Source: an uncultured Bacteroidales bacterium
Lineage (GTDB): Bacteria; Bacteroidota; Bacteroidia; Bacteroidales; Bacteroidaceae
NCBI GenBank assembly: GCA_902763865.1
Contig: CACWTR010000046.1
Coordinates: forward strand, 1-35,961
Direction of reading: 5' to 3'
DNA length: 35,961 nucleotides
A program made the translations under genes and the position numbers. This document shows, in pieces, positions 1 to 35,961 of the stretch (within the stretch, counting starts at the first letter, position 1; each line of letters opens with the position of its first letter). The notes beneath the pieces are model-generated. The model had not been told where the DNA came from. It was given only the letters and a program-made list of their open reading frames with translations, and searched no databases.

Positions 1-2
1 TC

Positions 3-563
3 CTCGGCACATCCATCCTCATGCAGACACTCACCGAGAACGGTATGCAGGACATAGCCTACGAACTCCTCTTCCAGCACAAGAACCCGTCGTGGCTCTA
101 CTCCGTCGATAACGGCGCAACCACCATCTGGGAGCGTTGGAACTCTTATACCGTGGACAAGGGCATGGGTCCGCGCGGCATGAACAGCTTCAACCATTAT
201 GCTTACGGATGCGTCTGCGAATGGCTTTGGGAGACCGCAGCCGGCATAGCTGCAGACCCGAAGGAGCCTGGCTTCAAACACATCATCATGCGTCCTGTGC
301 CCGACAAGCGCCTTGGACATCTCAAGGCAGAGTACAAGTCGGCAGCCGGTACCATCAAGAGCGCTTGGCAGTACAAAGGCGACCAATGGACATGGACCTT
401 CACCATCCCGAAAGGCGCCACAGCCTCCGTCACCCTCCCCGGCGAGACGACTTCGAAGGAATACACGGCCGGCACCTATACCATCAAGCGCCCGATGTCT
501 GCCAAAAAGAACGCCAACTTCGAATTAAACGAACTGAAAGGATTATATTTTACCACGAATTGA
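3..563 (+). CDS. alpha-L-rhamnosidase, GH78 family (3' end only)
   Basis: The gene enters from outside the window, so only the last ~187 codons are seen; the reading frame is fixed by the first complete codon at base 3. The protein shows the end of the GH78 (alpha/alpha)6 barrel (GATTIWERWNSY, then MNSFNHYAYGCVCEWLW) followed by the small C-terminal beta-sandwich (PGFKHIIMRP onward). Members of this family release terminal L-rhamnose from plant or microbial glycans, usually in the periplasm or at the surface. The catalytic acid region lies upstream of the window. Oddly, the last ~14 codons (from 522) are made of intergenic repeat sequence that is repeated 44 bp downstream, so the natural C terminus seems to have been replaced or extended by a repeat. 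Family call is confident; substrate is inferred only from the family. Confidence 0.88.
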   Translation, partial: LGTSILMQTLTENGMQDIAYELLFQHKNPSWLYSVDNGATTIWERWNSYTVDKGMGPRGMNSFNHYAYGCVCEWLWETAAGIAADPKEPGFKHIIMRPVPDKRLGHLKAEYKSAAGTIKSAWQYKGDQWTWTFTIPKGATASVTLPGETTSKEYTAGTYTIKRPMSAKKNANFELNELKGLYFTTN

Positions 564-609
564 ACGGATTAAACGAACTGAACGAGTGATATTTTACCAC
601 GAATTTCAC
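522..609 (+). repeat. two direct copies of a 44-bp repeat, the first inside the rhamnosidase gene
   Basis: The words attaaacgaactgaa (524 and 568) and atattttaccacgaatt (545 and 589) recur exactly 44 bp apart. The unit is itself built from 9-bp words of the type gaattnaac/ggattaaac. The first copy supplies the stop codon and last residues of the rhamnosidase; the second runs into the inverted-repeat element at 596-720. Confidence 0.75.
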
Positions 610-720
610 GAATTACACGAATTGCATCTTGTATGACCATGAATGGGTTGAATGATTTTTCGGCAGTGGTCGATGGCAAAGCCAATTCGTGCAATTCGTG
701 CAATTCGTGCAATTCGTGGT
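596..720. repeat. inverted-repeat element A (9-bp acacgaatt arms)
   Basis: Left arm 596-624 (accacgaatttcacgaatta...) and right arm 683-720, which ends caattcgtggt, are reverse complements built from 9-bp words (acacgaatt / aattcgtgc). They enclose a ~58-bp spacer. The transcript could form a long hairpin 24 nt before the next start codon. The same family recurs at 5399-5483, 18543-18633 and 24273-24363. The spacer resembles that of the copy at 5399 (cagtgg...g..aagccaattcg). Confidence 0.85.
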
Positions 721-743
721 GAGAAAAGATAGATAGTATAGCC

Positions 744-2711
744 ATGTGTCGGTCTCTTCTCCTGCTGCCATTGTTCTTCCTTTATGCCGAGGCGGTTCTT
801 GCACAAGGCTCCTCCCCCTCGGGGGAGGTTGGGAGGGGGCTGTGGGACGACTTCGTGGAGGAATACACGAGCGATGTGGAGCGGGCAGAGGAAGAGGACC
901 TTCAACAGCATCTGCAGGAGTTGAAGGAGCTCACGGAACATCCCTTGAACATCAACACGGCAACTGTAGAGGACCTTCTGCAGTTGCCGTTTCTGTCTGA
1001 GGCACAGATAGAACAGATACACGCCTACATCTATCTGCACGGACAGATGCAGACGTTGGCCGAGTTGCGCCTTGTGCCGCTCATCGACGACGCGACGCGC
1101 AGGTGGATTCCTCTCTTCATGTATGCAGAGCCGGAGCAGCAAGAGACCGACAAACGGCTGTTCACTCACCTCCGCCACGACTTCTCGACGCGCCTGGACA
1201 TACCTCTCTACTACCGCCTCGGGCAGCAGCAGGATGCCTATCGCGGCGACCCGCTCTACCATCGCATACGCTATAACCTGGGGAACAAGCAGCACTTCCA
1301 GGCCGGACTGCGCGTGGAGAAGGATGCTGGCGAGCGCTTCTACGACAGCTACGGGGCCTACGTCATGCTGAAGGACATCGGCTGCGTGCAGCGTGCCGTC
1401 GTCGGCGACTACCGCATCGGCTTCGGCGAAGGACTGGTCATGGGCGGAAGCACCTGGAGCAGCAAAAGCACTCCGCCGCTCAGGATGCAGGGCGGGATGC
1501 GACCCATGACGGGAATGGACGAGGCGAACTTCCTGCGAGGCGCCGCCGTGACGCTTGCCTTGGGCAAGCATTTCACCCTGAACGCCTTTGGCTCCTACCG
1601 CAAACGCGACGCCACGCTGAACGACAAGGGCGAGGTGCAGACGCTGCAGACCGACGGCTATCACCGCACAAGCGCGGAATGGGAGCAGCGAAGGAACGTG
1701 GGCAGCGTAGTTGGGGGGGGTAATTTCCAATGGCAGGGCAAGGGCTTTCACTTGGGGGCCACCGGCTACTGGCAGAAGTTCAGCCGCACACTGAACCCCG
1801 GCTCACAACTCTATCGCGCCATCTATCCCAGGGGAGATGCCTTTGGCGCCTTCGGAGCAAACTACGGCTACACGCGCTACCGGCTCTCGTTGGCCGGCGA
1901 GACGGCATACAGCACAGCCGGCGGAGGCTGGGCAACCATCAACCGCGTCTCGTGGAGCATCGGCAGGAACTACACCGTTTCTGCCCTGCAGCGATTCTAT
2001 TCCTATCAGTACTATTCCTTCTATGGCAGGGCTCTGTCCGAAAACAGCGTGCCGCAGAACGAAAGCGGCGTGCTGGTGCACCTGCAGGCCGAGCCGCTGA
2101 CGGGACTACAGCTGACGGCATACATCGACTTCTTTCACCATCCCTGGCCGCGCTACCGCATGACGCGCAGCAGCACGGGGCAGGAGTTCATGCTGCAGGG
2201 GACGTACGCTCTCTCCAGAAGGCACAACCTGCTGGCACGCTATCAGCTGAAGCGCAAGGAGAACGGCGACCTCATGGAGCCGCATCATCGCGTCAAGCTG
2301 CAATGGACGTGCGAACCCTCCGCCCGGTGGCGGCTGCAGACGACAGGCGCCTACCATTCCGTCCTTGGCAGCAACGGCTTCCTGCTGAGCCAGAATGCCT
2401 GTCTGACACTAAGGAAACCGAGTCTCAGACTCAAGGGTCTGCTCGGGTACTTCAACACCGACAACTATCTGAGCCGCATCTACATGCAGTCGCCGGCCCT
2501 CTACAGCAGCGTCTCGTCGGCCTCCTACTACGGGCACGGCCTGACCAGTGTCCTCACTTGCCGATGGCAAAGCAGCAATGGACGCTGGATGCTGGAAGGA
2601 CGCTACAGCCTGCTCCACTACTTCGACCGCGACGAACAAGGCAGCGGACTCCAGGCCATCATGAGTCCCTGGAAGCACGACCTCTCCTTCCAGTTCCGCC
2701 TGAGGATATGA
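744..2711 (+). CDS. helix-hairpin-helix protein with C-terminal outer-membrane beta-barrel
   Basis: 655 residues. A signal peptide (MCRSLLLLPLFFLYAEAVLA) is followed by an acidic stretch and a ComEA-like helix-hairpin-helix region at about residues 66-125 (HPLNINTATVEDLLQLPFLS, then a second hairpin with LAELRLVPLID). The remaining ~500 residues are rich in alternating aromatic/polar beta strands and end in LSFQFRLRI, as in outer-membrane barrels. The family is conserved in Bacteroidales but has no proven role; HhH domains usually bind DNA, so DNA handling at the outer membrane is only an inference. No promoter is visible between it and the rhamnosidase, so it may be read through hairpin element A. 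Odd points: a GC-rich palindrome is embedded just after the signal peptide (809-841), and an in-frame run of eight G lies at 1713-1720. Confidence 0.8.
   Translation: MCRSLLLLPLFFLYAEAVLAQGSSPSGEVGRGLWDDFVEEYTSDVERAEEEDLQQHLQELKELTEHPLNINTATVEDLLQLPFLSEAQIEQIHAYIYLHGQMQTLAELRLVPLIDDATRRWIPLFMYAEPEQQETDKRLFTHLRHDFSTRLDIPLYYRLGQQQDAYRGDPLYHRIRYNLGNKQHFQAGLRVEKDAGERFYDSYGAYVMLKDIGCVQRAVVGDYRIGFGEGLVMGGSTWSSKSTPPLRMQGGMRPMTGMDEANFLRGAAVTLALGKHFTLNAFGSYRKRDATLNDKGEVQTLQTDGYHRTSAEWEQRRNVGSVVGGGNFQWQGKGFHLGATGYWQKFSRTLNPGSQLYRAIYPRGDAFGAFGANYGYTRYRLSLAGETAYSTAGGGWATINRVSWSIGRNYTVSALQRFYSYQYYSFYGRALSENSVPQNESGVLVHLQAEPLTGLQLTAYIDFFHHPWPRYRMTRSSTGQEFMLQGTYALSRRHNLLARYQLKRKENGDLMEPHHRVKLQWTCEPSARWRLQTTGAYHSVLGSNGFLLSQNACLTLRKPSLRLKGLLGYFNTDNYLSRIYMQSPALYSSVSSASYYGHGLTSVLTCRWQSSNGRWMLEGRYSLLHYFDRDEQGSGLQAIMSPWKHDLSFQFRLRI
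809..841 (+). repeat. GC-rich palindromic repeat inside a coding sequence
   Basis: Perfect 8-bp stem cctccccc (811-818) / gggggagg (821-828) with a 2-nt loop, followed by ttgggagggggct. A close relative lies at 29822-29850 in another gene. Here it encodes GSSPSGEVGRGL directly after the signal-peptide cleavage region. Confidence 0.75.
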
Positions 2712-2766
2712 CAGAGGGGGCGCATCAAAACGAGGTGAAGCGACGCACCACGCGACGTGTTTGACT

Positions 2767-2870
2767 TTACCTCACGAGTCAAACGGCTACACCTCACGAG
2801 TCAAACGGCTTTACCTCACGAGTCAAACGGCTTTACCTCGTGAGTCAAACGGCTACACCTCGTGAGTCAA
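2767..2870. repeat. 22-bp tandem repeat, five units, with an inverted 8-bp core
   Basis: The word acctcacgagtcaaacggct recurs with an exact 22-bp period (cct at 2770, 2792, 2814, 2836, 2858). Units 1-3 carry ctcacgag; units 4-5 carry its reverse complement ctcgtgag, while the flanks stay in the same orientation. It fills most of the 195-bp gap between two convergent genes (HhH gene and lgt). No ordinary terminator with a T-run is seen there. Confidence 0.9.
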
Positions 2871-2905
2871 AAAGTGACACTCCGTGTGCGGCGTGCCCTT
2901 CCCTC

Positions 2906-3721
2906 TCATCGGGAGGACGAGCGGAACATGCAGAAGAGCCCCAGCAGGACGAAGGGAATGGAGAGCAGCTGCCCCATGTTGAGGAGCATGCCGTCCTCGA
3001 AGGCTTCCTGGTTCTCCTTGGTGTATTCAATGAAGATACGGCTCAGGAAGATGAGGAACAGACAAAGTCCGAAAAAGAAGCCCGTGCCCACCTTCTGCGG
3101 CCAGCGCCGGTAGCAGAACCAGTGGATGCCGAAGAAGAGAGCGTAGCACAGCGCCTCGTAGAGCTGTCCGGGATGGCGCGGCTGCATATCGACGCGCTCG
3201 AAGATAAAGGCCCAAGGCACGTCGGTCGCCTTACCAATGATTTCCGAGTTCATCAGGTTGCCCAGCCGGATGGCACAGGCACAGATGGGGGTGACGATAC
3301 CTACGTTGTCGAGGACATGCAGGAAACTGAGCTTCACATGCTTGGCATAAAGCCACAAGGCAATCATCAGGCCAAGCGTACCGCCGTGGCTGGCAAGGCC
3401 TTCGTAGCCGGTGTACGTCCAGCCCTTCCCCGGCACGTTGCGCATCGGCAACAGCATCTCAATGGGGTGCGACAGGTAATAGCCGGGTTCGTAGAAGAGG
3501 CAGTGTCCCAACCTGGCTCCGATGAGGATTCCCAGGAAGCAGTACATGAACATTGGCTCGAACTTCTCCTCTTCTATCTTCTGCTGCCGAAAGAGCCGGT
3601 GCATCAGCAGATAGACGCTGACCAGGCCAAGCGCCCAACACAGCGAGTACCAACGGATGGCAATGAAGCCCAAGTCAAGGGCCACGACATCAGGGTTCCA
3701 AGTGATATATTGAAATTGCAT
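2906..3721 (-). CDS. lgt: prolipoprotein diacylglyceryl transferase
   Basis: 271 residues, a normal length for Lgt. This integral inner-membrane enzyme moves diacylglycerol from phosphatidylglycerol to the lipobox cysteine of prolipoproteins, the first step of lipoprotein maturation. Several hydrophobic helices are evident. Family signatures are present: YEGLASHGG (about 106-114), [12 protein letters not shown] (152-163, including the conserved Arg and Asn residues), HPGQLYE (183-189) and FIEYTKE near the end. The start is the first ATG after a heptamer repeat. The window itself encodes at least five lipoproteins that would be substrates. No promoter is visible just upstream, so it is probably transcribed with the three minus-strand genes before it. 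Confidence 0.96.
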
Positions 3722-3724
3722 TTC

Positions 3725-3752
3725 AGATTAAAGATTAAGGATTAAAGATTAA
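3725..3752. repeat. heptamer repeat (agattaa x4), left arm around the S23-type gene
   Basis: Four 7-bp units (agattaa, agattaa, ggattaa, agattaa) start 4 bp upstream of the lgt start. The first 21 bp are an exact reverse complement of 4217-4237, on the other side of the 3790-4182 gene. Confidence 0.85.
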
Positions 3753-3789
3753 GGTTTGATTGTTTTGCGGGTGTGTTTCTATTTAACGA

Positions 3790-4182
3790 TTAAAGCTTTT
3801 GTTGTAAAGGGCTGTAATCACCATTGTCTATTATAGATTTGTGCAACGCAGACAGTTGCCTGTTAATAGGTATAATCTGGCTTTCTAATTCTTTTAATTG
3901 TTCTTCATTAATATAGTTCTCGTCCTGCGACAGCTCTAACTCGCACATAACTTCATTGAGTGAACCAAAGGCAATTTGTATGAAATGCGCCTTCTCTTTG
4001 GCAGAGAAGCGTCCGAATCCTTCAGCGATATTAATGGGGATTGACATGGCAGCTCGCCGGAGCTGGTCGCACAGGCCATATCGCTCTTCAACAGGGAAGG
4101 TTTTAATAAGTTTACACACAGCATGAGACAATGCTTTTGCACGCTTGTAAACCTCTAACTTCCGATAGTAAAACTCTTCCAT
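3790..4182 (-). CDS. four-helix-bundle protein, S23/23S rRNA intervening-sequence type
   Basis: 130 residues matching the family of small four-helix-bundle proteins first known from intervening sequences in 23S rRNA genes (YRKLEVYKRAKALSHAV near the N terminus, LCDQLRRAAMSIPINIAEGFGR in the middle, then FIQIAFGSLNEVMCELE). Free-standing copies are common in Bacteroidetes; no biochemical role is established. The gene is clearly richer in A+T than its neighbours lgt and ychF. It is bracketed by a perfect 21-bp inverted repeat (3725-3745 / 4217-4237), which makes it look like a small inserted unit. No rRNA gene is present here. Family call is confident, function unknown. Confidence 0.9.
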   Translation of the reverse strand: MEEFYYRKLEVYKRAKALSHAVCKLIKTFPVEERYGLCDQLRRAAMSIPINIAEGFGRFSAKEKAHFIQIAFGSLNEVMCELELSQDENYINEEQLKELESQIIPINRQLSALHKSIIDNGDYSPLQQKL

Positions 4183-4216
4183 CCTGTTACTGTTACGATC
4201 TTATATACAAACAGCT

Positions 4217-4244
4217 TTAATCCTTAATCTTTAATCTTTAATCC
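4217..4244. repeat. heptamer repeat (ttaatcc/t x4), right arm around the S23-type gene
   Basis: Four 7-bp units of ttaatc(c/t). The first 21 bp are the exact reverse complement of 3725-3745. The array lies between the S23-type gene and the 3' end of ychF. Confidence 0.85.
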
Positions 4245-4253
4245 GTTTTAACA

Positions 4254-5351
4254 TCAGACGTTAAAACGGAAGTGCATGATGTCGCCGTCCTGCACGACGT
4301 AGTCCTTGCCCTCGACACTCATCTTGCCTGCCTCGCGGACAGCGGCTTCGGAACCGTAGTGGATGTAGTCCTCGTACTTGATGACCTCGGCACGGATGAA
4401 GCCCTTCTCGAAGTCGGTGTGGATGACACCGGCGCACTGCGGAGCCTTCCAGCCGCGGCGGAAGGTCCAGGCCTTCACCTCCATCTCGCCTGCCGTGATG
4501 AAGGTCTGCAGGGTGAGCAGGTGATAGATGGCTTTGATGAGACGGTTGCAGCCGCTCTCCGAGAGGCCAAGGTCCTCGAGGAACATCTGTTTCTCCTCGT
4601 AGGTCTCAAGCTCGGCAATGTCCGCCTCCGTCTGTGCCGATATGATGAGCATCTCGGCATCCTCGCCCTCGATGGCTTTCCTGACGGCCTCGGTGTAGGC
4701 ATTGCCCGTAGCCGCCGATGCATCGTCAACGTTGCAGACGTACAGGACGGGCTTCGTCGTGAGCAGGAAGAGTCCGCTGGCTGCTGCCTGTTCGTCCTCC
4801 GTCTCGAAGCTGACGCTTCGGGCACTCTGTCCCTTGTTGAGGGCTTCCTGATACTTGAGCAGCACGTCGAGCTCCACTTTGGCCTGCTTGTCGCCACCTA
4901 CGCGGGCTTGCTTCTCCACCTTTTTGATGCGGTTCTCGATGGTTTCGAGGTCCTTTATCTGCAGTTCAGCATCGATGATTTCCTTGTCGCGGACAGGATT
5001 GACGCTGCCATCGACATGCACGATGCCGTCGTTGTCGAAGCAACGCAGCACGTGGATGATGGCATCGCACTCACGTATGTTGGCCAGGAACTGGTTGCCC
5101 AGGCCCTCGCCCTTGCTGGCGCCTTTCACGAGGCCAGCTATATCGACGATGTCGCACACGGCAGGCACGATGCGTCCCGGATGGACCAGTTCGGCCAGCT
5201 TGGTGAGCCTTTCGTCGGGCACCGTGACCTGCCCGAGCTGTGCGTCGATGGTGCAGAAGGGGAAGTTGGCTGCCTGCGCCTTCGCGCTGGACAGACAGTT
5301 GAAGAGGGTTGACTTGCCCACGTTAGGCAGTCCTACTATTCCGGCTTTCAT
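4254..5351 (-). CDS. ychF: redox-regulated ATPase YchF (Obg-family P-loop protein)
   Basis: 365 residues, full length. The N-terminal G domain has the P-loop GLPNVGKST (7-15), the switch region NFPFCTID, DIVDIAGLVKGASKGEGLGN (G3 and flanking residues) and an altered G4 motif (YVCNVDD instead of NKxD), which is why this family prefers ATP. A coiled-coil insert lies around residues 130-170. The C-terminal TGS domain (TAGEMEVKAWTFRRG... FEKGFIRAEVI) follows. YchF associates with ribosomes and stress responses in other bacteria. No promoter is seen in the 170 bp upstream, which instead hold a heptamer-like AT-rich repeat and hairpin element B; read-through from the RidA-family gene is likely. Confidence 0.96.
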   Translation of the reverse strand: MKAGIVGLPNVGKSTLFNCLSSAKAQAANFPFCTIDAQLGQVTVPDERLTKLAELVHPGRIVPAVCDIVDIAGLVKGASKGEGLGNQFLANIRECDAIIHVLRCFDNDGIVHVDGSVNPVRDKEIIDAELQIKDLETIENRIKKVEKQARVGGDKQAKVELDVLLKYQEALNKGQSARSVSFETEDEQAAASGLFLLTTKPVLYVCNVDDASAATGNAYTEAVRKAIEGEDAEMLIISAQTEADIAELETYEEKQMFLEDLGLSESGCNRLIKAIYHLLTLQTFITAGEMEVKAWTFRRGWKAPQCAGVIHTDFEKGFIRAEVIKYEDYIHYGSEAAVREAGKMSVEGKDYVVQDGDIMHFRFNV

Positions 5352-5355
5352 CTCA

Positions 5356-5391
5356 CATTTACTATTTAATCATTTACCATTTACTATTTAT
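5356..5391. repeat. AT-rich heptamer-like repeat (tttactn)
   Basis: Units tttacta, tttaatca, tttacca, tttacta, tttatat lie immediately upstream of the ychF start. One unit is 8 bp, the others 7 bp. Confidence 0.6.
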
Positions 5392-5398
5392 ATGTTTT

Positions 5399-5483
5399 AC
5401 CACGAATTGCACGAATTACACGAATGGGGCATTGCCGCCAGTGGAGGGCGTAGCCAATTCGTGTAATTCGTGCAATTCGTGGT
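5399..5483. repeat. inverted-repeat element B (acacgaatt arms)
   Basis: Left arm 5399-5425 (accacgaattgcacgaatta...) and right arm 5456-5483 (aattcgtgtaattcgtgc...) pair around a 30-bp spacer. Same family as elements A, C and D. It sits between ychF and the RidA-family gene, so the mRNA joining them would carry the hairpin. Confidence 0.88.
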
Positions 5484-5522
5484 AAGAATACATAACGTCG
5501 GGTGTTTCGGTGTGTTGATTTA

Positions 5523-6671
5523 TCAAAAGTCCTCGAATCCGTCGTTCCGAGCCGGCTGGATGGCGATGCATTCCATCTCGATGAGCCATGTGGGGCGGCA
5601 CACGGGGGCAAGGGTAAAGACGGTGGGGACATCGGGATACTTCTCGCGGAACATGCGGCTGACAAGTTCGTAGTCGGCACCGTCGCGCAGATAGACCACG
5701 ATTTGTGCCGTATCCTTCATGGTCATGCCGGCTTCGGCAAGGAGCGCCTCGACGTTTTCCCACATGCGGTGGGTCTGCTTTTCTATGTCGCCCACATACA
5801 TCACCTCCCCCTTGTTGTTGATGCTGGCCGTGCCTGAGATGATGGCATGGTTGCGGTCTCCGAAGCGGAGGAGCGTGCCGCGCTCGAAGGTGACACCGTA
5901 CTCGCTGGTGCGGTTCAGGTGGGTCGAAGCGTAGAGGTAGCGCTGCTGTTCGGGCTTGAAACCCTTGAGGGCATAGCTTCCCAGCTGGACCAGCGCCTTG
6001 GGCTCGGAGGGGTTGCCGCCGATGCCGGTAGAGGCCACGTAGTGCGTCTCGGGCACAAGTCCGTGCTGGGCAAAGTTCTCCCAGCGGGCCACTACGAGGC
6101 CGCGGTACTGCGTATCGACGTCGCGGACGAAGAACCACGTGCGGATGCAGTTGTCTTCCAGGGTCATGTCGTAGTCGGCAAGCAGCTGTTCGTAGTCCTC
6201 AAGGAGCTTTCCTGTCTGCACGTAGCTGGTGCCGTCGGTGGTCATCATGCCCATTGTCCACAGGTGTTCGTAGCCGTTATGACGCACTACGGTAGAGCAG
6301 AGGCGGTCGGCCTTCGCTATGACCTCCGTGCCGCGCTGCAGGTAAATCCACAGTGCTATTTTGCTTCCGTCGAGCGGAGGCTGCTGGATATATGAGACGG
6401 TGCAGCTGTCTTCCTCCCCCATGAGAGGCCGCTGGTTGGTGGCATCGGAGAGGAAGTATCGCTTATAGACGGGCTTGGTGCCTTGCATAGTTTCCGATTC
6501 GAGCCATCGGTCTGCTGCCTGGCAGATGCGTCGGAACTGTCCGGAGAACGTCTCGCCCCGCGGTTCGACGTGCAGCATGGCATGACATTCCGCGGTTTTA
6601 CCCTCGGGGGCAAAGGTGGTCAGTTCTATGGTGACACCAAGTTCGTCCTGGTATATTTTGTTAAATTGCAT
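5523..6671 (-). CDS. RidA/YjgF-family protein, two-domain (chorismatase-like length)
   Basis: 382 residues, about three times a single RidA domain. The C-terminal ~130 residues are a recognisable YjgF/RidA domain (AIISGTASINNKGEVMYVGD, then ENVEALLAEAGMTMKD, and PVCRPTWLIEMECIAI, which keeps the family arginine). The preceding ~250 residues are related in layout to two-domain members such as chorismatase-type proteins, though I cannot prove that activity. RidA proteins hydrolyse reactive enamine/imine intermediates; this larger class is less well understood. The start at 6671 lies about 24 nt after a TATCTTTG promoter element (6695-6702). It is probably the first gene of a unit continuing into ychF, the S23-type gene and lgt. 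The specific reaction is not assignable. Confidence 0.8.
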   Translation of the reverse strand: MQFNKIYQDELGVTIELTTFAPEGKTAECHAMLHVEPRGETFSGQFRRICQAADRWLESETMQGTKPVYKRYFLSDATNQRPLMGEEDSCTVSYIQQPPLDGSKIALWIYLQRGTEVIAKADRLCSTVVRHNGYEHLWTMGMMTTDGTSYVQTGKLLEDYEQLLADYDMTLEDNCIRTWFFVRDVDTQYRGLVVARWENFAQHGLVPETHYVASTGIGGNPSEPKALVQLGSYALKGFKPEQQRYLYASTHLNRTSEYGVTFERGTLLRFGDRNHAIISGTASINNKGEVMYVGDIEKQTHRMWENVEALLAEAGMTMKDTAQIVVYLRDGADYELVSRMFREKYPDVPTVFTLAPVCRPTWLIEMECIAIQPARNDGFEDF

Positions 6672-6694
6672 GGTGCTTTGAGTGATATTGGGTG

Positions 6695-6702
6695 CAAAGA
6701 TA
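6695..6702 (-). promoter_or_regulatory. Bacteroidetes -7 element (TATCTTTG) for the RidA-family gene
   Basis: Reads TATCTTTG on the minus strand (TAnnTTTG consensus) about 24 nt before the start codon. No good TTTG is found at the expected -33 distance. It is the only such element found upstream of the RidA-ychF-S23-lgt run. Confidence 0.55.
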
Positions 6703-6763
6703 CAAATAAAAATTCACAATACAGAATGTAGAGGCAAGAATAATCTTTTATGTAGGGATTAAT

Positions 6764-6785
6764 GGCATGCCGGGCTCGACATGCC
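6764..6785 (-). terminator. small hairpin downstream of the cytochrome/porin cluster
   Basis: ggcatg (6764-6769) pairs with catgcc (6780-6785) over a 10-nt loop. On the minus strand it follows the last gene of the cluster by 35 nt. The tail has no strong T-run, so terminator function is weakly supported. Confidence 0.3.
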
Positions 6786-6819
6786 GACGTTTTCCCTTGT
6801 CAGCAGGAGAGGGTTCGGG

Positions 6820-7572
6820 CTATTCCCCCGGCCTGAGATGGTCTATCCACTCGTCGATGTAGGACGACATCTCTTCGAGGTTTGCCTTGAACTGGCTGCT
6901 GAGGATTTCCGTGTGGTTGTGCGAAAGGAGGTTCTCGCCGCCCTCGTTCAGGATGAGATGTAGCAGGGAGCCTTCCGCATTGCCGCTCTCCACGCGCAGG
7001 TACCCTTCCTTTCGCGAGCTGGGCCTATCGACCAGGGCAGCCAGTGCATGGCCCCGGGTCAGGTCGAGCCCGGCAGCCGCGCGTCCGTTGGCACCGTGGC
7101 ACTGGATGCATGCCCTGTCGAAGAGTCCGGACTGGAGCACTCCGAAGTGGCTCACGTCGATGTCTCCCAGGTCGAGGCGTATGGTGTCGTGGGTGGCATT
7201 GTCGGCAAAGTCGGCCATGTTGATGGCGGCCAGCGTGACGATACGCTTGCGCAGGGAATTGGTCAGCACCAGCTCGACGTTCCGCACGTCGCTGCTGACG
7301 TTTGAGAGGACGAGGCTGACGGGGGAGCCGTCTGCTATGGCAGAAGGCAGTGCGCGCTGCATGAGGGCGAACTTGCTGTCTGCCGTAAAGCCTGCCACGG
7401 CCATCGTGTAGCCCGTGCCTTCCCATTCGGAAAGGCCCGACACTTGAGCCGTGAGCTTCACGGTGTAGCCTGTCTCATCGACCGTATAGACTTTCTCCGG
7501 GATGTCGCCACTGTCGCAGGCAGCGAGCAGGGTCAGCGTTCCTATTATATATATATAATGTATAGGTTTCAT
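6820..7572 (-). CDS. mono-heme c-type cytochrome-like lipoprotein
   Basis: 250 residues. Lipoprotein signal with lipobox LLAAC (Cys19). A beta-rich N-terminal domain (~25-140) is followed by one CXXCH heme-attachment motif, CIQCH (155-159), in the context LFDRACIQCHGANGR, typical of a small cytochrome c fold. No obvious MP axial-ligand motif follows; LSHNHTE late in the protein offers histidines instead. It is the last gene of the five-gene cluster, 41 nt after the second porin gene. The partner proteins (di-heme DUF1111 and imelysin) point to an envelope electron-transfer role connected with iron, but no exact family name can be given. Confidence 0.8.
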   Translation of the reverse strand: MKPIHYIYIIGTLTLLAACDSGDIPEKVYTVDETGYTVKLTAQVSGLSEWEGTGYTMAVAGFTADSKFALMQRALPSAIADGSPVSLVLSNVSSDVRNVELVLTNSLRKRIVTLAAINMADFADNATHDTIRLDLGDIDVSHFGVLQSGLFDRACIQCHGANGRAAAGLDLTRGHALAALVDRPSSRKEGYLRVESGNAEGSLLHLILNEGGENLLSHNHTEILSSQFKANLEEMSSYIDEWIDHLRPGE

Positions 7573-7613
7573 GTCTCGTTATGACGTTATACCTTTATGG
7601 CAGGTTGCTTTCT

Positions 7614-8918
7614 TCAGAAGCAGTACTGCAGTTGCAGGGTTGCCGAATGAGTGCTGAGCCCCAGGTCGTCGTTGTCGCGGTCGAGCTGAGTGGCGTGTCC
7701 GTAGCGACCCGTGTACTGATACATGGCCGAGAGCTTCAGGTTGCATTTGTTCACATAGTAGTTCACCACGGCAGCCGGCATGTTGAGGATGCCGTCCCTG
7801 CCCGACCCGTTGCGGTCCAGGAGGTCGTAGCGCAGGCCGCACTGCAGGCTCTTGGTGAAGAAGTAGCCCAGCTGTCCGTAGGCACCCCAGTAGTTGAAGC
7901 TGCCGTCGGTCTTCTGCCTGCTGGTGAAGCTGACGTGCATCCAGTAGCCTTCTGCTGCGGCATACCAGCGCCCGTAGAGCATGCTCCATTCCAGGCCGAC
8001 GCGCGTGTCGTTGGTGCTCTCGCTGGCGCTCTCCACGTTGATGCCTCCGCTCACGCCGAAGAGCATGTGCCGGCCCGTGAGCATGTGGTTGTTGCCCTGA
8101 GTGGCAGGCATATTGCCCCAGGGCATGAAGGTGAGGCGTCCGGCATAGAGCAGCGCGGGGATGTGTGCATCGTCGGAAAGGGTCTTGGTGGCTGTGTTCA
8201 CGTTGCCTCCGCTGCCGTTCCAGAGTCCCACTTCGTAGCCAATCATCCAGCTGTCGGGCTTGCGGTTGAGCCGGGCTTTGCCGTGGAACTGGAAGCCGAG
8301 GTCGAAGCCCATGCCTATGGCGGGCGTGACGGCGTTCAGGCTGTAGGGCATGATGATGGGAGCCGTGAGCGACGTGGGCAGGCAGGGGAAGAGCGTCTCG
8401 CCCAGCGTGGTGAGGTAGGCGTGGAAGAACGGTGTCTTGAACTTGCCGGCGCGGAAGCGTGCGGCGGGTGAGATGCGATAATCCACCCATCCCTGCTGGA
8501 GCACGCCTCCGCCGCTTCCTGCGGCATTGATGCTGACGTTGTAGTCGAGGCGTCCGAAGGTGGTGCCGGTGAAGCCCAGGATGGCATAGGGCATGGAGAA
8601 GCCTGAGTTGGCTACGTTGTCCTGGTTGTAGGCTTTGTCCAGTCCCTCGTCGTCGTAGTAGTTAAACTGTCCCCTGGCCTGCATGAACAGGTAGGGCTTG
8701 AAGATGAATCGTCCGTCGCGCGACTGCAGTGTGAAGCCGCGGTCGTCGGCAATGCCCAGCACGCCGTTCTCCATGTTGATGCGGTCCGTCTGCTCGCGCA
8801 GGTCGGCGCTCTTGGGGTTGTACTTCTCGAAGGTGATGCCCTTCGGGTTCGTTCCCTCTTCTGCCGACACCGGCACAGTCATCATGGCAAAGAGGAGTAG
8901 TATGTGTGTCTTTTTCAT
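7614..8918 (-). CDS. outer-membrane porin, phosphate-selective porin O/P-like
   Basis: 434 residues with signal peptide MKKTHILLLFAMMTVPVSA, then a long series of amphipathic beta strands and a C-terminal aromatic end (LQLQYCF). Features such as GFTLQSRDGRFIFKPYLFMQ, then FRAGKFKTPF and the strand-turn pattern fit the Porin_O_P family of 16-strand barrels. It lies between the di-heme lipoprotein and the mono-heme lipoprotein in the same direction. The whole spacer to the upstream gene is an exact 7 x 7-bp repeat array directly before the start codon. The substrate cannot be read from sequence; the context suggests iron or another metal-linked solute rather than phosphate. Confidence 0.82.
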   Translation of the reverse strand: MKKTHILLLFAMMTVPVSAEEGTNPKGITFEKYNPKSADLREQTDRINMENGVLGIADDRGFTLQSRDGRFIFKPYLFMQARGQFNYYDDEGLDKAYNQDNVANSGFSMPYAILGFTGTTFGRLDYNVSINAAGSGGGVLQQGWVDYRISPAARFRAGKFKTPFFHAYLTTLGETLFPCLPTSLTAPIIMPYSLNAVTPAIGMGFDLGFQFHGKARLNRKPDSWMIGYEVGLWNGSGGNVNTATKTLSDDAHIPALLYAGRLTFMPWGNMPATQGNNHMLTGRHMLFGVSGGINVESASESTNDTRVGLEWSMLYGRWYAAAEGYWMHVSFTSRQKTDGSFNYWGAYGQLGYFFTKSLQCGLRYDLLDRNGSGRDGILNMPAAVVNYYVNKCNLKLSAMYQYTGRYGHATQLDRDNDDLGLSTHSATLQLQYCF

Positions 8919-8919
8919 T

Positions 8920-8968
8920 CTTAACTCTTAACTCTTAACTCTTAATTCTTAACTCCTAATTCTTAACT
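8920..8968. repeat. heptamer array (cttaact), seven units, filling a gene spacer
   Basis: Exactly 49 bp: cttaact x3, cttaatt, cttaact, cctaatt, cttaact. It occupies nearly all of the 53 bp between the di-heme gene (ends 8972) and the porin start codon (8916-8918). In the transcript it places reiterated aguuaag words in the ribosome-binding region. Confidence 0.92.
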
Positions 8969-8971
8969 CCC

Positions 8972-10492
8972 CTACAGGCTTTCCAGGAACTTGATGAGTG
9001 CCGAGCGGTCGTCCTTCTCCATGCGGGCGAAGAGGTTCTTCGAGGCTTCGCCTTCCCCGCCGTGCCACATGATGGCTTCCTGGAGGTTGCGGGCCCTGCC
9101 GTCGTGCAGGAAGTAGGTGTGTGCGTTGACTTTCTCTTGCAGTCCGATGCCCCAGAGGGGCGTGGTGCGCCACTCGTTGCCGCGGGCCAGGCCGCTGACG
9201 TAGTTGTCGTTCAGGCCGACGCCCATCAGCTCGCTCCCCATGTCGTGGAGCAGGTAGTCGCTGTAGGGGTGGATGGCCTGTCCGCCGAGCCAGGGCAGCT
9301 CTGTGCCATTGAGTAGGGTGGCGCCGCGGGGACGGGTGTGCAGGGTGGTGACGTGACAGAGGTGGCACTTTGCCTCGTAGAATTTCTGTTCGCCTATGCT
9401 GACCAGCTCGCGCTCGGTGATGGTGCGTCCCTTGTAGGCGGCTGTCTGCTTTGTGCTGCCGAGCCTGCGGGCCGGTACGCCGAGTCCGTGCAGGTAGAAA
9501 TCTACGTCCTCCATGTCCTCGGTCGTGACGTCGAGCTGGTCGTAGAGCAGTCCCATCATGGAGCCTTCCTGCATCTGCAGCTGTCCCTCGCATATCTCTT
9601 CCGGGTAGCGGCTGTTCGTGGCTCCCATGTCGGACGAGAAGCCCAGCTCGACGGTCAGGTCGGCATGCTGTGCCTTGTTGCCCGAGAGTCCGAGCTGACG
9701 GACGCCGCGCTCCACGATGTAGTTGCAGCGTCCGCTGATGCCGTACTCGGGGTAGTTCGACTTGGCTGCAAGTTCTTCTATCTCGTGGTGGTCGAGGGCC
9801 ATCATCTGTCCCATGCCGACGTGACGCAAGGGGATGCGGACGGTGCAGAAGAGGTCCTCGGGCCTGATGTCCTCGTCCGTGTCGCGGTATTTGGGTTTGT
9901 ACCAGTCCGTGATGGTGTATTCGGGATAGACGAGGCTGTAGGGCTCGCCGTCGGGGAAGGTGAACTGCTCTTCGTGCCACCGGCATTCCAGCTTGCCCTC
10001 AGCCGTCACGCCGTAGATGCTCTGGTCGTGGAGCACGCGACCGTAGTCCTGGAAGAAGGCGCCGTTCTTGCGTGTGATATAGACCAGCATGGAGCTGAAG
10101 CCGTAGGCGCCGGAGCCATAGACGGGTGTGCCGTCGGGGTCCGTGCCGGTCTGTGTCCAGAGGGCCGGCTTGGTGCGTCCGGCATTGCGGTGGCACGAGC
10201 CGCAGCTGTAGCCGGCATAGACGGGTCCGAGGCCCGCCTTCTGCGTCAGCACGTCGTCGTAGAGGCCGTCGCCGTTGATGAAGCGGCGCGAGTTGGCCTT
10301 GATGTTCTCCACCCACGGCGCGTCCGTGTCGTAGGCAAACGATGAGTTGACGAAGACCGTGCTCGACCCTGCACTCAGGGCGTAGCCGCTGGGCACCTCG
10401 AAGTCAGCTGCCGTAAAAGCCTCATCCTCCCTGCTGCATGCAGCAAGGAGGATGACGAGGCCCATCAGACTTATTTGTCCCGTTAGCCTCAT
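8972..10492 (-). CDS. di-heme oxidoreductase lipoprotein, DUF1111 family
   Basis: 506 residues. Lipobox LLAAC (Cys19). Two CXXCH motifs, CGSCH (97-101) and CHLCH (376-380), and the family's conserved C-terminal segment (NEWRTTPLWGIGL, then FLHDGRARNLQEAIMWHGGE). The family is related to di-heme cytochrome c peroxidases and is often labelled thiol oxidoreductase; substrates are unproven. It is repeatedly found beside imelysin genes, as here: its ATG overlaps the imelysin stop by 4 nt (ATGA), so the two are translationally coupled. Likely periplasmic or surface-anchored, handling electrons during iron acquisition or peroxide defence (inference). Confidence 0.93.
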   Translation of the reverse strand: MRLTGQISLMGLVILLAACSREDEAFTAADFEVPSGYALSAGSSTVFVNSSFAYDTDAPWVENIKANSRRFINGDGLYDDVLTQKAGLGPVYAGYSCGSCHRNAGRTKPALWTQTGTDPDGTPVYGSGAYGFSSMLVYITRKNGAFFQDYGRVLHDQSIYGVTAEGKLECRWHEEQFTFPDGEPYSLVYPEYTITDWYKPKYRDTDEDIRPEDLFCTVRIPLRHVGMGQMMALDHHEIEELAAKSNYPEYGISGRCNYIVERGVRQLGLSGNKAQHADLTVELGFSSDMGATNSRYPEEICEGQLQMQEGSMMGLLYDQLDVTTEDMEDVDFYLHGLGVPARRLGSTKQTAAYKGRTITERELVSIGEQKFYEAKCHLCHVTTLHTRPRGATLLNGTELPWLGGQAIHPYSDYLLHDMGSELMGVGLNDNYVSGLARGNEWRTTPLWGIGLQEKVNAHTYFLHDGRARNLQEAIMWHGGEGEASKNLFARMEKDDRSALIKFLESL

Positions 10493-11712
10493 AGTGTTCT
10501 GGGTTGTCCGTTCTTGAAGAGCAGGAACTCCAGGGTGTGGAAGCCGCGGATGCTCTGTGCCTCGGCTATCTCCTCGGCCCGCTGGCTCATGCCGCCGTCC
10601 TCGTCCTCGCCTTCATAGTCGCCGGTCCACTCCATGCCGCTGAAGTCGCCGCTGGAGAGTACGTTCTTGATGGCGTCCTGGTCCAGGGGCCATGAGTCCA
10701 TGTTGGGGTCCAGGCCCAGCTTATCGACGGGACCGAAGAGGAAGGCCTCGCTCATCTCCCAGGGCTGGCGTGCCGTCATCCAGGCTGTGGCTGCGGCTTC
10801 GAAGGCTGCCGTCGAGGGGCTTGCCTTCAGCTGCTGCACGGCGGCGTGAAGGGCGGTGTTGGCGTTGACCAGGTCCAGGTAGGTGGGCATCACGACTACA
10901 TCCACGTAGTCGGCCACAATAGCTTTCAGTTCAGCCTCGCCCTCGAAGTCTTCTACCTTCGCCTTGAGCGTGCGGAGGATGATCTTCAGGTTGTTGCAGG
11001 CATCCATTGCGGTGACGACGCTCGGGTTACCGATGTGGCTGCGGAAGGGGGCTGCCATGCCTTCGATGGACGCGATGGCGTTGTTGATGACGGCATTGAC
11101 CTGTCCGGCCAGCTCTGCCTGGCCGTTAGCCCTCAGATAGGAGGCGATGCTGTGGCTGCCCTGCCTGCCGCGGTAGGTGCAGTTGAAGGCGTTCTGGATG
11201 GAGCGGATGTTGTTGGCGTAGTCCTGGATGGAGTGGTAGCTGTACCAGGACTCTACGGCATAGACGGCCTCGGTGTATTTGCCGTTCTCCCACTTGTCGC
11301 GCGGATCGCCGATTTTGCTTTCGCCCACCTCGTTGGCAATGTCGATGCAGCCGTCTATGATCTGCTCGATGCAGCTGTTGGGGCTGGAATAGACGCCCTT
11401 TGCCTCCTTGAAGGTGGTCTTGAAGGCTTCTTCGCCGTTCACTCCTTCGTTCCAAGCCTTGTAGAGCGTCTCGGCATCGGTCTTCAGGTGCTGCGAGACG
11501 GCGGCAGCGTAGTTGCACCAGTTGGTGGCATAGTCGCTGTAGTTGGCGTCGGTCTCGTTGATGACGACGCGGGAGTCGTCGGTGCCTTCGGGCATCGAGG
11601 TCTGATTGTTCTCCACGGGGTCAATGACATTGGCGTTCTCGTCGTTCTTGCTGCAAGAAGCAGCGGCCAGGGACATCGTCACGAGGCCAAGGATAAAGAT
11701 GTTCTTTTTCAT
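10489..11712 (-). CDS. imelysin-family (M75-like) iron-uptake lipoprotein
   Basis: 407 residues. Lipoprotein signal ending AAASC (Cys20) with a low-complexity linker behind it. Helical repeats across residues 55-390 and the family hallmark GxHxxE (GFHTLE, about 390-395) identify an imelysin domain, related to EfeO and to insulin-cleaving membrane proteases. The motif lies only 12 residues from the C terminus. Family members in iron-regulated operons bind or help deliver iron; protease activity is doubtful for most. Coupled to the di-heme gene by a 4-nt overlap. Upstream lie 210 bp without a visible TAnnTTTG promoter, so it is probably co-transcribed with the first porin. Confidence 0.92.
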   Translation of the reverse strand: MKKNIFILGLVTMSLAAASCSKNDENANVIDPVENNQTSMPEGTDDSRVVINETDANYSDYATNWCNYAAAVSQHLKTDAETLYKAWNEGVNGEEAFKTTFKEAKGVYSSPNSCIEQIIDGCIDIANEVGESKIGDPRDKWENGKYTEAVYAVESWYSYHSIQDYANNIRSIQNAFNCTYRGRQGSHSIASYLRANGQAELAGQVNAVINNAIASIEGMAAPFRSHIGNPSVVTAMDACNNLKIILRTLKAKVEDFEGEAELKAIVADYVDVVVMPTYLDLVNANTALHAAVQQLKASPSTAAFEAAATAWMTARQPWEMSEAFLFGPVDKLGLDPNMDSWPLDQDAIKNVLSSGDFSGMEWTGDYEGEDEDGGMSQRAEEIAEAQSIRGFHTLEFLLFKNGQPRTL

Positions 11713-11922
11713 GTTATTATTTGTTTTCTTTAGTTATGTTGTTCTTTTTGGGGGGGAAGTTAATCCACTTAGTCCTGCCGGATGCATCGCGTCGTGTTGT
11801 TTGCTTCATCGCGATGAAGCAATTGCATCTACATGTATGTGCAATCACTCCATGACGATGAAGCAACGAAGTCATCGCGTCGTGTCCGCATCCTTTGCAG
11901 GTGTTTTCGCTTCTGTCGGCGT
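11713..11922. repeat. repeat-rich spacer between first porin and imelysin genes
   Basis: Holds a run of seven G (11750-11756), an 18-bp perfect palindrome gcttcatcgcgatgaagc (11803-11820), one copy of the 22-bp word ttgcatctaca...tgtgcaa (11823-11844, also found as an array at 26929-26994), and a 13-bp direct repeat catcgcgtcgtgt at 11785 and 11873. No gene or promoter is supported here. Hairpins in this leader could set the ratio of porin to downstream proteins. Confidence 0.75.
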
Positions 11923-13236
11923 TCACTGGGCCTCGAATCTCTTCTTTCCCTTGAACCATCCCACGAAGGCCACGCCCACGGCGAACTCGTTCTCGCTGTT
12001 GTACCTGCCGCCTCCTATGCGGCGGGTGGTGTAGTCAGCCTTAACAATTATATAAGGTATGGGACGATAGTTGACGCCGAAGGTCCACATCGAAGTCTTG
12101 AGGCGGGCGTCCATCGTCTGCATGGCCTCGCCCTGCTCCTGCGCGTTGTAGTACTCGTAGCGGGCAAAGGGGATGATGTCGGGAGCCTTGCTGCTCTGGA
12201 AGAAGCCCTTGAGCCGGATGCCGCCCTCCACGCCGTAGCTGACGGCACGGCTTGCCACGGGCCCCGTCTTCGTATAGGGGCTTGCGTTGCTCAGGCGGCG
12301 GTTACGGGCACTGAGCAGCGTCGAGTTGCCCACCTTGCCGCTCAGGATGTTGCCGCGGATGATGCCGTAGCGGTGCTGGTACTGCGCATCGATGCTCCAC
12401 AGGTTGACGGGCACGTTGAAGCTGTAGGTCGTCTCCTTGTCGGCATTGGAAGCAGCATTCTGGCAGTGGTACCAGCTGGCACCAAGCCTGAGGCCCGGCA
12501 CACCCGTGTAGTTCAGCCGGATGACATAGCCGGGCGAGGTGAAGTTATCGACCTCGAAGAAGCCCTGCTTGCCCTTCTTCACCCAGTTGTTGCGGTCGAA
12601 ACCATTGGCATTGAGGCCCGCCACGACCTGTGCCTCCCAGTTGAAGGAAGCCCAGCGGCGGCCCACCTGTCCGAAGAAGCTGATGCCCGTCTCGTGCCAC
12701 GTGTTGGGGATGATACTTGTCTCACCCTCGGGCCGCACAGTACCGAAGAAGTTGACAGGCTCGTGATGGGCATTGTTCAGTCCGACAGGCACCACGAAGT
12801 GACCCACGCGCACATTGAAGTGCTGATTCAGATGGTAAGTCAGGTGGAACTGCTCGATGGCCACCTCGCCACCCTTCTCCACCTCGGTCTCGTACTCGCC
12901 GTTCTCCGAGTTCTCTATCTCGTAGGCCGTACCCGTGCCGCCGCTCTCGAACTCCACCTCCACACCGAGGTTCCAGTGGCGACCGAACTTATAGTCGCCA
13001 GCCAGCACGAAACGCGGGATGGAGATAGTGTTGCGGCGAGTGCGCGTATTGCCCTCGCTGCCGCCGTAGAAGCGGTTCGTACCGTAGTCCTTGAAGGCAG
13101 CAACCACCTCGCCGTAGCCGCCGATGCGGAAACGGTCGTAGGAGTCAATCTCTGTCGAATCGGTATTCCACTGCGCCAAGGCAGTGCCACCGCAAAGCAG
13201 CATCAAAGCTGCAAGAAGAGTTTCTTTGGTTTTCAT
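11923..13236 (-). CDS. outer-membrane porin (Porin_O_P-like), first gene of the cluster
   Basis: 437 residues with signal peptide MKTKETLLAALMLLCGGTALA. The rest is a beta-barrel pattern: FRIGGYGEVVAAF at the first strand, FVLAGDYKFGRHWNLGVEVE, FNVRVGHFVVPVGLNNAHHEP (the strand/constriction segment typical of Porin_O_P), and GISFFGQVGRRW. It is preceded by a promoter at 13405-13435 and a ~160-nt leader composed of 9-nt repeats. It is distinct in sequence from the second porin of the cluster. Its transported solute is unknown; association with imelysin and di-heme proteins suggests an iron-linked uptake or efflux role (inference). Confidence 0.82.
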   Translation of the reverse strand: MKTKETLLAALMLLCGGTALAQWNTDSTEIDSYDRFRIGGYGEVVAAFKDYGTNRFYGGSEGNTRTRRNTISIPRFVLAGDYKFGRHWNLGVEVEFESGGTGTAYEIENSENGEYETEVEKGGEVAIEQFHLTYHLNQHFNVRVGHFVVPVGLNNAHHEPVNFFGTVRPEGETSIIPNTWHETGISFFGQVGRRWASFNWEAQVVAGLNANGFDRNNWVKKGKQGFFEVDNFTSPGYVIRLNYTGVPGLRLGASWYHCQNAASNADKETTYSFNVPVNLWSIDAQYQHRYGIIRGNILSGKVGNSTLLSARNRRLSNASPYTKTGPVASRAVSYGVEGGIRLKGFFQSSKAPDIIPFARYEYYNAQEQGEAMQTMDARLKTSMWTFGVNYRPIPYIIVKADYTTRRIGGGRYNSENEFAVGVAFVGWFKGKKRFEAQ

Positions 13237-13247
13237 ATTCTCTTTAG

Positions 13248-13390
13248 ATTATTCTAGAAGCTCTAGATTGCCTAGATTGCCTAGTCTGTCTAGATTGTCT
13301 AGTCCGTCTAGTCTGTCTAGTCTGTCTAGATTGTCTAGCCTTTCTAGATTATCTAGCCCGTCTAGTCTGTCTAGTTCATCTAGCCTTTCT
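13248..13390. repeat. 9-bp minisatellite (ctagnnngn) in the porin leader
   Basis: About sixteen 9-bp units beginning ctag (for example ctagtctgt, ctagattgt, ctagccttt) in direct array, ending 12 bp before the porin start codon. It lies downstream of the predicted transcription start, so it would be in the mRNA. Copy-number changes would be multiples of three. Confidence 0.93.
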
Positions 13391-13395
13391 ATCAT
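13249..13395 (-). CDS. possible 48-codon upstream ORF encoded by the 9-nt repeats
   Basis: An ATG at 13395 opens a frame made of L-(D/E/G)-X triplets (MIERLDELDRLDGLDNLERL at the start) and stops with TAA at 13249, 12 nt before the porin ATG. The predicted transcription start is within a few nt of this ATG, so it would be leaderless or almost so. It could be a leader peptide or simply a by-product of the repeat. The other transcript-strand frame containing TAG is closed. Expression is not shown. Confidence 0.3.
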   Translation of the reverse strand: MIERLDELDRLDGLDNLERLDNLDRLDRLDGLDNLDRLGNLGNLELLE

Positions 13396-13404
13396 TTCCG
13401 GCTG

Positions 13405-13435
13405 CAAAGGTACGCCGCTTTTCACGTCCCTGCAA
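13405..13435 (-). promoter_or_regulatory. promoter of the porin/imelysin/cytochrome cluster
   Basis: Minus strand: TTG (13433-13435), 20 nt, TACCTTTG (13405-13412), matching the Bacteroidetes -33/-7 pattern. It is the only good match upstream of the five minus-strand genes. The divergent regulator promoter starts ~100 bp away. Confidence 0.7.
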
Positions 13436-13532
13436 TACGCAAAACAAATGATTTTGCCTCCGCAGGCCCCTTCCGGCGATACCCAATAATAATGAAATCG
13501 CCCCGCTTTACAATAAAATTGTAAACTGCAGA

Positions 13533-13563
13533 TTGCCTATTTGCCGAAGAAAACGTACCTTTG
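13533..13563 (+). promoter_or_regulatory. promoter of the hemerythrin-LuxR regulator gene
   Basis: TTG (13533-13535), 20 nt, TACCTTTG (13556-13563). It shows that the longest open frame, which begins at 13533, starts too far upstream; the ATG at 13635 is the first sensible start in the transcript. Confidence 0.65.
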
Positions 13564-13634
13564 CACAGGAAAAAACACAAAACCCCGAACAACCTACCAA
13601 GAAAGTGAACGAAAAATACCACGAGAAAGACCCC

Positions 13635-14576
13635 ATGAGCGATGTCATCAGCGATGACTACCGCATCCTGCAAATCATCAGTCGCTTCGGCATCAAACTC
13701 GGCTTCGGCGACCAGACAGTAGAAGCCACCTGCCGCGGCGCAGGCGTAGATGTCAACACCTTCCTCACCGTCGTCAACTACGTCAAAGACCCCGCTCATG
13801 CACGCATCAGCGAAATGGCCGAGCAAGTCAACGTGCCGGCACTCATAGCCTACCTGAAGAACTCACACAGCTACTTCGTCGATTTCCGTCTGCCAGGCAT
13901 CCGGCGCAAGCTCCTCGAAGCCATCGACCTCTCCACAGGCAACCGCCTGGCAATGCTCATCCTGCGCTTCTACGACGAGTACGCACAGGAAGTGAGCCAC
14001 CACATGACCTTCGAGAACGAACACGTCCACCCCTTCGTCGAAACACTCCTGCAGGGACGACTCCCCGTCGAGACCTTCCGCAACATCGAAGAGCAGTACG
14101 ACGAACAACACGCCTGCATCGAGAAAAGCCTGACAGAACTCAAGAACATCATCGTCAAGTACTACCCCAGCGACAACAGCGCACAGCTCATGGGCGAAGT
14201 GCTCATGGACATCTTCATGACAGACGAAGACCTCCACAGCCACTGCCACATGGAGGACACACTCTTCGCCGAATGCATACGCCGACTCGAGCACGACGTC
14301 CGGCAAAAAGGCGGAGAAAGCACCCTCCCCCTCCCCACCGACGAGAAAGCCGAGCCCGCAGGAACCGACCTCAGCGAGCGAGAGAAGGAAATCATCGTGC
14401 AGGTAGCCAAAGGACTATCCAACAAAGAAATAGCCGACGCACTCTTCATCTCCGTCAACACCGTCATGACCCACCGCCGCAACATCAGTCGCAAGCTCCA
14501 GATACGCTCCGCCGCAGGCTTCACCATCTACGCCATCGCCAACGGACTCATCAGCCTCGACGACGTACAGCTCTGA
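13635..14576 (+). CDS. hemerythrin-like domain / LuxR-type HTH transcriptional regulator
   Basis: 313 residues from the ATG at 13635 (the open frame extends to 13533, across the promoter). Residues ~14-50 resemble the N-terminal domain of ScdA/YtfE iron-centre repair proteins (FGDQTVEATCRGAGVDVNTF), but without the Cys pair. Residues ~75-215 form a hemerythrin-like helical bundle with candidate ligands H78, H122/H123, E127/E129, H159, E163, H201/H203/H205 and E207 (HSHCHMEDTLF). Residues 245-305 are a LuxR/NarL-type HTH (LSEREKEIIVQVAKGLSNKEIADALFIS recognisable in part). A diiron site would suit sensing of O2, NO or iron. It is divergent from the porin/imelysin cluster, its most likely target. 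Confidence 0.88.
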   Translation: MSDVISDDYRILQIISRFGIKLGFGDQTVEATCRGAGVDVNTFLTVVNYVKDPAHARISEMAEQVNVPALIAYLKNSHSYFVDFRLPGIRRKLLEAIDLSTGNRLAMLILRFYDEYAQEVSHHMTFENEHVHPFVETLLQGRLPVETFRNIEEQYDEQHACIEKSLTELKNIIVKYYPSDNSAQLMGEVLMDIFMTDEDLHSHCHMEDTLFAECIRRLEHDVRQKGGESTLPLPTDEKAEPAGTDLSEREKEIIVQVAKGLSNKEIADALFISVNTVMTHRRNISRKLQIRSAAGFTIYAIANGLISLDDVQL

Positions 14577-14650
14577 ACCCGCTCCAGCCACCCGTTCCAC
14601 GCCCACACCCACGCTTTTCAACCTTTTTGCCCACAAAATCCATCCTTTCC

Positions 14651-14681
14651 TTTGCTATCTGAAGAGAAAAACATATCTTTG
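14651..14681 (+). promoter_or_regulatory. promoter before the 58-residue basic peptide and first surface protein
   Basis: TTTG (14651-14654), 19 nt, TATCTTTG (14674-14681): a full consensus match. It rules out the ATG at 14652 as a start and favours ATG 14721. Confidence 0.75.
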
Positions 14682-14720
14682 CCAGCAAATAAGGGATTCA
14701 ACTCAAAACAAAGAACAACT

Positions 14721-14897
14721 ATGCAACACACCGTTTCCCCTCCCGCACCCACATTGGAAGACTTTTCAGCCCTGCTTGCAAGAGGTCGTGAAATAAAGGA
14801 ACGTCGCATGCGGGAAGCCCGCCAGAAGTGGGAAGCCCGCCAACGGCAAAAAGAAGCTGCCGCAAAATCCGGATACTACGACTTGGAATGGGTTTGA
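14721..14897 (+). CDS. small basic helical protein, function unknown
   Basis: 58 residues from ATG 14721, ~40 nt after a consensus promoter. The open frame reaches back to 14652, but that ATG lies inside the promoter. After a proline-rich start (MQHTVSPPAPTLEDF) the middle is a strongly charged helix (ALLARGREIKERRMREARQK and on), ending SGYYDLEWV. No signal peptide. It stands 66 nt before the first surface-protein gene without an intervening promoter or terminator, so the two are probably one transcript. No family recognised; it may bind nucleic acid or a partner through the basic helix (inference only). Confidence 0.6.
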   Translation: MQHTVSPPAPTLEDFSALLARGREIKERRMREARQKWEARQRQKEAAAKSGYYDLEWV

Positions 14898-14963
14898 GCC
14901 ATGAAGCCGCAAGACTGACACAGAAGCATTAATCACAACCAAACAACTAAATACTTAAACACT

Positions 14964-17900
14964 ATGAAACACAACCTACTAAACAAACTCTTATCCCTCA
15001 CCCTGCTCATAATGGGGGGGCATTTCTTAACCCAACCTGGGCGGATGAAACAATAACCTTTACTTTTACCTCAAAGGAATGGAAATCTGAGGAAGGGAAT
15101 TGGAGCGGTACCAGTGGTAGCGCTTTGGATTCAAAAGGAGTACAATGTCTAAAAGATCAAACATATACAATCACGTCCCCTTCTTCATTCAGCAATATTA
15201 GCTCCATTGTCATTACATATGGAACTGCATCAAAAACAACAACATCAAGTACCATCTCCATCAAAATAGGAGATAATAGCGAGGTAACTAAAAATCTTGA
15301 AGGCGGGGGTAAATCTGGAGCAACATTGGAATGGAACTATTCTCCAGAGCAAACAGGTACAATTGTCATGAAAGTAGCATCATCAGGTGCTTCTTCATAT
15401 GTAAAAAGTATCAAGGTTACCTATTCTACTGCTATAAAGAGCACTGCCCCGACGATTGATGGTGGTGGCGCTGCTTCAGACTTCACGATTTCCAAGGACG
15501 TAACTATTACGGCTACAGGTGGTGCGACGATATACTACACCACAGATGGCTCAGAACCCACCGAGAGCAGCAGTACCTATTCTGAACCCATTCATATTAC
15601 GGGCACAACTACCATCAAGGCAGCTGCTCTGGAGGAAGGGAAGGAATTAAGCTCGGTTTCCAGCAAAACTTTCACGAAAGTACTGGCTGATAACGCCATT
15701 AACGTTGCAGGCGGCACTACACACAATATCGCACTTACCGGAGCTGAGGCCGTTGATGAATATTCCCTCAGCGCAACAGCTACACATGGCACGGTCAACT
15801 ATGCCCTGAAATCTGCCACCAACCTCACAGAAGGTACAGACTTCGACTTTGAGAACGGTGAGTTCGTTTTCTATGAGACTTACAAGGGTATTATTGTCGT
15901 GACTGCATCCGTGGCTGCCGACGATGACTATGCCGCAGCTTCTCAGGACATCACCATCAACGTGGCAGGCAACAAGCGCACTCCCGTCATAGCATACGAT
16001 GGCGATGATGCAGAAATCAGCAACACTGGCACTCTTGTAATTGACCCTGAGTTGATTGAGACAGACGGGACAATAACCGTTACATCCAGCAATATCGATG
16101 TAGCTACCGTGAGCGAATACACCATCTCGGCTGTGGACGATGGCACATCAACCATAACCATTACAACGGCTGAGGGAGAATATTACAATGCAGGAAGTGG
16201 CTCTTTCGAACTTACTGTAGTGACACCTACAGCTTGTGACATCGCCCTGATGGGTGCTCCCGTTGCCAAGACATTCGACGTCTATAACAACGCTACACCG
16301 CAGGTCATCACCTATACCACCAGCAGCACGGGTGAAGTCAGCATCGCCAGCAGCCCATACGCCACCTTCGACATAGACCAGGTGAACAAAAAGATTACCG
16401 TTACCCCGAAGTCAGCTACACCCAGCGAACAAACTATTACCATCAACCAGGCAGCAGAAGGTCGCTACCTGGCAGGAAGCACCACATTCTACCTGACCGT
16501 GACTAACAGCGCCACAAGTGAAACGTATGAGAAGGTAACAAATGCTGCGAATTTGGAAGTTGGTGATGAAATTGCAATAGTAAATGAAGAATATAACAAA
16601 GCTGCTGGAAGTGTAAGTTCCGATCTCCTGACACCTGTCAGCATTAATATTACTAATAATTCATTCAACACAACAAGCGGTGTAGTGACGTACAAACTGG
16701 AAGGCACAACAGGAGAGTGGACTCTTAAAAAGAAAGATGACACGACATATCTTTCCAGTAAAACCGCCAAAAAGATGGCCCTTGTTTCATCAAATCCCAG
16801 CACATGGACTATCTCTATCAGCGATGGAAACGCAACTATGACATCATCCACTGCTTCTGTTGGAGATCTTCAGTATAATCATAATAGCGGTAAAGACCGT
16901 TTTACCACATATACTTCTTCTCAGTCTCCTATCCAGCTCTATAAGCGCAGCAAATACGACAATGTCATCACCGTAGCCAACGGAATAGAGCAGACACTGG
17001 ACTTGGATAGCGAAACAGAGCTGACGCTTTCTGCCACCTCTTACTGCGGCGCTGTGAACTTCGCTATAAAGTCAGCCACAAATCTTACGGAAAACACGGA
17101 TTTCACATTCGACACCGAAACGGGCGAATTGCTGGTTGACGAGGAAGCTGTCAGCGGCACTATCACCATCACGGCAAGCACAACCGAAACAGCTACACAC
17201 AAGGCAGCGAGTGTAGATATCGTTGTATCCGTAGTGGGCAAGCCCGCAGCCCCGGACTTCTCCGGTATCTCCAATCAGGAGAAGCTGGCAGGTTCCACCA
17301 TTACACTCGTGAAAGATGTAGATTTCACGACAGACGGCACTGTCACACTCTCCACTTCCAATGCTGCTGTGGCATCTGTTGACGGACTGACCGTGACAGC
17401 CGAGGCAGTCGGCACAGCCACCATTACAGTGACTGCCGCCGCTGGCAAACTCTATACAGCAGGAAGTACAACATTTGATATCACCGTGACTGCACCAGAA
17501 GGAAAAACTAAAGTAAGCGACAATGTATTGTTCAACGAGACATTTGCAAGTTGTGACGGCACTGGTGGTAATAAGACGGAGGCTTTCGACAATGGTAATC
17601 AAAATGGCAGTGTAGAAGGGAAAACTGATGAAACCTACAGCACTATTACATATGCTTATCCCGCAAATGGATGCGCACGACTTGGCACAGTAAGTGGAAA
17701 TGGCGTTTTGACTACAACTGTTTCTATCACAGGTAATGCAACCCTTACATTCAGTGGAGCAGGATGGAGTGGAAGCGACACCAATACAATCAAAGTGACC
17801 GCGACTGGTGCCACATTGAGCGGAGACACTGATGTAACACTTACAAATGCCGTCTGGAATGACTACATAGTCAACATCTCAGGAGCAACTGGCAGTGTTG

Positions 17901-18529
17901 TAATTACATTTACAGAGAAGCGTGGTTTCTTGGATGACATCAAGATTACACAGACACCCTCTACCACCGTCACACTGAACAAGTACGGCTATGCGACCTT
18001 CTGTTCAGAGAACCCGATGGATTTCTCTTCTACTGAAGGCTACACGGCTTGGCGCGTGAACGACATCGTAGGTAGCACTGTCACCTTTACCAAGATTACC
18101 GAAGCTATCAAGGGCGGACAAGGTGTGCTGCTCTACAACAAGGATGCCGACGGCGAAAGCACCAGCAACGTGACGGTGAACTTTGCCAAAGGAACGCCTG
18201 AGTTCGCCGCTAATGAGAACCTACTCGTTGGCACTCTTGCTCGCACTTATGTTGAAGCGGGCGAATACTATGGGCTGTCTGGACAGAACTTCGTCCGCGT
18301 GGCTGAAAGCACCGTTCCTGCCGGCAAGGCACTGCTGCCCGCAAGTGCTCTGGGCGGCGGCAGCGTCAAGGCCTTCAACTTCGTCTTCGAGGACAATGCT
18401 ACCGGCATCCGCACTGTCGAGACCGTCAGCCCTGAAGAAGCCGCACAAATCTTCGACCTCTCCGGTCGCCGCCTCAACAAGATTCAGAAAGGCATCAACA
18501 TCGTAAACGGCAAAAAGGTTCTTTACTAA
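14964..18529 (+). CDS. large modular secreted surface protein 1, frameshifted at a poly-G tract
   Basis: The start ATG 14964 opens a signal peptide (MKHNLLNKLLSLTLLIMGG) that runs into seven G (15014-15020) and then stops at a TAA 30 codons in. Adding one G gives AFLNPTWADETITFTF and joins the 1134+ codon frame to 18529, a 1188-residue protein; the leader matches that of surface protein 2. Modules (rough): chitobiase/HEX C-terminal-like 159-242 (YYTTDGSEPTESSSTY), Big-like beta repeats 243-515, a module starting YEKVTNAANLEVGDEIAIV 520-663, more Big-like repeats 664-846, a beta-sandwich 850-1000, a module starting VTLNKYGYATFCSENP 1000-1150, and a T9SS-like tail (IFDLSGRRLNKIQKGINIVN). Likely displayed at the surface; ligand unknown. 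The frameshift may be phase variation or a sequencing error. Confidence 0.85.
15014..15020 (+). repeat. poly-G tract (7 G) inside the signal peptide of surface protein 1
   Basis: Seven consecutive G. Frame analysis: upstream frame starts at 14964 (0 mod 3), downstream frame reads at 2 mod 3, so one extra G restores a continuous gene with a normal signal peptide. Confidence 0.9.
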
Positions 18530-18542
18530 CAAACTATTCACT

Positions 18543-18633
18543 ACCACGAATTACACGAATTACACGAATCCCATGTCTCTGAGACATTGCCTGTCACACA
18601 AAGACAATTCGCGAAATTAGTGCAATTCGTGGT
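18543..18633. repeat. inverted-repeat element C between surface gene 1 and peptide gene 1
   Basis: Left arm 18543-18569 (accacgaattacacgaatta...) pairs with the right arm ending 18633 (...gtgcaattcgtggt). The spacer (ccatgtctctgagacattgc...) is nearly the same as in element D, so C and D are copies of one element carried in the duplicated cassette. Confidence 0.9.
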
Positions 18634-18684
18634 AAGAAAGACACATTATTTATATATTAAGAACAAAGTATAAGACTTCAAACT

Positions 18685-18861
18685 ATGAAAAAGACATATA
18701 TAAACCCAAGCACGACGGTTGTCCGTCTCTCCGCGATTAACCCCCTCCTCACTACGTCCGTCCCACAGGTTGGCTTCGACCCCAACACCACCCCCGTCAG
18801 CGGAGATAAGCTGGAAGCCAAGGGCATGAGCGACGTCAACGTATGGGACAACGAGTGGTAA
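18685..18861 (+). CDS. small MKKTYI...WDNEW peptide 1
   Basis: 58 residues. N terminus MKKTYINPSTTVVRLSAINP, C terminus ending SDVNVWDNEW. It is homologous to the 64-residue peptide at 24412 at both ends (MKKTYI-P and VKG/AKG...WDNEW) and variable in between. No signal peptide or membrane segment is evident, though a short hydrophobic stretch with LL follows the basic start. It lies 155 nt after surface gene 1, separated by hairpin element C, with no TAnnTTTG promoter, so it is likely the last gene of that transcript. Function unknown; candidates are a partner, chaperone or secreted peptide for the surface protein (inference). A strong terminator follows at 18938. Confidence 0.7.
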   Translation: MKKTYINPSTTVVRLSAINPLLTTSVPQVGFDPNTTPVSGDKLEAKGMSDVNVWDNEW

Positions 18862-18868
18862 CGACTGC

Positions 18869-18903
18869 GGTTCATGGTTAAAGGTTCATGATTCATGGTT
18901 ATT
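18869..18903. repeat. heptamer repeat (ggttcat), five units
   Basis: Units ggttcat, ggttaaa, ggttcat, gattcat, ggttatt with a strict 7-bp period, starting 8 bp after the stop of peptide gene 1. Confidence 0.75.
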
Positions 18904-18937
18904 CATGGGCCGGGCCGACATGAACATTAACGGATAT

Positions 18938-18976
18938 GGGGGCTGTGTCAGAATGAATGGCACAGCCCCCTTTTTT
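18938..18976 (+). terminator. rho-independent-type terminator after cassette 1
   Basis: Perfect 10-bp stem gggggctgtg (18938-18947) / cacagccccc (18961-18970), 13-nt loop, followed by six T. It closes the transcript containing surface gene 1 and peptide 1. Confidence 0.88.
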
Positions 18977-19102
18977 GCTTTAACCACGAACCAGCACGAA
19001 TTACACGAATTATTCAACTGCTGTTTGTCAGCTAATGGTTTGGAAACTTTTTCATTGTTTTGACACATCCTCTGGTTTTTACTTCATCTTTTTGCAAGAG
19101 TA

Positions 19103-19134
19103 TTTGGAATATAACAATAAAGTATGTACCTCTG
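19103..19134 (+). promoter_or_regulatory. weak promoter before a short remnant ORF
   Basis: TTTG (19103-19106), 20 nt, TACCTCTG (19127-19134), one mismatch to the -7 consensus. It lies 26 nt before ATG 19161. Confidence 0.4.
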
Positions 19135-19160
19135 CAGAGCAAAACAACTCAATCAGAGTC

Positions 19161-19268
19161 ATGTGTACTTATAACCTTACGTTAGACGAGCAACTTGCCC
19201 GTCAACTTGCTCAACTGCAACGATGTTCTGAGCCGACGGAACTGTTTCATGCGCCAACCACACTTTGA
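19161..19268 (+). pseudogene. 35-codon ORF, possible broken antitoxin-like gene
   Basis: Begins MCTYNLTLDEQLARQLAQLQ, which resembles the N-terminal strand and first helix of small Bacteroidetes antitoxins (M-T-Y-x-L-x-L-D-E), then loses the pattern and stops. Another frame continues MRQPHFDNVIDRIIATIVDG to a stop at ~19312, so a frameshift may have split a ~50-codon gene. No toxin partner is next to it unless it is the RelA/SpoT-type gene 190 nt downstream, which has its own promoter. Weak call. Confidence 0.25.
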
Positions 19269-19396
19269 CAATGTCATAGACCGCATTATTGCCACAATAG
19301 TCGATGGAGATTGGTGATGCAAGTGAAGTGGCATTCCATTGGGAGGTTGTTTTTGTGCGATTTTATTGTAACAAGGAATTAAATATGGCTTTCTGC

Positions 19397-19427
19397 TTTG
19401 CAGTGTGGGAAGAAAAGTGTAACTTTG
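19397..19427 (+). promoter_or_regulatory. promoter of the RelA/SpoT-type synthetase gene
   Basis: TTTG (19397-19400), 19 nt, TAACTTTG (19420-19427): full consensus, 31 nt before ATG 19459. Confidence 0.78.
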
Positions 19428-19458
19428 TAGCAATTCCGGAAAAGAACCATAGAGAACC

Positions 19459-20496
19459 ATGCTGTACGCACGTCATAAGCTGGACAAGGCGGGACAGGCC
19501 CTGATAGGCACTGACCCTTTCCTTCGCAACGCAGCCCTGCCTGTCATTCAGGCCTGGCGCGAGACGCACTTCTTTGTCCTGCAAGAGCTCGGCAGGCAGC
19601 TACTGGCGCTGTTCCGCGAAAAGGGCCTGGCATACGACTTCTTCTCTATGCGCATCAAGCGCATGACGTCCATCGAGGCCAAGCTGCGCAACAACAAGGA
19701 GAAAGGCACCAAGCTTGGCGGCATGCAGGACATAGGCGGCATCCGCTTCGTCTTCGAGACGATAGATAGTCTGGACAGCGCCGTCAGCGTCCTCGACGGG
19801 TTCGTGCCGGATGGCTTCTCCGTCGTAAGGAGCTACAACTATGTCGCCGAACCGAAGGAGAGCGGGTACCGCAGCGTACACTATGTGTATAAGTTCAACA
19901 GCGAGGATGAGAGGTACGACGGCAATTCCATCGAGCTTCAGGTCAGGACAAAGATGCAGCATGCCTGGGCAATGGCCGTAGAGACGGCAAGCCTCATCTC
20001 ACAGACCACGCTGAAAGCCGACATCAAGGACAACAGCGAGTGGCGCGGCTTCTTCAAACTCGTCAGCGCACTCTTCGCAAGAGACGAGGGCAAGCCTGTC
20101 TATAAGACGTTTGCCCACTACACGCAAAAGATGTTCTGCACGGAATACTTCGACTATGAGAGACACAACCTTGTAGATCAGTTGAAGGCCTTGCGCGTGA
20201 CGGTCAACTCCGACTTCGACAAAGCAGACAGGGGGTATTGCGTACTGACCATAGACTTCAACAGCAAAATCGTCCACACCCAGACCTTCGGCGAGAATCA
20301 GGAAAAGGAGGCGGCCAGCCTCTTCAGCCAGATAGAGCAGGCCATCAACCGCGACGAGGCGGCCCTGATGGTCGCCATCGAAAACATGTTGGAGATAAAG
20401 GAGGCATACCCCAGCTACTTCCTCAACACGCAGCGGTTCCTGGCATTCCTCTCCGACTTCGAGCAGCAATGCAAGGTGCTCCTGAACTCCGAATGA
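19459..20496 (+). CDS. RelA/SpoT-domain nucleotide pyrophosphokinase-like protein
   Basis: 345 residues. The RelA/SpoT synthetase core is at about 60-180: RIKRMTSIEAKL (65-76, ATP-binding basic patch and Ser), DIGGIRF (91-97, catalytic Asp), EPKESGYRSVHYV (131-143, substrate loop with Tyr/His) and ELQVRTKMQHAWA (159-171, catalytic Glu and RT). All key residues look intact, so it should be active, making (p)ppGpp or a related product; some stand-alone members instead modify tRNA as toxins. There is no HD hydrolase, TGS or ACT domain. A ~160-residue helical C-terminal part of unknown role follows. Own promoter; only 43 nt separate it from surface gene 2 with no promoter between, so both are probably co-transcribed. 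Which nucleotide it makes is open. Confidence 0.9.
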   Translation: MLYARHKLDKAGQALIGTDPFLRNAALPVIQAWRETHFFVLQELGRQLLALFREKGLAYDFFSMRIKRMTSIEAKLRNNKEKGTKLGGMQDIGGIRFVFETIDSLDSAVSVLDGFVPDGFSVVRSYNYVAEPKESGYRSVHYVYKFNSEDERYDGNSIELQVRTKMQHAWAMAVETASLISQTTLKADIKDNSEWRGFFKLVSALFARDEGKPVYKTFAHYTQKMFCTEYFDYERHNLVDQLKALRVTVNSDFDKADRGYCVLTIDFNSKIVHTQTFGENQEKEAASLFSQIEQAINRDEAALMVAIENMLEIKEAYPSYFLNTQRFLAFLSDFEQQCKVLLNSE

Positions 20497-20539
20497 ACCC
20501 CATCGACAACAACACAAACCAACTAAATACTTAAACACA

Positions 20540-23500
20540 ATGAAACAAAAACTACTAAAATTAACGCTCCTGCTATGTGCCCTCATAGTGGGAGGAAATG
20601 TCTGGGCGGACACGAGCACAAGCACTCTTATGTTCGAAGGCAAATGCAATGGCAGTGGGACAGCCGATGATGGTGTCGTGGCTTGGACCGTGACCTCCGA
20701 CGGATCAGAATCAAACTTCGACAACTCAAAAGGCATCCACTATGGAACAAGTAGTGGGAAGGTGCAGTACATAAAACTGTCCACTTCCGACATTCAGGGA
20801 ACAATTACCCAGGTGATTGTGAATGCCTCCACTGCTTCTGGTGTGACTGCCACTGTCGGTGTCACTGTTGGTGGTGAAACATTCGGCGAAGAAGCAAAAA
20901 CGCTTTCTACAACTGCAACAAACTATGGATTCAACGGTTCTGCAGAAGGTGAAATAGTCGTTACTGTCACTAAGCCTGAGAGTGCAGCCAAAGCTCTTTA
21001 TGTGAAGAGCGTGGCCGTTACCTATACCACTGGCGGTGGTGACACGCCTACTCTTGAAGACAACGACCTTGCGCTTGTTGATGCACCCATTGCACTCAGC
21101 TTTGACCTCTACAACAACCACAAAGCACAAGTCATCCATTACACTACATCCAGTACGGGTGAAGTATCGGTGGTAGCTGGTGCTAATGATGTCAGCTGCT
21201 CTGTTGATGGGACTAACAAGACGATTACTGTCACTCCGATAGCCGTGACTAACGGCAAACAGACCGTTACCGTCAATCAGGCTGCCGACGGAACCTACAA
21301 GGCTGGCTCAGTGACGTTCACCGTGACCGTCACCGACAGCACTCCTATCGTTACCCACACCGCCACATTCTCCGTGAATGGTGCAACGACTGCAAAGGAA
21401 TATCCAGTAGGCGCAGACATTGAGTTCCCTGCCGCTCCTCAGGATGTCAGCGGCAAGACCTTCGTGGGTTGGGCAGCAGCAGCCATCGACGGCACGACCG
21501 ACGAGGCTCCCGAATTCGTAACGAGCGCCACGATGGGCGACAGCGACGTGACCTTCTATGCCGTGTTTGCATACGCTGATAGCGGGGGGTCGTCGGAGGT
21601 TATAGACGTATTGGACCGTGAACTGACAGGTGTAACAGGCACCTCTTACACCGACTGGTCAGGGAAGACGTCCATCTCCGATGCCGTCTATGCCGGTCAG
21701 AGTGCAGGCGGCAACTCTTCAATCCAATTACGTTCCCAAAGTCCGGCAGGTATAATTACAACCACCTCCGGCGGCAAGGCCAAAAAGGTTGTCGTTGCTT
21801 GGAATTCAAACACAGCTGATGGTCGCACGATTAATGTTTATGGAAAGAACCAAGCTTACAGTTCCGCATTAGAGTTGTACAATGATGATACAGCTGGTGA
21901 CCTGCTTGCAGAAGTCGCTAAAGGTACATCAGAGGTGACAATTAGCAAAGATTACGAGTACATCGGCATCCGTTCTAAGAACGGTGCACTTTATCTGGAC
22001 GAGGTTCAGATTACCTGGCAGACAGGTGGCGACGTGACCTACAGCGAATACTGCACGACGGTTGTTGCAGCAGCCGTGGAGCGTCCTGTCATTACGGTTG
22101 CAGAGAATCCTTTCCTGTTCTCCACAACGGCCACCATCACCTGCGCCACGGAAGGTGCTGCCATCCAGTACAGCTTCGACGGCGAGAACTGGAGCAACTA
22201 TACAGATGCACTGACCATTGCGGAGACAACTACCATCTATGCCAAGGCCACAAAGGGCAACGACGAGAGTGCAGTTGTACAAGTCACCGCTACGAAGAAC
22301 CTGGCAGAACCCACTGTTACAATCGTTGCAACAGGCATCACGAACACCAATGTCCATGAAGGCACTGCTGCCGGCAGCCTCTCTGCCACCGTCGCCTACA
22401 ACGACAATGCTGTCGAGGGTGCTACCGTGACGTGGAGCAGCGATGACGAAGATGTTGCCACAATTGCCGAGAATGGTGCTGTCACCCTCGTTGGCGCAGG
22501 CACCGTCACCTTCACCGCTACCTTCGCAGGAAATGACGACTACAGCGAAGCGTCTGCCACATACGAGATGACAGTGACAAACTTTGACCCCAATGCCCCC
22601 GGTTCGGTGAACAATCCCTACAGCGTGGCTGAGGCTATTGAGGCAACGCCTGCCAGCGGAACATCAAGCGAAGTTTACATCCAGGGTATCGTCTCTGCAT
22701 TCTATGCTACAGACATCATGAGCGATGGCAGCAGCTATCGTTACTACATCAGCGACAACGGTAAGACCGAGAATCAGTTGCTTGTCTATAAGGGCAAGGG
22801 CTTGAACAATGTGGCATTCTCCAGTGCAGACGACCTGAAGATTGGCGACGAGGTTGTCATCTATGGTGGCTTGACTACCTACAAAAATGCTGCAGAGGTT
22901 GCTTCCGGCAACTACATCGTCAGTCTCAACCGTCCTGTTGACACCACTCCTTCCATTGCTGTCAGCACAACATCTGTTGAGGCTCCTGCCGCTGGCGCTG
23001 ACGGCACTATTGAAGTCACCTACAATAACATTAAGGACGTTGCGGCAGAAGTGTTCTTCTGTGATGCGGAAGGTAAAGATGCCACCTACGACTGGATTGT
23101 TGCAGAAATCAATGAAGACAATAATATCGAATATGTGATTGATGCCAACACTGGTGTAGCCCGTACAGCTTACCTGAAGGTCTATGCCCTCGACGACGAA
23201 ACCAACGCTGTCTATTCCGAACTCATTACCATCTCTCAGGCTGCTTACGTTGAACCTGCAACTGTTAGCCAATATGCTCTCTTCACTGGTGACCTTGTAG
23301 AAGGCGATTACATCATTTGCTACGAGCGAAAGGCCATGAATACCACTGTTACAAATGACCGCTTACAGTATAATGCAATCACACCCCAGAATAACATCAT
23401 TACTACCAGCAATGCCTCTATTGTTTGGCACATTGCCAAGAGCGGCGACTACTGGACCATCTACAATGCAGAGGCGGATGCCTACGCTGCCAGCACAGGT

Positions 23501-24259
23501 GCAAAGAATAAAGCACAAATGCTGGAAGACGGAACAGATGACATGGCTCTATGGACAGTTACCGGCACAGAAACCTATGATTTTGTAAACAAGCATAACG
23601 AAGCTAACAAGGTCAATGCCAATCTGAGAAACAATGGAACCTATGGTTTCGCATGCTACGCTACAGGTACTGGCGGGACCCTGTCACTCTACAAGAAAGT
23701 ATCACCCGTCACTCCCACGACCCTCACGCTGAATGCTTCTGGCTTTGCTACGTTTGCCAGCACGGAGGCTCTGGACTTCTCGGACTTCGAGACGGCGGGC
23801 TACACTGCTTGGCAGGCTACGAGCACGGACGGAGAGACCATCCACTTCGAGCAGATCAAGACTGCTGTTGCTGCCGGCACGGGCATCCTGCTGAGCGGTG
23901 AGGCCGGTGCTGCCATCGAGCTCAACGCCGCCAGCGAAGGCGAGGACCTGACAGGGACGAACCTCCTGGTGGGCATCACGAAAGCCACAGAGGTTGCCGA
24001 CGACGAGTACTTCGGCCTGTCCGGTGACGAGTTTGTGAAGGTTAAGGCCGGCACCATTCCCGCTGGCAAGGCCCTGCTGCCCGCAAGCGGCACGTCCGTC
24101 AAGTCCTTCAGCTTCGCCTTCGAGGGCAACGCCACCGGCATTAAGAGCCTCTCTGACTCTCCCTTACAGGGCGAGACGATAGTCAACCTTGCCGGCCAGC
24201 GCCTGCAGAAGATGCAGAAGGGCATCAACATCGTAAACGGCAAAAAGGTTCTTTACTAA
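20540..24259 (+). CDS. large modular secreted surface protein 2
   Basis: 1239 residues, signal peptide MKQKLLKLTLLLCALIVGGNVWA. Rough modules: beta-rich N domain to 165; Big-like 175-265; InlB-type B repeat ~272-345 (KTFVGWAAAAIDG...TFYAVFA); beta-sandwich 355-495; HEX C-terminal-like 510-585 (IQYSFDGENWSNYTDALTI); Big-like 590-680; an OB-fold-like domain 680-800 (YIQGIVSAFYATD... GDEVVIYGG); BACON-like 802-905; a module starting YALFTGDLVEGDYIICYER 910-1055, paralogous to that in protein 1; a GFATFAS module 1060-1200; T9SS-like tail (IVNLAGQRLQKMQKGINIVN). It shares with protein 1 the leader before the ATG (aactaaatacttaaacac), the last ~180 residues and the downstream hairpin, so the two genes arose by duplication. 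Probably surface-exposed and binding polymer; ligand unknown. Confidence 0.88.
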   Translation: MKQKLLKLTLLLCALIVGGNVWADTSTSTLMFEGKCNGSGTADDGVVAWTVTSDGSESNFDNSKGIHYGTSSGKVQYIKLSTSDIQGTITQVIVNASTASGVTATVGVTVGGETFGEEAKTLSTTATNYGFNGSAEGEIVVTVTKPESAAKALYVKSVAVTYTTGGGDTPTLEDNDLALVDAPIALSFDLYNNHKAQVIHYTTSSTGEVSVVAGANDVSCSVDGTNKTITVTPIAVTNGKQTVTVNQAADGTYKAGSVTFTVTVTDSTPIVTHTATFSVNGATTAKEYPVGADIEFPAAPQDVSGKTFVGWAAAAIDGTTDEAPEFVTSATMGDSDVTFYAVFAYADSGGSSEVIDVLDRELTGVTGTSYTDWSGKTSISDAVYAGQSAGGNSSIQLRSQSPAGIITTTSGGKAKKVVVAWNSNTADGRTINVYGKNQAYSSALELYNDDTAGDLLAEVAKGTSEVTISKDYEYIGIRSKNGALYLDEVQITWQTGGDVTYSEYCTTVVAAAVERPVITVAENPFLFSTTATITCATEGAAIQYSFDGENWSNYTDALTIAETTTIYAKATKGNDESAVVQVTATKNLAEPTVTIVATGITNTNVHEGTAAGSLSATVAYNDNAVEGATVTWSSDDEDVATIAENGAVTLVGAGTVTFTATFAGNDDYSEASATYEMTVTNFDPNAPGSVNNPYSVAEAIEATPASGTSSEVYIQGIVSAFYATDIMSDGSSYRYYISDNGKTENQLLVYKGKGLNNVAFSSADDLKIGDEVVIYGGLTTYKNAAEVASGNYIVSLNRPVDTTPSIAVSTTSVEAPAAGADGTIEVTYNNIKDVAAEVFFCDAEGKDATYDWIVAEINEDNNIEYVIDANTGVARTAYLKVYALDDETNAVYSELITISQAAYVEPATVSQYALFTGDLVEGDYIICYERKAMNTTVTNDRLQYNAITPQNNIITTSNASIVWHIAKSGDYWTIYNAEADAYAASTGAKNKAQMLEDGTDDMALWTVTGTETYDFVNKHNEANKVNANLRNNGTYGFACYATGTGGTLSLYKKVSPVTPTTLTLNASGFATFASTEALDFSDFETAGYTAWQATSTDGETIHFEQIKTAVAAGTGILLSGEAGAAIELNAASEGEDLTGTNLLVGITKATEVADDEYFGLSGDEFVKVKAGTIPAGKALLPASGTSVKSFSFAFEGNATGIKSLSDSPLQGETIVNLAGQRLQKMQKGINIVNGKKVLY

Positions 24260-24272
24260 CAAACTATTCACT

Positions 24273-24363
24273 ACCACGAATTACACAAATTACACGAATT
24301 CCATGTCTCTAAGACTTTGCGTGTCACACAGGGATTATTCGTGAAATTAGTGCAATTCGTGGT
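24273..24363. repeat. inverted-repeat element D between surface gene 2 and peptide gene 2
   Basis: Left arm 24273-24300, right arm ~24335-24363. Arms and spacer match element C closely (ccatgtctctaagac...gtgtcacaca), and the flanks match too, from the last codons of the surface gene to the peptide start codon. Confidence 0.9.
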
Positions 24364-24411
24364 AAGAAAGACACATTAATATATTAAGAATACAGTATAA
24401 GACTTCAAATT

Positions 24412-24606
24412 ATGAAAAAGACATATATTTCTCCGGAGTTAGTAACCGTTGAGCTGGCAACACGTACAGCAATTCTTCAGGCTGGAAGTCTGTGGACCAC
24501 CGAGGACAGGCTGAAGCTCGACGAGGGCAAGGAAATCGGCGCAGCCAACGTGGACGTGAAGGGATTCGAGAACCAGCTCTCGAACATCTGGGACAACGAA
24601 TGGTAA
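24412..24606 (+). CDS. small MKKTYI...WDNEW peptide 2
   Basis: 64 residues, starting MKKTYISPELVTVELATRTA and ending NQLSNIWDNEW. Paralogue of the 58-residue peptide at 18685; both ends are conserved and the middle differs. The ~50 nt before the ATG are also conserved (agaaagacacatta... agtataagacttcaaa). It follows surface gene 2 by 152 nt across hairpin element D with no promoter. No signal peptide. Two surviving copies with conserved ends suggest selection. Function unknown. Confidence 0.75.
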   Translation: MKKTYISPELVTVELATRTAILQAGSLWTTEDRLKLDEGKEIGAANVDVKGFENQLSNIWDNEW

Positions 24607-25136
24607 ACCACGAATTGGGATAAATTAAAATACCATATTATATATAACAACGGATTAAACGGATTAAACGGATTATTCTACTGGTGAGTTTTCCTAACCA
24701 CGAATTACACGAATTGCACGAATTAATAGACTCGGTTGATTCATGTAATTCGTGGTCAAAGAGAATCAAAGCGGAAAAGCAAATCCGTTTAATCCGTTTA
24801 ATCCGTTGTTCTTTTAACTCCCACTAATTCGTGTAATTCGTGCAATTCGTGGTCAAAGAGAATCAAAGTGAAAAGGCAAATCCGTTTAATCCGTTCAATC
24901 CGTTGTTCTTTTAACTCCCACTAATTCGTGTAATTCGTGCAATTCGTGGTTAAAGAGAATCAAAGCGGAAAGGCAAATCCGTTTAATCCGTTGTTCTTTT
25001 AACTCCCACTAATTCGCGTAATTCGTGCAATTCGTGGTCAAAGAGAATCAAAGCGGAAAAGCAAATCCGTTTAATCCGTTCAATCCATTGTTTTTATTCT
25101 TCGCCTAACCCGTTATATTGTTTTTATGGTCGGGCT
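24607..25136. other. 530-bp gene-free repeat region
   Basis: Composed almost wholly of 9-bp words. It holds acggattaa x3 (24650-24676), a left accacgaatt arm (24699-24725) and a ~97-bp tandem array (24742-25100) whose words are the reverse complements of those. No credible gene; open frames here are repeat artefacts. Confidence 0.85.
24742..25100. repeat. 97-bp tandem array, four units, itself built of 9-bp words
   Basis: The anchor cgtggtcaaagagaatcaaa occurs at 24751, 24848, 24945 (one mismatch) and 25033, that is spacings of 97, 97 and 88 bp. Each unit has aattcgtgn words followed by aatccgttn words. The 88-bp unit has two aatccgttn words where the others have three, so the length difference is exactly one 9-bp word. 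Confidence 0.92.
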
Positions 25137-26774
25137 TCAGAAGATGACGACCTTGCCGCCTACGATGTAGGGGCCTTTGTTTGATTTGCCGTTTACTTTT
25201 TGTCCGGCGAGGTTGTAAATCGTCTGGCGCTGTCCGGTGAGGTCGTCGTCCTCTTCCTGCGGCACCTGCTTCAGCGCATCGGGATTGGTGGGCTCGGTCA
25301 GGAGCATTCCGCAGTCGAAGTATGCGCCGCCCGACTTCTGCTGCACCTGTACTGCCAGCACGTTGCGCCCGTAGCGCAGTCTGGAGGAACTGACGTTGAC
25401 GACGCGGTAGTCGCTGCGGTAGCCGGTGCCGGTGGCGATGGGCGAGCCGTTGAGGTAGGCTTTGAAGTCGTCGTCGTGGCAGATGTAGAACTTGAAGGTG
25501 TCGGTCTCGGGGTCATGGTCGATGTAGAACTCTCGGCGGACGAAGATGAAGTTGTTCGTTCCGTTCCAGAGGGAGTAGTAGGGTGCGGCGTTTCCCTCGG
25601 AGGCGGTGGGGAAGTGGCGCGTCTGCCATGCAGAGTCGTCGAAGTCGGCCTGGAACCATCGCGAGGGTCCTACGACGCTGGTGCCTTCCTTGCGGAGGAA
25701 CTTGCCTTCCCACATCATGTCGCTGCCTTTCGGGGCCACGAAGAGGCTGCTGCCCTGGACGATGGGGTCGCCCTGTCGCGACATGACGTAGCGGAAGTTG
25801 TGGTCGATGAGCTGGTGCGTGAGGCTCAGTCCGTAGTAGCCTGTTCCGTCGCCGTCGGCAGCATAGTCCATGAGTACGATTCCGGCGGGTCCGTCGTACT
25901 GTCCCGAGGCGAGGAGCTGCTGCATGTGCTGGTTGCAGGCCCTGGCATTGTCCTGGTAGGCAGCGGCGGAGCTGGTGGAGCCGCTGTAGCCGGAGGTCTG
26001 GTTGACCACCCACGTGTAGGAGTAGCCTCCGGCGAGTGCCGCGCTGCGCGAGAGCATGTCGCGGATAGCCTTTTTCTTGACGTTGGTGTCGCTGATTTCG
26101 TAGTGGTCCTGTAGCCACCAGGGGCATCGGTGCGATTCGGGACCGTAGCAGTGTCCGCCCAGCATCTCGCTGATGTCGGAACGGTTGTCGCGCAGATCGA
26201 CGATGCGTCCGCCGCGGATGGGCGGCGTATAGTCGTTGCGGCTGAGGAAGAGTATCTTGCCTCGTGCCTCGCCGACGGTCAGGTTGGGACGGAAATCTAC
26301 CAGGTGGTCCGCGATGGCCGTCAGGCTCTTTTGCAGCATGTCGGCAAAGGCTGTGCTGCCGTTGTCGCCCTCCGTCTCGTGGCGTATGATGACGATGCAG
26401 AACTCCGAGGGATTGGCATCGACGAAGTTGCAGAGCTGCTGCATGACGGGGTCGAAGTCGAAGCTGGTGGTGGCTATGCCGTGATTGATGTGCAGCTTGT
26501 CAGCGCTGACGCAGGGCCGCAGGTCGAAGGCACGCACGCCGAGGGGCAGCATCTCCTCCACGCTCTTGCTCTGCGTCTGGGCAAAGCTCTTGTAGATGGA
26601 GCCCAGGACTCCCGAAAAGGAGCTGGCGCAGGCGTCGTGGGCACCGGGCACGGAGAGCTGGCAGACGAAGGCCTCGTCCTCGAGGAAGGCCATCCAGCGG
26701 CTGTAGTTCGTCACCTGAGCCTGCACGCAGAGGGACGCGGCGGCAAGAAGGAGAAGGGAAAAAAGCTTTTTCAT
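25137..26774 (-). CDS. secreted PI-PLC X-domain phosphodiesterase with T9SS-like tail
   Basis: 545 residues from ATG 26774 (signal peptide MKKLFSLLLLAAASLCVQA); the longer frame to 26831 crosses the promoter. The PI-PLC X domain covers ~25-350: LSVPGAHDACAS with His46, GVRAFDLRPC, and LHINHGI with His98, the two catalytic histidines of bacterial PI-PLC. Such enzymes cleave phosphatidylinositol or related lipids to a cyclic phosphate. Residues ~370-500 are a galactose-binding-like beta-sandwich (FVRREFYIDHD, then FYICHDDDFKAYLNG, RYGRNVLAVQV). The end (IYNLAGQKVNGKSNKGPYIV) resembles a T9SS sorting signal. Monocistronic. Possible targets are host or bacterial inositol lipids (inference). Confidence 0.88.
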   Translation of the reverse strand: MKKLFSLLLLAAASLCVQAQVTNYSRWMAFLEDEAFVCQLSVPGAHDACASSFSGVLGSIYKSFAQTQSKSVEEMLPLGVRAFDLRPCVSADKLHINHGIATTSFDFDPVMQQLCNFVDANPSEFCIVIIRHETEGDNGSTAFADMLQKSLTAIADHLVDFRPNLTVGEARGKILFLSRNDYTPPIRGGRIVDLRDNRSDISEMLGGHCYGPESHRCPWWLQDHYEISDTNVKKKAIRDMLSRSAALAGGYSYTWVVNQTSGYSGSTSSAAAYQDNARACNQHMQQLLASGQYDGPAGIVLMDYAADGDGTGYYGLSLTHQLIDHNFRYVMSRQGDPIVQGSSLFVAPKGSDMMWEGKFLRKEGTSVVGPSRWFQADFDDSAWQTRHFPTASEGNAAPYYSLWNGTNNFIFVRREFYIDHDPETDTFKFYICHDDDFKAYLNGSPIATGTGYRSDYRVVNVSSSRLRYGRNVLAVQVQQKSGGAYFDCGMLLTEPTNPDALKQVPQEEDDDLTGQRQTIYNLAGQKVNGKSNKGPYIVGGKVVIF

Positions 26775-26800
26775 AGTACCTAAGCAATGTTTTTCTGCTG

Positions 26801-26831
26801 CAAAAGTAACGACTTTCTTCCGTATATGCAA
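26801..26831 (-). promoter_or_regulatory. promoter of the PI-PLC gene
   Basis: Minus strand: CTTG/TTG near 26829-26831, 20 nt, TACTTTTG (26801-26808). It lies 27 nt before ATG 26774 and excludes the upstream ATG at 26831. Confidence 0.6.
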
Positions 26832-26928
26832 GGAAAAGAGCGAAAACTACGGGAAGGAAAACTATTTTCATGGTTTTGAAGATATCAGTGTCCGAGGGAA
26901 ATTACCTTTCTTCGTGCGGCGCACAGCG

Positions 26929-26994
26929 TTGCACGTACATGTAGATGCAATTGCACATACATGTACGTGCAATTGCATCTACATGTACGTGCAA
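26929..26994. repeat. 22-bp palindromic tandem array, three units
   Basis: Three abutting 22-bp units, each an imperfect palindrome of the form ttgca-nnn-acatgt-nnn-tgcaa. The inner words vary (cgt/cat/tct and aga/acg), keeping the outer ttgca...tgcaa frame. A single unit of the same word stands at 11823-11844. Confidence 0.92.
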
Positions 26995-27167
26995 CAATCA
27001 CGACGTGGGGAATTGAAGAGACTTGCAGCAGGCGGGGCGGCAAATCCGGCGGGCGGCAGGCGAGAGGACGTGCGGGCCTGAAGGTTTTGCGGAGTGAACC
27101 TTCGGGGATTGTACACAGCGGTTTGAGCAAGAAATACGCGCATAAGAAAATAAAAATGGCAGTTTCC

Positions 27168-27198
27168 TTTGCAGTTCACCGGCATAGTCGTACCTTTG
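27168..27198 (+). promoter_or_regulatory. promoter of the HAD phosphatase gene
   Basis: TTTG (27168-27171), 19 nt, TACCTTTG (27191-27198). Full consensus. It excludes the upstream in-frame start at 27169. Confidence 0.78.
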
Positions 27199-27210
27199 CA
27201 GACGAAAAAC

Positions 27211-27861
27211 ATGGGAATGAAGTACAAAGCTATTATATTCGACCTCGACGGGACGCTGACCGACACGCTGGAGGACCTCTTCCTGAGCGTGAACTATGCC
27301 CTGCGCTCCTGCGGGCTGCCCCTGCGCGAGAAGAACGAGGTGCGCCGCTTCGTGGGCAACGGCGTGAGGAAACTCATTGAGCGGTCCGTGCCCGAAGGGA
27401 CGGAGCAGCGCGTCGTGGAACAGTGTTTCGAGACCTTCCAGGCACACTACATCATCCACTGCCAGGACCACACGCAGCTCTACCCGGGCATCGCCACCCT
27501 GCTGACGGCCCTCAACGCGAAGGGCTACCGCATGGCCGTAGTGAGCAACAAGATTCAGGACGGCGTGAACGAGCTGGCCCACACCTTCTTCAACGGCGTG
27601 ATACACGTAGCCATCGGCGAACAGCCGGGCATCCCGCGCAAGCCGGCCCCCGACATGGTGCTGACGGCCCTCAGGCGGCTGTGCGTGGAACCATCGGAGG
27701 CAGTCTATGTGGGCGACTCCGACGTGGACATCCAGACGGCAGCCAATGCGGGCCTGCCCTGCATCTCCGTCCTCTGGGGCTTCCGCAGCCGCGACTACCT
27801 GGCCTGCCACGGAGCCACCACCATGGTCGAGCGTCCGCAGGACCTGCTCGCGCTGGTGTAA
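27211..27861 (+). CDS. HAD-superfamily phosphatase, phosphoglycolate phosphatase-like
   Basis: 216 residues from ATG 27211 (MGMKYKAIIFDLDG); ATG 27217 is an equally possible start. All four HAD motifs are visible: DLDGT near residue 11, VVSNK (motif II), RKPAPDM (motif III lysine) and GDSDVDIQTA (motif IV acidic pair). The helical cap follows motif I (FVGNGVRKLIERSV), as in Gph/PGP and beta-phosphoglucomutase-like members. It probably dephosphorylates 2-phosphoglycolate or another small phosphate ester in the cytoplasm. Substrate cannot be fixed from sequence. Confidence 0.88.
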   Translation: MGMKYKAIIFDLDGTLTDTLEDLFLSVNYALRSCGLPLREKNEVRRFVGNGVRKLIERSVPEGTEQRVVEQCFETFQAHYIIHCQDHTQLYPGIATLLTALNAKGYRMAVVSNKIQDGVNELAHTFFNGVIHVAIGEQPGIPRKPAPDMVLTALRRLCVEPSEAVYVGDSDVDIQTAANAGLPCISVLWGFRSRDYLACHGATTMVERPQDLLALV

Positions 27862-27868
27862 TAATCTA

Positions 27869-28005
27869 AATTCACAATTCATAATTCACAATTCTTCTTA
27901 ATTCTTAACTCTTAATTCTTAATTCTTAATTTATAACTCGCCTTTCTTAATACAAATTGACAGGAAACGGGAAAAATCTGATTCCTTAATTATGAATTGT
28001 GAATT
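27869..28005. repeat. 18-bp inverted repeat enclosing heptamer repeats
   Basis: 27869-27886 (aattcacaattcataatt) and 27988-28005 are exact reverse complements. Between them run 7-bp words, first aattcac/aattcat, then cttaatt/cttaact up to ~27940. The right arm ends 8 bp before the -7 element of the next gene. Confidence 0.88.
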
Positions 28006-28013
28006 AAAAGTTG

Positions 28014-28021
28014 TATCTTTG
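28014..28021 (+). promoter_or_regulatory. -7 element (TATCTTTG) of the TPR lipoprotein gene
   Basis: TATCTTTG 35 nt before ATG 28057; the -33 region is poor and coincides with the inverted-repeat arm. Confidence 0.55.
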
Positions 28022-28056
28022 CGCCCGAAAATAAAGCAATACCTATTACTATAACA

Positions 28057-29748
28057 ATGAAAACTACAAGATTTCTCCTGTTGGCAGCCTCGTCTGCCAT
28101 CGTGCTGTCCTCGTGCAGCAAGCTGGGCAAACTCTCCGAAGAGAACTTTGCCGTAACCCCCACTCCGCTCGAACTCGTCGGCAACGAAGTGCCCGCCACC
28201 ATCAACGGCACCTTCCCCGTCAAGTACATGAAGAAGAAGGCCGTCGTCACCGTCACCCCCGTGCTCAAGTACGAAGGCGGCGAAGCCGTAGGCCAGAGCG
28301 CAACCTTCCAGGGCGAGAAGGTAGAAGGCAACGGCACCACCGTTCAGTACAAGGCCGGCGGTGTCTATACCATGAAGACCAACTTCTCCTTCGCCGAACC
28401 CATGCTCAAGAGCGACCTCTATGCCCGCTTCGATGCCAAGCTGGGCAAAAAGACCGTCAGCATCCCCGACGTGAAGATCGGCTACGGCGTACTCGCCACC
28501 AGCCAGCTGCTGAACCGCTGCGGCATGAATCCCTCCACCGCCACCGACGCCTTCCAGCGCGTCATCGCACAGAAGCAGGAGGCTAACATCAAGTTCCTCA
28601 TCAACCAGGCCAACCTCCGCGCCAGCGAACTCAACACTGTCAGCATCAAGGACCTGGGCCGCATCCTGCGCGAGATTAACGACAACGAGGAGACTCGCAC
28701 CCTGCAGAACATCGAGGTGAGCGCCTACGCCAGCCCCGACGGTAAGTACGACATCAACGAGAAACTGGCCGAAAAGCGTCAGGACGTCAGCGCCAACTAC
28801 CTCAAGGGCGAGCTCAAGAAGATACAGATGAACGCCGACATCGACACCAAGTTCACCGCCGAGGACTGGGACGGCTTCCAGGAACTCATCAGCAAGAGCA
28901 ACCTCCAGGACAAGGACGTCATCCTGCGCGTCCTCTCCATGTACAAGGACCCCGAAGAACGCGAAGAGCAAATCCGCAACATGAGCGAAGTCTTCACCGA
29001 CATCAAGGAAAGCATCCTGCCCGAACTGCGCCGCGCACGCCTCATCGTCAACTACGAAGTCATCGGTCGCAGCGACGTGCAGATCCTCGCACAGTATGAC
29101 CTCGACCCCAGCAAGCTCAGCGTGGAGGAACTCATCTACGGCGCCAACAAGCTCGTCAAGGACCCCGCCACACGCCAGAAGTGGAACGAGACCATCGCAC
29201 GCATCTATCCCAGCGACTACCGCGCCCTCAACAACCTGGCACAGCAGGCCATTGCCGACGGACAGACAGAACTCGCACAGACCTACCTCAAGAAGGCATC
29301 GGGCATCAACAGGAACGCAGCTGAAGTCAACACCAACCTCGCCCTGCTCGCCATCCAGAACGGCGACGTAGCAGCCGCCGAAAGCTACCTCTCCAAGGGC
29401 AGCGGCGCCGACAGCTTCCGCGAAGTAATGGGCAACCTCAACATCGCAAAGGGCAACTACACACAGGCCGCCCACGACCTCTCAGGCGTGAAGAGCAACA
29501 GCGCAGCCCTCGCACAAATCCTGGCTAAGGACTACACCAGCGCCAAATCGACCCTGGCCGGCATCAAGAACCCCGACGCCACCACAAGCTACCTGCAGGC
29601 CATCCTCGCCGCACGCACTGGCGATGCCGGCACACTGACCACAGCACTGGCCAGCGCCATCCGACTGGACCCCACCCTCGCACAGCGCGCAGCAAACGAC
29701 GTTGAGTTCGTCAACTACGCCAACGCCGTACAGAGCCTGCTGAAATAG
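28057..29748 (+). CDS. TPR-containing lipoprotein with OmpA-like segment
   Basis: 563 residues. Lipobox LSSC (Cys20). The N-terminal ~130 residues are a beta domain (PTPLELVGNEVPATINGTFP... TFQGEKVEGNGTTVQYKAGG). An OmpA-like peptidoglycan-binding segment is at about 225-265 (NIEVSAYASPDGKYDINEKL then AEKRQDVSANYLK). Residues ~380-560 carry TPR-type helical repeats (YRALNNLAQQAIADGQTELA, VNTNLALLAIQNGDVAAAES). The family is widely conserved in Bacteroidales without an assigned function; it probably sits in the outer membrane inner leaflet and contacts cell wall and partner proteins. Followed after 46 nt by the thioredoxin-fold lipoprotein, likely in one operon. Very Gly/Ala/Asn-rich and strongly codon-biased, as expected for a highly expressed protein. 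Confidence 0.85.
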   Translation: MKTTRFLLLAASSAIVLSSCSKLGKLSEENFAVTPTPLELVGNEVPATINGTFPVKYMKKKAVVTVTPVLKYEGGEAVGQSATFQGEKVEGNGTTVQYKAGGVYTMKTNFSFAEPMLKSDLYARFDAKLGKKTVSIPDVKIGYGVLATSQLLNRCGMNPSTATDAFQRVIAQKQEANIKFLINQANLRASELNTVSIKDLGRILREINDNEETRTLQNIEVSAYASPDGKYDINEKLAEKRQDVSANYLKGELKKIQMNADIDTKFTAEDWDGFQELISKSNLQDKDVILRVLSMYKDPEEREEQIRNMSEVFTDIKESILPELRRARLIVNYEVIGRSDVQILAQYDLDPSKLSVEELIYGANKLVKDPATRQKWNETIARIYPSDYRALNNLAQQAIADGQTELAQTYLKKASGINRNAAEVNTNLALLAIQNGDVAAAESYLSKGSGADSFREVMGNLNIAKGNYTQAAHDLSGVKSNSAALAQILAKDYTSAKSTLAGIKNPDATTSYLQAILAARTGDAGTLTTALASAIRLDPTLAQRAANDVEFVNYANAVQSLLK

Positions 29749-29794
29749 TGACCCCATCCCCTCCCCTTAGAGGGAATCATCAGAAGGCAAAACA

Positions 29795-30862
29795 ATGAGC
29801 ATGAGCAAAAAGGACAGACTCCTCCTCCCCCTGAAGGGGGTCGGGGGGTCTTTCCTTTTCCTCCTTCTTCTCATCTCCTGCACCGGACATCCCCACGAAG
29901 TCCGCATCAAAGGAGAGTTCGAACACCTGGAGCAAGGCGAATTCCTCATCTACAGTACCGACGAAGCCCTCGAGCGCCTCGACACACTGCGACTCCAGGA
30001 CGGCACCTTCTCCTACACCCTGCCCACACAGCAGACAGCCACCCTCCACATCCTCTACCCCAACCTCTCCGAACTCGTCGTCTTCGCCACACCCGGCGCC
30101 GACATCCTCATCAAGGGCGACGCACAAAACCTCAGCGAAGTGGAAGTGTCGGGGTCAGAGGACAACGAACACTACACCGAGTTCCGGCAAGAGACCAACG
30201 GCAAGTCAGCCGCCGAGACGAAAAGCATCGCCCGCGACTACATCCTCCGCCACCCCACCCTCGCCATGAGCCAACACCTCTTCACCACCCTCTTCCTCTG
30301 CGACACAACAACCACCGCCCCCGAAGCCACAGAACTCTACGACAGCCTCAGCCGCGCCTGCCCCGACGACCTCGCGCTCTCGAAACTCTCCACCCACGTC
30401 CGCGCACTCGGGAAAATACAGGTCGGCAACCCACTGCCCGACTTCTCACTGCCCTTGAAGCCCGGACACGCCGGCAACGGAACGGAACCACGCACCCTCC
30501 GACGCGACGACTACAAAGGCAAACGGCTCTTCATCGCCTTCTGGGCAAGCTGGAGAAGCGGCAGCCAAAGCGCACTCTACCGCGCACGACGGCTCCGGCG
30601 CGAGCTCAAGGCGAAAGGCAAGGACATCGAACTCATCAGCTATTCCCTTGACGCCGACGAAAAGCGCCTCCACTACCTCGAAGAGCGCGACAGCATCGAC
30701 TATCCCAGCTACTGCGACTATCGCTGCCTCGCCAGCCCGCTCGTACAGCAATGGGGCATCAAGGAACTGCCCTACTTCATCCTCGTCGGCCCCGACGGAC
30801 GCATCGTAGCCTGCGGCTCCGAATGGCTCCGCGACATCGACAAAGCAGCCGAAGCCCTCTGA
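29795..30862 (+). CDS. thioredoxin-fold (TlpA/DUF4369-type) lipoprotein lacking CXXC
   Basis: 355 residues; ATG 29801 is an alternative start. Lipobox LISC (Cys29). The N-terminal domain (~33-125) resembles DUF4369 (EVRIKGEFEHLEQGEFLIYS). The C-terminal thioredoxin-like domain is ~208-350 (NPLPDFSLPLKPG, KGKRLFIAFWASWRSGSQ, then KELPYFILVGPDGRIVA with the cis-Pro). Where TlpA proteins have WCxxC this one has W-R-S-G-S (253-257), so both redox cysteines are missing and ordinary disulfide exchange is not possible; it may bind or scaffold instead. The signal peptide is interrupted by a GC-rich palindrome (LLLPLKGVGGSFLFL is repeat-encoded in part). A shared terminator with tRNA-Pro follows. Confidence 0.85.
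   Translation: MSMSKKDRLLLPLKGVGGSFLFLLLLISCTGHPHEVRIKGEFEHLEQGEFLIYSTDEALERLDTLRLQDGTFSYTLPTQQTATLHILYPNLSELVVFATPGADILIKGDAQNLSEVEVSGSEDNEHYTEFRQETNGKSAAETKSIARDYILRHPTLAMSQHLFTTLFLCDTTTTAPEATELYDSLSRACPDDLALSKLSTHVRALGKIQVGNPLPDFSLPLKPGHAGNGTEPRTLRRDDYKGKRLFIAFWASWRSGSQSALYRARRLRRELKAKGKDIELISYSLDADEKRLHYLEERDSIDYPSYCDYRCLASPLVQQWGIKELPYFILVGPDGRIVACGSEWLRDIDKAAEAL
29822..29850 (+). repeat. GC-rich palindromic repeat inside a signal-peptide coding region
   Basis: ccccc (29827-29831) tgaa ggggg (29836-29840), then tcggggggtc. Same design as the element at 809-841. It is translated as part of the lipoprotein signal (LPLKGVGGS). A weaker relative (ccctccccttagaggga) lies at 29758-29774, just before the gene. 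Confidence 0.65.
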
Positions 30863-30867
30863 CAAAC

Positions 30868-30906
30868 AAGAAAGCCGGAGACTCAACATGAGCCTCCGGC
30901 TTTCTT
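30868..30906. terminator. bidirectional terminator between thioredoxin-fold gene and tRNA-Pro
   Basis: Perfect 13-bp stem aagaaagccggag (30868-30880) / ctccggctttctt (30894-30906) with a 13-nt loop that can form a small inner stem (ctca/tgag). T-rich on both strands, it lies 6 nt after the stop at 30862 and 6 nt beyond the tRNA 3' end on the other strand. Confidence 0.85.
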
Positions 30907-30911
30907 CAAGG

Positions 30912-30984
30912 TCGGGATGACAAGACTCGAACTTGCGACCTCGCGCCCCCCAGACGTGTGCGCTACCAACTGCGCTACATCCCG
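30912..30984 (-). tRNA. tRNA-Pro (anticodon GGG)
   Basis: 73 nt without an encoded full CCA. Acceptor stem CGGGATG/CATCCCG with the C1-G72 pair typical of tRNA-Pro, D stem GCGC/GCGC, anticodon loop CTGGGGG with GGG at 34-36, T arm GCAAG-TTCGAGT-CTTGT, discriminator A. The anticodon stem CACGT/GCGCG contains an A28-C42 mismatch and a T31-G39 wobble. It decodes CCC/CCU. Own promoter on the minus strand (31014-31045). Confidence 0.93.
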
Positions 30985-31013
30985 TAACCTTGCGATTTAT
31001 CCGAATCGCGGTG

Positions 31014-31045
31014 CAAAGGTATGACTTTTTTTTGTTCCTTGCAAA
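31014..31045 (-). promoter_or_regulatory. promoter of tRNA-Pro
   Basis: Minus strand TTTG (31042-31045), 20 nt, TACCTTTG (31014-31021). It interlocks with the aroA promoter on the other strand. Confidence 0.7.
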
Positions 31046-31061
31046 CTTTTTCGTAACTTTG
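31031..31061 (+). promoter_or_regulatory. promoter of aroA
   Basis: TTTG (31031-31034), 19 nt, TAACTTTG (31054-31061), 21 nt before the aroA ATG. Full consensus; overlaps the divergent tRNA promoter. Confidence 0.78.
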
Positions 31062-31082
31062 TGCCGAATTTAGAAAAAAAAG

Positions 31083-32375
31083 ATGGATAACACACCCTTT
31101 CTGACCCTGATGCCGCCCCTGAGACTCCATGCGGAGATAAAGCTGCCTGCCAGCAAGAGCATCTCGGGCCGTTCTTTGATTATCAATGCCTTGAGCAGGA
31201 ACACAACACCCCCAACAGATCTTTCCGACTCCGACGACACACAGGTCATGCTCCGTGCCCTGCAGGACATGCCCCCAACTATTGACATCGGTGCAGCAGG
31301 GACGGCCATGCGGTTCCTGACGGCCTACCTGAGCGTCACGCCCGGAGAGCACGTCATCACCGGCACGGAACGCATGAAGCACCGCCCCATCGCCATCCTT
31401 GTGGATGCACTCCGCCAGCTGGGCGCCGACATCGCCTACGAGGGCGAAGAGGGATTCCCGCCGCTGCGCATAGCGGGCCGCACCGACATCGAAGGCGGCG
31501 AACTCACAGTGGCGGGAGATGTCAGCTCGCAGTATATCTCCGCCCTGCTGATGATTGCCCCCACTCTGAAGAAAGGTCTGCACCTCACCCTGACCGGACA
31601 GATAGCCAGCCGTCCCTACCTTGACATGACACTCTCGATGATGCGCGAGTTCGGTGCCGAAGCTGAGTGGCAGGGTAAGGATTCCATCGTGGTGAAGCCC
31701 GGCAGCTATCGGCAGCGCGACTACACCATTGAGGGCGACTGGAGCGCTGCCAGCTACTGGTACGAGATGGTTGCCCTCTCGCAGGACTCGGATGCCGTGG
31801 TGGATCTGCTCGGCCTGCACCGCAACAGCATCCAGGGCGACAGTCAGGTCTGGAAGATGTTCAGCGAACTGGGCGTCGAGACACAATACTACGAGAAACC
31901 CGACGGGACGGGCGTCATCAGGCTTCGGAAGAACGGCAACGTCACCTGCCACTTCAGTTGCGACTTCACCCACCAGCCCGACCTAGCACAGACGCTGGCC
32001 GTGGCCTGCGCCATGCTTGGCGTCCCCTTCCACCTCTACGGCCTGCAAAGCCTCCGCATCAAGGAGACCGACCGCATCGCCGCGCTGAAGGAAGAGCTGG
32101 ACAAGATGGTGGAGCTGGAAGTGGAGGGAGACGTACTGCTCTGGGATGGAATCTACAACATCGAGGACCTTGAGTTGCTGCCCTTCGAGACCTTTGAGTT
32201 CGACACCTACGAGGACCACCGCATGGCAATGGCATTGGCACCCGTCTGCCTCCGCACGGGCGGACAGGTGCGGATAAACAACCCGCAAGTGGTCAGCAAG
32301 TCGTACCCCGGCTTCTGGGACGACCTGCGGAAAGCAGGATTTCATATCGACTATCCCCATGCCCCCCTCCGATGA
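31083..32375 (+). CDS. aroA: 3-phosphoshikimate 1-carboxyvinyltransferase (EPSP synthase)
   Basis: 430 residues, near the family's usual length. This cytoplasmic enzyme joins PEP to shikimate 3-phosphate in the sixth step of chorismate synthesis. Signatures: LPASKSISGRSL (21-32), GAAGTAMRFLTA (70-81), RPIAILVDALRQLGADI, SSQYISALLM, the KETDRIAALKEEL motif and YEDHRMAMALAP near the end, then VSKSYPGFWDDL. Key Lys, Asp and Arg residues appear intact. The next small gene starts just 10 nt after its stop (or overlaps it), so they share a transcript with porW/sprE probably following. Confidence 0.97.
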   Translation: MDNTPFLTLMPPLRLHAEIKLPASKSISGRSLIINALSRNTTPPTDLSDSDDTQVMLRALQDMPPTIDIGAAGTAMRFLTAYLSVTPGEHVITGTERMKHRPIAILVDALRQLGADIAYEGEEGFPPLRIAGRTDIEGGELTVAGDVSSQYISALLMIAPTLKKGLHLTLTGQIASRPYLDMTLSMMREFGAEAEWQGKDSIVVKPGSYRQRDYTIEGDWSAASYWYEMVALSQDSDAVVDLLGLHRNSIQGDSQVWKMFSELGVETQYYEKPDGTGVIRLRKNGNVTCHFSCDFTHQPDLAQTLAVACAMLGVPFHLYGLQSLRIKETDRIAALKEELDKMVELEVEGDVLLWDGIYNIEDLELLPFETFEFDTYEDHRMAMALAPVCLRTGGQVRINNPQVVSKSYPGFWDDLRKAGFHIDYPHAPLR

Positions 32376-32385
32376 GGACGGAACA

Positions 32386-32712
32386 ATGATGAAACAACAA
32401 CCGCAAATGATGAGCTCAAACAAGAAGAAGGAACCTGACTTCGAATGCTGCGGACTGCATGAAGTCTGCGAGAAGGAAAGCCTGCGAGCCGTCGAGGGCA
32501 ACATCGACTACTACGAAGACGAGGAACTGGACCGTTTCCGCGGACGCACGTCCTACAGCGAGGAAGAGGTGGAGGAGTTCCGCGAGGTGCTCTACACCAT
32601 GCGCCCCGACGAGGTGGCCGGCTGGCTGCACAGCCTCGAGCTGCGCCGCGTCGCCCTCCCCGACCAACTCAAGGACGAAGCTTTCCTCATTATTGACGAA
32701 CTGACACAATAA
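32386..32712 (+). CDS. small conserved Bacteroidales protein with CCGxHxxCE motif
   Basis: 108 residues from ATG 32386, after a gagg-containing leader; an in-frame ATG at 32359 would overlap aroA by 17 nt. Key feature near the N terminus is FECCGLHEVCEKESL, a Cys/His cluster that could bind a metal. The rest is acidic and helical (YYEDEELDRFRGRTSYSEEE, then DEVAGWLHSLELRRVALPDQ). Homologues beside aroA are known in Bacteroides-type genomes and are sometimes mislabelled phospholipase; nothing here supports a lipase. Function unknown. Confidence 0.78.
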   Translation: MMKQQPQMMSSNKKKEPDFECCGLHEVCEKESLRAVEGNIDYYEDEELDRFRGRTSYSEEEVEEFREVLYTMRPDEVAGWLHSLELRRVALPDQLKDEAFLIIDELTQ

Positions 32713-32745
32713 AATCCCACGCGCGTGCGTTATATATAATAAGGT

Positions 32746-35721
32746 ATGGGCAGAAAGATTCTATATGACAGACGGAAGGCCGGCAGGGGCAGCATGGTGT
32801 GCATCATCGTGCTGCTGGGGCTGCTTGTCTCCTGCTCTGTCAAGAAGAACACACCTGCCACACGCGCCTATCACGCTTTGACGGCCCACTACAATACGCT
32901 CTACAACGGCCAGGTCGCCTACCTCGAAGGCTCCGAGGCGCAGTACAAGGGCCACAAGGACAACTTCAACGAGCTGCTGCCCATGTACATCTGCACCAAC
33001 AAGGCGACGGCGGCACTGGGAAAGAGCAACTACGAGACGACCATCACGAAGTGCGAGAAGGCCATCAAGGTGCACAGCATCAAGAAGCGCCCCAAGGTCA
33101 CGAACAACAAGAAACGCACCGAAAAGGAGAAGGCATTCCTGGCCCGCAAGGAGTTCAATCCCTACATGTACCGCGCCTGGCTCATGATGGCCGACGCTCA
33201 GTTCCAGAAGGGCGAGTTCTTCGAAGCAGCCTCCACCTACAACTACATCCTGCGCCTCTACAGCACGCAACCCGACATTACGTCGGTGGCCCGTGCACGC
33301 CTGGCACGATGCTATGTGGCCCTGGAGTGGCCCTACGATGCCGAAGACCTCATAAGCAAGATACAGCGCGACAGCATCACCCGCAAAGGCGAGCGGGAAC
33401 TCGACAACACGAAGGCCGGCTACTACGTGCTGACCGGACAGTACAACCAGGCCATTCCGTACCTGAAAAACACCATCCGCTACACCCGCGGCAAACTCCC
33501 TAAGGCGCGGCTCAATTTCCTGCTCGCACAGCTCTACCACGAGACGGGGCGCGATACGCTGGCCTACAAAGCCCTCGCGCGCGTCGTCCGTGCCAACCCG
33601 CCCTACGAGGTAGCCTTCAACGCACGAATCATGCAGACCGAGGTGATGGACAAAGGCAAGTTCCGCCAGATGATAGCCCGCCTCAAGCGCATGGCCCGCA
33701 GCGACAAGAACAAGGACTACCTCGACAAGGTCTATTATGCGATGGGCAACATCTACCTCCGTGCCGAGGATACCCTCCACTGCATCTACTCCTGGGAGAA
33801 AGGACTGAAGGAGAGCAAGAAGAACGGTCCCGACAAGGCAACACTGCTGCTGCACCTGAGCCAGCTCTACTGGGAACAGGAGAACTATATCGATGCGGCG
33901 CGTACCTACAAGCTGTGCGTCAGTGCCCTGGACAAGGAGCACCGCGCCTACACCGAGACAGAACGCCGCAGCAAGATACTGACCGAACTGGAGCCGCACC
34001 TGAGCACCATCAAGCTGCAGGACAGCCTGCAGGTGCTGGCCGCGAGTCCCGAAGAAGTCTATCTGGCTGCCATAGACCGCGTCATAGCCGAACTGCGCAA
34101 GAAGGAGAAGGAAGAGGCCAAGCTGGCTGCCGCCAACGGCACACTGAACCCCAACGCAATGGGAAACAACGCGGCCAATAACAACATGCCGCAGTCCAAC
34201 AAACCCGTCGTGGCAAAGGACCTGAACTCTTTCGGCAACCAACAGCAGGGCGACTGGTACTTCTACAACCCCACCACGGTGCAGAACGGCATCAAGGAGT
34301 TCCAGCGGCGATGGGGCATGCGTCCAAACGAGGACTACTGGCGCATCAGCAACAAGCAGACGCTCATCAAGGACAGCGAGCAGGGCGAAGGCTTCAACTA
34401 CGACGAGGCAGCAGCAGACAGCCTCTTCGGTGGCATAGCCGGCGGCACGGACGAGGCAGCAGACAGCCTCCTGGCAGCAGAGCAAGCCCTGAAGGACTCG
34501 CTGGCCAACGACCCTCACGAGCGCGAATACTACCTGCGGCAGATACCTTTCACTGAAGAACAAATGGCAGAATCCAACCGCTTGCTCGGCGACGCACTCT
34601 ACAACGCAGGCATCCTGGAACAGGAACAGCTCGAGAATTTCCTCCTGGCCGAGAAGACGATGATTCGCTTCCTCAACGACTTCCCCGAACACGACGGCAC
34701 GGACAACGTCTTCTACCACCTCTTCCTGCTCTACGGACGCCTCCAGGACATAGAGGGAGCCGAACAGTACAAGGGCTATCTGCTCGAGGACTTCCCCGAA
34801 GCCAAGCTCGCTGCCCTGATTGGCAACCCCAACTATGAGATAATTGCACGCGAAGGCAAACATCTCGAGGACAGCATCTACGTCGAGGCATACCAGGCCT
34901 ACCAGACGGAGCAGTACGACAAGGTGGAGGAGAACTACCGGTTCAGCACCGACAACTTCCCCGAAGGCACCCATCGCGCCCGCATGATGTTCATCCGGGC
35001 TATGAGCGCACTCTACGGCGGAGAACGCGACACCTTCATGGTGACGCTGCGCGACGTCGTGCAGAAGTTCCCGAAGGAAGAGGTGTCGGAGCTGGCGGCG
35101 GCTATTGTCAAGGGACTCGACGAAGGGCGCCTCCTCATGGATGACCGCTACGATGCCAGCAGCATCTGGAGCCGGCGCACACGTGCCGAAAGCGACAGCA
35201 CACAGGCCGCACCCAAGCTCTCCGACAACCGGTACACGGACTTCTGCTTCGTGCTGGCCTACCCCACCGGCAGCCTCGACGAGAACATGCTTGTCTATGA
35301 GATGGCACACTACAACTTCACGAACTACATGGCACGCAACTTCGACATCGAGATACAGGCCGATGCCGGACTGACCATGATGATCATCAAGGGCTTCCTC
35401 GCCTACGACGAAGTGCATGCCTACGCCCAGAAGCTCTATGCCGACGACCACATGCGCACCCGTCTCGAAGGCATCCGCACCCTGCTCATCTCCGACGAGA
35501 ACCTCAAGATGCTGGGCAAGGATTTCAGCTTCGACGAGTACAAGACCTTCTACGACGAGAACTTCGCCCCGCTCGACGTGCCCGAGGACCTGCAGATAGA
35601 CAACCCGACGGACCTTGAAATCCTCGACCCCGACGAGCTCGACGCACAGAAAGCCGAAGAGGAAAAGGAACAGGAAAACGCTACCCCGCAGGAAGAGGAC
35701 GACTTCCCCTTCGGCTTCTGA
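32746..35721 (+). CDS. porW: type IX secretion / gliding lipoprotein PorW/SprE
   Basis: 991 residues. A basic n-region, then hydrophobic core and lipobox LVSC (Cys30). The sequence after it (SVKKNTPATRAYHALTAHYN, TLYNGQVAYLEG) and the long series of TPR-like helices (for example YMYRAWLMMADAQFQKGEFF, EAASTYNYILRLYS) match the PorW/SprE family, which links the T9SS trans-envelope motor (PorL/M, PorK/N) to the outer-membrane translocon. The end is highly acidic (EEEKEQENATPQEEDDFPFG). A start at 32794 is possible but would shorten the n-region. Its presence supports reading the C-terminal tails of the surface proteins and PI-PLC as T9SS signals. A 10-bp palindrome cacgcgcgtg (32718-32727) lies just upstream. 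Confidence 0.9.
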   Translation: MGRKILYDRRKAGRGSMVCIIVLLGLLVSCSVKKNTPATRAYHALTAHYNTLYNGQVAYLEGSEAQYKGHKDNFNELLPMYICTNKATAALGKSNYETTITKCEKAIKVHSIKKRPKVTNNKKRTEKEKAFLARKEFNPYMYRAWLMMADAQFQKGEFFEAASTYNYILRLYSTQPDITSVARARLARCYVALEWPYDAEDLISKIQRDSITRKGERELDNTKAGYYVLTGQYNQAIPYLKNTIRYTRGKLPKARLNFLLAQLYHETGRDTLAYKALARVVRANPPYEVAFNARIMQTEVMDKGKFRQMIARLKRMARSDKNKDYLDKVYYAMGNIYLRAEDTLHCIYSWEKGLKESKKNGPDKATLLLHLSQLYWEQENYIDAARTYKLCVSALDKEHRAYTETERRSKILTELEPHLSTIKLQDSLQVLAASPEEVYLAAIDRVIAELRKKEKEEAKLAAANGTLNPNAMGNNAANNNMPQSNKPVVAKDLNSFGNQQQGDWYFYNPTTVQNGIKEFQRRWGMRPNEDYWRISNKQTLIKDSEQGEGFNYDEAAADSLFGGIAGGTDEAADSLLAAEQALKDSLANDPHEREYYLRQIPFTEEQMAESNRLLGDALYNAGILEQEQLENFLLAEKTMIRFLNDFPEHDGTDNVFYHLFLLYGRLQDIEGAEQYKGYLLEDFPEAKLAALIGNPNYEIIAREGKHLEDSIYVEAYQAYQTEQYDKVEENYRFSTDNFPEGTHRARMMFIRAMSALYGGERDTFMVTLRDVVQKFPKEEVSELAAAIVKGLDEGRLLMDDRYDASSIWSRRTRAESDSTQAAPKLSDNRYTDFCFVLAYPTGSLDENMLVYEMAHYNFTNYMARNFDIEIQADAGLTMMIIKGFLAYDEVHAYAQKLYADDHMRTRLEGIRTLLISDENLKMLGKDFSFDEYKTFYDENFAPLDVPEDLQIDNPTDLEILDPDELDAQKAEEEKEQENATPQEEDDFPFGF

Positions 35722-35760
35722 ACACCCTGAACCCCCCCATTCAACACATCGGAAAAGTCA

Positions 35761-35866
35761 TATCGACACGTCATGAAACTATTTTCACGTCATGAAAATT
35801 AATTTTCACGTCATGAAAATAGATTTTCAAAGCGTGAAAATTGATTTTCAAACTTTGAAAATTATT
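35761..35866. repeat. 21-bp tandem palindromic repeat, four clear units
   Basis: ttttca at 35782, 35803, 35824 and 35845 (strict 21-bp period), each followed by a 5-nt centre (cgtca, cgtca, aagcg, aactt) and tgaaaa. A degenerate unit (cacgtcatgaaac) precedes. Arms are constant and centres vary. Confidence 0.9.
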
Positions 35867-35961
35867 ACTGTCCGCTAAAACTTTTTATTGCCAAAGAAAT
35901 GGCTTTCAATCGCTGATTATATGCGATAGCGAGTTGTATTTTTCAAAAGTAAGCCCCCAAG
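35867..35961. other. unassigned AT-rich sequence at the window end
   Basis: After the 21-bp array the sequence from about 35870 (ctgtccgctaaaac...) changes character and reaches the end without a start codon of interest. It could be the edge of an insertion sequence, but no transposase reading frame is visible. Confidence 0.25.

Follow-up and report, generated by a model that had tools for sequence, protein, structure and literature searches.

Closest described systems

T9SS cargos account for a large share of the fibre degradation, adhesion and proteolysis carried out by Bacteroidota, and PorP/SprF, the partner of one type of cargo, is an outer-membrane protein. In passages of a review of the system (PMC10202324), the dedicated PorP/SprF partner gene clusters with the type B cargo gene, and no peptide partner is mentioned for type A cargos (PF18962/TIGR04183). 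The proteins described here resemble type A cargos, as they are large surface proteins with an apparent Sec signal, occur with SprA and PorV, and have close to the C-terminus a short signal built around G-[IV]-[YN]-I; they differ in that all 35 tail domains tested fall outside the curated models, with no TIGR04183 or PF18962 match at the C-terminus at E ≤ 1. Compared with type B cargos, the difference lies in the candidate partner, a peptide of 50-65 aa without a recognisable signal sequence.

Small proteins encoded beside a secreted substrate are also known as adaptors of the T3SS and T6SS. The position of a small gene beside its cargo is similar here, but no sequence relation to these chaperones was found, and since the cargo would cross the inner membrane by Sec first, a cytosolic chaperone would act earlier. 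RiPP precursors, finally, are likewise short peptides with many paralogs, in which a variable middle follows a conserved N-terminal part; the peptides differ from them in having a next gene on either strand, no convincing family match and a conserved C-terminus.

A duplicated surface-protein and peptide unit

We analyzed a stretch of 35,961 nt (positions 1 to 35,961 of contig CACWTR010000046.1, here called the window) from an uncultured member of the Bacteroidaceae. A sequence-only reading had described in it a duplicated cassette comprising a surface protein, a hairpin element and a small peptide. The presence of two copies is confirmed by matching blocks at their 3' ends (18453-18648 and 24183-24378, 196 nt, 89%; 18648-18701 and 24375-24428, 54 nt, 93%) and 5' ends (14938-14983 and 20514-20559, 46 nt, 89%). 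The features are as follows:

14964..18529, plus strand: copy 1 surface-protein gene, with start and signal-peptide region from 14964
18542..18634, plus strand: palindromic repeat copy 1, arms of 28 nt with 37 nt between, incidental to the unit
18685..18861, plus strand: peptide gene 1, 58 aa, MKKTYINP...VWDNEW
18938..18970, plus strand: strong terminator-like hairpin downstream of peptide 1, with TTTTTT behind it
20540..24259, plus strand: copy 2 surface-protein gene, 1239 aa, with an apparent signal peptide and the tail GINIVNGKKVLY
24272..24364, plus strand: palindromic repeat copy 2, arms of 28 nt with 37 nt between
24412..24606, plus strand: peptide gene 2, 64 aa, MKKTYISP...IWDNEW

The same tail ends both surface proteins. 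The main open frame of copy 1 (15125-18529, 1134 aa) has matches to CHB_HEX_C_1 and Fn3_assoc and below-cut-off matches to Big_2, and copy 2 has a CHB_HEX_C_1 domain together with Big_2 and List_Bact_rpt matches below the cut-off. In copy 1, the signal-peptide frame (ATG at 14964) stops after 30 codons and is not joined to the main frame; a run of seven G (15014-15020) lies between this ATG and the main frame.

The untranslated leader pointed out in the same reading is indeed common to both copies, but has no value as a mark of the family. Allowing up to three mismatches, the 18-nt leader has two matches in the window and the loci searched, both in the window, and it therefore marks the local duplication and not the peptide family; its use as a family mark was ruled out, as ten other cargo genes have different A/T-rich leaders. 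On these sequence comparisons, the window holds a local duplication of one cargo-peptide unit, one case of a two-gene unit that is widespread in Bacteroidaceae of the rumen and related bacteria.

The hairpin is a dispersed palindromic repeat

The two palindromes have an arm complementarity of 86% (18542-18634) and 89% (24272-24364) and fold as RNA with z scores of -7.1 and -6.4, respectively. Their arm has 81 matches in the same genome, against 0 for a reversed control pattern, and these include 27 plus/minus pairs spaced 53-64 nt apart. Among 15 peptide loci read in this genome, a palindrome lies between gene and peptide in the two window units alone. The proposal that the hairpin belongs to the unit was thus not borne out, and we rejected it as a component because it is a dispersed palindrome that is rare in this position (2/15 loci). 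It resembles REP/MITE-like repeats in being a short imperfect palindrome at many sites (27 pairs in the genome), in dispersed copies (81 arm matches). No Rfam family reached its gathering score between 14700 and 25200.

The peptide gene usually lies directly behind tail-bearing genes

The core of the sequence-only reading, a secreted surface protein and a small peptide gene forming a conserved unit, is strongly supported and proved far more general than the window. Eighteen peptides were counted in the genome of origin, of which 16 lie directly 3' of a tail gene; the other two are found behind a tail remnant after sprA and behind a dockerin-like gene. The tails of the upstream cargos carry the motif G-I-N/Y-I-V-N-G-K-K. 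Among 80 loci from named genomes, a tail gene is upstream in all 77 that have upstream sequence, the remaining three being at contig ends. As background, the tail occurs in 3/148 other, non-overlapping genes of these 80 loci, or in 5/471 if the count takes in every six-frame ORF of 150 codons.

A tail is upstream of the peptide in 27/29 loci of the genus and in 24/28 best-match loci of the family, where L024 and L064, too near a contig end to judge, are scored as misses and where L033, L035 and L050, which end IVIVKNG..., are counted as having a variant tail (25/29 and 23/28 without them). In further family loci the count is 38/40, obtained with a looser tail expression than for the 80 named-genome loci and with L234, also too near a contig end, scored as a miss; L148, L167 and L168 were likewise too near a contig end. 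In G288, from another family of the order, a tail is upstream in 11/13 loci. A few loci belong to more than one of these sets, and where the regular expression or script missed a tail it was called by eye (L023, L027, L030, L033, L035, L042, L043, L046, L048, L050, L053, L074, L077, L078, L086, L122, L240, L250, L253, L254, L257, L260 and L270); the tail genes of L240, L253 and L270 are interrupted or remnant. The outcome named as refuting in the sequence-only reading, homologous peptides lying mostly away from such surface genes, was looked for and not seen.

No tail was seen upstream of the peptide in L044 of the genus, in L052, L061, L066 and L273 of the family, in L088 and L090 of G288, in L075 of G387 and in L076 of G421. 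The genes before the L273 and L061 peptides have ends that we take to be FISUMP-like.

The reverse association is partial. The genome of origin has 18 peptides against 102 tail matches, and visual inspection of 40 further tail genes revealed no peptide, ruling out a peptide on every tail gene and indicating that the T9SS does not generally require one. Peptide divergence correlates with tail divergence in this genome (13 pairs, r 0.39, p 0.002; r 0.40, p 0.009 without three near-duplicates). Taken across genomes, the units occur in many paralogous copies per genome among the Bacteroidaceae that have a T9SS, and at least one genus of a second family of the order has them as well.

Cargo proteins and the T9SS

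The export route proposed earlier, by the T9SS, stands in so far as the genome of origin encodes SprA and PorV and the tail co-occurs with SprA; it lacks a match of the tail to the curated T9SS sorting-domain models. Across 151 genomes, 102 have both tail and SprA, 3 the tail only, 9 SprA only and 37 neither (p 3e-23, ancestry ignored). The corresponding numbers for the peptide and SprA are 71, 4, 40 and 36 (p 2e-9, ancestry ignored), so that 40 of the 111 SprA-positive family genomes have no peptide at the cut-off used. Two of the four peptide-positive genomes without SprA have PorV, which brings the peptide-positive family genomes with SprA or PorV to 73/75; G036 (best peptide E 2.3e-7) and G064 (5.9e-5) have neither. 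At E ≤ 10, TIGR04183 gives 10 matches in the genome of origin, five of them above the cut-off, and two below-cut-off matches coincide with tail matches (C27:13573 and C16:30264); 13/14 control genomes also match at this threshold.

Hydrophobic N-termini were found, by hydropathy, in all 11 cargos scored. The cargo types include C10 and S41 peptidases, Cleaved_Adhesin, Big_2 and SusF_SusE, a variety suggesting that the function of the peptide is common to many cargos.

As a separate observation, a structure search with the tail profile gave matches to an arabinanase (4kca, E 7e-8) and to a beta-helix protein (7jvi, E 3e-6).

A conserved family of small peptides

The peptide genes have 50-65 codons and encode conserved ends, M-K-K-x-Y-x-x-P...S at the N-terminus and W-x-x-W at the C-terminus; the first ~25 residues are conserved and the middle varies between subfamilies. 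Pooled over 178 close, non-independent pairs of one subfamily, fetched with conserved patterns and hence favouring conserved members, dN/dS was 0.17 for the N-terminal part, 0.18 for the middle and 0.10 for the C-terminal part. Within this subfamily, the middle is thus as constrained as the N-terminus. A chance ORF was ruled out by dN/dS together with codon-position counts, and the peptide is, from these measures, a conserved coding gene. The idea that a hypervariable core marks the peptide as a natural-product precursor was also discarded, the middle being constrained like the N-terminus in the one subfamily tested.

The WDNEW peptides of the window belong to a large family, for which Pfam and NCBIfam gave no convincing match; in NCBIfam, the single best match among 30 peptides was lasso_cyano, in one member (E 0.096). 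Four peptides searched had no precursor-family match at E ≤ 1, and no solved structure matched the peptide at E ≤ 10. Comparison of the peptide and tail-domain profiles showed no similarity, and an origin of the peptide from the tail domain was dismissed. Our literature search found no such peptide described, which is weak evidence given its little coverage of subscription journals.

A Sec or lipoprotein signal was not seen in 30 peptides (mean maximum 12-residue hydropathy 1.18, range 0.61-2.02); the signal peptides of the 11 cargos, scored in the same way, reach 2.2-3.1, above the range of the peptides. These signals were judged by hydropathy and not by a dedicated predictor, and copy 1 was left out because of its interrupted frame.

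Gene order and the predicted transcript

A terminator-like site lies within 220 nt after the peptide in 55/76 loci (3.2 in shuffled sequence), a count made with search windows of unequal length and with gaps of zero or less skipped. With equal windows at the 48 loci whose gap is at least 60 nt, a terminator-like hairpin follows the peptide in 37/48 and the cargo stop in 0/48. After peptide 1, the stem at 18938..18970 is the longest of 11 candidates, whose total number is no higher than in shuffles. The gap from cargo to peptide has a median of 77 nt, and in six loci the peptide start overlaps the cargo stop; the next large ORF 3' of the peptide is on the opposite strand in 42 loci and on the same strand in 29. 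The terminator positions and the gaps suggest that the cargo and peptide genes share one transcript.

Because of its adjacency to tail genes, its association with SprA and PorV, the terminators 3' of it and the dN/dS values, the peptide gene, judged from sequence, is conserved and as a rule closes a T9SS-type cargo unit as its last gene.

Possible functions of the peptide

The explanation that we tentatively favour is that of a small intracellular partner that would escort or control the cargo. The first gene of the unit encodes a large cargo that has an apparent Sec signal and, at its end, a short tail of T9SS type; the last gene encodes a peptide that, since no hydrophobic signal sequence was seen, probably stays in the cell. 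Made beside the cargo, it could escort it, keep it export-competent, or tune how much of it is made or where it is sent. A partner common to all units, for example the cargo tail region or some general factor, would be bound by the conserved ends (M-K-K-x-Y-x-x-P...S and W-x-x-W), while the variable middle would match the peptide to its cargo class. The peptide may physically partner the surface protein.

The main rival is a RiPP-like or signalling precursor, in which a conserved leader ending near the conserved L-A-x-S would be cut off and the variable, acidic, Trp-bearing rest modified and exported, perhaps with the co-encoded surface protein displaying or handling it. Conserved first ~25 residues with a middle variable between subfamilies would fit such a precursor, as would the many paralogs scattered over the genome, given that precursor families can have scattered paralogs served in trans. 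We nevertheless consider it unlikely, as conservation extends to the C-terminal W-x-x-W, the one subfamily tested shows equal constraint on middle and N-terminus, one of 30 peptides at E 0.096 is the sole RiPP match, and the mixed orientation of the next large ORF (opposite strand in 42 loci, same strand in 29) gives no hint of a fixed enzyme nearby. It is quite unlikely that the peptide is instead a cis-acting or post-transcriptional control of the cargo operon, its translation or its product tuning cargo mRNA or synthesis and its amino acids acting through binding of a regulator: a same-strand position 3' of the cargo and ahead of a terminator-like site, with some starts overlapping the cargo stop, would suit this role, but an attenuator would not normally lie on the 3' side and a dN/dS of 0.10-0.18 points to a selected product and not to a mere translated stretch.

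Purifying selection along the whole peptide, together with an association that spans genera and a second family, makes it very improbable that the peptide has no cargo function and rides along in duplication or recombination of the conserved 3' cargo region, even though the two copies in the window are alike at their 3' ends and in their flanks but not in their middles, as local duplication or conversion predicts, and interrupted or remnant tail genes persist beside open peptide frames (L005, L240, L253 and L270). Least probable of all, in our view, is a self-protection role, with the peptide as inhibitor or immunity factor holding the cargo inactive in the producer. Proteases do occur among the cargos (L224, C10 with an I69 inhibitor domain; L227, S41) and small co-encoded inhibitors of C10 proteases are known, but one peptide family also serves Ig-like and adhesin-type cargos, and inhibitors should track the catalytic domain.

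Beyond an intracellular escort or control factor, a broader formulation has, in our judgement, an even chance of being right: the peptides would be an undescribed class of the T9SS-bearing Bacteroidaceae, with one to about two dozen members in a genome, every member having a surface protein of its own on the same mRNA and acting as a cargo-specific export or targeting factor or as a co-delivered product.

Significance

A conserved peptide gene on a subset of cargos (18 peptides against 102 tails) offers a handle on T9SS cargo sorting, and its association offers a way to find short-tailed T9SS-type cargos that the curated sorting-domain models miss. If the proposal is true, the peptide class would be a new layer of T9SS biology.

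Conservation of the cargo-peptide unit

The sequence-only reading proposed that a surface protein and a small peptide form a conserved unit, and our comparative analysis bears this out. Within a named-genome set of 80 loci (Bacteroidaceae, Prevotellaceae and Bacteroidales assemblies, many of ruminant origin), the peptide gene lies 3' of a gene ending in the tail (the G-I-N/Y-I-V-N-G-K-K-type C-terminus of large, apparently exported surface proteins, here called cargos) in all 77 loci with upstream sequence, as called by regular expression for 76 and by eye for L122, whereas 3 of 148 other non-overlapping genes (>=150 codons) of these loci have such an end. Our analysis also identified an upstream tail in 27 of 29 peptide loci of the genus (misses: L024, a contig end, and L044, without a tail), in 24 of 28 best-match loci of the family, a few of which also belong to the genus (misses: L064, a contig end, and L052, L061 and L066, without a tail), and in 38 of 40 further loci picked from the listed family matches, in some cases as an interrupted gene or remnant; one of these 40 is L070 again. 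A search of 247 genomes of the order, whose listing is not free of family members (the own genome and two or more others appear in it), yielded three matching genomes outside the family, in which 11 of 13 (G288), 1 of 2 (G387) and 0 of 1 (G421) peptide loci are tail-adjacent. These locus sets share a few loci. L024 carries a tandem pair of peptide genes. The short peptides of L061 and L273 lie behind genes whose ends look FISUMP-like, possibly a second kind of partner.

In the own genome (a 2.9 Mb draft, completeness 84%, in which the window is contig C46), a single-peptide query gave eight full-length matches, and profile searches gave 15 peptides at E <= 10 and 17 at E <= 1e-3. The latter 17 and L013, from the E <= 10 search, make a total of 18, with a tail-ending gene directly 5' in 16 (13 from sequence reading, three from coordinates). 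In L013, possibly a decayed copy, the usual C-terminal motif is out of frame with the peptide; in L011, the peptide follows a gene with dockerin-like end repeats. At L005 (G000:C8:63037-63222), sprA, the T9SS translocon gene, is followed by a tail remnant and then the peptide gene. The same genome has 102 tail matches (E <= 0.1), and 40 further tail genes that we inspected have no peptide, so the peptide marks a subset of cargos. Peptide distance correlates with tail distance (13 own-genome pairs, r 0.39, p 0.002). Cargo domains include C10 peptidase with I69, S41 peptidase, Cleaved_Adhesin, Big_2, SusF_SusE-like and CHB_HEX_C_1; 8 of 16 scanned cargo proteins had no Pfam match at E <= 0.001.

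The duplicated cassette

The proposed duplication was confirmed by block comparison within the window: the leader, the last ~25 codons of the surface gene, the hairpin and the peptide start are 89-93% identical between copies, as would be expected from local duplication. The features are:

14964 (start), main frame 15125-18529: copy 1 surface gene, terminal GINIVNGKKVLY, then a 58-codon small ORF
18938-18970: terminator-like site 3' of peptide 1, the strongest in the window
19459-20496: ORF with a RelA_SpoT domain match, between the copies
20540-24259: copy 2 surface gene, terminal GINIVNGKKVLY, then a 64-codon small ORF
24694-25095: 120-nt unit in four tandem copies spaced 88-97 nt, built from dispersed-palindrome arms and an AATCCGTTTAATCCGTT repeat
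25137-26831, minus strand: further gene, convergent with cassette 2, with a weak tail match (C46:25143-25238); its 564 aa product has no Pfam match

The copy 2 frame is open throughout. In copy 1, the signal-peptide and main frames are unjoined within 14964-15125, which contains a seven-G run (15014-15020); this break at a homopolymer could be a sequencing slip, an on/off switch or a dead gene. Directly 3' of peptide 2, none of the terminator-like sites listed for the window is present.

The hairpin fared differently as a proposed element of the unit. It is a dispersed palindrome in the own genome (27 pairs, preferred arm spacing 58 nt) and is absent between gene and peptide in 13 of the 15 own-genome loci whose sequence was read; it is therefore not needed for the unit.

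Coding status and transcript position

Across 178 close, non-independent pairs, pooled dN/dS was 0.17, 0.18 and 0.10 for the N-terminal, middle and C-terminal parts of the peptide; the first, second and third codon positions showed 1109, 820 and 2774 changes, respectively. Judged by these substitution patterns, the peptide ORF is a real gene. It also appears to be the final gene on its transcript: 55 of 76 loci (3.2 in shuffles) carry a terminator-like hairpin with a T-run no more than 220 nt 3' of the peptide, and in equal-length windows at the 48 loci with gaps >=60 nt such a site follows the peptide in 37 and the cargo stop in none. The cargo-peptide gap has a median of 77 nt, and the peptide start overlaps the cargo stop in six loci.

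Association with the T9SS

The suggested T9SS export of the surface proteins gains support. The own genome encodes SprA and PorV, and across 151 family genomes tail and SprA co-occur (both 102, tail only 3, SprA only 9, neither 37; p 3e-23), as do, in the same order, peptide and tail (72/3/33/43; p 3e-13) and peptide and SprA (71/4/40/36; p 2e-9), although these p-values ignore shared ancestry. Among the four peptide-positive genomes lacking SprA, a PorV search covering eight genomes found PorV in G040 and G159 and none in G036 and G064. Curated T9SS sorting-domain models do not recognize the tail, so that T9SS export of these cargos is supported by co-occurrence and not by family match.

Possible function of the peptide

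No hydrophobic signal sequence is present in the peptides, which begin with a conserved stretch, continue as an acidic remainder and end in W-x-x-W. We propose that the peptide would work inside the cell as a small partner of its cargo, escorting, metering or targeting it; a common role across many cargos, expression together as one unit and pairing by tail type would fit this reading. The main rival reading is that the peptide is itself processed and exported, and the next that it controls the operon.

Thirty family members gave no convincing match in Pfam (best E 0.062), NCBIfam (0.096) or PHROGs (0.0056), with one weak match in each; PDB sequences gave no match, and our literature search found no description of the peptide or of its pairing with cargos. 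As neither fits any described kind that we found, we consider both to be new. If the peptide is an export chaperone, it would represent a known kind of factor in a new form.
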